From positions 124,001 to 188,000 of the forward strand of contig NZ_JAQMUB010000081.1 of NCBI RefSeq assembly GCF_028330965.1: 64,000 nucleotides of DNA. Reading direction: 5' to 3'. Under the pieces are notes generated by a model, which saw nothing but the letters and a program-made list of their open reading frames with translations, ran no database searches and had not been told where the DNA came from. Below are positions 1-64,000 of this stretch, in pieces; positions within the stretch are counted from its first letter, which is position 1; each line of letters begins with the position of its first letter. The DNA is from Oscillatoria sp. CS-180. Its GTDB lineage: Bacteria > Cyanobacteriota > Cyanobacteriia > Phormidesmidales > Phormidesmidaceae. The translations under genes and the position numbers were made by a program.

Positions 1-2
1 GA

Positions 3-659
3 GAGGAAATCTCAATCCTTGAAGTACGACTTATACAAAGTACTGAGAGTCAGCAGCTCGTGGAGCTGCTGAAGAGTGAAGCACAGTTCGCGAGTTTAGA
101 AAACCCATACAACCGCGCGACTTTCTGGCATCCAACCGTTGAAATTATCTTTCAAGGCCTTTTTCTCCTGCCACTGATCACGATTAGCTGGTTGGTGCAT
201 CGCTCAGCTCAACGGAACAACCATGGCTTAGTTGCACTTCTCAGTTGGCACCTGCTGGTGATCTTTTTGGTACCTCTGATCATCAGACTGTTCCAAATTT
301 TTCAGATTGGTGCCCTGTTTAGTGCTCTCACTGCGATCGCCAACATCATTTTCGGCAGTCTGCTGTTTTTAATAAGCTACGTCTACATTCTTTTGATTCC
401 GCTGGTCGGTTTTGGCCTGATCAAGTTTCTTCAGAAAATTGTCTTCAATCCTAAAGTTCAAGCTTCAGGACGGGTACAAAAGAGCCGCTGCATCCGTTGC
501 GCGAGGAAGTTGACACAGCAGGATCATTATTGCCCCCATTGCGGCTACAACCAACTTCAAGAGTGTGGAGTTTGTCATCAGCAGACTTACCGTCTGTTAC
601 CATACTGCCGAGAGTGTGGCGCTCCACAAACTCCACAAACGGATAGGACTGCTAGCTAA
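3..659 (+). CDS. membrane protein with C-terminal zinc ribbons (5' end outside window)
   Basis: The reading frame is open to the left edge of the window, so the true start probably lies upstream; a GTG at 60 is the first in-window start candidate. The part seen has two or three hydrophobic segments (roughly residues 22-45, 57-80 and 85-125 counted from the GTG), then a basic linker and a cysteine-rich tail with four CxxC knuckles (CIRC, CPHC, CGVC, CREC), which looks like a double zinc ribbon. This suggests a membrane-anchored protein with a cytoplasmic metal-binding tail. I do not recognise the family and assign no function. Its stop codon overlaps the 3' end of the convergent ctaB by 8 bases. 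Confidence 0.7.
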   Translation, partial: EEISILEVRLIQSTESQQLVELLKSEAQFASLENPYNRATFWHPTVEIIFQGLFLLPLITISWLVHRSAQRNNHGLVALLSWHLLVIFLVPLIIRLFQIFQIGALFSALTAIANIIFGSLLFLISYVYILLIPLVGFGLIKFLQKIVFNPKVQASGRVQKSRCIRCARKLTQQDHYCPHCGYNQLQECGVCHQQTYRLLPYCRECGAPQTPQTDRTAS

Positions 660-1644
660 CCATCAAAGGCATCAACGTTGCAGCAAACTCATAAACCTCA
701 TGGGATAGAGCTGATACTAGCGAGCGAGTAATCGGCAGGCTGTCCACGACCATACCAGCGGACAGCGCCATCATGTAAAGAATGGAAAACTTGAACAGTG
801 ATTTCGCCTGATCGCGATCGCTCGGGGCCTGCAATAGCAGCCAAGCCTTTTTGATAAATATCCAGCCCAGGTAGGCTGCGATCGCGCCATAGACCCAACC
901 CGTTGCGTTTAGAGGCACGGTCATCATCAAAGTAATGGGCACCAGGGCTAGCGTATAAGCCCAGATCTGTTTCGCCGTCGCTTCGTCACCAGCAATAACA
1001 GGCAGCATTGGCACACCCACTTTGGCGTAGTCGTCTTGAATGACCAACGCCAAGGCCCAGAAGTGGGGAGGAGTCCAAATAAACACAATGGCAAAGAACA
1101 GCCAGGCAGCCCAGCTCAGTTCACCTGTGACGGCAGTCCAACCCACTAAGGGTGGAATCGCGCCAGCAGCACCGCCGATAACAATATTTTGAGTCGATGA
1201 TCGCTTCAGCCAGTGAGTGTAAACGCCGACGTAAACAGCAATTCCGGCCATTTCTAAAACGGCACTCAGCAAATTACCAACAAGCGTCTGTAATGAGAAC
1301 GCGATAGCAGCAAGTACAACTGCGAAAATCAAAGCGTCTCGCAGCTGAATTCGCCCTGAGGGAATTGGACGGTGACGAGTCCGCTCCATATCGAAGTCGA
1401 TGTCGCGATCATAAATGCAGTTAATCGATTGAGCTGAAGCAGCTGCCAATGCACCCGTTAGCAGAGTCACAATCAGCAGCACAGGATCAACGGTGCCGTG
1501 AGCCGCTACCAACATACTGGCAGCAGTTTCAATGAGTAAAAGCGGAATAATCCGAGGCTTTGTCAGTTGCCAATAACTTTGGCACACCTGCCAGAAGGTT
1601 TCATGATGAGGTGTTTGACTTTGCCAGGTGGGAGTTGTCTGCAT
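652..1644 (-). CDS. ctaB: protoheme IX farnesyltransferase (heme O synthase)
   Basis: UbiA-family polytopic prenyltransferase that transfers a farnesyl group to heme b, making heme O for cytochrome oxidase. The aspartate-rich active-site motif is present (NCIYDRDIDFDMERTRHRPI, about residues 75-95), and the second loop DDYAKVGVPMLP is about residues 205-215. Length (330 aa) and about nine hydrophobic segments fit the family. It starts with ATG 54 bases downstream of the ctaA stop on the same strand, so the two probably form a heme A biosynthesis operon. Its 3' end overlaps the convergent zinc-ribbon gene by 8 bases. Confidence 0.95.
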   Translation of the reverse strand: MQTTPTWQSQTPHHETFWQVCQSYWQLTKPRIIPLLLIETAASMLVAAHGTVDPVLLIVTLLTGALAAASAQSINCIYDRDIDFDMERTRHRPIPSGRIQLRDALIFAVVLAAIAFSLQTLVGNLLSAVLEMAGIAVYVGVYTHWLKRSSTQNIVIGGAAGAIPPLVGWTAVTGELSWAAWLFFAIVFIWTPPHFWALALVIQDDYAKVGVPMLPVIAGDEATAKQIWAYTLALVPITLMMTVPLNATGWVYGAIAAYLGWIFIKKAWLLLQAPSDRDQAKSLFKFSILYMMALSAGMVVDSLPITRSLVSALSHEVYEFAATLMPLMVS

Positions 1645-1698
1645 GTGCAGGGAAGTCCTTATTGAGAAAGCAAGATAAAGGAAAGTTGTAGGCAGCCG

Positions 1699-2673
1699 TT
1701 AGGCTAAATCACGACTTGAAAAGTCTTCGTTGAAATCGGTTGGCATAGCAGGCTGCGTGCGATCGCGCCAAGCCAAAACCGTAAACGCTACTAATGCAGC
1801 TGTCAGCGCGGCTCCTACTGTGTGATGAGTAACCGTCAGCGGTTCGACTTGTAGATGCATCTGTAGCGTTGCAATACCAAGCACGATTTGGAGAGACAAG
1901 AGAGTACCAATCAAAACCGTCAAGCGGCGCAGCGAGGTATGCAGTGCAGGTGTTCGCCAAGCGACCAAAAGCAAAGAGAGAATCGCGATCGTCGGAGGGA
2001 CAACACCGATCAAGTGACTGTTCATCACTCGGCAGAGTTGAGACAGACCCAAGCATTGATGGGCCGCCCAACGAGAACCAACAAGTGCACCCAGAAGGCA
2101 TTGAAAATAGACCAGTACCGCTGATATAAGACCAATCGCAAACAAGTTTCCTGAAGTGCCCAAACCTTGATAAGGGAGTAGGCAAAAGCCGATAGTTACC
2201 AGCGAAATCAAAAACGCTAGAGCAGTCCCTAAATGGGCAGTTACAATGTCGAATCTGAGTAACTCAGTTACTGTAAGTCCGCCCAAGGCCCCTTGCACCA
2301 AAATTAGGACCAGTGCACCGGAAGACGCCCAAGGCAGCCACTGCGGAAGATCACGACGGCACCACCAGGATTGAACCGCCAACCAAATTGACATTAAGCC
2401 AATGAGCGAGGCATCTAGACGGTGAAACCATTCTAAGAACACTTGTAAATTCATCTGCTGTCGAGGGACGAGTTGTCCATAACACAGCGGCCAGTCCGGA
2501 CAAGCCAGTCCGGCGTTCATAACGCGCGTCGCGCTACCGACAGCCATCAGAGCTAAGGTTGCGACTGCAATTTTCCAGACCAGGCGACGAATGCGGACCT
2601 GAGCCGTGAGCTGCGGCTGGTGATTGTCTCGGCCAGAGGTAGAGGAGATATCGAAGGGAATATTGGCTGACAT
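1699..2673 (-). CDS. ctaA: heme A synthase (COX15/CtaA family)
   Basis: Membrane oxygenase that converts heme O to heme A for aa3-type cytochrome oxidase. It has about eight hydrophobic segments. The conserved cysteine pair ACPDWPLCYG is near residue 57, and a second pair (CLGLSQLC) lies in the second half. Candidate heme-ligand histidines sit in EWFHRLDAS, TAHLGTAL, NSHLIG and THHTVGAAL. The ATG start is followed by a hydrophilic N terminus of about 30 residues. It is first in the ctaA-ctaB pair. No cox structural genes are in the window; they may lie elsewhere. Confidence 0.95.
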   Translation of the reverse strand: MSANIPFDISSTSGRDNHQPQLTAQVRIRRLVWKIAVATLALMAVGSATRVMNAGLACPDWPLCYGQLVPRQQMNLQVFLEWFHRLDASLIGLMSIWLAVQSWWCRRDLPQWLPWASSGALVLILVQGALGGLTVTELLRFDIVTAHLGTALAFLISLVTIGFCLLPYQGLGTSGNLFAIGLISAVLVYFQCLLGALVGSRWAAHQCLGLSQLCRVMNSHLIGVVPPTIAILSLLLVAWRTPALHTSLRRLTVLIGTLLSLQIVLGIATLQMHLQVEPLTVTHHTVGAALTAALVAFTVLAWRDRTQPAMPTDFNEDFSSRDLA

Positions 2674-3124
2674 AAGATACTAGCTGCAATCAAAATCCCC
2701 TGTCCAAATGCTCAAAACATTGATTCAGTTGCTACCGCAGATGTCACAAGTTCTCAGTATTTGGACCGGATGAATTAGTTACCACTTTAGAAAGGGGGTT
2801 TTTAATTCCTCGGAAGCTTTAGGGTTTTCTTCGGAATTTATCGGACGTTTTAATAACTCTTGTAACTTTTTTCGAATTTAGATTTATTGCGTCGCTTCAA
2901 AAAGGACGTTGTCAGCTAAATCGATCGCTAGCTATCAAGCGTCAGACTACTGAGGTTATGTTAGATAGCTGAAGTAAACGTCATCAGGATTCGTCACGGC
3001 TACTTCTTTCTTAATTTCCTCATTAGACTTTTGCTGCATACTCATGAATATGGATTGTCTTGGGGTATAAGGTCTTGGACTGATATCCTTGCGTCTCAAA
3101 TTAGTCATCTAGCATCTACCAGCT
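2674..3124. other. intergenic region between divergent ctaA and alpha-amylase
   Basis: A 451-base gap with no convincing ORF. It must hold the promoters of ctaA (leftward) and the amylase gene (rightward). The middle (about 2790-2890) is AT-rich with T-runs. I see no strong hairpin, repeat or recognisable operator. Confidence 0.5.
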
Positions 3125-4777
3125 ATGCCATCTCCCTTTCAGCAGCTCAAAGAGCAATTCAAAACTTTCGGTACCGACCTTAATCCTCAGACCCTTGGCA
3201 CTGCTCAGGGGACACTAAAGGACTGGTTAGATTCCAATGCTTCAGCGATCGCAGGCAAAAAAGCGCCTGCTGAATTTAACGGCACGATGATGCAGTGGTT
3301 TCATTGGTACCTTCCTCCAGATGGCACGCACTGGAAGAAGCTTCAACAAGATGCCAAAGCCTTGGCCGATGCAGGGTTTACAGCCTTATGGCTACCGCCT
3401 GCTTACAAAGGCATTGCTGGGCAGTATGACGTTGGCTATGGCGTGTATGACCTGTTCGATTTAGGGGAATTCGAACAGCGAAAGACGATCCGAACTAAGT
3501 ACGGCACTAAGGACGAATATGTTGATGCGGTGCGAATCTGTCGACAAAACGGCATCCAAGTTTATGCTGACGTCGTCTTCAACCACAAGATGGCTGCCGA
3601 TTACGAAGAAGAATTTGATGCGATTCCCTATGATCCCCATAACCGTACGAGGATAATCGGACAAGCTCGCAAAATCAAAGCCTGGACAGGATTCGATTTT
3701 CCAAAACGGGACGGCAAATACTCCAGAATGAAGTGGCGCTGGTATCACTTCGATGCAGTCGATCACAATCTCTACGAACCCAACTTTAAGGCCGTCTGGA
3801 AAATGGCCGATAAAAGTTTTGAGACCAAAGTCGATCTAGAAATCGGCAACTATGACTACCTTATGGGCAGCGATTTGGATATTAACCATCCCGAGGTGAG
3901 AGGTGAACTCAAGCATTGGGGTGAGTGGATGCTGAACAGTATCGGTGTTGACGGGTTTCGGTTAGATGCCATCAAACACATCAATGGCGACTTCTTCAAT
4001 GAGTGGCTTGATCATCTGGAAACTCATTCAGGCCGTGATTTGTTCTGTGTCGGTGAATATTGGACTTATGACTTCGGCACCTTGAGTTGGTATATCGGCA
4101 ATTCGGGTGGACGTCTCAATTTGTTCGATGCTCCTCTGCATCACAATTTCCACAAAGCAAGTAAAAGTGGTGGGAACTATGACATGCGGCGTATTTTTGA
4201 TGGCACGTTGATGAAGGAACTGCCGCTGTTTGCTGTGACGCTAGTTGAGAATCACGATACTCAGCCTCTACAAGCTCTAGAGTCAGTCGTCGAAGCGTGG
4301 TTCAAACCGCTAGCCTATGCCATCATTCTGCTTAGGGAACAGGGCTATCCCTGCGTGTTCTATGCCGACTATTACGGTGCTCACTACAGAGATAAAGCAC
4401 CAGATGGCAATGAGTACGAAATTTGGATGGCGTCTCATCAGTGGATCATCGATCGCTTGATTTTTGCTCGTCAGAACTTTGCCTATGGTCCTCAATACGA
4501 CTATATCGATCACTTCAACACCATAGGTTGGACACGCCTAGGAACTGAGCATCATCCTTACGCAATGGCCGTTGTTTTGAGTGATGGTCCTGCAGGAAAC
4601 AAATGGATGGAGGTTGGCAAACCGCGCACAGCTTTCTATGACATTACTGGACACATCAAGAAGCCTGTCTTCACCAATGAGCATGGTTGGGCCGAGTTTT
4701 GCTGCAATGGTGGGTCAGTTTCAGTTTGGGTCGAGCAAAACCCTGCACTATTTCGATTAGGCGATATCGGTCTCTAA
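3125..4777 (+). CDS. alpha-amylase, glycoside hydrolase family 13 (cytoplasmic type)
   Basis: Hydrolyses internal alpha-1,4 links of glucan, presumably glycogen-derived maltodextrin. The four GH13 motifs are in order: DVVFNH; GFRLDAIKH with nucleophile Asp281; VGEYW with acid/base Glu311; VENHDTQ with transition-state Asp378. The start of the barrel, NGTMMQWFHWYLPPDG, resembles the GH13_5 amylases such as E. coli AmyA, which are intracellular. There is no signal peptide. A 50-residue N-terminal extension rich in Gln and Ala precedes the catalytic domain. 550 aa is slightly longer than the family because of this. It stands alone between large intergenic gaps. Exact product specificity cannot be read from sequence. 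Confidence 0.92.
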   Translation: MPSPFQQLKEQFKTFGTDLNPQTLGTAQGTLKDWLDSNASAIAGKKAPAEFNGTMMQWFHWYLPPDGTHWKKLQQDAKALADAGFTALWLPPAYKGIAGQYDVGYGVYDLFDLGEFEQRKTIRTKYGTKDEYVDAVRICRQNGIQVYADVVFNHKMAADYEEEFDAIPYDPHNRTRIIGQARKIKAWTGFDFPKRDGKYSRMKWRWYHFDAVDHNLYEPNFKAVWKMADKSFETKVDLEIGNYDYLMGSDLDINHPEVRGELKHWGEWMLNSIGVDGFRLDAIKHINGDFFNEWLDHLETHSGRDLFCVGEYWTYDFGTLSWYIGNSGGRLNLFDAPLHHNFHKASKSGGNYDMRRIFDGTLMKELPLFAVTLVENHDTQPLQALESVVEAWFKPLAYAIILLREQGYPCVFYADYYGAHYRDKAPDGNEYEIWMASHQWIIDRLIFARQNFAYGPQYDYIDHFNTIGWTRLGTEHHPYAMAVVLSDGPAGNKWMEVGKPRTAFYDITGHIKKPVFTNEHGWAEFCCNGGSVSVWVEQNPALFRLGDIGL

Positions 4778-4796
4778 CCTTGCATAGTATGGCCAT

Positions 4797-4888
4797 TGCC
4801 AATTCCGTCAGGACAACGGCAAGCCGTTTGGCTATGGTGAGCACCTGAATGCTATTGGGTGCACAAGCTTAAACGGCTAAAGCTATAG
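4797..4888 (+). repeat. dispersed intergenic repeat, family B copy 1
   Basis: Lies in the 469-base gap (4778-5246) after the amylase gene. The core GCACCTGAATGCTATTGGGT forms a GCACC/GGGTGC hairpin. It is preceded by CGGCAAGCCG and followed by a CTTAAACGGCTAAAGCTATA tail. Related copies are at about 13598, 31728 and 37160. The rest of this gap holds no ORF or other structure that I recognise. Confidence 0.7.
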
Positions 4889-5246
4889 ATTCTGCATGAC
4901 AGGTTTACGATACAGCTAGTTTAGGCTCGCTCTACATCGCCCGCTGATAATTTGACTCCCCTAAAGTTGTAGCTTGATTGTCGTGAGGAAACCTACGCTT
5001 TTCTCCGGAGACGTGCTGAGAGTCACTCATCTACATCATGAGGGCTTCTCGAAAAGGTATTACATACCAACGAATTGCAAACGATAGATGTCTGCCCAAA
5101 GAATGATATTGTCACTTAATTTTGCTAATGCGGGAGATGATAGTGATTGACTATGGGTCAGATGCAGTGCAGCAGGTCAATAGTAGAGGTACTAAGAACA
5201 GCATCTGTGCCAAGTAGCACTAACGTTAAATTAGAGTGGATATACT

Positions 5247-6329
5247 ATGACACAGTCGAGCGATCGCTGGAATCCTTTTAGGCTCGTAGATACCCTCAAC
5301 TTCTTTGGCGAAGTTCCTTTTGTAGGCAATATCCGGTGGTTACAACAGATGTTTGGAGCAGCTTCGAATCCTCAAGCGCCGGCCACCTCAGAAATTCAGC
5401 CGGAGTCTGAGATCGTTTTACTCTCTGATGAAGGACCAGAGGCAGATGCCTTGACCACAATGCTCCGCAATCAGGGAAAGCAGGTGCGATCGCAGATCCA
5501 GCCAGCTGACTCCCCGCTTCCAGAGACAGCTCCCAATCGAATTGTCAACACACAGGCGATCGTATGGAAAGGCGTTCCTGATGACGAAGAGTGCTTATCT
5601 GCTCAAATTGATGACCTGACTTCCCTGCCCACTAGCGAAGAACATTTGCTATTCGACTTTCGTATGGCCTCGTCTGATGGCTTAGGTGAAATTTGGGGAG
5701 CAGTAGACGACGTTGTTATGGGAGGAGCCAGCGCTAGTGGATTGAGTATTTTGCCTGGATACGCTCGCTTTGCTGGCAATGTATCTACCGCTAATTCTGG
5801 TGGATTTGCGTCAGTGCGAACCCGTAACTTTGAACCCCCTTTCAATCTGCAAAATTGGCAGGGTATCCGTTTGGTACTCCGAGGAGATGGTCAACGATAC
5901 AAAGTTATTCTGCGTAACAGTAACAGCTGGGACAGCTTGGCCTATTGCACTTCAGTTGATACCGAAGCTGAACAGTGGATAGGGATTGACGTGCCTTTCG
6001 CTGCGCTAAGTCCCACCTTTCGCGCGAAAACTCAACCGACGGCCCCTCCTCTTGACCCCAAAACGGTTTGTTCCTTTCAGCTCATGCTCAGTAAGTTTGA
6101 GTATGACGGCAACAAAAATCCTCACTTTCGGCCTGGTGCGTTTTTTCTAGACATTCGGTCTATTGGCGTTTACCGTGCGGCTTCTGCTCCCAAATTTGTG
6201 GCGATCGCATCTTCTCCATCCCAAGCCGAGACCTATATCACTATGCTGGCGCAGAGCGGTCTGCCGCATCAGGTTTTGGTTAAGACTGAGCCTAGTTTTG
6301 CTGAGAAGCTGGGATCTGTTATCAAATAG
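5247..6329 (+). CDS. CIA30-domain protein (complex I intermediate-associated protein 30 family)
   Basis: Residues about 135-310 match the CIA30 beta-sandwich: LFDF near the start, then GAVDDVVMGGAS, GFASVRTRNF, GIRLVLRGDG and FFLDIRSIGVYR. In mitochondria this family assists complex I assembly; cyanobacterial members are usually of unknown role, although a link to NDH-1 is a reasonable guess. The N-terminal 130 residues are variable, and the C-terminal 45 (AIASSPSQAETYITMLAQSG) look like a small accessory segment. There is no signal peptide or membrane span. It is an isolated gene with long gaps on both sides. Confidence 0.85.
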   Translation: MTQSSDRWNPFRLVDTLNFFGEVPFVGNIRWLQQMFGAASNPQAPATSEIQPESEIVLLSDEGPEADALTTMLRNQGKQVRSQIQPADSPLPETAPNRIVNTQAIVWKGVPDDEECLSAQIDDLTSLPTSEEHLLFDFRMASSDGLGEIWGAVDDVVMGGASASGLSILPGYARFAGNVSTANSGGFASVRTRNFEPPFNLQNWQGIRLVLRGDGQRYKVILRNSNSWDSLAYCTSVDTEAEQWIGIDVPFAALSPTFRAKTQPTAPPLDPKTVCSFQLMLSKFEYDGNKNPHFRPGAFFLDIRSIGVYRAASAPKFVAIASSPSQAETYITMLAQSGLPHQVLVKTEPSFAEKLGSVIK

Positions 6330-6377
6330 CAGCTTAGCTTGTGACGGTGACAATCCTACCTTCATAGCTACTAACGA

Positions 6378-6452
6378 CATGCATTTGAGTCAGGCACACC
6401 CTATTCCCTGCTCCCTTGAGACACTGAGATGCACTTGACCAAGCTGCACAGG
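6378..6452 (+). repeat. dispersed intergenic repeat, family A copy 1
   Basis: Begins CATGCATTTGAGTCAGGCAC, continues with a CCCTATTCCCTGCTCCC block and ends with TTGACCAAGCTGCACAGG. Copies are at 13694-13788 (same strand) and 21917-22000 (opposite strand). It sits in the 373-base gap 6330-6702, which otherwise holds only the AATTCAAAA repeats at 6548-6580. Confidence 0.75.
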
Positions 6453-6547
6453 ATCATAAGGCAAAAGAATAAACGCTGAACCAATTCCTAACGATGTCGG
6501 TCCAGCGTTTTCAAGAAGCCTAGCTATATCGACTAGTACCGCTACGC

Positions 6548-6580
6548 GGAATTCAAAATTCAAAATTGAGAATTCAAAAC
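6548..6580. repeat. short AATTCAAAA-type direct repeats
   Basis: Three near-identical units of the form AATTCAAAA lie in a row, the last separated by TTGAG. The same motif occurs inside the ~100-bp repeat C at 21762 and 32472, so this may be a fragment of that element. No coding potential. Confidence 0.6.
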
Positions 6581-6702
6581 TAAAGCAGATAAGCTTTCCT
6601 AGTGTTTTGAATGGTGAGCCTATTTCTGCCGTAGTTGTACTAGGGGCTAAACTTGCCGTTGTTAGCGAGTCTACTGGTTGTGGACTATCACCATCTCTGG
6701 CA

Positions 6703-7242
6703 CTATTGCAGTGGTGCGGCTCCAAACGTTGCGTTGAACTCTTGACACCAGATAGCTACGGCCTCAAAAGCTTCTACGTTGATTTCCGCAGGGATGACAT
6801 ACTCTTGAACACCTGTGGTCGAGCTTAAGGGCGCAATCACTACATAGTCTGCTTCATTTAAGGGATACGCAGGTGGCGTAGTTTCTTCGATCAGATCAGC
6901 AGAGCGATGTAATACTACAACCAGATCAGGACCATTGCTAGTTGAAAAAGAGGCGTCAAATCTCAGCGTTTGCTGCCCCTCTTCACTAATCAGCTCAGCT
7001 GCTCCGCTGGTCTCGTGCTCCGCTGATTCAAATAGGCCTGTTCTGGCGATCGCTTCAGTCGTTTCGTCAACGGATGAAGGAGCTGTTTCGGAGGTGGGGA
7101 CCGTCTCTGCTTCCTCAGTTTGTACGGATTCAGCTGGTTCAGATTCGCTTTCAGAAGACACTGTCGGGGAAGGAGTACAGGCTATTACCGTGACGGTAGT
7201 CAACAATGTTAAAAAGCTGAGCGTTCGTTTGAAATTCAGCAT
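6703..7242 (-). CDS. DM13-domain lipoprotein
   Basis: The N terminus is a lipoprotein signal: a hydrophobic stretch ends in VIAC with the lipid-accepting Cys22. A Ser/Glu/Thr-rich low-complexity linker follows (about 23-65). The C-terminal 110 residues form a DM13 domain, recognised by the order GLFESAEHETSGAAEL, LRFDASFSTSNGPDLVVVL, GVQEYVIPAEINVEAF and AVAIWCQEFNATFGAAPL. The single conserved Cys in IWCQEF is typical of DM13, for which a redox or electron-transfer role has been proposed. It is likely anchored on the periplasmic face of a membrane. No operon partner. Confidence 0.88.
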   Translation of the reverse strand: MLNFKRTLSFLTLLTTVTVIACTPSPTVSSESESEPAESVQTEEAETVPTSETAPSSVDETTEAIARTGLFESAEHETSGAAELISEEGQQTLRFDASFSTSNGPDLVVVLHRSADLIEETTPPAYPLNEADYVVIAPLSSTTGVQEYVIPAEINVEAFEAVAIWCQEFNATFGAAPLQ

Positions 7243-7431
7243 AAAAGCCTCAGGATTCGAGTGTTTCGACTGTAAACAGCCAATCTGAACAACGAGGAAA
7301 AAATTTCTGAGAAGTCTCTGAAAGTTGCCACAACAGTACTCAGGTTACAGCCTTACTCATAAGGTTAAGTGCAGTTCACAGAGGATAGAGAGAACAAGCG
7401 AGAGTCTTCCCTCTGAAAATTCCTCAGCCTC

Positions 7432-8490
7432 TTAACGGGAAAGCTGCTTAACCCGCCAGCCTGTATAGGTCAAAAGCCCTGTGGCGCCTGCCGCAAAAGC
7501 AAAACCGTTGGGGATAGCTGCGAACGCTAGTGCCAGGCTCCCCGCCCACAGAGTTAGCGCATAGATGAAAAGAACAGCCCAGCGATGAGACAGTCCGGCT
7601 TTGAGAAGGCGATGATGCAGGTGACGCTTGTCAGCAACAAAAGGCGAATTGCCGCAGCGAATCCGATCCACAATAACAGCGGACATATCCAAAATGGGCA
7701 CGGCCAGAATCAAGTAAGGCAAAAAGACGGCAACAGTTGTGACGCTTTTAGTTAATCCAATAACGCCGACGCCAGCTAAAGTAAAGCCAATGAAATAGGA
7801 GCCGCCATCTCCCATAAAAATCTTGGCTGGATTGAAGTTATATCGAAGAAAACTGAGAGAACCACCCGCGAGAGCCGCCGCAATGAGAGCAGCAGCGGGC
7901 TGATCCATGAATAGACTAACGATAAGCATGATTAGGGCCGCGATGCCACAAACTCCGGCGGCAAGGCCATCTAGCCCATCAATCCAATTAATAGCGTTGG
8001 TTAAACCTACGAGCCAGACGACTGTAACGGGCAAACCAACCCACATAGGGAGGGAAACCAAACCAACGAAAGGAATACTTAGAAAGTCGATACTGACGCC
8101 AACGTGCCAGGCAATACCTGCGATCAACGCTTGCATAAGCAGGCGACTGGACGCTGACAACCCAAATAAATCATCTAGTAAGCCAATCAGGAAAAAGGCA
8201 AAGCCTCCTAAAGTTACTCCCCAAATCTCGTACTCGTCAGTAGGGCTGAGATGAGTTCCTGAAGCATCGATGAAACCACCGGACCACCAAATCAGAAGCA
8301 GCGAAATCAAAGTCCCCAGGAAGATAGAAATTCCACCCAGTCGCACCATCGGTTGAGTATGAACTTTGCGCCCACCTGGCAAATCAACTCGTCCACATCT
8401 CAAGCCAATGCGACGAACGACGGGGGTTGATATCAAAACAACCGCACCGGATATCACGAAGGCCAACAGATGATAGAGCTGAAAGGGCAT
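7432..8490 (-). CDS. undecaprenyl-phosphate sugar-1-phosphate transferase (WecA/MraY-like)
   Basis: Polytopic enzyme that moves a sugar-1-phosphate (usually GlcNAc-1-P) onto the undecaprenyl lipid carrier, starting cell-surface polysaccharide synthesis. Motifs seen: GGRKVHTQPMVRLGG near the N terminus, GLLDDLFGL, NAINWIDGLDGLAAG, NPAKIFMGDGGS and the histidine motif KRHLHHRLLKAG, as in WecA/TagO enzymes rather than MraY. About ten membrane segments. I place the start at the ATG at 8490, preceded by GAAGGAAG at good distance; an upstream TTG at 8523 would add 11 residues. The sugar specificity is unknown. Confidence 0.9.
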   Translation of the reverse strand: MPFQLYHLLAFVISGAVVLISTPVVRRIGLRCGRVDLPGGRKVHTQPMVRLGGISIFLGTLISLLLIWWSGGFIDASGTHLSPTDEYEIWGVTLGGFAFFLIGLLDDLFGLSASSRLLMQALIAGIAWHVGVSIDFLSIPFVGLVSLPMWVGLPVTVVWLVGLTNAINWIDGLDGLAAGVCGIAALIMLIVSLFMDQPAAALIAAALAGGSLSFLRYNFNPAKIFMGDGGSYFIGFTLAGVGVIGLTKSVTTVAVFLPYLILAVPILDMSAVIVDRIRCGNSPFVADKRHLHHRLLKAGLSHRWAVLFIYALTLWAGSLALAFAAIPNGFAFAAGATGLLTYTGWRVKQLSR

Positions 8491-8737
8491 ATAACTTCCT
8501 TCAACGCCGTTGAAGATTGGCAATTTGCAAGAACGACGAAATATTCGCGACTAATACTAAATCCTTCGGTAAGAGCTATTCCCCACCCGACTATAGATAG
8601 TTGACTCTCTTAACATTTTTTGGGAATAGATTTCAAAACAAAACTCCATGAAGGATAGGACAGATTAAGACGATTGTCTACTGTTTTCTCCTACATGGAG
8701 TTCAGTTGTTATCAGTGCCATTTCAGGCAAATTGAGT

Positions 8738-10021
8738 CTATGCCATGACGGGCTTTGGCAGAGTTAGGTGAGGATAGAGCGGGAAGCGATCGCACAACTC
8801 CGCTACGCGCCGTTGACAATTCTCACGCACAACTGCATCGTTAGGACTGGTCAGCCGGTCCGCGATAATATCAGCAATCTCTGTGAACTCAGTTGGTCCC
8901 ATGCCGCGCGTTGTCATAGCCGGTGATCCTAGACGCAGACCGCTAGTCACAAAGGGAGACTCTGGATCAAAGGGAACAGTGTTTTTGTTTGCCGTAATGT
9001 TGACTTCGCTGACAAGGTTGTCTGCTTGCTTACCCGTTAAACCGACCGAGCGTAAATCCACCAGCACTAAGTGATTGTCCGTTCCGTCAGAAACCAGCTT
9101 TAACTTACGAGCCTGTAGGCGATCGCCCATGGCTTTTGCATTGTCTACCACTTGTTGAGAGTAGGCCTTGAAGTCGGGCTGCAACGCCTCCCCAAAGGCG
9201 ACTGCTTTTGCGGCAATGACGTGTTCTAGCGGTCCGCCTTGACTACCCGGGAAAACAGCTTTGTCGAATTTTTTGCCTAAATCGGCATCGCGGGTCATGA
9301 TTAGACCGCCCCGAGGTCCGCGCAGGGTCTTGTGTGTGGTGGTAGTGACCACATCACAGTGAGGAATGGGGTTGGGGTGAACACCTGCCGCAACCAGTCC
9401 TGCAATGTGAGCAATATCCGCCAGCAGATAAGCACCGACTTCGTCTGCGATCGCCCGGAATGTCTCAAAGGGAATCACTCGTGGATAAGCAGAATAGCCA
9501 CAAATAATCAGCTTGGGCTTGTGTTCTAAGGCAAGAGCACGAATCTGGTCAAAATCCAAGGTCTCGGTATCTGGGTTCACGCCATACTGAACCACATTGA
9601 ACCATTTACCGGAGACGTTAACTGGGGAGCCGTGAGTCAGGTGACCGCCATGAGAGAGGTCCATCCCCAAGATAGTATCCCCAGGCTTCAGCAAGGCCAG
9701 AAATACGGCAAAATTCGCCTGGGCACCAGAATGAGGCTGCACGTTTGCGTGGGCTGCACCAAACAGTTCTTTGACGCGATCAATAGCAACTGACTCTGCC
9801 TGATCAACAAATTCACAGCCGCCGTAGTAACGCTTACCCGGCAGCCCTTCAGCGTATTTGTTGGTGAGGACAGACCCTTGAGCTGCCATTACTGCTGGGG
9901 AAGCAAAATTCTCACTCGCGATTAGCTCTAGGTGGTCACGCTGCCGTTTTAGTTCACGCTGCACGATCTCTGCAATGAGCGGATCGCCGTTCTGAAGTAT
10001 GTCCAAAGTTGATTGCGTCAC
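8738..10021 (-). CDS. glyA: serine hydroxymethyltransferase
   Basis: PLP enzyme interconverting serine and glycine with tetrahydrofolate; in cyanobacteria it feeds one-carbon metabolism and takes part in photorespiratory recycling. The PLP-lysine motif [13 protein letters not shown] is intact, as are [24 protein letters not shown] and [19 protein letters not shown] at 10021 gives [10 protein letters not shown] and 427 aa, the usual cyanobacterial length; TTG codons at 10036 and 10030 are alternatives adding 5 or 3 residues. No ribosome-binding site clearly decides. It is a single-gene unit divergent from crtP. Confidence 0.96.
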
Positions 10022-11774
<1,753 letters not shown>

Positions 11775-11902
11775 GGAAATCCGGTAATGAGAGGTCAAAT
11801 TGGGCTGGCTTTACCGTATTCTGTGATAGGAAGCCAGTCCGTCTCTCGCGGATCTCAAGTGCTGTAATCTGATATGTTTCGAGTCTCCAGCTTTATAGAT
11901 TG

Positions 11903-12832
11903 ATGCTGCAATTGTCACACTCACTGCGGTCTGAACAACTGGTTCCCACTGAGGACGCCTATGAGGTTTGCCGTCAGATTACAGCGGAATATTCCAAAAC
12001 GTTTTATCTGGGCACGTTGTTGATGACCCCAGAAAAGCGCCGGGCAATTTGGGCCATTTATGTTTGGTGTCGTCGTACTGATGAGTTAGTTGATGGGCCT
12101 CAGGCCGCCCTCACCACTGAAGAAACACTTGATCGTTGGGAGAACCATCTCGCTTCCATTTTTCAGGGGCATCCAGTGGAAAACACCGATGTTGCACTAG
12201 TCGATACCCTGCAGCGATTCCCTCTCGACATTCAGCCCTTCAAAGACATGATTGAGGGGCAGCGCATGGACCTTGATCGATCGCGCTACCACACATTCGA
12301 AGAGCTTGAGCTTTACTGTTACCGCGTTGCTGGTACCGTCGGTTTAATGTCTACCACCGTTATGGGTGTTGATCTAGAGCAGGCTACGGCTCCTTGGCGT
12401 CGCTATGGGCCAATGCCGAACCCCACTAAGGAGGCGATCGCCCTTGGCATTGCTAATCAGCTCACCAATATTCTGCGTGATGTAGGCGAAGATGCTAAAC
12501 GGGGGCGTATTTATCTGCCCCTCGAAGATCTTGCTTTATTTGACTACAGCGAAGAAGACCTGATGAATGGCGTGATTGACGATCGCTGGAGAGCGTTGAT
12601 GAAGTTCCAAATTCAGCGTGCTCGTAAGTTCTACGCGGAAGCAGAAGCCGGTATCAGCCAACTGAGCGCCGATGCTCGCTGGCCCGTTTGGGCAGCTCAG
12701 GTGCTGTATAGCAAGATCTTGACGGTAATCGAGCAGAACGGCTATGACGTGTTTAGCAAGCGTGCCTACGTTCCCACGCTACAAAAGCTCATGTGTTTAC
12801 CGGGTGCTCTTGTGCGCTCCCGAATTCTCTAA
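11903..12832 (+). CDS. crtB: phytoene synthase
   Basis: Condenses two geranylgeranyl diphosphates to phytoene, the first committed carotenoid step. Both aspartate-rich motifs are present: WCRRTDELVDG (about residues 51-61) and NILRDVGEDAKRGRIYLP (about 193-210). The YSKTFYLGTLLM entry motif is also present. An ATG at 11903 is preferred over the TTG immediately before it; 309 aa fits the family. Probably co-transcribed with crtP. Its stop codon is fused to a 13-base tandem duplication. Confidence 0.97.
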   Translation: MLQLSHSLRSEQLVPTEDAYEVCRQITAEYSKTFYLGTLLMTPEKRRAIWAIYVWCRRTDELVDGPQAALTTEETLDRWENHLASIFQGHPVENTDVALVDTLQRFPLDIQPFKDMIEGQRMDLDRSRYHTFEELELYCYRVAGTVGLMSTTVMGVDLEQATAPWRRYGPMPNPTKEAIALGIANQLTNILRDVGEDAKRGRIYLPLEDLALFDYSEEDLMNGVIDDRWRALMKFQIQRARKFYAEAEAGISQLSADARWPVWAAQVLYSKILTVIEQNGYDVFSKRAYVPTLQKLMCLPGALVRSRIL

Positions 12833-12856
12833 GGGCTGTCAACAAGGGCTGTCAAC
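12831..12856. repeat. 13-bp tandem duplication at the crtB stop codon
   Basis: AAGGGCTGTCAAC occurs twice without a gap. The first copy supplies the last two bases of the crtB TAA stop, and the pair lies in the leader of the next gene. It looks like a recent slippage duplication. Confidence 0.9.
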
Positions 12857-12873
12857 TGTTCTGCGCTATCGTT

Positions 12874-13575
12874 GTGAAACCTTATCAGCAGATTCCTATT
12901 CAAGAGTGCGGCGATCCGTTGGTGCCCATATCACCAGAAACGTTTGCCATCGTGACGCCTCATCCCTACGAAGCCCTCGGCGCTCCTTATGGCGATCGCT
13001 CACCCTATTGGTTAAGAAAGACAGTCACCAATAAGCTGCAGCAGGCTCAAAATCATCTCCAAAGCGAGTGTCCTGGCTGGCGGATTCAAATTTTCGATGC
13101 CTACCGTCCAATTTCAGTCCAGCAGTTCATGGTGGATTATACCGCTCAGTCCCTTGCTCAACAGCGGGGAGTAACCATCGAGGCACTATCCGACTCTGAG
13201 CAAGAATCCTTACTGGAAACCGTCTATCAATTTTGGGCCCTCCCTAGCCAAAATCCAGCAACGCCGCCCCCTCATAGCACCGGAGCCGCTGTCGATATCA
13301 CGTTAGTTAACGAAGCTGGTCAGGCTGTAGAAATGGGTTCGCCCATTGATGAAGTTTCACCGCGATCGCAGCCCGACTATTTTCAACCACTGACAGATGC
13401 TGTCAGCAAAACCGCTCATGCGAACCGTCATCAGCTTCGCCGCTGTATGGAAACCGTTGGTTTTCAACAACATCCGAATGAATGGTGGCATTTTTCCTAT
13501 GGCGATCAGCTTTGGGCTTGGCTGATTTCACAAAAGACTGGACGTCAGCCGACGGCTTGTTATGGTCAGGCTTAA
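12874..13575 (+). CDS. D-alanyl-D-alanine dipeptidase, VanX/DdpX family (peptidase M15D)
   Basis: Zinc dipeptidase expected to split D-Ala-D-Ala, in peptidoglycan turnover or recycling. The zinc-site motifs are visible: PHSTGAAVDITL (SxHxxGxAxD) with the first His and Asp, and NEWWHFSYGD (ExxWH) with catalytic Glu and the last His. FDAYRPISVQ is also conserved. I use the GTG at 12874 (VKPYQQIPIQECG), giving 233 aa; upstream codons back to 12793 overlap crtB and contain a Cys-rich non-homologous stretch. It starts 41 bases after crtB and may be read from the same transcript. No signal peptide, so probably cytoplasmic. Confidence 0.9.
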   Translation: MKPYQQIPIQECGDPLVPISPETFAIVTPHPYEALGAPYGDRSPYWLRKTVTNKLQQAQNHLQSECPGWRIQIFDAYRPISVQQFMVDYTAQSLAQQRGVTIEALSDSEQESLLETVYQFWALPSQNPATPPPHSTGAAVDITLVNEAGQAVEMGSPIDEVSPRSQPDYFQPLTDAVSKTAHANRHQLRRCMETVGFQQHPNEWWHFSYGDQLWAWLISQKTGRQPTACYGQA

Positions 13576-13597
13576 GCGTAGCGATTTTCCCAAATGT

Positions 13598-13690
13598 CGC
13601 CGTCGTCAGTTCACTAGGACAGTCGGCGATGGGCTAAGCACCTAGATGCTGTTGGGTGCACACGCCTATAGGGCTAAAGCTATATCTATA
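13598..13690 (+). repeat. dispersed intergenic repeat, family B copy 2
   Basis: Carries AGCACCTAGATGCTGTTGGG with the paired TGCAC and the tail GGGCTAAAGCTATA, matching the copy at 4797. It is followed four bases later by a family A copy, so here A and B lie side by side and may be parts of one composite element. Confidence 0.7.
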
Positions 13691-13693
13691 GCG

Positions 13694-13788
13694 GCATGCA
13701 TTTGAATCAAGCACACCCCACTCCCTGTTCCCTATTTCCTAATTCCTTAAGACCCTGAGATGGACTTGACCAAGCTGCACAGGGCTAT
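13694..13788 (+). repeat. dispersed intergenic repeat, family A copy 2
   Basis: Shares CATGCATTTGA, the CACTCCCTGTTCCC block and TTGACCAAGCTGCACAGGG with the copies at 6378 and 21917. It fills the gap between the convergent dipeptidase and RsbW-like genes. Confidence 0.75.
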
Positions 13789-13801
13789 ATTCCCAAATCA
13801 A

Positions 13802-14251
13802 CTAAACAGACGTGGACAGACGTGTCAGATCGGTAGGTAGATTGACTTGTAACCTCAAGCAATTCATATTCCCACGGGCTGCGGCTTGATAGTCCACCTT
13901 GTCCATCAGTCGATTGAGAATGAGCCAACCATAACCGCCTTCTTGTTGAGCATCAGGTGTAGGCGGCAGATAGCTGTCGATATCAAATCCAGGCCCTTGG
14001 TCCCACACTTCGAGGCGTAGAAAATCGGGATGGAGATCGAGCTTCAGCAAAACAGGAATATGGGGTTTGTCTTGATGAGCGTGCCGAACAACATTGGAAT
14101 AGGCCTCAACCATCACGAGGCGAAGGCGATTTTCCCACTTCGGCCAATCAGGCCATTCCGCCAGTTCTAATCGCAGACAGCCTAGAAGCCAGTCTTCGAT
14201 AATCGAGATAAATTTCAAATCGCTGGGAACCTGGAGTTCAGAACTTATCAT
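13802..14251 (-). CDS. RsbW-like anti-sigma/serine kinase ATPase
   Basis: A GHKL-type ATPase domain of 149 aa. The N box (RLVMVEAYSNVVRHAH), the G1 box (VWDQGPGFD) and the later GGYGWLILNRLMD segment are all visible, as in RsbW/SpoIIAB-like switch kinases. The ATG overlaps the stop of the upstream phosphatase gene (ATGA), so the two are translationally coupled. In partner-switching systems the kinase phosphorylates an anti-sigma antagonist and the PP2C phosphatase reverses it. No STAS-domain antagonist or sigma factor gene is next to them, so the target is unknown. Confidence 0.85.
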   Translation of the reverse strand: MISSELQVPSDLKFISIIEDWLLGCLRLELAEWPDWPKWENRLRLVMVEAYSNVVRHAHQDKPHIPVLLKLDLHPDFLRLEVWDQGPGFDIDSYLPPTPDAQQEGGYGWLILNRLMDKVDYQAAARGNMNCLRLQVNLPTDLTRLSTSV

Positions 14252-15918
14252 CCTGTCACCTCCAGAGATAGGACTGTTTGATCGTCTTCTTGCTCTGAAC
14301 GGCCCGCTTGAATTCGTTGCAAAAGGGTATCTAGGTCGAGCGGCGATGTTTGTTCGTTTAGGAGCCGCCACAACCCAGTTTGTCTAAGCATTTCTGTCGC
14401 ACCGACTTCGGCATCAATCGTGACAGTTGCTTCAGTGAGACCGTCGCTTGTCAGCAGCAGTGTGTCCCCAGCCCTCAAATCAACATGGTCTGCACGAGCA
14501 CTCCATCCTGGTAAGATGCCTAGTGGAACGCCGCGCGTGGTTAGATAAATAGGTTCCTCTAGTTGCGATCGCACAGCCTCGGGCGACCAAACTAACGGAT
14601 AGATATGTCCAGCATTCGCATAGGTCAACCGATGGGTAGCAGGGTTGTAACACGCTAAAACTAGCGTAATGAAACAGTTGCTACTGACGAGATCATCCCA
14701 AAGACTGCGATTTAGACTTTGCATTACCCGCTCTGGTGAAGGAGGATCCTCTTGGGCTAGTTCTCGCCGCAGCACAGAAATGGCGCTTGCCATGAACAGA
14801 GCGGCTGGTACCCCCTTCCCAGAAACATCTCCAACAGCTAACCAAATATTCCCTCGGGGATGGGAAAAGATTTCGTAGAAGTCACCACCAACTTCTCGTG
14901 CAGGTAAACAGCGAGCCTGAATCCGTACATTCTCAAGGTATGGGACAGTCTGTCTCAACAGATTGGTTTGGACTTGTCTGGCAACCTCAAGTTCGGCCCG
15001 CATCTTAGCGCTTTGTGCTTGCAGGCGCTGATAGAGTTTCGCTTGAGAAATGGCCAGTGCTATTTGCTCTGCAACGGTTTCTAGGAGTTGCGTCGTTTCC
15101 TCTGCCCAGTCAAAAGCTGTGGCTTGATGATACAAAGTCACAACGGCCAGCACGGATTGTTGATATCGCAAGGGCAACGTTACCGAAGCCAAACTAGAAG
15201 GCTGTTCAAGACTGTCGCGCTTACGCTCTCCCGTCTCTAGTACAGATTCACTTAGGGACAAACTATGCTGCGGTAAACCCGTGACATCCTCTAGGGGACA
15301 GCAATCGTTGTTAAAACTGAACGCTCTGCCAATTTCTACAGTGGGGCGATCGCCAGACTCAACGGCGTATAAGACAGTGTAATTAGCTGAGAAAGTCTTT
15401 CCCAAAGTGGTCACAATCGTCTGGAGCATATTGTTATAGTCCAGCGATTCGCGAATAGCACTCATCACTTCGTTGAAGAACGATTCTCGCTTTAGTGCCT
15501 GAATTAGAGTATGGGTCCGCTTTTTGACTACTTTGTAGGTTTCGGCAGCCTGAAACACAACCGAGGTCAGTTCATTCGGATCCCAAGGCTTAGTAATGTA
15601 TTTAAAGACCTTCCCAGAGTTGATCGCTTCAACCAGGTCTTCAACATCGGTATATCCTGTGAGTACGATACGAATAGTGTCAGGAAACTGCTCCACAGTA
15701 CGGCTCAGAAATTCTGTCCCATTCATTCGAGGCATCCGCTGGTCAGAGATGATAATTGCCATCTCTCCTTTTTCTGCCAGCAACTCTAATGCCTGAAAGC
15801 CATTTCCTGCTTTATAAACTTCAAATTCTCGACGAAACGTCCGATACAACAAGTCCAGATTATCTGGCTCGTCGTCTACAACCATGAGTTTTAGCGTATC
15901 GTCATCTTCCCAAATCAT
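14248..15918 (-). CDS. REC-GAF-PP2C (SpoIIE/RsbU-type) response regulator phosphatase
   Basis: A response regulator whose output is a serine phosphatase. The receiver domain (residues about 8-125) has the DDE acid pocket (VVDDEPDN), phosphoacceptor Asp59 in IIISDQRMPRMNG, the conserved Thr in VLTGYTD and Lys in KYITKPWDP. A GAF domain follows (about 165-300), then a short coiled linker (AKMRAELEVARQVQTNLL), then the SpoIIE phosphatase domain with GGDFYEIF, VGDVSGKGVPAALFMA, NAGHIYPLV and TLLLTSDGLTEA, whose aspartates bind Mn/Mg. Probably controls the coupled RsbW-like kinase in response to an unidentified histidine kinase. Confidence 0.93.
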   Translation of the reverse strand: MIWEDDDTLKLMVVDDEPDNLDLLYRTFRREFEVYKAGNGFQALELLAEKGEMAIIISDQRMPRMNGTEFLSRTVEQFPDTIRIVLTGYTDVEDLVEAINSGKVFKYITKPWDPNELTSVVFQAAETYKVVKKRTHTLIQALKRESFFNEVMSAIRESLDYNNMLQTIVTTLGKTFSANYTVLYAVESGDRPTVEIGRAFSFNNDCCPLEDVTGLPQHSLSLSESVLETGERKRDSLEQPSSLASVTLPLRYQQSVLAVVTLYHQATAFDWAEETTQLLETVAEQIALAISQAKLYQRLQAQSAKMRAELEVARQVQTNLLRQTVPYLENVRIQARCLPAREVGGDFYEIFSHPRGNIWLAVGDVSGKGVPAALFMASAISVLRRELAQEDPPSPERVMQSLNRSLWDDLVSSNCFITLVLACYNPATHRLTYANAGHIYPLVWSPEAVRSQLEEPIYLTTRGVPLGILPGWSARADHVDLRAGDTLLLTSDGLTEATVTIDAEVGATEMLRQTGLWRLLNEQTSPLDLDTLLQRIQAGRSEQEDDQTVLSLEVTG

Positions 15919-16128
15919 CGGGAAATCCTTTTGGAATTAGGGTTTTGGATAGCATCGGACAGACCTCTAGCGATGGAGGCACACCGTCGACTAGGGATAA
16001 CTCATAATAATTGTGAAATTGCAAACGAGGTGTTCCCAAACGACACACAGAATTCTAAATCAAGCTTGCCCAATCTAATACTTGAACAATCGCGCCTCTC
16101 AGCATTTTCTCTGAGACCGATAAAAAGG

Positions 16129-17016
16129 CTATTCGTCTAGCTCGATTCGCTCTGCCACCCTAAGTTTTGCTGATCGGGCACGGGGATTGTGTTGAACTTC
16201 ATCCTCCGTTGCAACTAGAGGCTTTTTGGTGATAATTTTAAGGCGCTCATCGCCTCGAAAGGCCTGCTTCACAATACGATCTTCCAGGCTATGAAAACTA
16301 ATCACCACTAGGCGTCCTCCAGTTACCAACCAACTGGGAGCTTGTGATAGAAAACTTTTAAGGACGTCTAGTTCTGCGTTAACTGCAATGCGTAGGGCCT
16401 GAAATGTGCGTGTAGCAGGATGGATACGACCGTAGCGATATTTTTTAGGAACGCATCGGGCGATCGCGTCTGCTAGCTGTGTCGTTGTTTGGAAAGGTCG
16501 CTGCTCTACAATGGCACGAGCAATCCGTCGCGATAGCCGTTCTTCGCCATAGGTGAAAATTGTATTGGCAAGTTCAGTCTCATTCCAGTGATTCACGACG
16601 TCCGCAGCACTCAAGTTTTGTTGTTGATTCATCCGCATGTCTAAGGGAGCCTCTTTACGAAAGCTAAACCCTCGTTCGGGCGTATCCAGTTGGGCTGAAC
16701 TCACTCCAATGTCGGCCAAGATGCCCTGGAAGGCATGATTGGGCTGGAAAGATGCAAAGTTAGTATGATGAAAAGTGACGCGATCGCCATACCTGGTTAA
16801 GCGCTGTTGAGCTGCCGCCAGGGCCACTTCATCTTGATCAAGAGCGACTAACTTGAGGGCCTCACAGGCCTGCAATATCAGCTCGCTATGACCTCCCCCA
16901 CCAACGGTTGCATCTAGGACTACAGGGGTATCTGCAGACGTCGGCAAGTTCAACCCTTCGACTACTGCCTGAGGCATCACTGGAACGTGATATGAAGAAA
17001 GCATTGCGTCAGCCAT
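16129..17016 (-). CDS. rsmH: 16S rRNA (cytosine(1402)-N4)-methyltransferase
   Basis: SAM-dependent methylation of C1402 in the ribosomal decoding site (RsmH, formerly MraW). Motif [15 protein letters not shown] is near residue 35, followed by LDQDEVAL. Also seen are [40 protein letters not shown] and [16 protein letters not shown]. 295 aa and ATG start are typical. Unlike in many bacteria it is not in a cell-division gene cluster; the neighbour ndhH is divergent. Confidence 0.96.
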
Positions 17017-17231
17017 GAAGAGTGCGGGGCAGCTATGGCAGCGAAGTCTCAGCCATAGTCATACTCAAACCATATGATATGGAAATCTGTAGAAATTCTA
17101 GGGTCAGACCTTTTATATTAATAAATGAAGATCGGCTTAAAACACTAAACACTTAAGTTTACGTTTGAGTCGTTCGCTCAAGTTGCCCTTACAGGGCCTC
17201 TGCATTCGTTGATATCATCCCAGGCGTATTC

Positions 17232-18416
17232 ATGACACGCATTGAAACCAAAACCGAACCCATGGTTATCAACATGGGGCCACATCATCCCTCTATGCAT
17301 GGGGTGTTGCGCCTCATCGTGACGTTGGACGGCGAAGATGTCATTGACTGTGAACCCGTGATTGGCTACCTGCACCGGGGCATGGAAAAAATTGCTGAAA
17401 GCCGCACTAACGTTCAATTTGTGCCTTATGTGAGCCGTTGGGACTATGCGGCGGGCATGTTCAACGAGGCGATTACCGTTAATGCTCCAGAGCAGCTTGC
17501 AGATATTGAAGTGCCCAAGCGTGCGAGCTACATTCGCGTCATCATGCTTGAGCTTAACCGCATTGCCAACCATCTGCTCTGGCTAGGGCCTTTCTTGGCA
17601 GATGTCGGTGCCCAGACGCCCTTCTTCTACATCTTCCGCGAACGGGAGATGATTTACGACCTGTGGGAAGCAGCAACAGGTCAGCGGCTGATCAACAACA
17701 ACTATTTTCGGATTGGGGGCGTTGCCGCTGACTTGCCCTACGGTTGGATTGATAAGTGTCTAGATTTCTGCGACTACTTCATCCCCAAAGTTGATGAGTA
17801 CGAAAAGCTGATTACCAATAACCCCATTTTCCGCCGCCGCATTGAAGGGATTGGCGTGATTTCTCGGGAAGATGCGATCGCTTGGGGGTTGTCTGGTCCA
17901 ATGCTACGGGGCTCCGGCGTGAAGTGGGATTTACGCAAAGTCGATCACTACGAGTGCTATGACGACTTGGACTGGGACGTACAGTACGCCACAGAGGGCG
18001 ATTGTATGGCGCGTTATGTCGTTCGGATCGCTGAGATGCGTGAGTCTGTCAAAATCATTCGCCAAGCCTGTGAGCAGATTCCTGGTGGTCCTTACGAAAA
18101 CCTGGAAGCAAAGCGTATGGCGGGGGGTCCAAAGTCAGAATGGAACGATTTTGACTATCAGTTTGCGGGTAAAAAGATTCCGCCAACTTTCAAAATCCCC
18201 GAAGGTGAACATTACGTCCGGCTTGAGACAGGCAAAGGCGAACTGGGCGTCTTCATTATGGGTGAGGACAATGTCTTCCCTTGGCGCTTCAAGATTCGTG
18301 CTCCTGACTTCAACAATCTTCAGATCCTGCCTCATCTGCTGCGGGGCGTTAAAGTTGCCGACATTATGGCTATCCTCGGCAGCATCGACATCATTATGGG
18401 ATCGGTTGATCGGTAA
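17232..18416 (+). CDS. ndhH: NAD(P)H-quinone oxidoreductase subunit H (NDH-1 49-kDa subunit)
   Basis: Peripheral-arm subunit of the thylakoid NDH-1 complex used for respiration and cyclic electron flow; it helps form the quinone pocket. Recognised by [40 protein letters not shown], and the C-terminal [13 protein letters not shown]. 394 aa is the standard length. A clear terminator follows the stop. It is a single-gene unit, divergent from rsmH. Confidence 0.98.
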
Positions 18417-18435
18417 GCTGAATTGAATTGTGTTG

Positions 18436-18474
18436 CCCTTCCCCGTCGCTTAATGCTCTGAGGGAAGGGTTTTT
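18436..18474 (+). terminator. rho-independent terminator of ndhH
   Basis: CCCTTCCC and GGGAAGGG form a perfect 8-bp stem (loop 18 bases) followed by TTTTT, 19 bases after the ndhH stop. Confidence 0.88.
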
Positions 18475-18505
18475 GATATGAGCTGACAGCTTTGAGGGAA
18501 TCGTC

Positions 18506-18916
18506 ATGGCGGGTCTGAATTTGTGTGGTTTGGCAAGAGCATCTTTAACGGGTGTGCTATTTTCGCTACTTTTGATTGCTCCCATTCAGGCCTCTCCCGT
18601 TGCCTTTAATCAAGGAGTGGACTCAGATACTTTGGCGACAACTGCGCTGTTGAGTGCATCTGAAATCCGCCAGAGAATGCAGGCTTTGCCAGATTGGACA
18701 ACAGACGGAAGAACGCTATTTTACGATCGCACGTTCGACAATTTTGTTGAGGCGATCGCCTTCATTAATGCCTTAGTTGAGCCAGCCGAAGCTCTAGAAC
18801 ATCATCCCGACATCATACTCAACTACAATCGTCTCTCACTTCGTCTGACAACTCATGATGCAGGTGGTCTGACGAATTTGGATTTTCAATTAGCCGAAAC
18901 CATTTCTCAGCTCTAA
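18506..18916 (+). CDS. 4a-hydroxytetrahydrobiopterin dehydratase with N-terminal signal sequence
   Basis: Residues about 50-136 form a pterin-4a-carbinolamine dehydratase domain: LPDWTTDGRTLFYDRTFDNFVEAIAFI split across the first helices, then EALEHHPDIILNYNRLSLRL with the catalytic histidine pair, then THDAGGLTNLDFQLAETI. The N-terminal 30 residues (LARASLTGVLFSLLLIAPIQA) are hydrophobic and end in an AxA-like cleavage site. The enzyme is normally cytoplasmic, so export to periplasm or thylakoid lumen, or membrane anchoring, would be unusual. GAGG precedes the ATG. An internal start would remove the signal, but no good ribosome site is seen there. Confidence 0.85.
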   Translation: MAGLNLCGLARASLTGVLFSLLLIAPIQASPVAFNQGVDSDTLATTALLSASEIRQRMQALPDWTTDGRTLFYDRTFDNFVEAIAFINALVEPAEALEHHPDIILNYNRLSLRLTTHDAGGLTNLDFQLAETISQL

Positions 18917-19015
18917 AGTCGAAGAGGGCAAGGCTAAAAAACTGAGGGCTGCTTGCACGGGCCTACAGAGTCAGAAACGGTTATGGGTTCAACCAGCCAG
19001 ACTCAACTTATGGTT

Positions 19016-19411
19016 TTAGCCGTCTTCTGTGGTCGGTTGAGGTTTACTCAGACGCTTGGTGTACCACCAGTTCTGTTCCTCAGTGGACAGTTGAGCTGTA
19101 TAGAGCGTCGTGACGAAAGATTCGCCACGGTATCCCTGCCCGAGAATTTCCACGCTGTAGGAAGGCGATTTGCGGGTCGCCATATCGGGGACAAAGCGAC
19201 GACCAATACGTCGCCAGCTGGGCTCTTTGCTGCGCCACTGCAAGCGACAGCAGGGCCAGGGCAGTTGTTCGCGATCATAGAGGCGACAGCAAGGACCGAT
19301 AACCCGATAAGTGAGATGCGCCCCTGGACTTTGAAAGATATGACCCGACGGCCAGGGATGCACGGCTTTCTCAGGTAAAGGCGGTATCATCGAAACAGAC
19401 ATTGTGTCCAT
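19016..19411 (-). CDS. conserved-looking hypothetical protein rich in Trp, Pro and Cys
   Basis: 131 residues with no recognised domain. I chose this strand over the competing ORF at 18953-19378 because its product is coherent (PLPEKAVHPWPSGHIFQSPG, CCRLYDREQLPWPCCRLQW) and it sits divergently from the DUF2470 gene with a short shared promoter region. Two CC pairs and three basic-aromatic patches stand out. ATG at 19411; internal ATGs at 19402 and 19390 are possible. No signal peptide or membrane span. Function unknown. Confidence 0.55.
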   Translation of the reverse strand: MDTMSVSMIPPLPEKAVHPWPSGHIFQSPGAHLTYRVIGPCCRLYDREQLPWPCCRLQWRSKEPSWRRIGRRFVPDMATRKSPSYSVEILGQGYRGESFVTTLYTAQLSTEEQNWWYTKRLSKPQPTTEDG

Positions 19412-19438
19412 TTGTGAACGTCATTTACGAGATCTATC

Positions 19439-19714
19439 ATGTCAGAATCAATCACTGCTGCGGTCAGCGATCGCATTTGCAAACATATGAATGACGACCA
19501 TGCCGATGCTGTGCTGGTTTATGCCAAAGTCTATGGCCAAGCAGAGTCAGCAACGGCTGCAAAAATGGATTCTATTGATCCAGAAGGCATGAATCTCACC
19601 GCAGAAGTGGATGGCGACACTGTTCCTGTAAGAGTGTCTTTCAATCATCCTCTAAAAGATGCGAAAGATGCTCATCACGTATTGGTCGAGATGCTGAAAC
19701 AGATTCGTAGCTAA
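19439..19714 (+). CDS. DUF2470-domain protein
   Basis: 91 residues consisting of one DUF2470 domain: ICKHMNDDHADAVLVYAKVYG, MDSIDPEGMNLTAEV, VRVSFNHPLKDAKDAHHVLVEMLKQI. This domain forms the C-terminal half of HugZ-like heme-utilisation proteins and of chloroplast proteins. A free-standing copy may bind heme or regulate tetrapyrrole enzymes, but this is inference. The ferredoxin gene follows 89 bases downstream on the same strand. Confidence 0.85.
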   Translation: MSESITAAVSDRICKHMNDDHADAVLVYAKVYGQAESATAAKMDSIDPEGMNLTAEVDGDTVPVRVSFNHPLKDAKDAHHVLVEMLKQIRS

Positions 19715-19803
19715 TTCCCAGAATACGCTGACAGTTTACATAAGTCCGAAAGAGCTGTGCTTAGAGCTTTGAACTACCGAACATACGGAGCGTATTTCAC
19801 AAA

Positions 19804-20046
19804 ATGGCCATCAAAGTTCGATTCGTTCCTGATGACGTTATGGTTGAAGCGAAGGTGGGAGAGCCACTTCTGCAAGTCGCTGAACGAGCTGGAGTATCGA
19901 TTCCAACAGGATGTTTGATGGGATCATGCCATGCCTGTGAAGTCGAGATTGAAGGTATGGAAGACCCCATTTGCTCCTGCATCCATTCGGTCCCGCCTGG
20001 TAAAGATGAGTTAACTATTAATCTCTACGTAGATCCCACATGGTGA
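19804..20046 (+). CDS. short [2Fe-2S] ferredoxin-like protein
   Basis: 80-residue beta-grasp ferredoxin fold. Cluster ligands are Cys37, Cys42 and Cys45 (GCLMGSCHAC) with a fourth from Cys57 or Cys59 (ICSCI). It is shorter than photosynthetic PetF (about 97 aa) and lacks its C-terminal region, so it probably serves as a specialised electron carrier rather than the main photosynthetic one. A hairpin lies about 30 bases after the stop. Confidence 0.85.
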   Translation: MAIKVRFVPDDVMVEAKVGEPLLQVAERAGVSIPTGCLMGSCHACEVEIEGMEDPICSCIHSVPPGKDELTINLYVDPTW

Positions 20047-20074
20047 TTGCCAAAAAATACAGGGGTTGTCTTAT

Positions 20075-20102
20075 CGATATCTTTGTAGATAAAAGGATAT
20101 CG
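20075..20102 (+). terminator. hairpin after the ferredoxin gene
   Basis: CGATATC and GATATCG pair perfectly (7 bp, 14-base loop). There is no T-run, so its role as a terminator is uncertain. Confidence 0.4.
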
Positions 20103-20231
20103 GTAATGGTTCGGTTCTACCCACCCTAGGTCAGGCGTATATCTTGTTAAATTAGGGACAACTGTTAAGTACAACAATTGTTGTTAATCGTTTTTTCGAC
20201 GCAGTTAGTCCGTTAACAGCCGATTGAGGTA

Positions 20232-20579
20232 ATGAACGTGAACAACCCATCAGGCAACACCCCAGATTTTTGGGGAGACAAGCAAGGTGACGGCAATGCA
20301 CTTATGGATTATGTCCAATCTATGAGTCCTGAGACTGTCTCCCAACTTTCTCGCCCTGTTTCAAAAGATGTTATGCAGGCTATGGAACATAACATTATTG
20401 GCCTATTAGGCGGATTGCCAGCTCAACACTTCGACATCTCTGTTACCACCAGTCGGGAGCATTTAGGACGTCTACTGGCTTCAGCTATGATGAGCGGCTA
20501 TTTCCTGAAAGGGGCTGAACAGCGCTTGGCATTTGAGGAATCTTTAGTCTCCGCTGACTCAGACCTAGATTCAGAGTAG
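20232..20579 (+). CDS. DUF760-family protein
   Basis: 115 residues matching the DUF760 family found in cyanobacteria and plant plastids: LMDYVQSMSPETVSQLSRPVS, MEHNIIGLLGGLPAQHFDI, SREHLGRLLASAMMSGYFL. No catalytic motif or membrane span is visible; the C-terminal tail is acidic. The molecular role is not known to me. It precedes mutY by 35 bases on the same strand, so they may be co-transcribed. Confidence 0.88.
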   Translation: MNVNNPSGNTPDFWGDKQGDGNALMDYVQSMSPETVSQLSRPVSKDVMQAMEHNIIGLLGGLPAQHFDISVTTSREHLGRLLASAMMSGYFLKGAEQRLAFEESLVSADSDLDSE

Positions 20580-20614
20580 GCTTAGTTCTGTGAGAACATG
20601 CAGAATTAGGTTGG

Positions 20615-21772
20615 GTGGTTAAGAGTAATAGCGCTTCTGAGAAGAGCAAACAACAAGGCGATCGCTTGGCAAGGTCCACAACACCCTTGCCAAGCGTTGT
20701 TGCTTTAAACCTACCAATTTCTCATCTACAGCAGTCTCTACTTGCGTGGTACAAACAGCAAGGACGAGATTTGCCCTGGAGGAGAACTCGCGATCCCTAT
20801 GCCATCTGGATTTCGGAGATCATGCTGCAGCAGACCCAAGTTAAAACAGTGCTGCCCTATTACGAGCGCTGGCTGCAGCAGTTTCCAACCGTGTTTGACC
20901 TGGCTAAGACTGATCAACAGACTGTACTAAAAGCATGGGAAGGTCTGGGCTATTACACCCGTGCTCGCAACTTACATCGGGCAGCCCAGATTATCGTAGA
21001 AGACCACACCGGACAATTTCCACAGAATTACGAACAGGTGGTAGCGCTGCCTGGTATTGGCCGAACGACTGCGGGTGGGATTCTCAGTGCTGCCTACAAT
21101 CAACCTGTTCCTATTCTGGACGGTAATGTCAAACGTGTTTTGGCTCGTCTAGTCGCTCTACAAGTCCCACCCAGTAAAGCATTAGAACAGCTCTGGTCCA
21201 TTTCAGAAGCATTGTTGCCTGCTAGTGATTCCCGTGATTTCAATCAGGCCATGATGGATTTAGGAGCAACGCTTTGTACCCGACGTCGTCCAGCTTGTCT
21301 TCTTTGTCCTTGGCAAGTATCCTGTGAGGCTTACACTCAAAACGTGCATTTGGAGATCCCAATGACTGAAGCCCGCGCCCCCTTGTCTCACAAGCGAATT
21401 GGCGTAGCCGTGGTTTGGAATGATCAAGGACAAATCCTCATTGACCGTCGCCCTCAAAAAGGTCTTTTAGGAGGACTTTGGGAATTTCCTGGTGGCAAGA
21501 TTGAACCTGGAGAAACCGTTCAAGAGTGCATCCGACGAGAACTGCAAGAGGAGTTAGCGATTGATGTAGAGGTGGGCGATCGCCTCATCACCATCGACCA
21601 TGCCTACACCCACTTCAAAGTTACTTTGAACGTTTTCCATTGCCGTCATACTGGGGGCGACCCTCAGCCTATTGAATGTGACGAAGTTCGCTGGGTTTCC
21701 GTTTCTGAGCTTGAGCAGTTCCCTTTCCCTAAGGCCAACATTCAGATTATTGACGCGCTTAGGAATGAATGA
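20615..21772 (+). CDS. mutY: A/G-specific adenine DNA glycosylase
   Basis: Removes adenine mispaired with 8-oxoguanine. The HhH-GPD domain shows catalytic Glu68 (SEIMLQQTQV), the hairpin LPGIGRTTAGG and the catalytic Asp in PILDGNVKRV. The [4Fe-4S] loop is CTRRRPACLLCPWQVSC. The C-terminal domain has an intact Nudix box (GKIEPGETVQECIRRELQEEL), as in MutY proteins whose MutT-like domain recognises 8-oxoG, and intact enough that hydrolase activity is conceivable. GTG start; 385 aa with a 35-residue polar N-terminal extension. Its last codons and stop lie inside repeat C copy 1. Confidence 0.95.
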   Translation: MVKSNSASEKSKQQGDRLARSTTPLPSVVALNLPISHLQQSLLAWYKQQGRDLPWRRTRDPYAIWISEIMLQQTQVKTVLPYYERWLQQFPTVFDLAKTDQQTVLKAWEGLGYYTRARNLHRAAQIIVEDHTGQFPQNYEQVVALPGIGRTTAGGILSAAYNQPVPILDGNVKRVLARLVALQVPPSKALEQLWSISEALLPASDSRDFNQAMMDLGATLCTRRRPACLLCPWQVSCEAYTQNVHLEIPMTEARAPLSHKRIGVAVVWNDQGQILIDRRPQKGLLGGLWEFPGGKIEPGETVQECIRRELQEELAIDVEVGDRLITIDHAYTHFKVTLNVFHCRHTGGDPQPIECDEVRWVSVSELEQFPFPKANIQIIDALRNE

Positions 21773-21861
21773 ATTTTAAGTTCTCACTTTTGAATTTTGA
21801 ATGATTGAGTCATCGGCGAATCCAAAGCTCAAAGTTGATACTTAAATAAGTTCCCGTTCCT
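21762..21861 (+). repeat. ~100-bp repeat C, copy 1 (inverted copy at 32472-32572)
   Basis: Runs from GGAATGAATGAATTTTAAG to AAGTTCCCGTTCCT and is about 95% identical by eye to the reverse complement of 32472-32572. It begins within the last codons of mutY and supplies its stop codon. It contains a palindrome-poor, AT-rich middle and no ORF. Confidence 0.9.
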
Positions 21862-21916
21862 TAAGGCCGTGTAGAAGAGTATGCGCTATCAGTACTACAC
21901 CTTATTCATGTGCTTA

Positions 21917-22000
21917 TAGCCCTGTGCAGCTTAGTTAAGGTATACATCTTAGTGTTTTAGGGAATCAGGGAGTAGGGAATAGGGGACAGGGAGTAGAGTG
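21917..22000 (-). repeat. dispersed intergenic repeat, family A copy 3 (reverse strand)
   Basis: The reverse complement carries CTCCCTGTCCCCTATTCCCT and the ending AAGCTGCACAGGGCTA, as in the copies at 6378 and 13694, with an extra CCCTA-rich unit. With repeat C copy 1 it accounts for most of the 348-base gap after mutY. Confidence 0.7.
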
Positions 22001-22120
22001 GACTTATTTCACTTGTACACCGTGATAGGACGCGCATCTACAGGCAGGGTTGGCACTGCTTACTAACGCTAGCGTAGCAGCCAAGCTTATTTAAGTAAGT
22101 TCTGAATGCACGGATTGTTC

Positions 22121-23119
22121 TTATCGCCAGGGATCATCCAGCAAACTATCCGGTAATCGCGTCTGTGACTCTGACGAGGTATCTATGCTCATGGTGATGG
22201 CATCGCTTAGCATTTGCTTCACCATTGCATATCCCTTTGGACTGAGATGAATATGATCTCGATAGAGAGATTCAGGATCAGAGGTTGTTTGAAAGGCTGC
22301 TAGTAAGTCAAGGTAGACAATTCTCTCAGACTTCATGAGAGCAGTGACTCGTCGCCGTGCTCTTAGTTCGTAATCTCGTGGACCAGGAGGAATAACTTCT
22401 CGAAGTAGAGGCGTCATTGCCACAATCAATCGACAGTTTGACTGTTGAGCAATACGCTGAATTTGTCTTACCGCCTCAAGATTGGCACCGACGCGATCGC
22501 CCCCCTCTTGCTGCACTGCTGCCAGCTCAGGATTAAGCGGAGCCTTTTTCAGACGCCCAATAATTTCAACCAAGGCTAAAGGCGGATACTGTTTGGGATA
22601 GGCGCGATCGCGCCCTACTTGAGCAGAACTGGGTGCCGTTGCAAATAGATCATCTGTGTTGAGGAGCACCACAATTACCTGAGCATCAAACGTACCAAAT
22701 TTTGCTAAATAAGCCAGCTCGTTGCGCGGCCCCCAAGAGTTAGCCGAGGCATTCAACACCTCAACAGTGCTGTAACTTTCTAACTGACGACTCTGGAGCT
22801 GTCGCTGCATCTGCACCGACACAATTTTGGATTGGTCAGTCCACCAGCCACCGTTAGCAATCGAATCACCCAGCAGCAACACGCGCAGCGTCTGAGGAGC
22901 AGCTTTAGGTGCGATCGCAGTACCTCGCATCGAATATTCATTAATTTCAAAGAGGTTGCCAAACCGTCTAGTACGCTGATTCGGCTTCAGCCGATATCCA
23001 ACTTGTGGATCAGCTACATATAAAGGCGGCTTGCCGAAGCCCAAAAACAACCGTAGAGCAACTTCCGCTGCGCCAATGCCAAGGGCAATGACCACGACAA
23101 TCACCAGAGCGATTTTCAC
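22121..23119 (-). CDS. membrane-anchored SGNH/GDSL-family hydrolase
   Basis: The N terminus is one hydrophobic segment (VKIALVIVVVIALGIGAAEV), a signal anchor, so the catalytic domain is likely periplasmic. SGNH block I is GDSIANGG (catalytic Ser), block III includes NASANSWGPRNE, and the DxxH of block V is RDHIHLSPKG. The family covers esterases, lipases and carbohydrate O-acyl esterases; the substrate cannot be read here. I take the GTG at 23119, nine bases after GGGAGG; earlier starts (GTG 23125, TTG 23137) are possible. 332 aa. Confidence 0.85.
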   Translation of the reverse strand: MKIALVIVVVIALGIGAAEVALRLFLGFGKPPLYVADPQVGYRLKPNQRTRRFGNLFEINEYSMRGTAIAPKAAPQTLRVLLLGDSIANGGWWTDQSKIVSVQMQRQLQSRQLESYSTVEVLNASANSWGPRNELAYLAKFGTFDAQVIVVLLNTDDLFATAPSSAQVGRDRAYPKQYPPLALVEIIGRLKKAPLNPELAAVQQEGGDRVGANLEAVRQIQRIAQQSNCRLIVAMTPLLREVIPPGPRDYELRARRRVTALMKSERIVYLDLLAAFQTTSDPESLYRDHIHLSPKGYAMVKQMLSDAITMSIDTSSESQTRLPDSLLDDPWR

Positions 23120-23279
23120 CCGCACCAGCCTCCCCAAAGTGCCTTAACAGTTTAGAGGATGCCCGTTAGGGCAGGAAGAGTAAGCCTCATGCGGGCTATT
23201 ATCTATCGTCCAGACTGAACGATTTAAGGTATCCGCAGCAGGGTAGCCTGTTAGCAATTAGATAGAAATCTAAATTGGC

Positions 23280-24155
23280 ATGAAGAAATCGGTCTTTTTG
23301 TTTAGTGCGATCGCCCTTGGTGTTTTGTTCCCCCAGGGACACCATTACTCATTTCTGATTCGCTATCTCATTATGCTGATTCTCTTCTGCTCTCTACTCG
23401 ATTTGAAGATTGATGCTAAGTCGGCGCTCAGCCCACGTTTGGGAATTGTGATTGCCATGATGATGGCAATTGGAGGATTAACAGCCTGGATTGGTAACTG
23501 GTTTAGTTCAGAAATAGCTTTAGTGGCTTTTGTGATTGCCATGGCTCCAACAGCGGCGGCTGCCCCCGTCATGACCCGATTTCTTGAAGGCCGAGTCGAC
23601 TATGTGATGTCTTCCGTTGTCGTAACTAATGCATTTTCTGCGATCGCCTTGCCGCTGGTATTGCCTATCATTAGTCCAGTTGAGCAAGCTGGCATTAATA
23701 TCATGGCTCTTCTCAATACCCTGACTATTGTCCTCTTGCCACTTGCCTGTGCTCAGCTATTGCAGAAAACAGCGCCCAAAATTGTCAGCAGTCTGCAACC
23801 CTTCAAATCAGCTGCGTTTTACTTTTGGATGATTGCTATTTACCTTGCAACTGCAAAAGCAACCCATTTCATCGAAACCGAATCAACCTCATCATGGACG
23901 ATTGTCGTGGAGATTGCCGCCGTCTCTCTAACCCTGTGCGCTCTCAACTTTGGCATGGGACGCTGGCTTGGTGGTCAAGACTGGGGACAAGAAATGGGGC
24001 AATCTTTGGGACAGAAAAATACGCTTTTTAGCATTTGGGTCTGTCTGACGTTTTTGACCCCTGCGATCGCACTGGGTCCCATGTTCTACATCGTTTTTCA
24101 GAATCTATATAATTCATATCTGCTGGCGCAGAAGCCTAAGTTAGGAGCGTCTTGA
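23280..24155 (+). CDS. bile acid:sodium symporter (SBF/BASS) family transporter
   Basis: About nine or ten membrane segments over 291 aa. The stretches VAFVIAMAPTAAAAPVMTRFL and SSVVVTNAFSAIALPLVLPII correspond to the conserved unwound helix regions of the SBF fold, which cross in the transporter core and form the sodium and substrate sites. Cyanobacterial and plastid relatives carry small organic acids such as pyruvate, but this member's substrate is unknown. ATG start. The following gene is on the same strand 160 bases away. Confidence 0.85.
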   Translation: MKKSVFLFSAIALGVLFPQGHHYSFLIRYLIMLILFCSLLDLKIDAKSALSPRLGIVIAMMMAIGGLTAWIGNWFSSEIALVAFVIAMAPTAAAAPVMTRFLEGRVDYVMSSVVVTNAFSAIALPLVLPIISPVEQAGINIMALLNTLTIVLLPLACAQLLQKTAPKIVSSLQPFKSAAFYFWMIAIYLATAKATHFIETESTSSWTIVVEIAAVSLTLCALNFGMGRWLGGQDWGQEMGQSLGQKNTLFSIWVCLTFLTPAIALGPMFYIVFQNLYNSYLLAQKPKLGAS

Positions 24156-24315
24156 CGGTTTGGATCCCTAGTATCTCGAATTGGGTGGATGACCACGCTG
24201 ATCAATCTCAATAAACTACGAAGCAGCAATCTCGCAAGCCTGAGCTTTAGACGATCAGATTTAGCTACAGGGTTACTTCCTAGGCGAGTTATGGCGTACA
24301 AAATTGGGGCATTCA

Positions 24316-24864
24316 ATGGACAGTTTATTGGGTTTAGACACTTCGTCACTTTCAGGTGTGCAGATGTGCATGAGAGCCATTGTCGTTTATGCCGTGTCAT
24401 GGCTCATGGTTCGAGTGGTGGGCGATCGCCGATTTGCCGGAAAATACTCAGCGATCGACACGATCCTCAGCATCACATTAGGAGCAACGCTAAGTCGTGC
24501 TATCAACGGTTCAGCAGACCTCTTTTCAACGCTGGCAGCTGGGGTCACGCTAGTTGGCATGCACTGGCTACTGTCCGCCCTTGCGTTCCACTTGCCTCGA
24601 TTGGAACCCTGGGTCAAAGGACGTTCCCATACCCTTGTGCAGAATGGTGAAATTAACCGCAAAGGCTTGCAAATATCGCACCTGACAGAACAGGACTTGA
24701 AGGTGGCGATGCGATCATCAGGCAGTGTTACTGATTTAGAGCAGGTCGAACTGGCCAAGCTGGAACCTAGCGGCAACATCAGTATCATCTCGCGATCGTC
24801 TCCTCAGGTTATTGAGGTTCCCGTGGAGAATAACGTCAAAACGGTACGTATTCTAATGAGTTAG
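24316..24864 (+). CDS. DUF421 / YetF-like membrane protein
   Basis: Three N-terminal membrane segments (about residues 17-37, 45-65 and 70-92) are followed by a cytoplasmic DUF421 domain: RSHTLVQNGEINRKGLQISHLTEQDL split over two strands, VTDLEQVELAKLEPSGNISI and a final VEVPVENNVKTVRI-like strand. DUF421/YetF proteins are membrane proteins of poorly known function. I use the ATG at 24316; a TTG at 24304 is the alternative. A transposase fragment begins 23 bases after the stop. Confidence 0.85.
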   Translation: MDSLLGLDTSSLSGVQMCMRAIVVYAVSWLMVRVVGDRRFAGKYSAIDTILSITLGATLSRAINGSADLFSTLAAGVTLVGMHWLLSALAFHLPRLEPWVKGRSHTLVQNGEINRKGLQISHLTEQDLKVAMRSSGSVTDLEQVELAKLEPSGNISIISRSSPQVIEVPVENNVKTVRILMS

Positions 24865-24887
24865 TTTCGAAGGTGATAGTCTCTTCA

Positions 24888-25196
24888 GGCATTGAATTTG
24901 TCTTCCACGATGCTCACCAATTAACCCGTATGGCTAGTTGTCAGGCTCGCTCACTGGAGGCCATCAATACCCGTGTCAACGCTAGCTTGCTGGCCCTGAA
25001 CTGAGCTAAAGCGACCTTGCAGGAAACTCACACTGAAACAGAATCTCGCAGCTTTTTGATCACCTCTTTGAAGCGGCTAGCTCTCAATGAATATCTTTTG
25101 GATTTACTGATTGACCTCTTTGAGCTGAAGCCAACTTCAATAAAATTCTAAAAATCCCATGCCAATGACCGAAAGCTCCTTGATACGGGACTATAG
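24888..25196 (+). pseudogene. transposase remnant (C-terminal part of a DDE transposase)
   Basis: One frame reads IEFVFHDAHQLTRMASCQAR, SLEAINTRVNASLLALN, then a stop, then LKRLALNEYLLDLLIDLFEL and a final stretch to the stop at 25194. This order (FxFHDAxQ, CQAR, FNASLxALN, NEYLL) is that of the C-terminal end of an IS4-like DDE transposase, where the E of the triad precedes HDA. The 5' two-thirds are missing and there are two internal in-frame stops (TGA at about 25003, TAA at about 25150). No intact terminal inverted repeats were found. Confidence 0.8.
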
Positions 25197-25264
25197 CTTC
25201 CTAGATCTGGCCGGAATGTTGTTCATGCAACTGTTCTTAATTGAAGCAACTGTATCTTTCTATT

Positions 25265-25300
25265 GAACAGTTTTATTTTCTTGAACAGTTTCATTTTCTT
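25265..25300. repeat. 18-bp tandem repeat in the glycosyltransferase upstream region
   Basis: GAACAGTTTTATTTTCTT is followed directly by GAACAGTTTCATTTTCTT (one mismatch). It sits in the AT-rich gap 25197-25764 between the transposase remnant and the next gene; nothing else recognisable was found in that gap. Confidence 0.8.
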
Positions 25301-25764
25301 AAATTTAAAGCATTTTACTAAAGTTTGATTGTAAATCCTTTACCCTCATGATTCAGACTTTACGCTCAATTCAAAATTCTTCAGTGATTGTATTTAGAGA
25401 TATTTAAAGTTTCTATATGGACACTAGTTTTTTTATGAAGCACTTAATCTTATCGCTGAAATCATCTGCGTTTGTTTACCGATGACGAACACCCCCAAAA
25501 ATGGGCTATTTATACGCATGGGCCTGTAAAAAACATTGCTGTTTACTAATCATCAACGGTAATTCTCTTATTTTGTAGCTGCAAATTTCTAGTTTGAGAG
25601 TTTCGTAGAATTGACTTGTTGGGATCTTAACTAGAGTTTTGACTTCGTATAAAGCTTGACCATCGCCTCCGGGTCAGTAGCTTTTTGTCAGGCATATCTC
25701 AGTGTATGGAGTTGGCTTCTTTTTGGCTGCACATACGTCTTTGTATTCCAGACAGAAGTCCTCC

Positions 25765-27159
25765 ATGTCTAGCGACGAAATCAGAGTTAGCAGCCCTCAA
25801 CACGATCTGTCAGTTGTATCCGAAGGATATCCGGCATCCATGCGAATCTTAATTTATTCCTACAACTATCATCCTGAGCCAATTGGGATTGCGCCTCTGA
25901 TGACTGAATTGGCTGAAGGTTTGGTGCAGCGGGGCCATGAGGTTCGCGTTGTGACTGCAATGCCCAATTATCCTGAGCGTCAGATTTATCCTGCTTATCG
26001 CGGTAAGCGTTACCACACAGAAGAAAGAAACGGGGTCACAATTCAACGGTGCTATGTGTGGATTCGCCCTAATCCTGGATTGCTAACCAGAGTTCTTTTA
26101 GACGGTAGTTTTGTTGGCTTGAGTTTCACTCAAGCCCTTCAAGGATGGCGTCCCGATATCATTCTTTACACCAGTCCGTCACTTCCTGCTTCGGTATCGG
26201 TAGCTCTATTAAAGTTGCTCTATCGTTGCCCAACCGTGCTTAACCTGCAAGACATTTTGCCTGAGGCAGCAGTGCAAACAGGTCTAATTACGAATCGATT
26301 AGCGATTCGCCTGTTCGAAGCGCTAGAGAAGTTTGCTTACGCAACAGCAACTGAAATTAGTGTCATTGCAGAAGGGTTCAGAAAAAATCTGCTCAAAAAG
26401 GGCGTTCCTGATAGCAAGATGAAAAACATCTCCAATTGGGTAGATGTGAACTTTATCCGTCCGCTAGATAAGTACGACAATGCTTTTCGTACAGCTAATG
26501 GATTAGACAACAAATTTGTCGTTCTCTATTCCGGTAATATTGCTCGTACTCAAGGTATTCGAAGCATTATTCGTGCTGCCGCTAAACTACAGCACATCGA
26601 GGACATGGTTTTCGTCATCGTCGGAGAGGAAGGCCAACTCGCTGATTTAGACCAGTTGAGACAGTCAATCGGCGTTCACAATGTCCTATTGCGCCCCTTT
26701 GCGCCAAGGGAAAAACTGCCAGAAATGTTAGCAGCAGCAGATGTTGGTCTCATCACTCAGAAGCGTAACGTTGTTGGTTTCAACATGCCTTCAAAAACTC
26801 AAGTTTTGCTGGCTAGTGGACGACCCATCCTAGCGGCGGTGCCTACCCATGGCACTGCGGCCCAAGCTGTTCGAGCTAGCGGTGGCGGATTAGTTGTCGA
26901 GCCAGAAAGCCCTAATGAACTGGCTAAAGCCATTCAACACTTGTATGAACACCCTGAAATTTGCGAACAATTAGGCAAACAGGGGCGAATTCATGCCCTG
27001 AACGAGTATTCCTTTGAACAAGCATTGAATCGATATGAAAACTTGTTTAGACGATTGGTGTCTGAACAAGAGGGACCGTCTCTATCTCCCGAAGTGTCAG
27101 CTCAGTTAGCACCCATTGATCCGCTACCCAACGCTCAGATTCCACCTGGTATTCACTAG
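25765..27159 (+). CDS. WcaI-like family 4 glycosyltransferase
   Basis: GT-B fold transferase probably acting in exopolysaccharide synthesis. The N-terminal half has MRILIYSYNYHPEPIGIAPL and GHEVRVVTAMPNYPE, as in colanic-acid WcaI. The C-terminal half has VVLYSGNIARTQGIRSII, VGEEGQL, PSKTQVLLASGRPILA and the sugar-nucleotide ExxxxxxE region GGGLVVEPESPNELAKAI. The start is unsure: ATG at 25765 (AGAAG six bases before it) gives 464 aa; the family start corresponds to ATG at 25840; GTG at 25702 is also open. The sugar donor is unknown. Confidence 0.88.
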   Translation: MSSDEIRVSSPQHDLSVVSEGYPASMRILIYSYNYHPEPIGIAPLMTELAEGLVQRGHEVRVVTAMPNYPERQIYPAYRGKRYHTEERNGVTIQRCYVWIRPNPGLLTRVLLDGSFVGLSFTQALQGWRPDIILYTSPSLPASVSVALLKLLYRCPTVLNLQDILPEAAVQTGLITNRLAIRLFEALEKFAYATATEISVIAEGFRKNLLKKGVPDSKMKNISNWVDVNFIRPLDKYDNAFRTANGLDNKFVVLYSGNIARTQGIRSIIRAAAKLQHIEDMVFVIVGEEGQLADLDQLRQSIGVHNVLLRPFAPREKLPEMLAAADVGLITQKRNVVGFNMPSKTQVLLASGRPILAAVPTHGTAAQAVRASGGGLVVEPESPNELAKAIQHLYEHPEICEQLGKQGRIHALNEYSFEQALNRYENLFRRLVSEQEGPSLSPEVSAQLAPIDPLPNAQIPPGIH

Positions 27160-27185
27160 TTCACCTAAAATCATGAACTAGTGAA
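27152..27185 (+). terminator. hairpin overlapping the glycosyltransferase stop codon
   Basis: TTCACTAGTTCA and TGAACTAGTGAA pair perfectly over 12 bp with a 10-base AT-rich loop. The TAG stop lies inside the left arm. No T-run follows, so it may act in mRNA stability rather than termination. Confidence 0.55.
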
Positions 27186-27448
27186 ATATTGGATTGATAA
27201 AGTCAGTGTCGCCATCGTTCTCACGAAACTGGCAATGGCTTATCTAGAGTTTCAAGCGGCTTAGGCGATGAAATTCAATCAGATTGTGACAACGTGAGTT
27301 TTACAAAACTATCTTGAGATGAGCACTGGCCTATCTGCGTCTATGATCAACAGGTAAACGATTACCGATGATCTGTCTTTTGATAGATACAGAACACTCA
27401 TGGTGTCACATAGCTTGACGAAAAGTCTTTCCCAGTTAAGGGGACGTT

Positions 27449-28738
27449 ATGGCTAAAGATCACCGTCAGGTGCAGCGCGATCGCGTTGTTGTTGTCGGTG
27501 CTGGATTTGGTGGATTCCAGACAGCACAGTCTCTATCTGGAGCGAATGCAGACGTCATCCTTATAGACCGTAATAATTACAGTACGTTTACTCCTCTCAT
27601 TTATCAGGTCGCGACTGGTCAGTTAGAGCCAACTCTAGTTGCTTATCCTATTCGGACCAAACTGAGAGGGATGAAGAATGTCCGCTTCTTGCAGGCTGCT
27701 GTAGACCGCATTGATTTCGACAACAAGCTCGTTGGCACTCATGCTGGCCTTGTTCCGTATGAGTACTTGGTTATTGCAACAGGCACTCAGCCCAGCTATC
27801 ACGGGGTGCCGGGTGCTCAGGAGCATACGTTTACGCTGAAATCACTGCAAGGGGCGATCGCGCTGCGTGACCATATCCTTTGTTGCTTTGAGCAGGCTGC
27901 GATCGTAAAAGAGATTGAAGAGCGACAACGGCTCTTGACCTTTGTCATTGTTGGGGGGGGGGCAACAGGTGTAGAAGTTGCAGGCGCACTTGCGGAACTG
28001 CTACAGGGAGCCTTTCGACGTGATTTTTCCGAATTAATCGGATTGGAACGGATTGTTCTAGTACAGTCTGCCTCCAGTCTTTTGCCTGAATTTTCTCAGC
28101 AATTGGGCAATTATACTCATCGAAAACTGGAAAGAATGGGTGTTGAGGTACATCTAAATGTCAAGATGGCCGAAGTAACTGCTGCATCTGCTACCCTATC
28201 AAACCAGCAGATTTTTAATACGGCAACGGTTGTTTGGGCAGCTGGTATTCAGGCTGCTCAACCGGACTTAGCGCAACCTGTGAAAGAAGCGTCGAAGGGA
28301 AAGCTGGTTGTCCGTGATACGCTCCAATTGATGAGTCATCCGAATGTTTATGCTATTGGTGATGTAGCTTACTTCGAAAGGCTTGGAAAGCCGTTGTCAG
28401 GGGTCGCCCCCGAAGCCCTACAACAAGGGGTTACGACTGCGTACAATATTCGTCGACAGCTCAAAGGCAAACTTCCCCAACCTTTTGGGTATTGGAACAA
28501 AGGTCGCTTAGCTATTGTTGGTGGCTATGGAGGGGTAGGACGCATTGCAGGTATCGACTTTGGTAGTTTTGGGGCTTGGATCATGTGGCTAATCGTCCAT
28601 CTCACTTATCTACCGGGATATCGCAACCGATTGTTTGTATTGCTGACCTGGATACAAAATTATCTGTTGGGCGATCGCGCTATTCGGCAAGTCTCATCTC
28701 AAATCCGTCATACCGCTTCCTCTCGGGGACACAAGTAG
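27449..28738 (+). CDS. type II NAD(P)H dehydrogenase (NDH-2)
   Basis: Single-subunit flavoprotein that passes electrons from NAD(P)H to quinone without pumping protons. Two dinucleotide-binding folds are seen: VVVVGAGFGGFQTAQ near residue 13 for FAD and VIVGGGATGVEVAGAL near residue 167 for NAD(P)H. Also YEYLVIATGTQ, VWAAGIQA and YAIGDVAY. The C-terminal amphipathic region (GSFGAWIMWLIVHLTYLPG) fits membrane attachment. 429 aa is normal. The codons for the second glycine motif contain a run of ten G (27953-27962). Cyanobacteria have several Ndb paralogues; I cannot say which. Confidence 0.92.
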   Translation: MAKDHRQVQRDRVVVVGAGFGGFQTAQSLSGANADVILIDRNNYSTFTPLIYQVATGQLEPTLVAYPIRTKLRGMKNVRFLQAAVDRIDFDNKLVGTHAGLVPYEYLVIATGTQPSYHGVPGAQEHTFTLKSLQGAIALRDHILCCFEQAAIVKEIEERQRLLTFVIVGGGATGVEVAGALAELLQGAFRRDFSELIGLERIVLVQSASSLLPEFSQQLGNYTHRKLERMGVEVHLNVKMAEVTAASATLSNQQIFNTATVVWAAGIQAAQPDLAQPVKEASKGKLVVRDTLQLMSHPNVYAIGDVAYFERLGKPLSGVAPEALQQGVTTAYNIRRQLKGKLPQPFGYWNKGRLAIVGGYGGVGRIAGIDFGSFGAWIMWLIVHLTYLPGYRNRLFVLLTWIQNYLLGDRAIRQVSSQIRHTASSRGHK

Positions 28739-28963
28739 TGGCAGACAATCTCATACTTTCGATGGAAGGGGTAAGTCTCCCGCCTTTTTAAGATGCTGAT
28801 AAGACCGAATCTCTATCTTATGGAATACCGATAACGGCTGAATTAGTTTCGTGATAGTTTCGGACGATTAACGAAAGTTTAGAACGTCGCGATCGCCAAA
28901 ACAGCTACTTGAAGGTTCGATTGACTCCAGCGTATTCACCCCTAAAAGTTGAGTGTATTTGTG

Positions 28964-29377
28964 ATGAAATATCTGCCCCTCATTGCCCGCATCGCCCTGG
29001 CGCTCATTTTTTTGAATGCGGGAATTAAGCATGCTATCGGTTTTTCAGGATTCGTAGACTCAATCGCTCAGGTATTGCCCTTGGCTCCTGTACTGGCTAT
29101 TGGCACTATCGTGTTCCAGCTTTTGGGTGCCCTCTCCCTCATCTTGGGATACAAAGTAAGCATCGGTGCAACTTTGCTCGTTTTGTTTCTAATCCCCGCA
29201 ACATTGGTTTTTCACAATCCTATTGCCGATACCAGTCAGTTGACGCCTTTTCTGAAGAATTTGGGGTTGATTGGAGGGCTTTTGATGGTGATTTACGCTG
29301 GCGCAGGAGCAGTGAGTTTAGACGGAGATACTTACTCTGCCGCTCGTCACCCTGAAATGAGTTCCACGAAGGAATAG
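28964..29377 (+). CDS. DoxX-family membrane protein
   Basis: 137 residues with four membrane segments; RIALALIFLNAGIKHAIGF and LLGALSLILGYKVSIGATLL are typical of DoxX/SURF4-like proteins, seen as subunits of quinol oxidases or as oxidative-stress proteins. ATG at 28964 is preferred to the TTG at 28949. The aldehyde dehydrogenase gene follows 44 bases later on the same strand, suggesting an operon. Confidence 0.85.
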   Translation: MKYLPLIARIALALIFLNAGIKHAIGFSGFVDSIAQVLPLAPVLAIGTIVFQLLGALSLILGYKVSIGATLLVLFLIPATLVFHNPIADTSQLTPFLKNLGLIGGLLMVIYAGAGAVSLDGDTYSAARHPEMSSTKE

Positions 29378-29421
29378 ACTAGACATCACATGTTTAGATA
29401 CAGGGTCTCCCCACCAGAAGA

Positions 29422-30897
29422 ATGTCTCAAGCGCTGCTCAAGAATTATGTCAACGGAGAATGGCGGCTTTCTAGTGCAAATGAACAGATTCCCGTAAAGA
29501 ATCCTGCCACAGCAGAAATTCTGAGCTATGTGCCACTATCCCCAGCAGAGGAAGTTAACCAAGCTACAGACTTAGCTGCCGAAGCTTTTGAGATTTGGCG
29601 ACGAGTGCCACCAACAGAGAGAGTGCAGCCGCTATTTAAGCTAAAGGGGCTACTAGAAGTTCATGCCGATGAAATCGCTCGTCTCATTACGCAGGAGTGC
29701 GGCAAGACACTTAAAGAATCACGGGGAGAACTTCAGCGAGCAATCGAAAATGTTGAAGTTGCTTGCGGTATCCCAACCACGATGCAGGGCACTGTTCTGG
29801 AAGATATTGCTCGGGGAATCGATGAATTTATGATTCGTCAGCCCTTAGGGGTAGCTGCTGCGATCGCCCCCTTCAACTTTCCAGCAATGATTCCCTTCTG
29901 GTTTATGCCCTATGCGATCGCCTGTGGCAACACCTACTTGGTAAAACCTTCTGAAAAAGTGCCGATGACCCTACAGCTAATTTTTGAGCTGATCGATCAG
30001 GCAGAATTTCCACCAGGAGTTATCAATCTTGTCAATGGAGCCAAGGAAACAGTAGATGCTATTCTTCAGCATCCGAAAATTCGTGCCATCAGTTTCGTAG
30101 GCTCGTCTCCAGTCGCTCGCCACGTCTACGCCCAAGCTGCGGCTCATGGTAAGCGGGTGCAGTGTCAGGGAGGGGCTAAGAATCCGGTGATTATCCTGCC
30201 TGATGCTGACATGGAGATGACAACTCGAATCGTGGCAGATAGCGCTTTTGGCTGCGCTGGACAGCGCTGTTTGGCAGCCTCTTTGGCCGTGACTGTAGGC
30301 GAAGCACAAACACGGTTTATCGAAGCGATCGCAGACGCAGCGGCTACTCGTGTCACAGGCAATGGACTTAATGCAGACGTCCAAATGGGACCCGTCATTT
30401 CTGCTCAGAGCAAAGCCCGTATTGAGTCGTTGATTCAGTCCGGGGTAAATGAGGGAGCCAAGATTCTAGTCGATGGCCGCAATCCTCAAATCACTGGGCT
30501 AGATCATGGAAATTTTGTAACGCCCACTGTTTTAGACAATATTCCCCCTGATGGCGAGATTGCCCATACAGAAATTTTCGGGCCAGTGTTGGGATTGATG
30601 TCGGTGGAGACGGTTGATGAGGCGATCGCGCTGGTTAATCAAAGTCCTTGGGGAAACATGGCATGTCTTTTTACTAGCAGCGGAGCCGCTGCCCGCAAGT
30701 TTCGCTACGAAGCGGAAGCTGGCAATATTGGCATCAACATTGGCGTTGCAGCACCAATGGCATTCTTTCCCTTCAGCGGTTGGAAAGATAGCTTCTTTGG
30801 CGATCTCCACGGGCAAAGCCATCACGCGGTGGAATTCTTCACGCAAACCAAGGTTGTTGTTGAGCGCTGGCCCAAAGAGTGGAGTCGTCAGTTCTAG
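29422..30897 (+). CDS. mmsA: methylmalonate-semialdehyde dehydrogenase (CoA-acylating) family
   Basis: Aldehyde dehydrogenase superfamily. The catalytic Cys lies in [16 protein letters not shown], which matches the MmsA signature, and other motifs are [41 protein letters not shown] and [13 protein letters not shown]. The usual general-base Glu of other ALDHs is replaced by an Asn-containing GGAKNP, as is normal in CoA-acylating MmsA. It oxidises (methyl)malonate semialdehyde to acetyl- or propionyl-CoA in valine or inositol breakdown. No other genes of those pathways are nearby. 491 aa, complete. Confidence 0.9.
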
Positions 30898-30921
30898 TTG
30901 TCTTCAGCAGTTGGATCAGAG

Positions 30922-31683
30922 CTATGAGCTACACGAGACGATGGTGGGGTCAAAATTAGTTTGTGCTTTAGTAACGCTCTGTGTATTGGTATCGTAGATG
31001 AGAATTCCCTCACCTGCGCTATCCAATTGCTCAATGAGAGTACCCTCACGATTCCAGATAGATGAGTGTCCTGCACTTTCAAAATCATCTGCTAGCCCAA
31101 TGCAGTTCGACATCAAGACAGGAATTGAGTACTGACGAGCGACATGGATGAGCCGTTCACTAGCTTGCTCAACGCCGCTCATCGTTTTTGCAACACTGGC
31201 AACGTAAACTTGCGCACCACTTTTATGGGCCTGTTCTGCATGGTCTGAGATTGATAATTCATAACAGATGGCGAGAGCAATCTTGCAGCCTTTGACATTG
31301 AACGCGGAGAAACTTTGCCCTTTTACAAAGAATGGTTCTTCGTCGGAGTGTAGGTATTGTTTGGAGTAAACTCGTCTCTCCTGCTCTGGTTGAAAGAGAA
31401 CCAAGCTAATACAAACCCCACGATTGGTCCTGGTGGGTACGCCAACGCCAATGATAGTGTTTTGGGCATCGCTAATGGCTTGAAACTCGTCTAATTTGCG
31501 ATCGCTTGGATGCATTGCCAGTCCTTCCGCAAGGGAAGGCTCGTATCCTGTCAGGGACAGCTCTGGGAAAATAACCAGATCAGCTTGCTCTGCAATGGCT
31601 AGTTCTAAAAAAAATTTGTGTTGCTCAATATTTTTAGCAATATCGCCCTTGGTAGGTTTTGTCTGTACGACACAAATTCTCAC
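30922..31683 (-). CDS. carbon-nitrogen hydrolase (nitrilase superfamily)
   Basis: The Glu-Lys-Cys triad is present: Glu in VIFPELSLTGYEP, Lys in VYSKQYLHSDEEP, Cys in IALAICYELSISDHA. 253 aa, a free-standing amidase-type member; the substrate is unknown. I use a GTG at 31683 (VRICVVQTKPT) with GGAGAA ahead of it. An upstream ATG at 31767 would add 28 residues that come from a repeat-B element and have no family match. Convergent with mmsA (24-base gap). Confidence 0.87.
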   Translation of the reverse strand: MRICVVQTKPTKGDIAKNIEQHKFFLELAIAEQADLVIFPELSLTGYEPSLAEGLAMHPSDRKLDEFQAISDAQNTIIGVGVPTRTNRGVCISLVLFQPEQERRVYSKQYLHSDEEPFFVKGQSFSAFNVKGCKIALAICYELSISDHAEQAHKSGAQVYVASVAKTMSGVEQASERLIHVARQYSIPVLMSNCIGLADDFESAGHSSIWNREGTLIEQLDSAGEGILIYDTNTQSVTKAQTNFDPTIVSCSS

Positions 31684-31727
31684 TGGCCTGTTCTCCAAAG
31701 GATAGGAACGGTAGGCATTGCTTCTAC

Positions 31728-31822
31728 AGCCGTCGCCAATCCCGTTAGGACAAGCCCGGCAAGCCATCTGGCTATACGCATCTGGCTATACGCCAAGTAC
31801 CTGAATACTATTGGGTGCCCCA
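31728..31822 (+). repeat. dispersed intergenic repeat, family B copy 3 with internal duplication
   Basis: Matches the copy at 4797 over GCCAATCCCGTTAGGACAAG, GGCAAGCC and ACCTGAATACTATTGGGTGC. It also contains a 14-bp tandem duplication, CATCTGGCTATACG, at 31765-31778 and 31779-31792, that the other copies lack. Confidence 0.75.
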
Positions 31823-31836
31823 GCATGCGTCTGTCA

Positions 31837-31885
31837 TCTGCACCCTGGCACCCCAGCAGAATCCACTGTCGTGCCAGGGTGCAGA
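31837..31885 (-). terminator. strong 15-bp hairpin downstream of the 94-aa gene
   Basis: TCTGCACCCTGGCAC and GTGCCAGGGTGCAGA form a perfect 15-bp stem with a 19-base loop, eight bases past the end of the small leftward gene. No T-run follows on either strand, so it may block exonucleases or be a remnant of a mobile element. Confidence 0.6.
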
Positions 31886-31893
31886 GATTTGCG

Positions 31894-32178
31894 CTATTCG
31901 AATATGCGATCGCGCTGCAAATATCTTAAAACGTCGCCCGGATCTTGCCGAATCAAGACGCCATTTTCTGGCACGTCAATTTTAGGACTCCATTCGATGC
32001 GCTCAATACAGCGTCGTAGGTGAAACAGATCAATAGCGCTTTGAGTATCGGCTTCTGTACCAACCAGGTATAGTCGCAACCGTTTATGTCGTCTCGGTGA
32101 ATCCGACGACTCCTCAGGTAACGAAGGTGGCACCGTTTCCATATGAGAAGACGGTGCAAAGTATTGGATATGTATCAC
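31894..32178 (-). CDS. small hypothetical protein (94 aa)
   Basis: I do not recognise the family. The product has a variable, acidic and proline-rich N-terminal third and a compact C-terminal region (RLRLYLVGTEADTQSAIDLF, RRCIERIEWSPKIDVPENG, DPGDVLRYLQRDRI) that looks like an alpha/beta fold with one beta strand at its start. The GTG at 32178 is supported by GGAGGA seven bases upstream; a TTG at 32193 and ATG 35 bases inside are less likely. The gene lies between a perfect 15-bp hairpin and a folded RNA element (32269-32385) whose reverse strand would be its 5' leader. Confidence 0.6.
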   Translation of the reverse strand: MIHIQYFAPSSHMETVPPSLPEESSDSPRRHKRLRLYLVGTEADTQSAIDLFHLRRCIERIEWSPKIDVPENGVLIRQDPGDVLRYLQRDRIFE

Positions 32179-32268
32179 AGGGGATTCCTCCAAAGAATCG
32201 AGTTTGGTGGATTCCCGAAGTCTCAGTTGTTCCTAGACAGTAGCGAGTGTAGGGCAGCCTAGAATAGG

Positions 32269-32385
32269 CATAGCCCGTAACGACAGGCGGGGACTGTCTG
32301 CGGGTAAGGTGCTGGGAGGTGCGCTAACACCATCCCAGTGCCGTCAACCAGCTTCCGGGGATCAAGCTGCACGGAGACAGCTATG
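32269..32385. ncRNA. candidate structured RNA with four-way junction
   Basis: Four nested or adjacent stems are visible. P1: CATAGC (32269-32274) with GCTATG (32380-32385). P2: CCG (32275-32277) with CGG (32301-32303) and inside it GACAG (32282-32286) with CTGTC (32294-32298). P3: CTGGGA and GGTG (32312-32321) with CACC and TCCCAG (32328-32338), one bulged A. P4: CCGT (32341-32344) with ACGG (32371-32374), and inside it CAGCTT (32349-32354) with AAGCTG (32364-32369). P2 and P4 end in loops that share CGGGGA. Strand cannot be decided from pairing; on the minus strand it would be a leader ending 90 bases before the 94-aa gene. I did not recognise a known family with confidence. It lies in the 512-base gap 32179-32690. 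Confidence 0.65.
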
Positions 32386-32471
32386 GTTGTTGATGGTAGT
32401 GTATTTATCTCCCAGAAGCAAGTAATGTTTGATACGAAGTTTCAACAAAACCAGAAGCGCAGGGTTGTCAT

Positions 32472-32572
32472 AGGAACGGGAACTTGTTTAAGTGTCAACT
32501 TTGAGCTTTGGATTCGCCGATGACTCAATCATTCAAAACTCAAAAGTGAGAACTTAAAATTCATTCGTTCCA
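32472..32572 (-). repeat. ~100-bp repeat C, copy 2 (inverted relative to 21762-21861)
   Basis: The reverse complement begins GGAACGAATGAATTTTAAG and ends AAGTTCCCGTTCCT, matching copy 1 with only a handful of differences. It does not contain a gene here. The rest of the gap up to 32690 shows nothing I recognise. Confidence 0.9.
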
Positions 32573-32690
32573 TAGAGACTTCTCAACCAGTAGGCAGAAG
32601 GTGAAGGTCATCTTTTACACACCATAGACCCTCATCGTCTTGGTTTATTTTCAGCCATCTATCCTTAATAGTTTTCTTGACAGACTCCAT

Positions 32691-33230
32691 TCATCCTTTG
32701 AGCTTTTGAGTGTTGGTTACCAGACTTTCTACAAACTGGCTCAACCGCTCATTAAGCTTCTCGTCAACTAATTTGCCGTCTTCGTTGAAAGCTTTCCAAG
32801 CTTGCCCGATCGCAACCTGCTCAGGAATCACCCAGGCGTGCACCCAGCGAGCAATCTTTCGAAGATCATTCAAAGCGTTGCTATTAGACTGTCCGCCTAG
32901 CACGCTAATAGCACCAACCACCTTATCCGACAGCTCATCAAAGCTCATTAGATCCAGCGCATTCTTCAGCACTCCGCTAACGCTGCCGTGATATTCCGGC
33001 GTTACTAAAATCAAACCGTCTGCCTCTTTGACCGTTTGCTGCAATTTTGCAACATCTGGATAGTCGCCATACTCCTTGCTGCCATCACAAAACGGCAAAT
33101 CAAGATGACGCAGATCCAATACAGTGGCCTCTGCGCCTAATGCTTGGGCTTTTTGAACTGCGATCGCCAAAGCTTGGTGGCTATAAGATCCCTTTCGCAA
33201 GCTTCCAGCAATGCCTACCAACTTAACCAT
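32691..33230 (-). CDS. NAD(P)H-dependent FMN reductase (flavodoxin-like)
   Basis: 179 aa flavodoxin-fold reductase. The phosphate-binding loop GIAGSLRKGSYSHQAL is at the N terminus, DGLILVTPEYHGSVSGVLKNALD is the flavin-ring loop, and GAISVLGGQSNSNALNDLRKI follows. Members reduce FMN, quinones, chromate or azo dyes with NAD(P)H; the physiological substrate is unknown. The ATG has AGGAGG four bases upstream. Single gene. Confidence 0.9.
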   Translation of the reverse strand: MVKLVGIAGSLRKGSYSHQALAIAVQKAQALGAEATVLDLRHLDLPFCDGSKEYGDYPDVAKLQQTVKEADGLILVTPEYHGSVSGVLKNALDLMSFDELSDKVVGAISVLGGQSNSNALNDLRKIARWVHAWVIPEQVAIGQAWKAFNEDGKLVDEKLNERLSQFVESLVTNTQKLKG

Positions 33231-33411
33231 GAAACCTCCTGCCGCCTTCTAATATAAAGTCATAATGAGTATGAGTTAACTCTAGCATCAAATAGCCTAA
33301 TCGTGAGTTAGGTGGTTGTCCGAACTTGCAGAGTTGTTTCTGATGGTTCGATGATTAAAGGCTTTATGGCTTATTTTTGTAGAGTCGCAAAGCGTATACC
33401 TCTGAGGTCGT

Positions 33412-34239
33412 ATGGCGATTAGCGTCGAAGACCGAACATCTCCCTCTGCTGCTGATATCGTTCCTGACAACGTTCAAGAGCGGCGGATTGTGGTGTTTTT
33501 AGTTTTGTCAGGGCTGTTTTTAGGGACTTTAGGGATGCTAAACATCCTGGGTATCAGTCGGTTCGTGAAAATTTTCACCTGGGATGATTTTGCTGTAACG
33601 GTCGCTGTTGGAGCGCTTCCTTACCCCTTGACGTTTTTGTGCACAGATCTGATTTCTGAACTGTACGGACGGCGGCGTGCTAATCAAGTGGTTGGGATGG
33701 GGTTATTGCTCAATCTTTGGGTTGTGTTCATTATTTGGTTAGGCGGCGTATTGCCTGGATTCGAATCGATTGATCCAATAACCGGCGATATTGTTCGAGA
33801 TGCGGCTGACCGCCTGCCTGTATTTTTTGAAATTCGCAGCTTGACCTTTGGCACTGTTACCGCTTCCATGATTGCCTATCTCACAGCTCAGTTTGTAGAC
33901 GTCCAGCTTTTTCACTTTTGGAAGGAACTAACACAAGGCCGATATCTTTGGCTGCGCAACAATGGCTCTACTTTAATTAGTCAATTGGTTGATACCACTG
34001 CCGTTATTTTGATTAGCCATTTCCTCGCGGGGGTTCTGCCCATTGATCCGGCTCAAAATCTCTGGCCGCAACTGATTACGTTTGTGGGGTATGGCTATGC
34101 TTTTAAGCTCATTGCTGCCCTACTCGATACCGGGCCGTTCTATGTCTGCGTTTATTGGCTGTCTCGATACCTGCGTGTAGATTCTCCTTTTAGCCAAGCG
34201 TCTCTGATGGCTGAAAAACCTCGATCTAGGGATGGATGA
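33412..34239 (+). CDS. queuosine precursor transporter (YhhQ/VUT family)
   Basis: Six or seven membrane segments over 275 aa. The YhhQ/VUT signature is recognised in LPYPLTFLCTDLISELYGRRRANQVV, read in two parts as LPYPLTFLCTDL and ISELYGRRRANQVV, with LFHFWKELTQGRYLWLRNNGS and ISQLVDTTAVILISHF. The family takes up preQ0/preQ1-type precursors for tRNA queuosine. I found no preQ1 riboswitch in the 180 bases upstream. ATG start with a polar N-terminal region of about 25 residues. Confidence 0.9.
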   Translation: MAISVEDRTSPSAADIVPDNVQERRIVVFLVLSGLFLGTLGMLNILGISRFVKIFTWDDFAVTVAVGALPYPLTFLCTDLISELYGRRRANQVVGMGLLLNLWVVFIIWLGGVLPGFESIDPITGDIVRDAADRLPVFFEIRSLTFGTVTASMIAYLTAQFVDVQLFHFWKELTQGRYLWLRNNGSTLISQLVDTTAVILISHFLAGVLPIDPAQNLWPQLITFVGYGYAFKLIAALLDTGPFYVCVYWLSRYLRVDSPFSQASLMAEKPRSRDG

Positions 34240-34523
34240 AAGGAAATCTACAGGCTTTCCGGGTCAGTCAAAGTTTTTTTGCCTATGCGTAACGTCGATA
34301 CTGCGGCTTTCTGTGATAGGCTGCAACCTCAACTGGGCGTAATGCGATCGCTTGAGAAGTGATGATCTAAGGCAGGTTCTGTGTGTTTTTTCCATGGCAC
34401 GAGATGTCTCTGAAATGGGTCCACAGTAAGCGATAATCAAACACAAATACGTCTGTATTTGGTAACGACCAACTGACGCAGAAACAAACAGTAGACTTTT
34501 CGCAGAAACCTATTAGATTCTCT

Positions 34524-35324
34524 ATGACCCGCGTAGTTGTTTTGACATCTGGTAAAGGTGGTGTTGGCAAAACCACATGTACTGCCAACCTGGGAATGGC
34601 ATTGGCTCAGAAGGGTCAACGGATCGTTGTCATTGATGCTGACTTTGGTTTGCGAAACCTCGATCTCCTATTGGGGCTAGAAAATCGTATTGTTTATACT
34701 GCGCTTGACGTGTTGGCAGGCGACTGTCGATTAGAACAAGCCTTGGTTAAAGATAAGCGGCAACCCAATTTAGCTTTGTTGCCCGCTGCTCAGAACCGGT
34801 CTAAAGAGTCTATTAATCCTGAACAGATGTCTGAGCTGGTGTCTAAGCTTAAAGCTGAAGGGATTGACTTTGTCTTCATTGATTGCCCAGCTGGAATCGA
34901 AGGGGGATTTAGAAACGCGATCGCAGCTGCCCGAGAAGCCATTATCGTAACGACACCTGAAATTTCTGCCGTTCGAGACGCTGATCGAGTCATTGGACTA
35001 CTCGAAGCCAACGACGTTAAGGCGAAGCGCTTGGTCATCAACCGCATTAAGCCTGCCATGGTGCAAGAAGAACAAATGATGTCGGTGCAAGACGTGCAAG
35101 ATATCTTGGCGATTCCTCTTTTGGGCATTATTCCCGACGATGAGCGCGTTATTGTTTCCACAAACCGAGGTGAGCCGCTAATTCTGGAGAAAAATTTGTC
35201 TCTTGCTGGAGTTGCGTTTGCTAACATTGCCAGACGGATGCTGGGGGAGAAGGTACCCTTTATGGATCTCAGTGCCCCTCACGATGATTTGTTTTCAAGA
35301 TTTCGTCGCCTTTTTAGAGGCTAA
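34524..35324 (+). CDS. minD: septum site-determining protein MinD
   Basis: P-loop ATPase that positions the division site. The deviant Walker A SGKGGVGKTTCTANLG is at residues 7-22, then VIDADFGLRNLDLLLGLENR and FIDCPAGIEGGFRNAI. The C terminus ends in a short amphipathic basic helix (DLFSRFRRLFRG) that serves as membrane anchor. minE follows 45 bases downstream. minC, often next to minDE in cyanobacteria, is not in the window. Confidence 0.97.
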   Translation: MTRVVVLTSGKGGVGKTTCTANLGMALAQKGQRIVVIDADFGLRNLDLLLGLENRIVYTALDVLAGDCRLEQALVKDKRQPNLALLPAAQNRSKESINPEQMSELVSKLKAEGIDFVFIDCPAGIEGGFRNAIAAAREAIIVTTPEISAVRDADRVIGLLEANDVKAKRLVINRIKPAMVQEEQMMSVQDVQDILAIPLLGIIPDDERVIVSTNRGEPLILEKNLSLAGVAFANIARRMLGEKVPFMDLSAPHDDLFSRFRRLFRG

Positions 35325-35369
35325 ATCAATCGCCGCAAGTCTACCTGTCCGTCTCTTGATTATTTGCCC

Positions 35370-35777
35370 ATGCTGAGTGAACTGTTAGAACGGCTTTTCA
35401 ACAGAGGTCGTACAGAGACAAGCCGTACAGCGGTCAAGCGTCGCTTGCAATTCGTTTTAGCCCACGATCGCACCGATCTTTCGCCTGAAATGGTGGAAAA
35501 GATGCGCCAGGAAATTTTGGAAGTCGTTTCTCGATATGTCGAGATTGAGACTGAGGGATTGGAATTCACCCTGGAAAATGATGAACGTATGACTGCCCTG
35601 ATCGCCAATTTGCCAATCCGTCGAATTCGTCCTGTAGATAAGAATGAATCTCTAAAAGAGACCTCCCCTAAAGAGGATTCCTCAGCTGTAGAAGCGATCG
35701 CTCCTGAGACAGAAACAGCTGAACCTATGGACACCGTGAACACTCCAGCAGCTTCGGATACGCCAGTTGAGACTTGA
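35370..35777 (+). CDS. minE: cell division topological specificity factor MinE
   Basis: Residues 1-90 match MinE: an N-terminal helix ([11 protein letters not shown]), the anti-MinCD segment ([21 protein letters not shown] read in two parts) and the dimer-forming C-terminal domain ending in [12 protein letters not shown] 45-residue acidic, Ser/Thr/Pro-rich tail follows, longer than in E. coli. ATG at 35370 is preferred over a TTG two codons upstream. The stop is separated by only two bases from the next ATG. Confidence 0.95.
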
Positions 35778-35779
35778 GT

Positions 35780-36211
35780 ATGGCAACACCTTCAGACTCT
35801 GCCAAACCCTCTACAACGGCTCTCAAACAGACCGTGAAATCATTGGGTCTGCCGTCCATCACTCGTCATGTTTTCCTATGTGCTGACCAAACCAAACCGA
35901 AATGTTGTGATAGAGCTGCCAGCATCACAGCCTGGAACTATTTGAAGCAACGGCTTAAAGAGCTACAGCTCACTACTCCAACTGCAAGCCAGCCAATCTG
36001 CGTTTTTCGGACTAAGGCTAACTGTTTACAAGTTTGTCAACAAGGACCGATTCTACTCGTTTATCCTGACGGCGTTTGGTATCACAGTGCCCATCCTGAG
36101 ACGATCGAGCAAATTATCCAGGAGCACCTCATCCACAATAGAGTTGTTGAGGAATATGCCTTTCTATCCCACCCCCTGGCGCCACTACCGACACTGCACG
36201 AAGATGCTTAG
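35780..36211 (+). CDS. thioredoxin-like [2Fe-2S] ferredoxin-domain protein
   Basis: 143 aa. The region RHVFLCADQTKPKCCDRAAS and later TKANCLQVCQQGPILLVYPDG, GVWYHSAHPETIEQIIQEHL is the thioredoxin-like [2Fe-2S] ferredoxin fold, with cysteines in CADQTKPKCC and CLQVC as ligands. Such small proteins occur widely in cyanobacteria. It starts two bases after the minE stop, so it is probably co-transcribed and perhaps translationally coupled with minDE; a link to cell division is only suggested by position. Confidence 0.85.
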   Translation: MATPSDSAKPSTTALKQTVKSLGLPSITRHVFLCADQTKPKCCDRAASITAWNYLKQRLKELQLTTPTASQPICVFRTKANCLQVCQQGPILLVYPDGVWYHSAHPETIEQIIQEHLIHNRVVEEYAFLSHPLAPLPTLHEDA

Positions 36212-36489
36212 GAAGCCACATAAATGTAGTGTTCTGCAACCAACAGAGTGCGCTCTTGAGCGGTGTTCTGTTCAAACCGTAAACGCTTTAGCTAATCTAT
36301 AGACACATGAATTGTTGAAGCTGTTAGGATACTCATCACTAAGAATCAGACATAGGTGGTACATACGTAAACAAACTATACACAGTTGGCAGATTCGATG
36401 ATTTTTCGTTCTCTGCGTCTTCTATTTCATCAGGTTGGGTACTCTGTAGTAGGGTTAATTGACATTGGTTTTTAGATAAGCAGGTCAAC

Positions 36490-37137
36490 ATGAAAGACGG
36501 GAATGCCGGGGATCAGAAGACACTATTGCTCATTGATGACGATCCTAATTTGATCTTGCTAGTCAAAGACTATCTGGAATTTCGGGGATACCAAGTCATC
36601 ACAGCAGAAAACGGTCGGGAAGCTCTCGATATTTTGAATGGCAACAGTCCTGACATGATCATTTGTGATGTCATGATGCCAGAGATGGACGGCTATGCGT
36701 TTGTGGAACATGTGCGTGAAAATCCAGAAACTGAATGGATTCCGCTATTGTTTCTCTCGGCCAAGGGGCAGAGCCAAGATCGGGTCAAGGGTCTAAATAC
36801 TGGGGCTGATGTCTACATGGTGAAGCCATTTGAGCCAGAGGAGTTGGTTGCCCAAGTGGAGTCTTCCTTGAAGCAGGCTTCACGGCTGATTCGTCAACAG
36901 GTGCGAGGTTCGTCTTCTGCTCCTACCATCAGCGTACCTTTTGATGTTGAACTCACTCCAACCGAACTCAAAGTGGTGCAGTTTGTGGCCCGAGGCATGG
37001 CGAACCGAGAAATTGCGGAAGAGCTACAGGTAAGTCAGCGAACGATTGAAAGCCACGTCAGCAACATGCTGGGTAAGACTGGTTTACACAATCGTACTGA
37101 ACTCGCTCGTTGGGCAATTGAAAACAACAAAGCTTAA
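36490..37137 (+). CDS. NarL/LuxR-family response regulator (Ycf29-like)
   Basis: Receiver domain at residues 10-125 with acid pocket LLIDDDPN, phosphoacceptor Asp60 (MIICDVMMPEMDG), Ser in LFLSAKG and Lys in YMVKPFEPEEL. The LuxR-type helix-turn-helix is at 150-215 (LTPTELKVVQFVARGMANRE, ELQVSQRTIESHVSNML). The arrangement resembles the Ycf29/TctD-like regulators of cyanobacteria and red-algal plastids, but this assignment is by memory of layout only. No histidine kinase lies next to it. Confidence 0.88.
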   Translation: MKDGNAGDQKTLLLIDDDPNLILLVKDYLEFRGYQVITAENGREALDILNGNSPDMIICDVMMPEMDGYAFVEHVRENPETEWIPLLFLSAKGQSQDRVKGLNTGADVYMVKPFEPEELVAQVESSLKQASRLIRQQVRGSSSAPTISVPFDVELTPTELKVVQFVARGMANREIAEELQVSQRTIESHVSNMLGKTGLHNRTELARWAIENNKA

Positions 37138-37159
37138 GATAGGCCACTCCTCTTAGTTT

Positions 37160-37248
37160 GTCAGACCGATCAGATGAGCGATCGCACGAAGACAGCAGAG
37201 CCTCCAGATGCTGTTTGGTGCAAAGTCCAGAGGGCTTAAACTATACAC
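37160..37248 (+). repeat. degenerate family B repeat copy 4
   Basis: CCTCCAGATGCTGTTTGGTG followed by CAAAGTCCAGAGGGCTTAAA parallels the hairpin core and tail of the copy at 13598, with more changes. It lies between the response regulator and the tRNA. Confidence 0.5.
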
Positions 37249-37322
37249 TTTAAAAAGCTGCATTTTCTCAGCCAAGTGCCTTACTCGAAGGCGTTTAGTT
37301 TGGTATGCTATATGTCCAGTGT

Positions 37323-37395
37323 GCTGGTGTAGCTCAGTTGGTAGAGCTGCTGATTTGTAATCAGCCGGTCGCAGGTTCGAGTCCTGTCACCAGCT
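37323..37395 (+). tRNA. tRNA-Thr (anticodon UGU)
   Basis: 73 bases. Acceptor GCTGGTG pairs with CACCAGC; the D-arm is GCTC/GAGC; the anticodon stem GCTGA/TCAGC encloses TTTGTAA, giving anticodon TGT; the T-arm carries GGTTCGAGTCC. CCA is not encoded. Reads ACA codons. Confidence 0.97.
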
Positions 37396-37402
37396 TCTCT
37401 CT

Positions 37403-37440
37403 AAAAGCCCTGCTGTGTAAAGCTTCAGGGACTTCTTTTA
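37403..37440 (+). terminator. possible terminator after tRNA-Thr
   Basis: CCCTG and CAGGG pair around a 14-base loop, extended by AG/CT with a bulge, and are followed by TTCTTTT. A weak but plausible rho-independent terminator. Confidence 0.5.
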
Positions 37441-37515
37441 ATTGGATTTGCAAGCGTTTTTGGTCTCTTTCCCTGTACTAAAAGCTATGCAATAACAAAG
37501 CATCGTCCACAGCTG

Positions 37516-37713
37516 CTAGGTATCTCCATTCTCCTGAAGGATCTGAGCCAATCGTTCCTTGATTAAGACCCGAAGCTTTGCTGCAAGTGGCAACTCACTC
37601 CAAGCTACATCGTCTCGGCAAGTTTCTACTTGCTCACGAATATCGCTGACATCAAGAGAACTGGTGGGAAGGGGGTAAATCGGACGGTGTTTTTTTCTGA
37701 TGAAGTAGCACAC
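37516..37713 (-). CDS. small hypothetical protein (65 aa)
   Basis: I do not recognise it. The C-terminal half (DVAWSELPLAAKLRVLIKER) looks helical and gene-like, similar in style to small proteins of toxin-antitoxin loci. The GTG at 37713 has no good ribosome-binding site. It may itself be a remnant, as the following 1.3 kb is full of broken genes. Confidence 0.35.
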   Translation of the reverse strand: MCYFIRKKHRPIYPLPTSSLDVSDIREQVETCRDDVAWSELPLAAKLRVLIKERLAQILQENGDT

Positions 37714-38067
37714 CGGGATTTTTCCAAGATGTGTCTGAAATTAGTGCCGGGTCTTAGTGTGGGACCAGTGCTCTGAGCGCTGTGACTTACAGCATTGTAT
37801 TGAGCGAACCCACAAAGCCAAGGAAGCTGCGCTGTATCGGGAAAAGCTGGCTTGGCTCAAGCGATAGGCCAACCGTCACCCGCTCCATTCGTTTTCCGCA
37901 ATACCTGAGCGTGGCCTTGCCTCTAACTGATTGTGAGCAAAGGTTGCAAAAGTGACAGCCATGAAGGCTTTAAGCCACAATAGCCAAACAGTAGTCAGCG
38001 TCTTTGAGAGCCCTATTCAAAAGGCGATCACTGTCTTGACTGTGATATTGGAAGGGAGTCAACGCGA
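37714..38067. other. non-coding stretch with a gene-like fragment
   Basis: Between the small hypothetical gene and the hsdM fragment. A 40-codon frame at 37745-37867 (+) ends in TAG and reads WDQCSERCDLQHCIERTHKA, KEAALYREKLAWLKR; it has Cys pairs and a charged helix and looks like the end of a lost gene, but I cannot name it. GGAAGGGAG near 38050 is the ribosome site of hsdM. Confidence 0.4.
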
Positions 38068-38358
38068 ATGATCACAGGCGACTTGAAATCCAAGGTTGAT
38101 AGACTTTGGACGACGTTCTGGAATAACGGCATCAGCAACCCGCTGTCGGTGATTGAGCAGATCTCCTACCTGCTATTTATCAAGCGCCTGGACGACCTGG
38201 AGCAGGCCAAGGAGCGTAAGGCCCAACGATTAGATTGCGACATACAAAACCCCACCTTTGGTCCTGGTCAACAGCACCTCCGCTGGTCCCACTTCAAAAA
38301 CCTGGACGACTCGGAAGAGATGCTGCGGATTGTGCGGTTTAGGGAGATAAAAGAATAG
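38068..38358 (+). pseudogene. hsdM: truncated type I restriction-modification methylase subunit (hsdM N-terminal fragment)
   Basis: The start is intact, with GGAAGGGAG before the ATG. MITGDLKSKVDRLWTTFWNN, GISNPLSVIEQISYLLFIKR, LDDLEQAKERKAQRL and LRWSHFKNLDDSEEMLRIVR are the N-terminal helical domain of HsdM. After residue about 90 the match stops, and six foreign residues lead to a stop codon. The catalytic domain with NPPY is absent, and no hsdS or hsdR is in the window. The break lies just before an antitoxin gene. Confidence 0.85.
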
Positions 38359-38391
38359 TGCGATGATAGGAGAAGCCTGGGAGGTTTGAAG

Positions 38392-38628
38392 ATGGTTACA
38401 CTGCATCTTGACGAACAAGGGCAAATTACAATTCCGGCTGAATTATTAGCTCAGCTTGGGTTGTCTCCAGGAGCTGAAGTACAGATACAGGTTGTGGGTA
38501 ACACCCTGCAAGTGCAACAACCACAACCCCCATCAAAAGGTGCACAACTGATCGCCAACCTGCGCGGTCGAGCCACCGCCAACCTGAGTACTGACGAAAT
38601 TCTGCACTACACCCGCGACCCTGCATGA
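38392..38628 (+). CDS. AbrB/MazE-type antitoxin
   Basis: 78 aa. The N-terminal swapped-hairpin DNA-binding fold is clear: LDEQGQITIPAELLAQLGLS and PGAEVQIQVVGNTLQV. The C-terminal part (LRGRATANLSTDEILHYTRD) is the likely toxin-binding tail. ATG at 38392 with GGGAGG seven bases upstream. Its TGA overlaps the ATG of a PIN-domain fragment (ATGA), the usual arrangement of VapB-VapC-type pairs. As the toxin is broken, this antitoxin is probably an orphan. Confidence 0.85.
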   Translation: MVTLHLDEQGQITIPAELLAQLGLSPGAEVQIQVVGNTLQVQQPQPPSKGAQLIANLRGRATANLSTDEILHYTRDPA

Positions 38629-38765
38629 CCGTCATTTTGGTTGATAGCAACGTCATCCTGGATGTATTGACTATTGAGAGCCGAGAGCGATTCGAGGAAG
38701 TTTTTGGCAAAGCCAAGAGCCTCAAACGGCTGATTCGAGAAATTGTAGGGTGCGATGTATACTAG
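38625..38765 (+). pseudogene. PIN-domain toxin, N-terminal fragment
   Basis: 46 codons starting MTVILVDSNVILDVLTIESR. VDSNVILDV holds the first catalytic Asp of VapC-type PIN RNases. The similarity fades after about 25 residues and the frame stops at 38763. Coupled to the antitoxin by ATGA. Confidence 0.75.
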
Positions 38766-39042
38766 CTGCGGTCACCAGCAAATTAACGCTGGCAGAGGTG
38801 TTAGTTAAACCGATGCAGCGAGACGATGCCGAGCAGCAAGTGATCTGTAAGCAGTTTGTTAGAAGCACGAAACACCTAGCCGTTGTTCCGGTGAATCGCT
38901 CAATTCTCATTGATGCCGCTCAAGCAAGAGCTAAAACTCAACTTGAGCTGCCGGATGCTATCCATGTCGCGACGCGTTGCAGGCAAACTGCACCCCTTTT
39001 CTAACCAACGCTCAGCAGCATGTGGGTCCTACTCAGAGTTAG
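38750..39042 (+). pseudogene. PIN-domain toxin, C-terminal fragment with frameshift
   Basis: The frame from a GTG at 38750 reads SKLTLAEVLVKPMQRDDAEQ, LAVVPVNRSILIDAAQARAK, LELPDAIHVAT: the middle and the second acidic cluster (PDAIH) of a PIN RNase. It then loses homology, but a shift of one base at about 38975 restores the expected ALQANCTPFLTNAQQH up to a stop at 39040. The region before LTLAEV is missing, so it may be the other end of the 38625 fragment after a deletion, or a second PIN gene. Confidence 0.75.
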
Positions 39043-41896
39043 GTAAAGGGCAGACTGTAGAAATCTCGACGGCTTCTGGAGAGCGATCGCTAATCGTTGA
39101 CTGACAGTCTTGGGGTTCTCGCTCGTCTGTGATGTAAGAGCTTCGGGCGGCTCCAGAAGAATTTGTCGGTTCTTCAGAATCCTCATCTGACAGGTTATCT
39201 AGCTCGCTAGTCTCTGCTTCAGCATTGCCTGAGTCATCGGATGTGTCTTCGCCACCTCCACCGTCAGGTGTTCCTTCACCACCAGAACTATCAGGAACAT
39301 CGTCACCAGCACTGTCAGGAATATCGCCGCTAGGAACTTCGGAGGACTCACCACCGGTGTCGGGAGGAGTCTCAGCCCCAGTGTCAGGCATCTCTCCGCC
39401 GCTGGGAATATCGGGCGGCATGGTTGGAGTCTCTGGGTTTTCTGGCGGATCGACAACCGGTGGATCGACAACCGGTGGATCAATTTCGGGCATGTCCGCC
39501 CCTGGAACGAAAGGAATATTTTGAAATGACGTCACCAGAGTGGCATCCCCTTGTCCACGCAGAATCGCGCCGGTTGCCCCACTGGCGTTTTCTGGAAACA
39601 TGCCGCTCGGGAAAAGCGGTGTAAACCCGACGAAGTTGGCACTTGGAATGCTAGCGTCAATCTCAATGGTGTGATCGTCGTTAGGACCTGCAACGAACTG
39701 AATCTCGGGGAAGTTGCCCGTGCCCTCAATAGAGATATTGCCATCGTTGAAGGTGTTAGCTGCGCCTCCATGACGAATGACGATCGCACCGCCGCCGGAA
39801 TCGGGACTGACTGAGATGCTTGTAGGGAGTGTGAACAGAACCTGTTCGGTGGTATCCACTAAGCCCGCATCAATGAGCGGCTGAGGATTTCCTTGTGTCA
39901 AGAAGTCAATTAGAGCCGCATCAGTAGAAGAATCAAGGGTAATACGGACAAACGCATCAAATGTCTCTAGGGCTTGAAATCGTCGAGCAGCATTGATCTC
40001 TAGCCCACCTCCTCCGGCTGTAATCGTATCGACGATAACGTCATCCACCGTGGCTGTTAGTTCCACCCGGCTATCGTCCAAAAATCCGCCGCCTGCATCA
40101 ATTCTCCCTGTTCGAACACTGCCGCCTGTGATCGTGACATCACCGCTACCATCACCAATTGCGTCACCTTGCGTAATCACATCACCAACCGCGATCGCGC
40201 CTGCCGCAGTCAGGGTTACATCACCGCCCATATCGTTAGGCTCGGAAGTATCTAACGGCCCGGTTGTGATGGTGTTGGCAGTAATTGTGAGTGATCGCAT
40301 CGGTGCTTCAATGACATCGTTAGTGTCCAGTGTGCGAAATTCGTTTCCGGCAATGAATGTGATGCTGCCTGGGTTAGGGCTATCGGTATCAAACGTGAGC
40401 GCATCATCACTGAGGTCATCAATGATGATGGTGTCGCTGGCCTGCAAAGAGATGTCTGTGGAACCCGCTAGTCCTTCTAACTCCGATTCGTAAATCTCTG
40501 TTGGACCGAGATCAGCACTATCAATCGTGGTTTCGCTCAAGAGGCTGTCATCCAGATCGCTGTCGTCACCATCCAACAGACCGTCGCGGATGACAATGTT
40601 TTCGGGATCAAGGAGTAGAGTGCCTGTGGTTCCCTGCACAGCAGTTGTGTCCACATCGCCCCGAAAAGTCAGCGCTTGCCGACCTGACACTTCAATAAAT
40701 CCACCATCGCCCCCTGTTGTTCCCCCTCTAGTAGAAATATCACCATAGAAAGCTGTTATTTCATCTGACCAAACGATCGCTTGTCCGCCATTGCCCAGCA
40801 GGGTGCTATCCACCGCAATCGCACTATCAGCATCCACAACCGTCAAACGGGATGAGAATAGAGTTTCACTGCCCTGTAGATCGCCACCAATTCGGACCAA
40901 GCCCCCACCATGATTGCCAGATGCATTGACGGTGGCATCGAGGAGGGCAACACGATCACCCACGACTGTGACAGATCCGCCGACCGAATCGGAGACATTG
41001 AGTGAACCAGAGGCGATCGCAGTGCCAACCTGATTCGGAATAGCCGTACCGTCATTGGTTAAGAGAACTGTGCCATCTGGCTGCACCATTAATCCAGTTG
41101 CCGCAGTTCCATTGGGACCTGTTAGTAGCGCTGGTAATGATAGGGGCGTCACCGACGCATCTCGCCGAACAGTCCCTGCTGGCAGAGCTGCTAATTCAAG
41201 ACTGAGCACTCCGTCAGGATGACTGATACGAACAACGCCAGCTTCAGGGATTGCGGCGATTGTAATTTCTCCGCCCGGTGTCGTCAGCGTGCCTGTCGAA
41301 ATGACCTGCCCGCCCACCAGCATGATCGATTCGCCCGGCATGACGCCCAGATCAGCTGCATTGACAATACTGCCTGTCACATCGGTAAAAACTAATCCGA
41401 CAGGTGATCCCGATAGCGGGCTGTAGTCATTGGCGGCGATCGCATCGAAAATGCCATCCTCAAACTGAATGCCGCTAGCCGTCGTTGCCGCAAAAGAGCC
41501 TGAGAGGTCTAGTTGGGCATTGGGCCCAAATAAAATGCCTGCTGGATTGATTAGGTACAAGTCAGCCGTTGTGCCGCTTACCTGCAATAGCCCATCAATA
41601 TAGGAGGCGTCGCCCCCCACAACACGCCCCAAAATAGAGTGCACCTCGGGCTGTGCTAAGAACGTTGCGATCTGTTCCTGCGACAGGCCCAGCTGCTCAA
41701 AAGAATGGAACAGAGCCTGACCATCTCCAGACGTGACACCCCCAGTGATGGTAAACTCGTTGCCCGACTGGACAACCTGTGTCGGACTTCCCGCCTCTGG
41801 AATGATCGGACTCGCGATCGCCCTCTGCAAACTTGGCCCGACTAAATTCAGACCGCCTCCAACAGCGAACAGCGTAGCAAGCCAACGTAGTTTCAT
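39029..41896 (-). CDS. two-partner-secretion exoprotein (filamentous hemagglutinin N-terminal domain)
   Basis: A 955-aa secreted protein. A signal peptide (WLATLFAVGGGLNLVG to AIASP) is followed by the TPS/FhaB N-terminal domain at about residues 35-290, with FHSFEQLGLSQEQIATFL, INPAGILFGPNAQLDLSGSF and SPVGLVFTDVTGSIVNAADL. A beta-helix-like region follows (TITAGGG-type, GGDVTLTAAGAI). Residues about 780-920 are Pro, Gly, Asp and Glu rich with DPPVV repeats. The last 30 residues carry two Cys (DCQS, VCPLPN). ATG at 41896; a GTG two codons upstream is possible. No TpsB transporter gene is in the window. It ends 13 bases inside the broken PIN gene. Confidence 0.88.
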   Translation of the reverse strand: MKLRWLATLFAVGGGLNLVGPSLQRAIASPIIPEAGSPTQVVQSGNEFTITGGVTSGDGQALFHSFEQLGLSQEQIATFLAQPEVHSILGRVVGGDASYIDGLLQVSGTTADLYLINPAGILFGPNAQLDLSGSFAATTASGIQFEDGIFDAIAANDYSPLSGSPVGLVFTDVTGSIVNAADLGVMPGESIMLVGGQVISTGTLTTPGGEITIAAIPEAGVVRISHPDGVLSLELAALPAGTVRRDASVTPLSLPALLTGPNGTAATGLMVQPDGTVLLTNDGTAIPNQVGTAIASGSLNVSDSVGGSVTVVGDRVALLDATVNASGNHGGGLVRIGGDLQGSETLFSSRLTVVDADSAIAVDSTLLGNGGQAIVWSDEITAFYGDISTRGGTTGGDGGFIEVSGRQALTFRGDVDTTAVQGTTGTLLLDPENIVIRDGLLDGDDSDLDDSLLSETTIDSADLGPTEIYESELEGLAGSTDISLQASDTIIIDDLSDDALTFDTDSPNPGSITFIAGNEFRTLDTNDVIEAPMRSLTITANTITTGPLDTSEPNDMGGDVTLTAAGAIAVGDVITQGDAIGDGSGDVTITGGSVRTGRIDAGGGFLDDSRVELTATVDDVIVDTITAGGGGLEINAARRFQALETFDAFVRITLDSSTDAALIDFLTQGNPQPLIDAGLVDTTEQVLFTLPTSISVSPDSGGGAIVIRHGGAANTFNDGNISIEGTGNFPEIQFVAGPNDDHTIEIDASIPSANFVGFTPLFPSGMFPENASGATGAILRGQGDATLVTSFQNIPFVPGADMPEIDPPVVDPPVVDPPENPETPTMPPDIPSGGEMPDTGAETPPDTGGESSEVPSGDIPDSAGDDVPDSSGGEGTPDGGGGEDTSDDSGNAEAETSELDNLSDEDSEEPTNSSGAARSSYITDEREPQDCQSTISDRSPEAVEISTVCPLPNSE
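39447..39476. repeat. 15-bp tandem repeat in the exoprotein gene
   Basis: GGATCGACAACCGGT occurs twice in tandem, encoding DPPVV repeats on the minus strand; a third partial unit follows. Confidence 0.9.
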
Positions 41897-42005
41897 AGCG
41901 GGCACATGTCTAACGCATTGATATCAACTTATTCGCGCTTGCTCACCAAAGTTCGGGAAACCACACCCAAGTAACTGTTGTGGTTAGCCCCGGTAGGGTT
42001 CTAAA

Positions 42006-42032
42006 TTAGCACTCGGAGTGTGAGAGTGCTAA
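42006..42032 (+). promoter_or_regulatory. CIRCE operator of groESL (HrcA binding site)
   Basis: TTAGCACTC, a 9-base spacer, then GAGTGCTAA: a perfect match to the CIRCE consensus. It lies 81 bases before the groES ATG, so the operon is expected to be repressed by HrcA. Confidence 0.97.
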
Positions 42033-42113
42033 CTCAGAAGGTAATGTTAGAAAGTTGCCTCTTCTAGGCAAGCACACAATCACATTGGTGTTAGCGATTC
42101 TGGAGAATTTGTA

Positions 42114-42425
42114 ATGGCTGCTATTACTTTGAGTGCGTCTAGCGTGACTCCCTTGGGCGATCGCGTGTTGGTCAAAGTCAGCGCATCTGAAGAAACAACG
42201 GCTGGCGGTATTTTGTTGCCCGATACCGCAAAAGAAAAGCCTCAGGTTGGCGAAATTACGGCTGTCGGTCCGGGTAAGCGCAATGACGACGGTAGCCGTC
42301 AAGCCCCTGAAGTCAGTGCAGGAGATAAGGTTCTTTACTCCAAGTATGCCGGAACCGATCTCAAGCTGGGGGGTGACGAATACGTTCTACTGTCCGAAAA
42401 AGATATCCTGGCAACCTTGGGATAA
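42114..42425 (+). CDS. groES: co-chaperonin GroES
   Basis: 103 aa, the heptameric lid of GroEL. Motifs [40 protein letters not shown] and [31 protein letters not shown] (read in parts) are complete. First gene of the groES-groEL operon, under CIRCE control. Confidence 0.98.
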
Positions 42426-42453
42426 CGACAGTCTGCTGTCAGGAATGAGTTGT

Positions 42454-42474
42454 TGGCTTTGGTAGCCAGTTTTT
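42454..42474 (+). terminator. short hairpin with T-run between groES and groEL
   Basis: TGGCT and AGCCA (5 bp, 5-base loop) followed by TTTTTAGTTTTT. It could act as a partial terminator or attenuator inside the operon. Confidence 0.45.
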
Positions 42475-42503
42475 AGTTTTTAGTTTTGAAGCTGAATTGA
42501 TAA

Positions 42504-44234
<1,731 letters not shown>

Positions 44235-44269
44235 GATCGGCGATCGCTGACTTACGAATAGATAGCTAA

Positions 44270-44299
44270 AATCCCCTGGCAAAATTTTGTCAGGGGATT
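44270..44299 (+). terminator. terminator hairpin of the groESL operon
   Basis: AATCCCCTG and CAGGGGATT pair around CAAAATTTTG, itself palindromic, 36 bases after the groEL stop. Only a weak T-rich stretch follows. Confidence 0.7.
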
Positions 44300-44389
44300 G
44301 TGTTCATCTGGAACGGAATTCAAACTCTGTCTCCGAGCGATCTTTCGAAGCGCCGCTACAAATCACTTATCTTAGAGGTGCAGTTACTG

Positions 44390-44697
44390 ATGCCTGTCCT
44401 TCTCGACTACCAAGGTAGAGAAGTCCGCTTAACTGAAGAACGACTAGCACACAGTCTTTCTCATCCTAAGATGGTTGGATGGAACCAAAGATTTTGGATA
44501 CTCTTAGGCATCCAAAATTGGTACATCAGTCTCGTAGTGATCAGACGGTGGCACTATGCTATCGGTTTTATACCCAAACAGCGATTGGAGATAAATGGCT
44601 TTGTGTCGTAGCCAAATATCTGCCCAATGACGCCTTTATTATTACTGCCTACTTCACAAATAAACCTAAAAGGGAAACCCTATGGCAGAGCGAGTAA
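44390..44697 (+). pseudogene. frameshifted small nuclease/toxin-like gene (PBECR2-like)
   Basis: The first frame (MPVLLDYQGREVRLTEERLA, HSLSHPKM) and a second frame from about 44479 (EPKILDTLRHPKLVHQSRSD, TVALCYRFYT, GDKWLCVVAKYLPNDAFIIT, AYFTNKPK) join into one continuous ~100-aa protein if one base is added near 44478. This pattern (LTEERxxHxxxHPxM, VxQSRSD, YRFY, KWLCVV, AFxxTAY) is that of a widespread small cyanobacterial protein annotated as a PBECR2 or RelE-like nuclease fold. It overlaps the DUF2283 gene by 16 bases, as an intact pair would. Sequencing error remains possible. Confidence 0.75.
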
Positions 44698-44906
44698 AAG
44701 TTTGGTTTGACCCTGAAGCTGATTATCTGGAAGTCACTTTTTCTGAGGCTCCTGGTTATATGCAGGAATCAGAAAATGATGCTGTTATGGAACGGGTAGA
44801 TTCAGATGGCAACCTTCTAAGCTTCTCAATTTTGGGAGTTAGTCAGCTCAATAAATCAAAGCCACTGGTTGCCGAATTGCTCTCAGGGAGAGAGGGTGCG
44901 GCTTAA
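44682..44906 (+). CDS. DUF2283-domain protein (possible antitoxin partner)
   Basis: 74 aa with the DUF2283 pattern VKVWFDPEADYLEVTFSEAP, VMERVDSDGNLLSFSILGVS. Such proteins commonly follow small nuclease-like genes and are suspected antitoxins or immunity-type partners. The overlap with the upstream frame suggests coupling. Complete and with ATG start. Confidence 0.8.
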   Translation: MAERVKVWFDPEADYLEVTFSEAPGYMQESENDAVMERVDSDGNLLSFSILGVSQLNKSKPLVAELLSGREGAA

Positions 44907-44978
44907 AACAAAGTGCTGCGCCCGGTGGGTCATATTGATTCAAAAAATGGCTTTTGGATACCGTTGTGTCTTAATCCA

Positions 44979-45013
44979 CATTTCGCAGGTTGAAAAAGGG
45001 AACCTGCGAAATG
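44979..45013. terminator. 13-bp perfect hairpin between convergent genes
   Basis: CATTTCGCAGGTT and AACCTGCGAAATG pair around GAAAAAGGG. It ends six bases before the GH9 stop and could stop transcripts from either side, although no T-run follows the stem. Confidence 0.65.
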
Positions 45014-45018
45014 TCGGA

Positions 45019-47484
45019 TCATCGCTCCTGAGCTGCTAAATAACCCCAAACGTAAGCGGATGGCCCGATTGTTTGGTGAATCGTAAACTCCGTCATCGCC
45101 ACGTTGATGTAGACATCCACATACAGTTCAGTAATCGGCCAGTCGGTTGGCTCTGGAAACATGTTGTCTTTCATCTGGTAGCGAGCAAACCAATAATCGT
45201 CATAGATTTCGTGGGTAATGTCGATAGGACCATACACGGTGATGCCCGGTGGGGGATCGACACCCATGATGCGCTGATCGATAACGAGAGGATTTTGAGG
45301 CGATCGCAATCCCAGACCCGTGGTGTAAACCAGATTGTCCGGGTTAGCCCCCAAAGGTGCCTGAGAGGACCGAATGATGGCTTCGAGATAGCGATCGCTT
45401 TGCTCCAGATGATGCGCCTGGACCAAAACGCTAGCCTCGTACGGAGAAGACCAGCCGATCCCCCAGCCCACAGGCGCATTGGGATGGTGTTTGCCCCACT
45501 GAAAAGCTGTTTTCTCGGTGATGGCTGCCACCTCATCGGCTTTCTTGAGCAATGCTTGTCGAGCATTAGCCTGGACCTGCGAATCCACCTCTGCCGAGGC
45601 GAACTGAGCATATCGAAAAGCGGCACGGCCTTGATTATGCTCTCTGCCGGAAACGGACTGATCAGAGTCCGTAAAAACGGTGGTGTTTAGAAAGACTTGA
45701 TGAAAGCGATCCAGTCCAGTCAACCGCCACAGTTCTAAAGCAGCAAGATTGCGGCGATCGCGCACTTGATGAGGCCAGCCTCCCTCAGGTGAATCAAGAG
45801 ACTCCTGTTCTGCATAGGCAAACGCCATGAGCGCAGACTGTTCGTAGTCTTCGGCACGAGCAGGAGCGACTTGTTTCAGTACGGATGCCGCTTGAGCCGC
45901 CGCGTTAGCGTACCAGTAACTCGACCAAACGTCAGGCGCATAGGCCATGACCTGTAAAGATTCCTGCCAGCTAGCTTCTCCATGTCTCGGATGTTCAGCT
46001 GACTCAATCCCGCCCGGCACCCCGCCATCGGGATGCTGTAGACGGCGAAAAACATCAATGCCCCACAGGGCTTCATCTAGCACATCCGGCAGCGCATTAT
46101 TGGATTCAGGAATATTGAGATCAACCGCTGCCATTGCGTCAGGGAACAGCTCTACTAAATCCAGCAGCGATTCTGCGACTCCCAAATGCTGAATGCGGCG
46201 ATCCCAATCTCCCGCATCGAAATACCCTCCCCAAGCATCAGGGACCGGCGTTTCACTCACCCCCGCCGTCAGCGCCTCAAAGGCATTTTCGGAACCAATT
46301 CCCATGCGAGTATCCATCAATTTGGCGTCGCTTTGATAAACGACAACGCCATCATCGGGATGAAAGGCACGCGGACGGTGATATTGCGTGTAAGGACTCT
46401 TCAACTCAATGCCGCTACGTTGGTGATACAACCCACGAATTGAAGTCACGAAGGGGGTCTGCCAGACAGACTCTTGAATCGGGAAACTATGGGAGCAGCC
46501 AACTGTTTCCACACACAGCCGATAGACCCCCACTTCTCGAAAGTCTCGAAAATCTAAGGCATAGACGTCGGTTTCGTTGTAATTGCGATAAGCATCTTCC
46601 CATTGGTCTTGAGCAGCGGACAGGCGGGTTTGTCCTTCATAGACAATGTCATCCGTTTGAGTATCCACTAGCCAGAACGTCATCCCTTCGGAGTAGTCAA
46701 AGCCACCGCCAGATCCTATCCAGGTTGAAAGAAAGCCTACCTTGATTGGATCATCGGGATGAAAGCCAATGTGAGAGATATGCACGGCTTCACTGTGCTG
46801 CTGTTGGGGATTGTAGACAAATGTTTTGGCGTCAAGAGACTGCCCTTCAAAGACCAGCCCGTAAGTCTCGCCGGTTTGCAGAGGATCAGACAGCTGCAAA
46901 TAAACGGTGTGACGCATGGCAAACTTTTGTCCGTTCGCCGTATCCGCCATATCGATGGGCTTGCTTTTACGGAAAACCTCTTCTGGTCGCTGCCCTGGCT
47001 GAAAATCACTATCCGTTGGGGAAGTCAGGCGGTAGCTACGAAGATTGTCGAGCCAGCTTTGCGGGACGTCACGGCCTTGGTATTGGTCAAGGGGATAGAG
47101 GATGGTGCGATCGCGGCCCACAACTCGACCGATGGTTTGTCCGTCACGCTTGAGCACACCATTGTCTTCTATTTGGTCACTTGACCGAGGCCGATATCGC
47201 CGCTGCTGTCCATAGGTGACGCTGCCAGTTTCAATCTCAACGGCCAGCATATCTGCACTCACCGGATAAACCTGAGTTACGGTAGGAAGGCCATTGGCCC
47301 TTTGTCGCGATTTGAGTGCCGCAAACAACAGCGTTTCTCCTTCAGTCAACTGAGCGAGCAAAGGACTGTCGACAGAGCGAGCTGACCAGCGATCGCCAAG
47401 CATTTGTGGAAACGGTTTAACGTTCCCCAAAGACAAACCTGAGAATTGTGCCAGCATCGCCAAAAGTGCGATCGCCCGTTTCAT
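45019..47484 (-). CDS. secreted glycoside hydrolase family 9 (cellulase-like)
   Basis: 821 aa. A signal peptide (MKRAIALLAMLAQFSGLSLG) is followed by about 200 residues of unclear nature, then an Ig-like CelD_N domain (about residues 240-340: HISHIGFHPDDPIKVGFLST, VYRLCVETVGCSHSFPI), then the GH9 (alpha/alpha)6 domain (about 350-820). GGYFDAGDWDRRIQHLG holds the catalytic-base aspartates, and NNALPDVLDEALWGIDVFRR is the family helix. The proton-donor Glu of the C-terminal part could be that of DITHEIYDDYWF, but I cannot fix it. ATG at 47484 with AGCAGG seven bases upstream; TTG at 47541 is an alternative. Likely acts on beta-1,4-glucan outside the cell. Confidence 0.87.
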   Translation of the reverse strand: MKRAIALLAMLAQFSGLSLGNVKPFPQMLGDRWSARSVDSPLLAQLTEGETLLFAALKSRQRANGLPTVTQVYPVSADMLAVEIETGSVTYGQQRRYRPRSSDQIEDNGVLKRDGQTIGRVVGRDRTILYPLDQYQGRDVPQSWLDNLRSYRLTSPTDSDFQPGQRPEEVFRKSKPIDMADTANGQKFAMRHTVYLQLSDPLQTGETYGLVFEGQSLDAKTFVYNPQQQHSEAVHISHIGFHPDDPIKVGFLSTWIGSGGGFDYSEGMTFWLVDTQTDDIVYEGQTRLSAAQDQWEDAYRNYNETDVYALDFRDFREVGVYRLCVETVGCSHSFPIQESVWQTPFVTSIRGLYHQRSGIELKSPYTQYHRPRAFHPDDGVVVYQSDAKLMDTRMGIGSENAFEALTAGVSETPVPDAWGGYFDAGDWDRRIQHLGVAESLLDLVELFPDAMAAVDLNIPESNNALPDVLDEALWGIDVFRRLQHPDGGVPGGIESAEHPRHGEASWQESLQVMAYAPDVWSSYWYANAAAQAASVLKQVAPARAEDYEQSALMAFAYAEQESLDSPEGGWPHQVRDRRNLAALELWRLTGLDRFHQVFLNTTVFTDSDQSVSGREHNQGRAAFRYAQFASAEVDSQVQANARQALLKKADEVAAITEKTAFQWGKHHPNAPVGWGIGWSSPYEASVLVQAHHLEQSDRYLEAIIRSSQAPLGANPDNLVYTTGLGLRSPQNPLVIDQRIMGVDPPPGITVYGPIDITHEIYDDYWFARYQMKDNMFPEPTDWPITELYVDVYINVAMTEFTIHQTIGPSAYVWGYLAAQER

Positions 47485-47568
47485 ACTATGCCTGCTTAAA
47501 ACCGCCTTCTTAGAATGACGAACTATTTGGGCGATCGACAAGAGGTTGAGGAAAAGCTCATCCTGAAA

Positions 47569-47934
47569 TCACTCGTCAGGGTTCACCTTTAAATTGACGG
47601 CGAGTTCGTCTTGCAACCAGTTGATGACCTGTTGGCGCTCGCCCTGCGTCAAATAGAAACATCCAGTCCTGCGTAGGCGATCGTTAATATCTTCCATGTC
47701 AGCCACCGTGAAGATGCCGGCTGTCGTTGCAATATTGCACAGCAAATCATCACGTCCCTGTTCATCTAAGCTGTCATAGCGGTAACGAGCAATTTGTTTA
47801 CTCAACCGACTGAACGTAGCGTCACCCCACGCTAATCGCTGCTTACGCTCATCTGAAATTCTCTCGCCAGCTGCAATCTTGGCGTAGTCGGTATCTAGAA
47901 TATCGAGATGGACAATTTTGGGTGATTGACTCAC
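47569..47934 (-). CDS. hypothetical protein (121 aa)
   Basis: Not recognised. The product is hydrophilic and mostly helical, with no signal peptide or membrane span; RISDERKQRLAWGDATFSRL and TGCFYLTQGERQQVINWLQD are the most structured parts. GTG start with no clear ribosome-binding site. It lies 84 bases upstream of the GH9 gene on the same strand, so the two might be co-transcribed, though the protein is cytoplasmic by appearance. Confidence 0.65.
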   Translation of the reverse strand: MSQSPKIVHLDILDTDYAKIAAGERISDERKQRLAWGDATFSRLSKQIARYRYDSLDEQGRDDLLCNIATTAGIFTVADMEDINDRLRRTGCFYLTQGERQQVINWLQDELAVNLKVNPDE

Positions 47935-48210
47935 AAGTAATTACAGTCTCAACGTCTGCATACACAGGCCATTAGTGAACCCAAATCCGCTGGAAAAACG
48001 GTTAGGTCGTTAATGACTAAGCTTGATGAACAGGATAGTGTATTTTTTTGCGGTCAGCCGAGACCTCTCAGCAATTTTTTAGGTTGGAACTTCTAGGAAA
48101 ATGGAAAGCCGCTTCATTACGGATCATTTCACTCTTTCCGTTTGGTTTTCCGCACTGTGCTAGTTTCGAAATCATAGAAATGTTGCATTCCATTACGGGG
48201 AGAATCACAC

Positions 48211-48417
48211 GTGCTGGCATCTTCTGAAAATTCTGCGGAAGTTATCGAATCTTCTCACGAAGCTTGTAGCGACTATGTTGCTCATCTTCAACTCCATATG
48301 GCGTTACAGGCAAAAAATCTCGTTCCCTCTCTGAGTCAAAATAGCGATCGCAGAGAGAACCTGCTTCACCAAACCCAAGCCGATCTTGAGAAGATGATCT
48401 CTCGTCAAGGGTTTTAG
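48211..48417 (+). CDS. small hypothetical protein (68 aa)
   Basis: GTG start with GGGAGA about seven bases upstream and a strong terminator 45 bases after the stop, so it has the marks of a real transcription unit. The product is helical and polar (CSDYVAHLQLHMALQAKNLV, LLHQTQADLEKMISRQGF), without membrane span or known motif. Function unknown. Confidence 0.6.
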   Translation: MLASSENSAEVIESSHEACSDYVAHLQLHMALQAKNLVPSLSQNSDRRENLLHQTQADLEKMISRQGF

Positions 48418-48462
48418 GAACCGAGGCTATTGGTGACATCGGCATTCAAATATGGCTTACCT

Positions 48463-48494
48463 GGGGTGAAGGCACATCGTTTTCACCCCTTTTT
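48463..48494 (+). terminator. rho-independent terminator
   Basis: GGGGTGAA and TTCACCCC form an 8-bp stem with an 11-base loop followed by TTTTT. It serves the 68-aa gene and may also face the convergent LD-carboxypeptidase. Confidence 0.9.
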
Positions 48495-48540
48495 ATCGGC
48501 TCCACCTCTCATGCCGAAAATGCAACTTCAGATATGAGCC

Positions 48541-49434
48541 TCATGGATGCACAGCCAGAGTGCCTGCATCAGCATCTAGAATCGCTGGAACGCCTACTGG
48601 CAACGCCGCATTCACACCATCATGACCAAACGGAAGATCGGCCACAATGGGCACCCCTAAATCACCTAAGCGATCGCGGAGAACAGCTTCTACACTCAAA
48701 CTTGGGACATTGACAGGGGCCTCACAGCGGCTAAAGCGCCCGATCGCAATACCTTGAATACCAGCAAATTTTCCCATCATGCGCCAGTGCGTCAGCATTC
48801 GGTCAATACGATAGGGAGCCTCTGTCACATCCTCGATCGCCAAAATGACCCCTTCTAGATCAGGTGCATGAACCGTTCCTAGTAAATGCGTTGCCACCGT
48901 GAGATTGGCCGGCAAGAGGCGACCAGAAGCCTGTCCTGTTCCCCATCCAATTCCCTTTAATGGCGGAATATTCTGGCCAGTGACCCAGTTGAACAGGCGC
49001 TGTCGTGACCAGACAGGCTCTTGTCCCAAGGTCGTCAACAATGGCCCATGCACTCCAGCAATACCCTGTTGACTTAGACTCCAGAGCAGACTTGTGATGT
49101 CAGAAAAGCCAATCAACCACTTGGGAGATACGTCGGGCCACTGCCATGTCTCCAACAGCCTCGTCCCCCCGAACCCACCTCGGGCGCAGAGAATCCCTCG
49201 GCAGGCAGGATCTTTCAAGGCCGTCAACAGCTGATGGCGACGGTGCGTATCACTACCGGCAAGATAACCCCACTGCTGATCGAAACCCGGCAACAATCTG
49301 ATTCGAAACCCTTGAGCTTGCCAAATCGCGATCCCAGCTTGAAATGCAGTCAGTTCCCGCAAAGCACCACTCGGTGCAATCACCAGCAGTTCATCCCCTG
49401 GACGTAGAGGAGCTGGACTTTGGCAAGCAAGCAT
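48541..49434 (-). CDS. ldcA: LD-carboxypeptidase (muramoyltetrapeptide carboxypeptidase, S66)
   Basis: Cytoplasmic serine peptidase that removes the terminal D-Ala from the tetrapeptide during peptidoglycan recycling. The Ser-Glu-His triad is present: Ser in LIGFSDITSLLW, Glu in VILAIEDVTEAPYRIDRML, His in LPFGHDGVNAALPVG. GILCARGGFGGTRLLE is the nucleophile-elbow support. 297 aa, ATG start, no signal peptide. With the VanX-like dipeptidase (12874) it gives two wall-recycling enzymes in the window. Confidence 0.94.
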   Translation of the reverse strand: MLACQSPAPLRPGDELLVIAPSGALRELTAFQAGIAIWQAQGFRIRLLPGFDQQWGYLAGSDTHRRHQLLTALKDPACRGILCARGGFGGTRLLETWQWPDVSPKWLIGFSDITSLLWSLSQQGIAGVHGPLLTTLGQEPVWSRQRLFNWVTGQNIPPLKGIGWGTGQASGRLLPANLTVATHLLGTVHAPDLEGVILAIEDVTEAPYRIDRMLTHWRMMGKFAGIQGIAIGRFSRCEAPVNVPSLSVEAVLRDRLGDLGVPIVADLPFGHDGVNAALPVGVPAILDADAGTLAVHP

Positions 49435-49579
49435 AAATAATCAATCTGTAGACACACCTATAGTTATACCCATTACCGCTGAGCTAGCTCCTCGGATTAG
49501 GCTGAGGGCTGTATCCCTTGCCAGTATTCTTTCCAGACGGATATTATTCTGAATCCAACTTGCTCTCACACCTAATGCC

Positions 49580-50194
49580 CTAGACAGGGGTCTGATCCGA
49601 AGCATCCTCACGATTGGCGTGACTCATGACTGACCGCTCATTGGTTTGACGCATAAAACGGAGATAGTCACTTAACAGTGTCCAACTCACCACTGGGTGA
49701 TTTCCCTGGGGAATACAGTCTTCTCGCAGAAACCGCTGTCCTGCCTCGGTAATCCAAACGTCACCGAGCTGCCGTTGAGTAATGCGAATCAATCCCTGGT
49801 CTGCCAGACGAGCAATGAGCTGCTGCCGCTGATCTTTTGGAACCCTGGGGTGAATCTGTCCGGGGGTAATGCTGCTCTCCTGGCAAGATTTCATGACGTA
49901 TTTCTCATCGGGGGTGACCGGCAAGACGGACCGATCTAACTTCAGCAGTGTCCGTCCAGTTGCGGTCAAGCCAAACCGGGTAATCGCGTCTTCATACCCC
50001 ATCAATCCTTTTTGACAAAGCTGCTTGCAGAGGCGATCGCGGGCGGCTATGGATGACTTGGCGTGGGACCGAAGTTGGGCGATTGGTGCTCGATAATTAG
50101 GATATTTCAGCAACAGCAGCAGGAACTTCAACTCTGGGGACGTAATTTCTGGAGGAGTCAATAACGCAGACGTGCAGGGTGCAGCTTGAATCAT
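49580..50194 (-). CDS. hypothetical protein with winged-helix-like repeats
   Basis: 204 aa, not recognised as a named family. Two similar segments, AIAQLRSHAKSSIAARDRLC to FGLTATGRTLLK and QRQQLIARLADQGLIRITQR to VWITEAGQRFL, each resemble a winged helix with a final T(A/E)xGxxxL, as in PadR/MarR-like proteins. This suggests a tandem DNA-binding or protein-interaction module. ATG start. Isolated gene. Confidence 0.65.
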   Translation of the reverse strand: MIQAAPCTSALLTPPEITSPELKFLLLLLKYPNYRAPIAQLRSHAKSSIAARDRLCKQLCQKGLMGYEDAITRFGLTATGRTLLKLDRSVLPVTPDEKYVMKSCQESSITPGQIHPRVPKDQRQQLIARLADQGLIRITQRQLGDVWITEAGQRFLREDCIPQGNHPVVSWTLLSDYLRFMRQTNERSVMSHANREDASDQTPV

Positions 50195-50339
50195 GTCCTG
50201 TTCAACAGTGCAACAAAGGTAAGTTTCAGGGCGTGGCTTGAATTAAGAAAAATTGTAGTATTTTTGTATGCCAATCCCAAACAGATCGATACGGATACTT
50301 CACAATTGCACTCAGCTTCGCTACCCGATCTGCCTCAAA

Positions 50340-50885
50340 CTAGACCAGCGATTTATATAGCATCACCGCATCGACATAGCGATCGTCCGCTAGGTATGCG
50401 CCTTCGGGAATTCGGCCAAGCTCCTGGAAGCCCATCGATTTCCAAATCTTGAGAGATGCAATGTTAGTCTCGAAAACCAGGTTATACATCACGGCTCGAT
50501 ATCCCCGCTCTTTAGCTAGCTCCAACATCACCTCGCCCATCAGGCGGCCTAACCCTTGCCCTCGCATTTCAGGCGCTACAATAAAGCCAGCATTACAGAT
50601 GTGGCTACATCGTCCGGGAAAGTTGGGTTTAATGTAGAATGCAGCAACGAGATTGCTCACATCTAATACCTGCTCTTTTGACAAGCAGCGGACAACAAAG
50701 GCATCGCCTTTTAACCAGTAATTAGCAAAGGCTTCCACCGAGAGAGGATTTGATTGCGGATAGCTGTTCCCCTCAAGCACAATTTGGTTGAAGAGAGTCC
50801 TGACCGTTTCAGATTCATCAGGACGCATTTCATCCAGCACGATGGGTATGGAAGATTTGGTTTGACGATAAATTGGAAGATCCAC
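50340..50885 (-). CDS. GNAT-family N-acetyltransferase
   Basis: 181 aa. The acetyl-CoA loop is RGQGLGRLMGEVMLEL, preceded by the beta strand GFIVAPEM and followed by RAVMYNLVFETNIASLKIW and GFQELGRIP, as in GNAT proteins. Substrate unknown. GTG start; it is divergent from the SNF2 gene, sharing a 45-base promoter gap. Confidence 0.88.
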   Translation of the reverse strand: MDLPIYRQTKSSIPIVLDEMRPDESETVRTLFNQIVLEGNSYPQSNPLSVEAFANYWLKGDAFVVRCLSKEQVLDVSNLVAAFYIKPNFPGRCSHICNAGFIVAPEMRGQGLGRLMGEVMLELAKERGYRAVMYNLVFETNIASLKIWKSMGFQELGRIPEGAYLADDRYVDAVMLYKSLV

Positions 50886-50930
50886 TGGTGATTAGGCTGC
50901 GTAAATTTTGTTAGTTGATTCGAGTGTTAC

Positions 50931-53900
50931 ATGGCAATCCTACATGGAAGCTGGCTGGTAGAAAGCCAGCAATTCTTTATCTGGGGCGAAACTTGGCGAC
51001 GTGTAGACGCCGAGCGTTTATCGACCGAATGGACAGTGCAAGATCATCCTTTCTGCACGGCTTTACCTGATCTGCTAGATGGTCTTAAAGCTGTTGGAGG
51101 GTTGCCAAAAACATTCTGGGTCGAGGCAACAGCAACCGCCGCCAAACGCCGGACCAGCACAAAGGGCAATACTCGTCAGGTCGAGCAGATGTTGTCACTG
51201 CCAACAACCATTGCCGAAGAGACTTATGTGCCGCATCACTCTGCAGCCGATCTAAGTGACTCCTCTGACGGGGTCGCGTTGCACCCTTGGAAGGTTGCCG
51301 GGGTGCAGATTTCGGATCAGGAGGCAGCGGCCTTTCTGGAGAGTTTGCCGCTTGGACAAACCGAAATTTCGGGTGTCGAAATTGGGGATGACTTACGGTT
51401 CTGGTCGCATGTGGCGCGGTGGAGTCTGGATTTGCAAGCGCGAGGGAAGTATTTGCCCGCGATCGCCCTCTCCCCTAATAAAAAGACCCATGGACAATGG
51501 CGGCTTTTGCTAGATAGCGATACTGATAGTCATCGTCTACGGCTCTTTAGTCAAACGATGCCCCTGATTTGCCGCCTATATCGGTCTATTCCCAAGCCTC
51601 GTAAAGGCACTGTGGGGGGTGTCAGCGTTTCTATGCCAGCAGAGGCCAATGCCCAACTATGCGATTTTTTGGAGCAGCTTGTCGATGCTCAAGTGCGATC
51701 GCAGGCGCAACCTGTTAACAGCACTGACGTGCTTAGCCCCGATTTACCCTTACGCCCGTGGTTAGAATCCCTGAGCAGCCATGATGATGAGTTGGAAGGT
51801 AGCGCGATCGCGGCAGCCCGGTTGCGAGATGCCCTAACGACGTGGACTGCGCCCCTGCAAAGCAATACTGAACAGAATCGGTTTCGCGTTTGCTTTCAGC
51901 TAGAGCCACCTGAAACGGACAGTGGGAGCTGGCATCTGGGTTACTATTTGCAGTCTCGCGACGATGAGACATCGCTCATTTCTGCGGAAACTGTCTGGCA
52001 GTATCCTGTCGATCAAGCCGTCATCGACGGGCAAGTAGTGCAGACACCTCAGGAAACGCTTCTAGCTGGACTGGGTCGTGCGGCTCGCTTCAGTGACATT
52101 ATCCGTGAGAGTTTACAGCAGCAGCGACCTATCCGAGTTGCCCTTGATCCAGCTCAGACCTTCGTGTTTCTCAAGGCCACGGTTGAACGATTGCGAGATG
52201 CAGGCTTTGGGGTGCTATTACCGCCAGGTTTGGCCTCTCAAGCTCAGGACAATCGCTTGGGCATCCAAGTTCAGGCCGAAGCACCGAATCGTAAACAGCG
52301 ACAGCGTCTCGGCCTCAAGAGCTTACTAAATGTGGAGTGGGAGCTATCCTTAGCCGGTAAAAAACTGTCTCAGAAAGATTTTGAAAAGCTGGTAGCTCAA
52401 GAAACTCCCCTTATCGAAATCGACGGTCAGTGGGTTGAACTACGTCCGCAAGATATTCGAACGGCACGGGACTTTTTCAAGCGTCGGAACGATCCCATTG
52501 AACTTAGTGTCGAAGATGCGCTCCGCCTCAGCACGGGAGATACTCAAGTCATTGATAAGCTGCCGGTGGTGAAGTTTGAAGCTGCGGGCATGCTTCAAGA
52601 CCTGATCTCGACCCTAACTGAGGGCAACCAAACCCTGAAACCTGTTACTGAACCCGAAGGATTTACCGGCAAGCTACGCCCTTATCAGGCGCGAGGAGTC
52701 TCTTGGCTCTCTTTTCTAGAACAGTGGGGCCTGGGAGCTTGCTTAGCCGATGATATGGGTCTGGGTAAAACGATTCAGCTTATCGGCTTCCTGCTGACTC
52801 TGCGAGAGCAGGACCTGCTGGATGCGCCTGTCCTACTCGTGTGTCCTACATCGGTATTGGGCAATTGGGAGCGAGAAATCCACAAGTTTGGTCCCGCACT
52901 CAAGGTGCTAATGCATCACGGCGACAAGCGATCGCATGCTGCCGCTTTTGCCCGCAAAGCTAAGTCCGCCAACATCGTGCTCACCAGCTATGCTTTGGCC
53001 CAGCGAGATCTGAAAGATTTTGAACGGGTGGATTGGCTGGGCATCGTGCTAGATGAAGCGCAGAATATCAAAAACCCTGACGCCAAGCAGTCCAAGGCGG
53101 TACGCCAGATTGACGCTCAGTTCCGCATTGCCCTAACGGGTACCCCTGTTGAAAACCGATTAGCAGAACTGTGGTCGATTATGGATTTTCTCAATCCTGG
53201 TTATCTAGGACCCAAGAATTTTTTTCAGCGGCGCTTTGCGACCCCCATTGAGCGCTATGGCGACACAGCTTCGCTATCAACGCTGCGATCGCTTGTTCAA
53301 CCCTTCATTCTGCGCCGGCTTAAGACAGACCGGACAATCATTCAAGATTTGCCTGAAAAGCTAGAGATGACTGTGTTCTGTGGCTTATCGCGAGAACAGG
53401 CGCAGCTCTATCAAGCGAGCGTCGAGAAGGCGATGAAATCCATTGAGGCAGCTGAGGGAGTACAGCGTCGGGGACAGATTCTAGGCTTGCTCACAAAGCT
53501 GAAACAAGTTTGTAATCATCCGGCTCAGTTTTTAGACGAAGAGGGATTAGTCGCAGCAGGACGTTCTGGCAAGCTGTCGCGCTTTGACGAAATGGTTGCT
53601 GAGCTGCTGGATGAGGGCGATCGAGCACTCATCTTCACCCAGTTTGCGGAATGGGGCAAACGATTACAGGCTCATCTTGAAAGGATCTTCAAACAGGAAA
53701 CGCTTTTCTTATACGGCAGTACGTCCAAAAATAAGCGGGAAGAGATGGTTGATCGCTTTCAGCATGATCCCAGCGGTCCTCGCCTGTTTATCCTTTCTCT
53801 GAAAGCCGGGGGCGTGGGTTTGAATTTAACTCGGGCTAATCATGTCTTTCACTTTGATCGCTGGTGGAATCCGGCTGTGGAGAACCAAGCAACGGACCGA

Positions 53901-54119
53901 GCATTTCGAATTGGTCAGACTAAAAACGTCCAAGTGCATAAGTTCGTCTGTAACGGCACGCTGGAGGAAAAAATTCACGACATGATTGAATCCAAGAAGG
54001 CACTTTCTGAGCAGGTTGTTGGCGCTGGGGAACAGTGGCTGACTGAGCTAGATACAGATTCTTTGCGAAATTTGCTGCTGTTGGATCGGGACGCAGTGAT
54101 TGATGATGGCGAGGCTTAA
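50931..54119 (+). CDS. SNF2/Rad54-family DEAD/DEAH-box helicase
   Basis: 1062 aa. The N-terminal 560 residues form the domain typical of bacterial SNF2 proteins. The motor starts with LRPYQARGVSWLSFLEQWGL, then Walker A DDMGLGKTIQ (about residue 610), DEAQNIKNP (about 708), ALTGTPVENRLAELWSIMDF, and the C-terminal lobe with ILSLKAGGVGLNLTRANHVF and ATDRAFRIGQTKNVQVHKF. These proteins translocate on double-stranded DNA and remodel bound proteins; some sit in defence loci, but here no such partner is next to it. Complete, ATG start. Confidence 0.95.
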   Translation: MAILHGSWLVESQQFFIWGETWRRVDAERLSTEWTVQDHPFCTALPDLLDGLKAVGGLPKTFWVEATATAAKRRTSTKGNTRQVEQMLSLPTTIAEETYVPHHSAADLSDSSDGVALHPWKVAGVQISDQEAAAFLESLPLGQTEISGVEIGDDLRFWSHVARWSLDLQARGKYLPAIALSPNKKTHGQWRLLLDSDTDSHRLRLFSQTMPLICRLYRSIPKPRKGTVGGVSVSMPAEANAQLCDFLEQLVDAQVRSQAQPVNSTDVLSPDLPLRPWLESLSSHDDELEGSAIAAARLRDALTTWTAPLQSNTEQNRFRVCFQLEPPETDSGSWHLGYYLQSRDDETSLISAETVWQYPVDQAVIDGQVVQTPQETLLAGLGRAARFSDIIRESLQQQRPIRVALDPAQTFVFLKATVERLRDAGFGVLLPPGLASQAQDNRLGIQVQAEAPNRKQRQRLGLKSLLNVEWELSLAGKKLSQKDFEKLVAQETPLIEIDGQWVELRPQDIRTARDFFKRRNDPIELSVEDALRLSTGDTQVIDKLPVVKFEAAGMLQDLISTLTEGNQTLKPVTEPEGFTGKLRPYQARGVSWLSFLEQWGLGACLADDMGLGKTIQLIGFLLTLREQDLLDAPVLLVCPTSVLGNWEREIHKFGPALKVLMHHGDKRSHAAAFARKAKSANIVLTSYALAQRDLKDFERVDWLGIVLDEAQNIKNPDAKQSKAVRQIDAQFRIALTGTPVENRLAELWSIMDFLNPGYLGPKNFFQRRFATPIERYGDTASLSTLRSLVQPFILRRLKTDRTIIQDLPEKLEMTVFCGLSREQAQLYQASVEKAMKSIEAAEGVQRRGQILGLLTKLKQVCNHPAQFLDEEGLVAAGRSGKLSRFDEMVAELLDEGDRALIFTQFAEWGKRLQAHLERIFKQETLFLYGSTSKNKREEMVDRFQHDPSGPRLFILSLKAGGVGLNLTRANHVFHFDRWWNPAVENQATDRAFRIGQTKNVQVHKFVCNGTLEEKIHDMIESKKALSEQVVGAGEQWLTELDTDSLRNLLLLDRDAVIDDGEA

Positions 54120-54295
54120 AGCGTGGATGGGTGCGCTGGCCGGTAGCGAAGCCCCGCCTTTGGCCTTGTGAACCCTACTATGAACACTATTGAAAGATGA
54201 TCCGCTGCGATCGCAGTTCCTGGGGCCGATGTTGGCACATTCCTAAGAGCGACGCGATAGGCTAGAAGGCACATAGCTTTACGATTGCTTTAGAT

Positions 54296-55651
54296 ATGCA
54301 AACGGCAGACCCTTCGACGTCTCCTCAACCAGTCCACCCTCCTGAGCAGGGATTTGATCCCCAGCATCCGCCCGAGCAAGGTCTCATTGATGCCTGCGTT
54401 CACTGCGGCTTTTGCCTGACAACCTGTCCTAGCTACCGGGTTATTGGCAAGGAGATGGATTCGCCTCGGGGTCGCATTTATCTGATGGATGCCATCAATA
54501 AGGGAGAGGTGCCGTTTTCACCCACTGCCGTTCAGCATTTTGATTCTTGCTTAGGCTGTTTGGCCTGTACGACGTCCTGTCCATCTGGGGTGCAATACGA
54601 TCAACTCATTGCGTCAGTGCGTCCCCAGGTGAAGCGCAATCATGAGCGATCGCTGCCTGAGAAGCTCCTACGAACACTGATTTTCCAGCTCTTTCCTTAC
54701 CCAGATCGCATCCGGTTACTGCTGCCACCTTTGGGGATCTACCAACTTCTGGGATTGTCCAAGCTCATTCAGAAAACAGGATTCTTGCAGCGACTGTCTC
54801 CTAATTTGGCAGCCATGGAATCCCTCCTGCCTAAAGTCACCGCTCAATCCTTTCAAGACAATTTGCCGGACGTTATTCCTGCGCAAGGAAAACGTCGCTA
54901 TCGTGTAGGGATGATCTTAGGCTGTGTACAGCGGGTGTTCTTCTCCAACGTGAATGAGGCGACGGCAAGAGTGCTCACAGCCAACGGTTGTGAAGTGGTG
55001 ATCCCCAAGAGTCAGGGTTGTTGTTCAGCGCTGCCCGCACACCAGGGCGAAGAAGCCCAAGCTCAGGCCCTAGCCCGACAGATGATCGACGCCTTTGAAG
55101 ATACTGAGGTCGACTATGTGATTATCAACGCGGCGGGTTGCGGTCACACCTTAAAGGAGTACGGTCATATCCTGCAAGATGACGAGGAATATCGCGATCG
55201 CGCCAAGGCCTTCTCTGCCAGCGTCCGCGATGTACAGGAATTTCTTGCAGAAGTGGGCCTAACTGCCGAATTACATCCGCTTACGGACGGTCCCCTGCCG
55301 TTGGTTTACCAAGATGCTTGTCACCTTTTACATGGGCAAAAGATCAGCATTCAACCTCGTCAGCTCCTCAAAAAAATTCCTCAGGTTCAAGTCCGAGAAC
55401 CCATTGATGCCGCGCTCTGCTGCGGTAGCGCTGGTGTCTACAACATGTTGCAGCCTGAAGTAGCCGAGGAGTTAGGCCAGATGAAAGCCCAGAATTTAAT
55501 CAACACGGGCGCTCAACTCATTGCCTCATCTAATCCCGGCTGTTCTCTACAGATTTTGAAGCATCTCGAAAAGCACGATCAACAGCTGCCCTTGAAACAT
55601 CCGATAGAACTCCTTGACTTGTCCATCCAAGGCGAAAAGTTATCGCTTTAA
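54296..55651 (+). CDS. glcF: glycolate oxidase iron-sulfur subunit
   Basis: 451 aa. Two [4Fe-4S] motifs, CVHCGFCLTTCP and CLGCLACTTSCP, are followed by two CCG domains (SQGCCSALPAHQGEEAQAQ, ALCCGSAGVYNMLQP), the layout of GlcF in the glycolate dehydrogenase of the photorespiratory path. glcD and glcE are not adjacent, as usual in cyanobacteria. A 30-residue Pro/Gln-rich N-terminal stretch precedes the first cluster. ATG start. Confidence 0.94.
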   Translation: MQTADPSTSPQPVHPPEQGFDPQHPPEQGLIDACVHCGFCLTTCPSYRVIGKEMDSPRGRIYLMDAINKGEVPFSPTAVQHFDSCLGCLACTTSCPSGVQYDQLIASVRPQVKRNHERSLPEKLLRTLIFQLFPYPDRIRLLLPPLGIYQLLGLSKLIQKTGFLQRLSPNLAAMESLLPKVTAQSFQDNLPDVIPAQGKRRYRVGMILGCVQRVFFSNVNEATARVLTANGCEVVIPKSQGCCSALPAHQGEEAQAQALARQMIDAFEDTEVDYVIINAAGCGHTLKEYGHILQDDEEYRDRAKAFSASVRDVQEFLAEVGLTAELHPLTDGPLPLVYQDACHLLHGQKISIQPRQLLKKIPQVQVREPIDAALCCGSAGVYNMLQPEVAEELGQMKAQNLINTGAQLIASSNPGCSLQILKHLEKHDQQLPLKHPIELLDLSIQGEKLSL

Positions 55652-56006
55652 TCCAAAAGGAAGCGACATAGTCTTAAAATTTTCTATAGGGAACGTATAG
55701 ACGTTATCAGCGGAAGCAAGACAGTTGATAACGTTAGAATTCAAGCTAGACAAGGACTTGATTCATCCTTCTGCCTCTTTCTCTTCGCCTTTTGACCCAA
55801 AAAGAGGTCAATAGATAGAGGCATTCTGATAACACCTTCTCACTAGACTGACATCTTTGACTGTAGGCTGTGCCCTTCAGGTCTTGAGAACCTTCAGCCC
55901 TGATAATCCGTGGCTTTAGGGATCAAAACCGGCATGGAATACGTTGGTTTGCCTTGCCTTGCCCATTAATTTTGAGCATTTAGCATTCGTCTCCGGAGTT
56001 CTTGTC
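55652..56006. promoter_or_regulatory. intergenic region with a 9-bp inverted repeat
   Basis: ACGTTATCA (55701-55709) and TGATAACGT (55726-55734) form a perfect inverted repeat with a 16-base spacer, 50 bases after glcF. It could be a hairpin or an operator for the large kinase gene downstream. The rest of the 355-base gap has no ORF or other structure I recognise. GGAG nine bases before 56007 is the kinase ribosome site. Confidence 0.5.
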
Positions 56007-59000
56007 ATGATCAGCGATCGCGTCCTATACGAACAGTCTCCAGCTCTACTCCAGACTATTGATGCCGAGGGTCGTATTGTTGCTGTCAGCGATCGCTGGC
56101 TGGCTCAACTGGGATATTCACGAAAGGCTGTGATCGGTCATCCCTGGCATATATTTTTGACGAAGGGCTGTCGGGCTCAATTAACTGATTATTCCATTGG
56201 CTATTGGCAAACCGGGTTGACACCTAGCGTCTTGGAATTTCAGACTCAACAGGGCATGGTTTTTACAGCTGAGTTTTCAGCCACGACAATTCAAGATGAG
56301 AGGGGGCAGCCCTATGGACTGGCAACGCTGACTAACCTTGCTGAGCGATCGCAGCTTCAGGACGCATTCCTCCATTCAGTCGAAGCAGCTCACCCATCTT
56401 CCCTGCGAACTTCTCAACAATTGCTATTGCAGCTTGTGTTCGACAATATGCCGCAGCGTGTCTTTTGGAAAGACCTTAAAGGTCGTTTTTTGGGCTGCAA
56501 TCCTCCCTTTGCTAAGGACATGGGCTATACCGATCCCGCTGACATTATTGGTAAGACAGACCATGAGCTACTAGCGCAGTATCCCGAATCCGTTCGGGCA
56601 TTTCGCCATCAGGACCAAGCTGTCATAGCCGCTGACCAATCCGTCTCTTACGAAGGACAATCACAGCACCATCATGATGGCAATTTACGCTGGCTTTCAG
56701 CCAACAAGCTGCCTCTCAAGAACACAAAAGGGGACATCATTGGCATCTTTGGCAGCTACGAAGACATTACTGATCGCGTGTCTACTCGGCAAGTCCTACA
56801 ACGCTATGCCCGCATGATAGAGGCTGCAACCGACGGCATCTGCCTTGTTGACCGCAATTATCGATATCAAATCATCAATAAAACCTATCGCGACTGGTAC
56901 GGTTATACCGGGCAGCCAATTCTAGGACAAACCATTGCTGAAGTATTAGGGCAAGACGACTTCAGAAATCGCTTGCAGCCTCTAATTGATCGCAGCCTCA
57001 ATGGCGAAATCATTCGCTATGAACAGTGGTTCGAATTTCCCCATCTCGGTAAACGGTTTCGCAGCATCACACAGACCCCATATCGAGAAGCATCGGGTGA
57101 GATCACGGGTATTGTCACCAGTATTCGTGATTTAACGGCCCTTAAGGAAAGTGAAACTCGTCAACAAGAACTTCTGAAAATCATTGAGTCAACACCTGAT
57201 TTCATCGGTACCGCTTCACCTGAGGGTGAGATTCATTACGTTAACCCGGCCTTTGTCAATCTGATGCCGTCAAAGTTGAAGGTGCCTCAACAAACACCCC
57301 GTATCCAAGAGCTTTCTCCTGTTTGGGCCTTTGAAAAGATTGCCGATGAGGCTATACCTCTAGCTCAAAAGCAAGGAACCTGGCAGGGAGAAACAGCGCT
57401 ATTGGGATCGAATGGCGTAGAAATCCCTGTGTTTCAAACCATCATTGTTCACCGCGATGAGCAAGGAGACATCAAGTTTTATTCGACCATTGCCCACGAT
57501 ATCCGTCCACAAAAAGCACTAGAACATGAGTTACGAAAACGCCTGCAATGTGAGCAGCTTCTTAGCCGGCTTTCAGCAAAGTTGGTTAATTTGAAACCTG
57601 ATGAACTGGTCAACGGTATTCATCAAGCTTTGCGCGAAGTGGCTGAAGCCATCGGGGCGGAACACGGCTGTATCTATTTGCTATCTAACAATCACCGGTC
57701 TCAAACAGTCTTCAGCCAGTGGCATACCGTATCATTCACCCCACACTTATCACACGACGAGAGTTGGACAACCGTCAACCTGTCTACTGAGTTTGTGGCG
57801 GCCTTAGATCAACGCCAAGTGATCACCTTAGAGGACAGCGCTGATTTATCCCCTGCGGCTATGAGCAATCCGCTTGTGGCAGACGTGAAAAATGGGCGAT
57901 CGGTGGCCTGGGTGCCTATGCATCACAGTCAGCAACTAATTGGCTACATCGAGTTTTGTGGACCTCATCCAAAATCTTGGTCAGCCCATGAAATTTCGTT
58001 GTTAAAGCTCATTGGAGATCTGTTCGCCAACGTCTATCAGCGACATCAGGCAGAAGATGCCCTGAGGCAGCAGGAGCACTATTTTCGCTTGCTGACTGAA
58101 TATGCCTCAGATATTGTCATGTTGCTGGATGAAAATGGACAACTTCAGTACATTACTCCTGCCGTCAATCAAGTCTTGGGTTATTCTCCTGAAGAATTGG
58201 AAAATACTTCCCTTTTTCAATTGATTGCAATTGAGGATATTGAGCAGGTTAGCCAAACGCTTCACGTTGCAGCCGCTCAACCCAGTGTTCGGCAACCCAT
58301 CGTTCAGTATCAAATTCGCCATCAAAACCAGCAGTGGCGATATTTCGAAGCAACGGTAACGAGTCTTCTACACGACCCCGTTGTGAAAGGCACTGTCATG
58401 AATTGCCGAGATGTGAGCGATCGCATTACCGCTGAAATTGCTCAACACCGCAGTGAGCAAACCTTTCAGGCAATCTTTGAGCAATCTGCTGTCAGCATGG
58501 CTCAGATCTCGCTCAGTGGCGCTTATCTGCGAGTCAATCCGGCATTTTGCCAACTTGTCGGCCATGAAGCAGATGAACTCATCGGAGAGCATTATGCGAA
58601 GGTCACTCACCCAGAAGATATCGCCGATGACGTCGCCTTAGGTTCACCGCTTACGGCTGATAGAACACTACCTGATCGGGGACATAAACGATTCATACGT
58701 TCCGATGGCTCCACACGCTACGTGCAAATGGTAGTTACCGTAGTGCAAGGCGCTGAAAACTATCCCGCTTTTTTCGCTGTTGTTTACAACGACGTCACTG
58801 AGCAAGTGCTGGCTCAAAACTCCCTCCGTAGCCTGGTCGAAGGCACAGCGTCTGTTGTAGGAGAAGATTTCTTCCCGGTTTTGGCTCGCCATCTTGCTGA
58901 AAGTCTGGCAGTCAAACACATCCTCATCAGCCAAGTCACGCCAAAGAACGAGTTGCTCCCCATCGTATTTTGGAGTCACGGTCAAATCCAGTCATTTCTG

Positions 59001-61571
59001 TCTTCTTGCCTATCAGATAGTCCTGGCAAACGCGCTTTGAGAGAGGGATTTTACTGCTGCCCGCAGAAGCTGCGGGAAACATTTCCCAACAATCAAGACT
59101 TAGTGGCGCTGAACGCTGAGAGCTACTTAGGCATTGCACTTTTAAGCTCAGATGGTCAGGTCATCGGTGAGATTTGCGTCATTCATGACCAGCCCATTCA
59201 AAACTTGGATAACGCGACGACTCTGCTACGAATCTTCGCCGCTAGGGCCAGTGCAGAGCTAGAGCGGCAGCGGTCAAATCAAGCCTTACAGGACAGGGAA
59301 GCTAAGTGGCGTAATATCTTGAACAATATGCCCGTCATGCTGAATGCGATCGATGATGATGGTTTCGTGACGCTGTGGAACAAAGAATGCGAGCGAGTGA
59401 CTGGTTACAGCGCTGACGACATTATTGGAAATCCAGATGCACTATCGCTGCTTTATCCCGATCCTGAATATCGGCAAAGGCTGCAATCAGTCTTGAAAGG
59501 AAAGAACAGCAACTATCGAAATGTAGAGTGGGCGACCACTTGTCAGGACAATCGTCAGCGCATCATTGCTTGGTCTAATCTTTCAGGATTATTCCCCATT
59601 CCTAATTTAGGCTCCTGGGGTATCGGTGTCGATGTCACTGAGCGTCAGCTAGCGGAGGATGCTCTGCGAAAAAGCGAAGCTCGGTTTCGTCGCTTAGCTA
59701 GCAACATGCCAGGCATCATTTATCGCTATCACCGCGAGTCCAGTGGTCGCACCTATTTCAGCTATTTGAGTGCAGCCTGCCGAGAGATTCTGGAAGTAGA
59801 CCCCGAAGCGGGCATCCAGAACCATAAACTTATTTGGAATCTCATTCATCCTGATGATCAGCGGCGGATGCTGTCTGCGCTGAGGACTTCGCAGAGCCGA
59901 CTCACGCCGATATCAGAAGACTGTCGCATTGTGACACCTTCAGGGGCCGTGAAATGGCTCAAAACTCTAGCTCGTCCGGTTCGAGAACCCAATGGCAGTT
60001 ATCTTTGGGACGGCGTTGTTATTGAAATTACTGAGCAGAAAGAAACGCAACAGGCTCTACAAAAAAGCGAGGCTCTGAACCGCGCCATCTTAAAAGCCTT
60101 ACCCGACCTAATTCTCCGGATGACACAAGATGGGATTTGCTTAGCAGCTCAGTATCCCGAAACCTTTCCTGTGCTCAAACCCGACAATAAATCAATTGGC
60201 CAAAATATTCGCGATACCCTTCCAATTGATCTTGCCGAACAGCGATTACTCAGTACCCAGCGGGCTTTGATCATGCAGGAAACGCAAATTAGCGAGTACG
60301 AGGTGCATCAGGATGGTATAACCCGATGGGAAGAAACTCGCATCGTGCCCTTAAATGAGACTGAAGTGTTGGTCATCGTCCGTGACATCGATGAACGCCG
60401 CCGAGCTGAAAATGAGGTGCGGCGATTGAACACCGTTCTGGAGTTGCAGAATCAGCAGCTCGAAGCCTTAGTTGAACTCCGTACCGCAGAGCTGATGACC
60501 TTTATGGATTCTTTGCCCGATTTAATTTATGTGGTCGATCGCGCTACCCACACCATGAGGTTTGGCAATGATAAAGCGGTCCAGCTGTCCAGCGAAAGCA
60601 CCCGTCAAAATTATCAGGGCAAAACGCTATTCGAATGCTTTCCATCTGATCGAGCTACAGCCTATGATGCTCAAAATCAGGAGGTCTTCAAAACAGGTCA
60701 GGTACTCCATATTGAAGACACCATCGAAACACACTCTGAAACAATTCACCTCGACACTTACAAAATTCCGCTTAAAAATCGCGACGGCGAAGCTTACGCC
60801 CTGATCAATTCTTCCCGTGATGTTACGGAGTTGATTAAGGCAAGACAAGTTCTAGAAGCCCAGGCCAAGCAGTTGGCCATAGTCAACCACGAACTGCAAT
60901 CCTTTTCCTATTCTGTCTCCCATGACCTGCGAGCACCTTTGCGACACATCAACGGGTTTATTGCGGCGTTAAAGCGGCAATTAGCCGGGTCTACAGCTTT
61001 GTCTGATCCGAAGGTCGTGCATTATTTAGAGGTGATCGAGAGCAGCAGCCATAAGATGGGGCGGCTAATTGACGGCTTGCTGGTGCTATCGAGGGTCGGA
61101 CGACGAGAACTGACCTTACAACCTGTCGCGCTAGACCCCTTGGTCAACCATGCGATCGCCCTACTAGAAGACAGTCCCGAGAATAACCCTGACCGTCTTC
61201 AAATTACCGTTGCACCACTACCCACCGTTCATGGGGACGTTGCCTTACTACAACAGGTTTTCACCAACTTGATTAGCAACGCAGTCAAATTTAGCCGCGA
61301 TCGCACTCCTGCCAAAATTCACATTGGACAAAGAAGTACGGATCATGCATTTTTCGTCAGAGACAACGGCGTCGGCTTTGATATGACCTATGCAGACCAG
61401 CTCTTTAGTCCGTTCCAGCGGCTACATCGGCAAGATGCATTTCAAGGGACAGGGATTGGATTAGCCATTGTCAGCCGTATTATTCACCGCCATGAGGGTT
61501 CAATTTGGGCTGAAAGTAGCGTCAATCAAGGAGCGACTTTTTTCTTTACCTTGCCTCAGGTAGAGGGTTAG
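56007..61571 (+). CDS. very large multi-PAS/GAF sensor histidine kinase
   Basis: 1854 aa with no membrane segment, so a cytoplasmic sensor. By sequence I count about ten PAS-like domains, starting near LLQTIDAEGRIVAVSDRWL, VFDNMPQRVFWKD, MIEAATDGICLVD, IIESTPDFIGT, LLTEYASDIVMLLDENG, IFEQSAVSMAQ, ILNNMPVMLNAID, LASNMPGIIYRY, ILKALPDLILRM and FMDSLPDLIYVVD. Two GAF domains lie between the fourth/fifth and sixth/seventh PAS. The HisKA domain has phospho-His1639 in SYSVSHDLRAPLRH, and the ATPase has QVFTNLISNAVKFS, VRDNGVGFD and GTGIGLAIV. The C-terminal module is like that of cyanobacterial phytochromes. I use ATG 56007; GTG 55944 would add 21 residues. No response regulator gene follows it. 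Confidence 0.92.
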   Translation: MISDRVLYEQSPALLQTIDAEGRIVAVSDRWLAQLGYSRKAVIGHPWHIFLTKGCRAQLTDYSIGYWQTGLTPSVLEFQTQQGMVFTAEFSATTIQDERGQPYGLATLTNLAERSQLQDAFLHSVEAAHPSSLRTSQQLLLQLVFDNMPQRVFWKDLKGRFLGCNPPFAKDMGYTDPADIIGKTDHELLAQYPESVRAFRHQDQAVIAADQSVSYEGQSQHHHDGNLRWLSANKLPLKNTKGDIIGIFGSYEDITDRVSTRQVLQRYARMIEAATDGICLVDRNYRYQIINKTYRDWYGYTGQPILGQTIAEVLGQDDFRNRLQPLIDRSLNGEIIRYEQWFEFPHLGKRFRSITQTPYREASGEITGIVTSIRDLTALKESETRQQELLKIIESTPDFIGTASPEGEIHYVNPAFVNLMPSKLKVPQQTPRIQELSPVWAFEKIADEAIPLAQKQGTWQGETALLGSNGVEIPVFQTIIVHRDEQGDIKFYSTIAHDIRPQKALEHELRKRLQCEQLLSRLSAKLVNLKPDELVNGIHQALREVAEAIGAEHGCIYLLSNNHRSQTVFSQWHTVSFTPHLSHDESWTTVNLSTEFVAALDQRQVITLEDSADLSPAAMSNPLVADVKNGRSVAWVPMHHSQQLIGYIEFCGPHPKSWSAHEISLLKLIGDLFANVYQRHQAEDALRQQEHYFRLLTEYASDIVMLLDENGQLQYITPAVNQVLGYSPEELENTSLFQLIAIEDIEQVSQTLHVAAAQPSVRQPIVQYQIRHQNQQWRYFEATVTSLLHDPVVKGTVMNCRDVSDRITAEIAQHRSEQTFQAIFEQSAVSMAQISLSGAYLRVNPAFCQLVGHEADELIGEHYAKVTHPEDIADDVALGSPLTADRTLPDRGHKRFIRSDGSTRYVQMVVTVVQGAENYPAFFAVVYNDVTEQVLAQNSLRSLVEGTASVVGEDFFPVLARHLAESLAVKHILISQVTPKNELLPIVFWSHGQIQSFLSSCLSDSPGKRALREGFYCCPQKLRETFPNNQDLVALNAESYLGIALLSSDGQVIGEICVIHDQPIQNLDNATTLLRIFAARASAELERQRSNQALQDREAKWRNILNNMPVMLNAIDDDGFVTLWNKECERVTGYSADDIIGNPDALSLLYPDPEYRQRLQSVLKGKNSNYRNVEWATTCQDNRQRIIAWSNLSGLFPIPNLGSWGIGVDVTERQLAEDALRKSEARFRRLASNMPGIIYRYHRESSGRTYFSYLSAACREILEVDPEAGIQNHKLIWNLIHPDDQRRMLSALRTSQSRLTPISEDCRIVTPSGAVKWLKTLARPVREPNGSYLWDGVVIEITEQKETQQALQKSEALNRAILKALPDLILRMTQDGICLAAQYPETFPVLKPDNKSIGQNIRDTLPIDLAEQRLLSTQRALIMQETQISEYEVHQDGITRWEETRIVPLNETEVLVIVRDIDERRRAENEVRRLNTVLELQNQQLEALVELRTAELMTFMDSLPDLIYVVDRATHTMRFGNDKAVQLSSESTRQNYQGKTLFECFPSDRATAYDAQNQEVFKTGQVLHIEDTIETHSETIHLDTYKIPLKNRDGEAYALINSSRDVTELIKARQVLEAQAKQLAIVNHELQSFSYSVSHDLRAPLRHINGFIAALKRQLAGSTALSDPKVVHYLEVIESSSHKMGRLIDGLLVLSRVGRRELTLQPVALDPLVNHAIALLEDSPENNPDRLQITVAPLPTVHGDVALLQQVFTNLISNAVKFSRDRTPAKIHIGQRSTDHAFFVRDNGVGFDMTYADQLFSPFQRLHRQDAFQGTGIGLAIVSRIIHRHEGSIWAESSVNQGATFFFTLPQVEG

Positions 61572-61681
61572 GGGCTGTCAATTTTGAAATTGTGAGTGGG
61601 TTATCCCTGCAAGTGTCGCGACAAACATACGCTGCTCTGATCTCTGGAGTGAACTCTACATGCCCAACAGAACAGGCCGCT

Positions 61682-62977
61682 CTAGCCAAACGTTTCATTC
61701 GACAAAGGCTCTAAATCAAACAGGGTGTGTAGCGTATGCATGGCCTGTTTGCGAGTTTCAATGTCTCGTTGAGCGCGCAATTGAACCATGGGATCATGCA
61801 AGATTTTGTTGACGATGCCTCGCGTAAGTGCTTCAATCACTTCCCGCTGTTTCTTGCTGCCAAATTCCTCCCCTAATCGAGAAAAGGCTTTCTCTAGTTC
61901 CTGTTCTCGAATCGTTTCTACTTTGCTGCGAAGACTGCTAATGGTGAAAACCGTGTCGAGCGATCGCCACCAATCCATAAACGTTTCAAGTTCTTCTTCG
62001 AGCAATCCTTCCGCTTCCATCGCCATACGGCGACGGCTCTCTTGATTTTGAGCCACAACAGCCTTCAGATCGTCCACGTTGAAAGCATGGACATTTTCTA
62101 AGTCATTCACATCCGTGTTCACGTTGCGAGGCACTGAGATATCGAACAGCATGAGCTTTTGATGAGGCATCAAAGCCGCCTCTAGCCTGGCCTTATCTAA
62201 GATAGGTTCAGTCGAAGACGTACAGGTGAACACAACATCTGACGCACAAACGGTCTCAATCATGATGTCGAGGGTCCCGGTTTGAATGCCTGCACCATTG
62301 AACTGTGCGGCTAAATCATCCGCTCGGCTGATAGAACGATTGAGAATCGTGATTTGGCAAGAATCCTTAGACAGCAAGTGCTGCACTAAAAGGCGAGCCA
62401 TTTTACCGGCTCCCAAAATACTGATGCGGCAGGCTTCTAAGTTAGGCTGCTTGAGCTTAGCTAATTCTGCCGCTGCCGAACTGATAGAGACTGCTCCGGT
62501 TCCAATACTGGTTTCGGTCCGTACGCGCTTACCCACAGTAATGGCCTGCTTGAGTAAACGGTTCAAAATGCGGCCTACACCTTTATGCTGCTGCCCAAGT
62601 TTGTGAGCATGTTTGACCTGAGACAAGATTTGACCTTCGCCTAAGACCAAACTGTCTAGCCCCGCTGCCACTCGAAATAAATGCATTACAGCGTCTTGAT
62701 GCAGCAGGATAAACAAATGCTCTCGTAAGGCAGCGAGGGGCACTTTGCCGTAGTCTGACAGAAACTGAATGACCTCTCGTACACCCTGATCGGCCTTCTC
62801 CGTCACGATATGGATCTCTAGGCGATTACAGGTGCTTAGGATGGAGACTTCATCGATGTGCGGATAACTGAGGAGTTGAGCGATCGCCTCTGCAGCTTGT
62901 GGGGTAGGAATACTCAGTTTTTCCCGAACGTCAACGGGTGCAGTTTTGTGGCTCAGACCCACTACAGCAATGTTCAT
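61682..62977 (-). CDS. hemA: glutamyl-tRNA reductase
   Basis: First enzyme of the C5 tetrapyrrole pathway, giving glutamate-1-semialdehyde for chlorophyll, heme and bilins. The catalytic Cys is in [11 protein letters not shown] (about residue 50), with [20 protein letters not shown], the NADPH motif [15 protein letters not shown], and a helical C-terminal dimer domain. 431 aa, ATG start. It lies downstream of glpX on the same strand, an arrangement known in cyanobacteria. Confidence 0.97.
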
Positions 62978-63487
62978 GCATCCTCCTAACGAAATAATTT
63001 TGTTATCGACTTGATAAAAAGCAACTCACACAGACTTTCTATTGTGCCTGTTTTGCTCTCAAAGGGAGAGCATCCTTATCCAGTTTGGTTTCATGATCTG
63101 CCAATTCTCCTGAGCTGGAGAAAAGACTATAGATAGCGGGGGTATCAAACGCAGAGTCATAGAAAATCAGCACAGTCGGTACATCGAGAACTGGGTAAGC
63201 CTCGAAAAATTAAAGACCTGACAAAAAGATGTGAGGCAGTGAAGCTTGTTATTTCATTACCAGCATTTCTGAAAGTAAAGAACAACGCTAGTTGACTCAA
63301 GGAAACTCAACAAAAGTCTATTAAATTCAAGCTTTAAGACGCAATTGGCTCTCTATTTGCTTCCATAAAGAATCAGAGACACGACGAATCGCATCTCTGA
63401 TTCACAACATTAGGTTATGCCTTTCAAGCACCCACGATGGGCGCTTCATCTAGAAGAACAGTGGCTCACCTAGCACAATGTTCAAGC
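62978..63487. other. intergenic region glpX - hemA
   Basis: A 510-base gap before hemA. AATCAGAGA (63371-63379) and TCTCTGATT (63394-63402) make a 9-bp hairpin that could end the glpX transcript, although it has no T-run. The hemA promoter must be in the rest; nothing else is recognised. Confidence 0.5.
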
Positions 63488-64000
63488 TTACTTGAGCTGA
63501 AGCGCTTTGGGCTTTTCGGGCATATGAATAGTGTCCACAAAACGAGCCGTTTTGGATTGGCTGGAAATAACCAAGCTCTGCGTACGAGCACCGCCGCTGA
63601 AGAAACGAACACCCTCCATCAGCGTTCCTGAGGTGATACCACAGGCTGCGAATAGCACAGTCTCACCGGAGGCTAGTTCCTCTGCTTCATAGACCTTATC
63701 AGGATCTTCAATGCCCATTTCCTTCAGGCGAGCAACGTTAGACTCTTTGCTTTCACCGATGAGTCCTGTTTTAACAACGGCAGGATCATAAATGAGCTGT
63801 CCTTGGAAATGTCCGCCTAAGCAGCGCATTGCAGCAGCTGAAATAACGCCTTCAGGAGCTGCACCAATTCCCATCAAAGCGTGAGTATTAGTTCCTACAA
63901 AGCCACAAGAGATAGCCGCAGAGACATCACCATCACTAATCAGGCGAACTCGTGCCCCTGCATCCCGAATTTCATTGATGAGGTCAGTGTGGCGATCGCG
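63488..64000 (-). CDS. glpX: class II fructose-1,6-/sedoheptulose-1,7-bisphosphatase (5' end outside window)
   Basis: The frame is open to the right window edge, so the N-terminal half of this about 345-aa protein is missing. The 170 residues seen contain [75 protein letters not shown] and the end [10 protein letters not shown], typical of the cyanobacterial GlpX-type bifunctional phosphatase of the Calvin cycle, whose active site lies partly in the missing half. The gene continues upstream of position 64000. Confidence 0.95.

Follow-up and report, generated by a model that had tools for sequence, protein, structure and literature searches.

A repeated structured leader RNA preceding an unnamed small protein family in cyanobacteria

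Introduction

What is the role of a 117-base stretch of the Oscillatoria sp. CS-180 genome that holds no open reading frame and is predicted to fold into several stems, and from which strand is it transcribed? The stretch (hereafter the box) lies within the window, a piece of 64,000 nucleotides that was analyzed as a whole, and is flanked by genes for a carbon-nitrogen hydrolase and an FMN reductase (Pfam), both on the minus strand. The original prediction, made from the sequence alone, described a four-way junction closed by one stem (P1) and holding three others (P2, P3, and P4), with a loop sequence repeated in two of them, and offered two readings: read from the minus strand, the element would precede a 94-aa gene as its 5' leader; read from the plus strand, it would be a free small RNA. 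The comparative data presented here indicate that a repeated, unnamed leader RNA is real, that it reaches the start codon at position 32178, far past the edge of the box, and that it most likely switches the translation of its own gene. In kind it is a structured translational leader, which is a known class, and it is set apart by its copy number and its fast-changing loops. Among cyanobacteria it would stand out as a structured leader repeated with unusual frequency, before a protein family that is unnamed in the libraries searched.

Results and Discussion

Strand, promoter, and gene linkage

The layout of the unit is given in Table 1. Of 72 leaders (83 RNA loci less ten odd or truncated ones and one with too little flank), 68 have a promoter of the form TTGnnn-N16..19-TAnnnT directly ahead of the RNA start, compared with 3.5 of 72 expected from shuffles, and in 62 of these 68 the distance from the end of the promoter to the RNA start is 4-8 nt. 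A gene of the same family as the 94-aa gene (99 aa if counted from an upstream TTG) follows within 520 nt in 69 of the 83 RNA loci, distant members included. By sample, the gene was found after the leader at 17 of 23 loci in the CS-180 genome itself (25 RNA-model matches less two reverse-strand echoes), 29 of 30 loci from five genomes (drawn from 145 RNA matches), and 23 of 30 loci from 16 more distant genomes (drawn from 91 matches). The presence of a promoter at the RNA start and of a family gene behind it identifies the minus-strand RNA as the leader of one gene family, and the first of the two readings originally offered is strongly supported.

Table 1. Features of the leader-gene unit on the minus strand of the window
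Feature	Positions	Strand	Description	Basis
Box	32269-32385	minus	part of a longer unit of structured 5' leader and gene	
Promoter	32393..32421	minus	TTGCTT-N17-TACCAT, end 7 nt before RNA start	pattern in 68/72 leaders
Structured 5' leader RNA	32179..32385	minus	~207 nt in length	start placed by promoter position and 5' conservation edge
Pa	32365..32382	minus	hairpin, AGCTG/CAGCT	99.0% of cells paired
P1, 5' strand	32345..32360	minus	closing helix, CCCCGGAAGCTGGTTG	covariation, 43 leaders
P1, 3' strand	32214..32229	minus	CAACTGAGACTTCGGG, GGG common to P7	covariation and overlap count
P3	32308..32342	minus	hairpin whose loop varies; sense stem with one or more A-C positions that become G-U on the opposite strand	
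P2	32282..32298	minus	hairpin GACAG-N7-CTGTC; loop 32287-32293 varies among copies	covariation
P6 region	32226..32259	minus	weak in the window copy, clear in relatives	arms from sequence
P7	32180..32216	minus	hairpin containing the Shine-Dalgarno; one A-A mismatch in the window copy	pairing from sequence
Shine-Dalgarno	32187..32191	minus	GGAGG	sequence
Protein gene	31894..32178	minus	94 aa, GTG start; family without a known name	
Hairpin after stop codon	31839..31883	minus	directly after the stop codon; 13-bp inverted repeat	sequence

The 14 loci at which no family gene follows consist of six at which the contig stops within 75 nt, six low-scoring matches, one with a group II intron (L137), and one at which the gene is apparently cut at its start (L148). 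All 20 examined leaders of the 65 in genome G030 are followed by the gene (these are partly the same places as in the 83-locus count), and the two matches examined in G075 (L211 and L226), a genome with 17 weak RNA matches, are followed by no family gene and by a similar repeat-like sequence in both cases. Conversely, 20 of the 27 family loci checked in G046 have a leader match and seven have none, one of the seven being cut off from its own leader. At L148 and L097 (G046:C1:2423800-2425773), a gap of ~1.6 kb separates the best-scoring leader from the remainder of its gene, with an apparent insertion near the start of the open reading frame.

Structure and covariation of the leader

Folded by itself, the box gives a modest signal, with a free energy of -49.7 kcal/mol on the plus strand (z -2.42, 3 of 200 shuffles as good) and -45.0 kcal/mol on the minus strand (z -1.70, 13 of 200 shuffles as good). 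Folding of the whole domain in 15 of the 43 aligned leaders gives mean z scores of -4.3 for the sense and -5.7 for the antisense strand (40 shuffles each). Covariation of the helices was assessed in an alignment of 43 leaders (A3), in which 93% of cells are paired over Pa, P1, P3, P2, P5, and P6, compared with 31-53% for slid controls. Shuffles give 31 cells changed on both sides, and none of 500 reaches the 106 observed; pairs with such a change number 18 versus 12.2 (1 of 500 as high); further pair types, at 35 versus 38.2, are not above shuffles. Changes on both sides occur in four of the five pairs of Pa and in five of the 15 pairs of P1 (93.0% of cells paired over 43 leaders). P6 (89.0% of cells paired) loses some of its pairs when P1 is drawn with all 15, a version with a similar covariation result, and P5 pairs poorly (71%). 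Covariation across the 43 leaders backs P2, P3, and three other helices. Between the helices, the leader alignment contains invariant unpaired positions.

When column pairs were ranked without reference to a structure, the top 90 held 37 pairs that are over 80% complementary (23 in the structure, 2 adjoining it, and 12 outside), as judged from a model-fitted alignment that is biased towards the structure; of its 129 rows the first 93 were used (92 of them distinct, with an effective number of 31.5), and the dropped rows were weak, partial, or reverse-strand. The 12 complementary pairs outside the structure make no evident helix by eye and were discarded as pseudoknot candidates, and nothing consistent was seen by eye in a search for pairing between the P2 and P3 loops within one copy. 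The window copy (G000:C21:156213-156385) scores 114.5 bits against the RNA model R1, the lowest of the main type in its own genome (others 147-160), and 31 of its 44 pairs are standard in A3, with five of the other 13 facing gaps, which is partly an alignment effect.

The fold drawn in the original prediction was correct in part. Folding as such is confirmed. The refuting condition that the prediction set for itself, a lack of compensatory changes, gives a divided outcome: the hairpins P2 and P3 show them, and they do not rise above shuffles in the two remaining stems, which had been called P1 (CATAGC/GCTATG) and P4 (CAGCTT/AAGCTG) and which together pair in 76.9% of cells versus 77.4% in shuffles, with a covariation of 0.144 versus 0.148. 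The four-way junction of that design is therefore unsupported. The suggestion that a repeated CGGGGA loop marks a duplicated binding site is likewise unsupported. The second CGGGGA loop looks like a coincidence: the P4 copy of the motif lies in a strand of the closing helix, and the P2 copy is in a loop that varies among copies.

A possible switch at the Shine-Dalgarno

A hairpin (P7) with at least seven Watson-Crick pairs around the Shine-Dalgarno is present in 65 of 90 leaders (102 non-redundant leaders less 12 without a recognizable Shine-Dalgarno) compared with 6.3% of shuffles, and the remaining 25 lack a P7 of seven pairs. Its arms covary and comprise 41 different pairs of sequences (e.g., GGGGATTCC/GGAATCCCC, GGGTTTCCT/AGGAAACCC, and GTTCTGT/ACAGAAC). 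The TT..GGG that ends P1 falls at the 5' arm of P7 in 49 of the 65 leaders with P7 (a count without a control), so that P1 and P7 have bases in common in most of them. An alternative hairpin that would place the Shine-Dalgarno in its loop (P8) occurs in 42% of leaders and of shuffles alike and was rejected; the ON state would therefore hang on P1 alone.

Transcription would start at the right edge of the box (~32385, minus strand), and the RNA would form the 5' hairpin Pa and a multibranched domain that is closed by P1 and encloses P3, P2, and P6. The GGG with which P1 ends is also used by P7, in its 5' arm, and the Shine-Dalgarno lies in the opposite arm. If P1 forms, P7 would stay short and the ribosome would gain access; if P1 opens, P7 would form in full and cover the Shine-Dalgarno. 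The preferred reading, held at a probability of about two in three, is that this minus-strand leader of ~207 nt is dedicated to controlling the translation of the small gene behind it. The observations on which it draws are the promoter pattern, the helices, P7 with its Shine-Dalgarno, the overlap of P1 and P7, the linkage to the gene family, and purifying selection; a real competition between P1 and P7 and the direction of the switch are what we infer. Weighing against this reading are the number of further pair types, the 25 leaders without a P7 of seven pairs, the low score of the window copy and the mismatch in its P7, the rejection of P8, the loci of G075 and G046 at which RNA or gene occurs alone, and the excess of A-C over G-U in P3 and lower P1 described below. 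The many natural copies provide alignments deep enough for a direct test of this switch.

Variable loops on conserved stems

Among 16 copies in the CS-180 genome, 4-fold sites differ by 0.40 per site on average, second codon positions by 0.03, and the leader without its loops by 0.10. These values indicate old copies in which protein and RNA are both conserved; leader and protein are under purifying selection. The loops of P2 and P3 behave differently. In G079 (seven copies), the difference is 0.168 at 4-fold sites versus 0.624 in the P2 loop and 0.544 in the P3 loop, and the corresponding values are 0.409, 0.580, and 0.495 in G018 (six copies), 0.413, 0.607, and 0.518 in G046 (ten copies), and 0.396, 0.542, and 0.479 in the CS-180 genome (16 copies). 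The copies compared are subsets of the 14, 40, 24, and 25 matches in these respective genomes, mixed-type copies having been dropped. The P2 loop differs more than the 4-fold sites in 19 of 21, 13 of 15, 35 of 45, and 86 of 120 copy pairs. In G079, the P2 loops of the two closest pairs are 100% and 71% different, compared with 4% at 4-fold sites; the P2 loops are identical in another G079 pair, which differs by 8% at 4-fold sites. The number of distinct P2 loops is 14 of 16 in the CS-180 genome, 6 of 8 in G079, 8 of 8 in G018, and 11 of 11 in G046, and the 92 distinct leaders carry 72 P2 loops, 58 P3 loops, and 89 combinations of the two. Such fast-changing loops suggest an RNA partner specific to each copy more than a single shared metabolite, and loops that outrun synonymous sites on static stems call for a partner that can be searched for.

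The opposite strand as a possible source of the trigger

Copy-specific loops avoid cross-talk in plasmid copy-number control and among paralogous type I toxin-antitoxin systems. Fast-changing hairpin loops, paralogous copies, and a small open reading frame after a structured leader are features of ColE1 RNA I, R1162, and type I toxin-antitoxin systems, and the present element resembles them in all three respects; loops that diverge fast on conserved stems are a trait of antisense-controlled units that is present here. It is possible, if on the doubtful side, that the trigger of the switch is a plus-strand antisense RNA of the same copy, whose P2 and P3 hairpins would kiss the loops of the leader and thereby lock or free the Shine-Dalgarno, the loops differing from copy to copy to prevent cross-talk. 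The excess of loop change over 4-fold sites fits this explanation, whereas the G079 pair with identical P2 loops speaks against it.

The pairing of the helices carries further information on the strand. Over the helices of the sense strand, with one P3 column left out, G-U cells outnumber A-C cells by 111 to 44 (with that column, A-C rises to 80), as expected for a sense RNA, and this is clearest in Pa (14:1) and upper P1 (63:3); the other ratios are 17:10 in P6, 5:3 in P2, 7:8 in P5, and 4:11 in lower P1. On the sense strand, the outer stem of P3 has no G-U cells and its mismatches are 44 A-C cells without exception, which means that it pairs fully on the other strand. One column accounts for 36 of these 44 cells, a concentration that, together with the sense signature of Pa and upper P1, weakens the antisense explanation, and the other eight come from few lineages; as the seven rows in which that column is paired carry a neighboring A-C, none of the 43 sense stems is free of A-C. 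The antisense version of P3 is the more stable one in 43 of 43 leaders (by 6.1 kcal/mol on average), and so is that of P3 and P2 taken together (43 of 43). Either the sense RNA favors a weak or protonated A-C pair at this place, or an antisense RNA uses the hairpin.

In a search of the plus strand, a good promoter was not found. Some types have a TAAAAT-like hexamer, with no consistent -35, and a -10 (e.g., TAAAAT) directly ahead of P2 belongs to one of the three top-scoring promoter-like sites of the plus strand in 27 of 68 leaders, a count made without a shuffled control that lends the antisense explanation some favor. An intrinsic terminator on the plus strand after Pa was rejected: the pattern matches in the window copy, with one found versus 1.0 expected, and other types have no T-run by eye. 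The free small RNA of the original prediction thus retains the opposite-strand signature of P3 and lacks a good promoter. The element also differs from the copy-control systems in that the antisense RNA is only a candidate here and the R1162 model scores 16.5 bits (E 3), and from type I toxins in that its protein is a charged domain of 94 aa and not a short hydrophobic membrane peptide. The broader picture, of a genome-wide set of nearly identical small genes in which the two loops of each copy are read solely by its own antisense (or other matching) RNA, is speculative and rather unlikely as it stands; if true, one protein could be switched on through any one of its copies, some 20 or more in number and each with a separate address.

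The protein and the possibility of feedback

The protein is encoded at 20 places in the CS-180 genome, 15 of them at least 95% identical to the query over the full length. Searches with 43 members returned nothing credible from Pfam, NCBIfam, PHROGs, PADLOC, or PDB sequences. AlphaFold2 predicts a beta-alpha-beta core, with a mean pLDDT of 72.6 for the 94-aa protein; a shorter relative encoded in the same genome reaches 81.4. The predicted fold has no Foldseek match at E 0.001, and its best VIA-align row (Z 4.0, rmsd 3.5, 55 aligned) is at a level that the tool calls common; rows for ACT-, MinE-, KH-, and dodecin-like folds were at noise level and were rejected. An arginine-rich stretch, RRHKRLRL, precedes the fold. 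Distant relatives annotated "hypothetical protein" occur on plasmids of Nostocales, and the RNA model finds nothing credible at six fetched loci of this kind (best 8.3 bits), so the protein seems more widely spread than the leader. The leaderless relatives on plasmids of Tolypothrix, Nostoc, and Calothrix (L182, L183, and L184) lie near tyrosine recombinase/phage integrase genes.

Ribosomal-protein leaders are dedicated to one gene and act through translation control. The present element shares both features with them and differs in its unknown protein, its many copies per genome, and its hypervariable loops. By analogy with many ribosomal proteins, the small protein might bind its own leader and shut off its own translation. 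The constancy of the gene family after the RNA, distant members included, and the arginine-rich stretch with the predicted core are compatible with such feedback, which is nonetheless improbable: none of the searches indicates an RNA-binding function, a protein that is nearly the same in 15 copies leaves the fast divergence of the loops unexplained, and the plasmid relatives have the protein without a credible leader match.

Comparison with known RNAs

No family in Rfam (4227 models, at gathering cut-offs and at E up to 10) covers the element; the best scores are that of the R1162 model for the window copy and 27.6 bits in L063, each versus a cut-off of 55. The one match at gathering level within the window is a tRNA gene (37323-37395, plus strand). 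Cyano-1 (RF01701), Cyano-2 (RF01702), and 6S RNA, against which the original prediction proposed a check, are absent from the Rfam matches; these too are structured cyanobacterial RNAs, and the element differs in being tied to one downstream gene family. Among the literature matches listed, in which subscription journals are little covered, neither the RNA nor the gene family is described.

To our knowledge, hypervariable loops in many copies are unusual for riboswitches, and the unit is followed at 69 of the 83 loci by one unnamed gene family and not by pathway enzymes or transporters. Both facts make it unlikely that the multibranched domain is an orphan riboswitch that binds a metabolite or ion, although its invariant unpaired positions between helices and the overlapping Shine-Dalgarno hairpin are riboswitch-like. 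Cyanobacterial 5' leaders such as the Downstream-peptide and glnA RNAs (RF01704 and RF01739) offer a parallel in position, since the element too lies in the 5' UTR of short open reading frames; it differs in that neither model matches at E up to 10 and in that it is a multibranched domain of ~175 nt. In favor of a riboswitch, the Downstream-peptide motif also precedes short open reading frames: 634 RNAs of this motif are reported, and the open reading frames, 17-100 aa long, have no known family (PMC2864571).

Distribution and mobility of the unit

The DNA of the leader (32230-32420) has 18 matches in its own genome including itself, the others being 73-79% identical, and matches at E 0.001 in 9 of 95 related genomes, its own included. 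Matches to the RNA model number 25 in the CS-180 genome, 40 in G018, 65 in G030, 24 in G046, 14 in G079, and 2 in G005. With strict filters and the best 7 matches per genome scored, the model is found in at least 87 of 388 genomes of the class and 44 of 159 genera, and the protein profile in at least 137 of the 388 genomes (best 13 candidates per genome scored). The relatives recovered under a name comprise three filamentous cyanobacteria (CCP3, CCP5, and CCT1) and a single cyanobacterial MAG. Searches of plasmid DNA and of phage proteins gave no match.

Similarity between copies spans the promoter, the RNA, the Shine-Dalgarno, and the 94-aa gene and stops at about the stop codon. Beyond it, the palindromes vary among the copies of the CS-180 genome (L040-L058), several being of a few types that recur by eye (CCCCGGTTTCT..., GGCGATCGC...). 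The unit could be a small mobile cassette whose RNA mainly serves its spread. The usual extent of within-genome similarity, from the -35 region to the stop codon, would suit a cassette, as would flanks that are random upstream in six of seven pairs and downstream in five of seven (4-fold difference 24-50% where countable), and near-identical leader starts with different left flanks in the CS-180 genome. The two closest pairs, however, retain some downstream similarity, one pair has a common upstream flank, and one element stands between the same flanks in G035 and G038. With no transposase seen, with neither terminal repeats nor target duplications visible at the ends inspected, which coincide with functional gene ends, with a second small gene family nearby at 16 of 108 loci, and with the protein under purifying selection, a mobile cassette is very doubtful.

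The translational leader remains the preferred reading, and several further observations concern the surroundings of its copies. Nearly identical leader starts lie at three contig ends (L143, L145, and L146, on G000 contigs C75, C36, and C42), and as the left flanks differ, the assembly may hide further recent copies. CRISPR-like repeats (Rfam matches below cut-off) occur near a copy in L011 (G051:C90, 47-875). The second small protein family, which has no Pfam match and is itself repeated, was seen in the fetched flanks at L013, L014, L064, L066-L069, L081, L088, L089, L099, L100, and L106, plus L063, L091, and L113; in 13 loci it lies 0.6-1.1 kb upstream of the 94-aa family gene and is oriented away from the unit, and some loci may represent the same place in related species. 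In another copy, L178 (G000:C66:35500-38889), a group II intron (Rfam RF02012 and RF00029) lies inside the leader, in the 5' arm of P7; its reverse transcriptase is 588 aa long and includes maturase and HNH domains. A copy in another genome (L085) is preceded by a closely similar intron 3' end, which suggests that the leader may be a repeated homing site.
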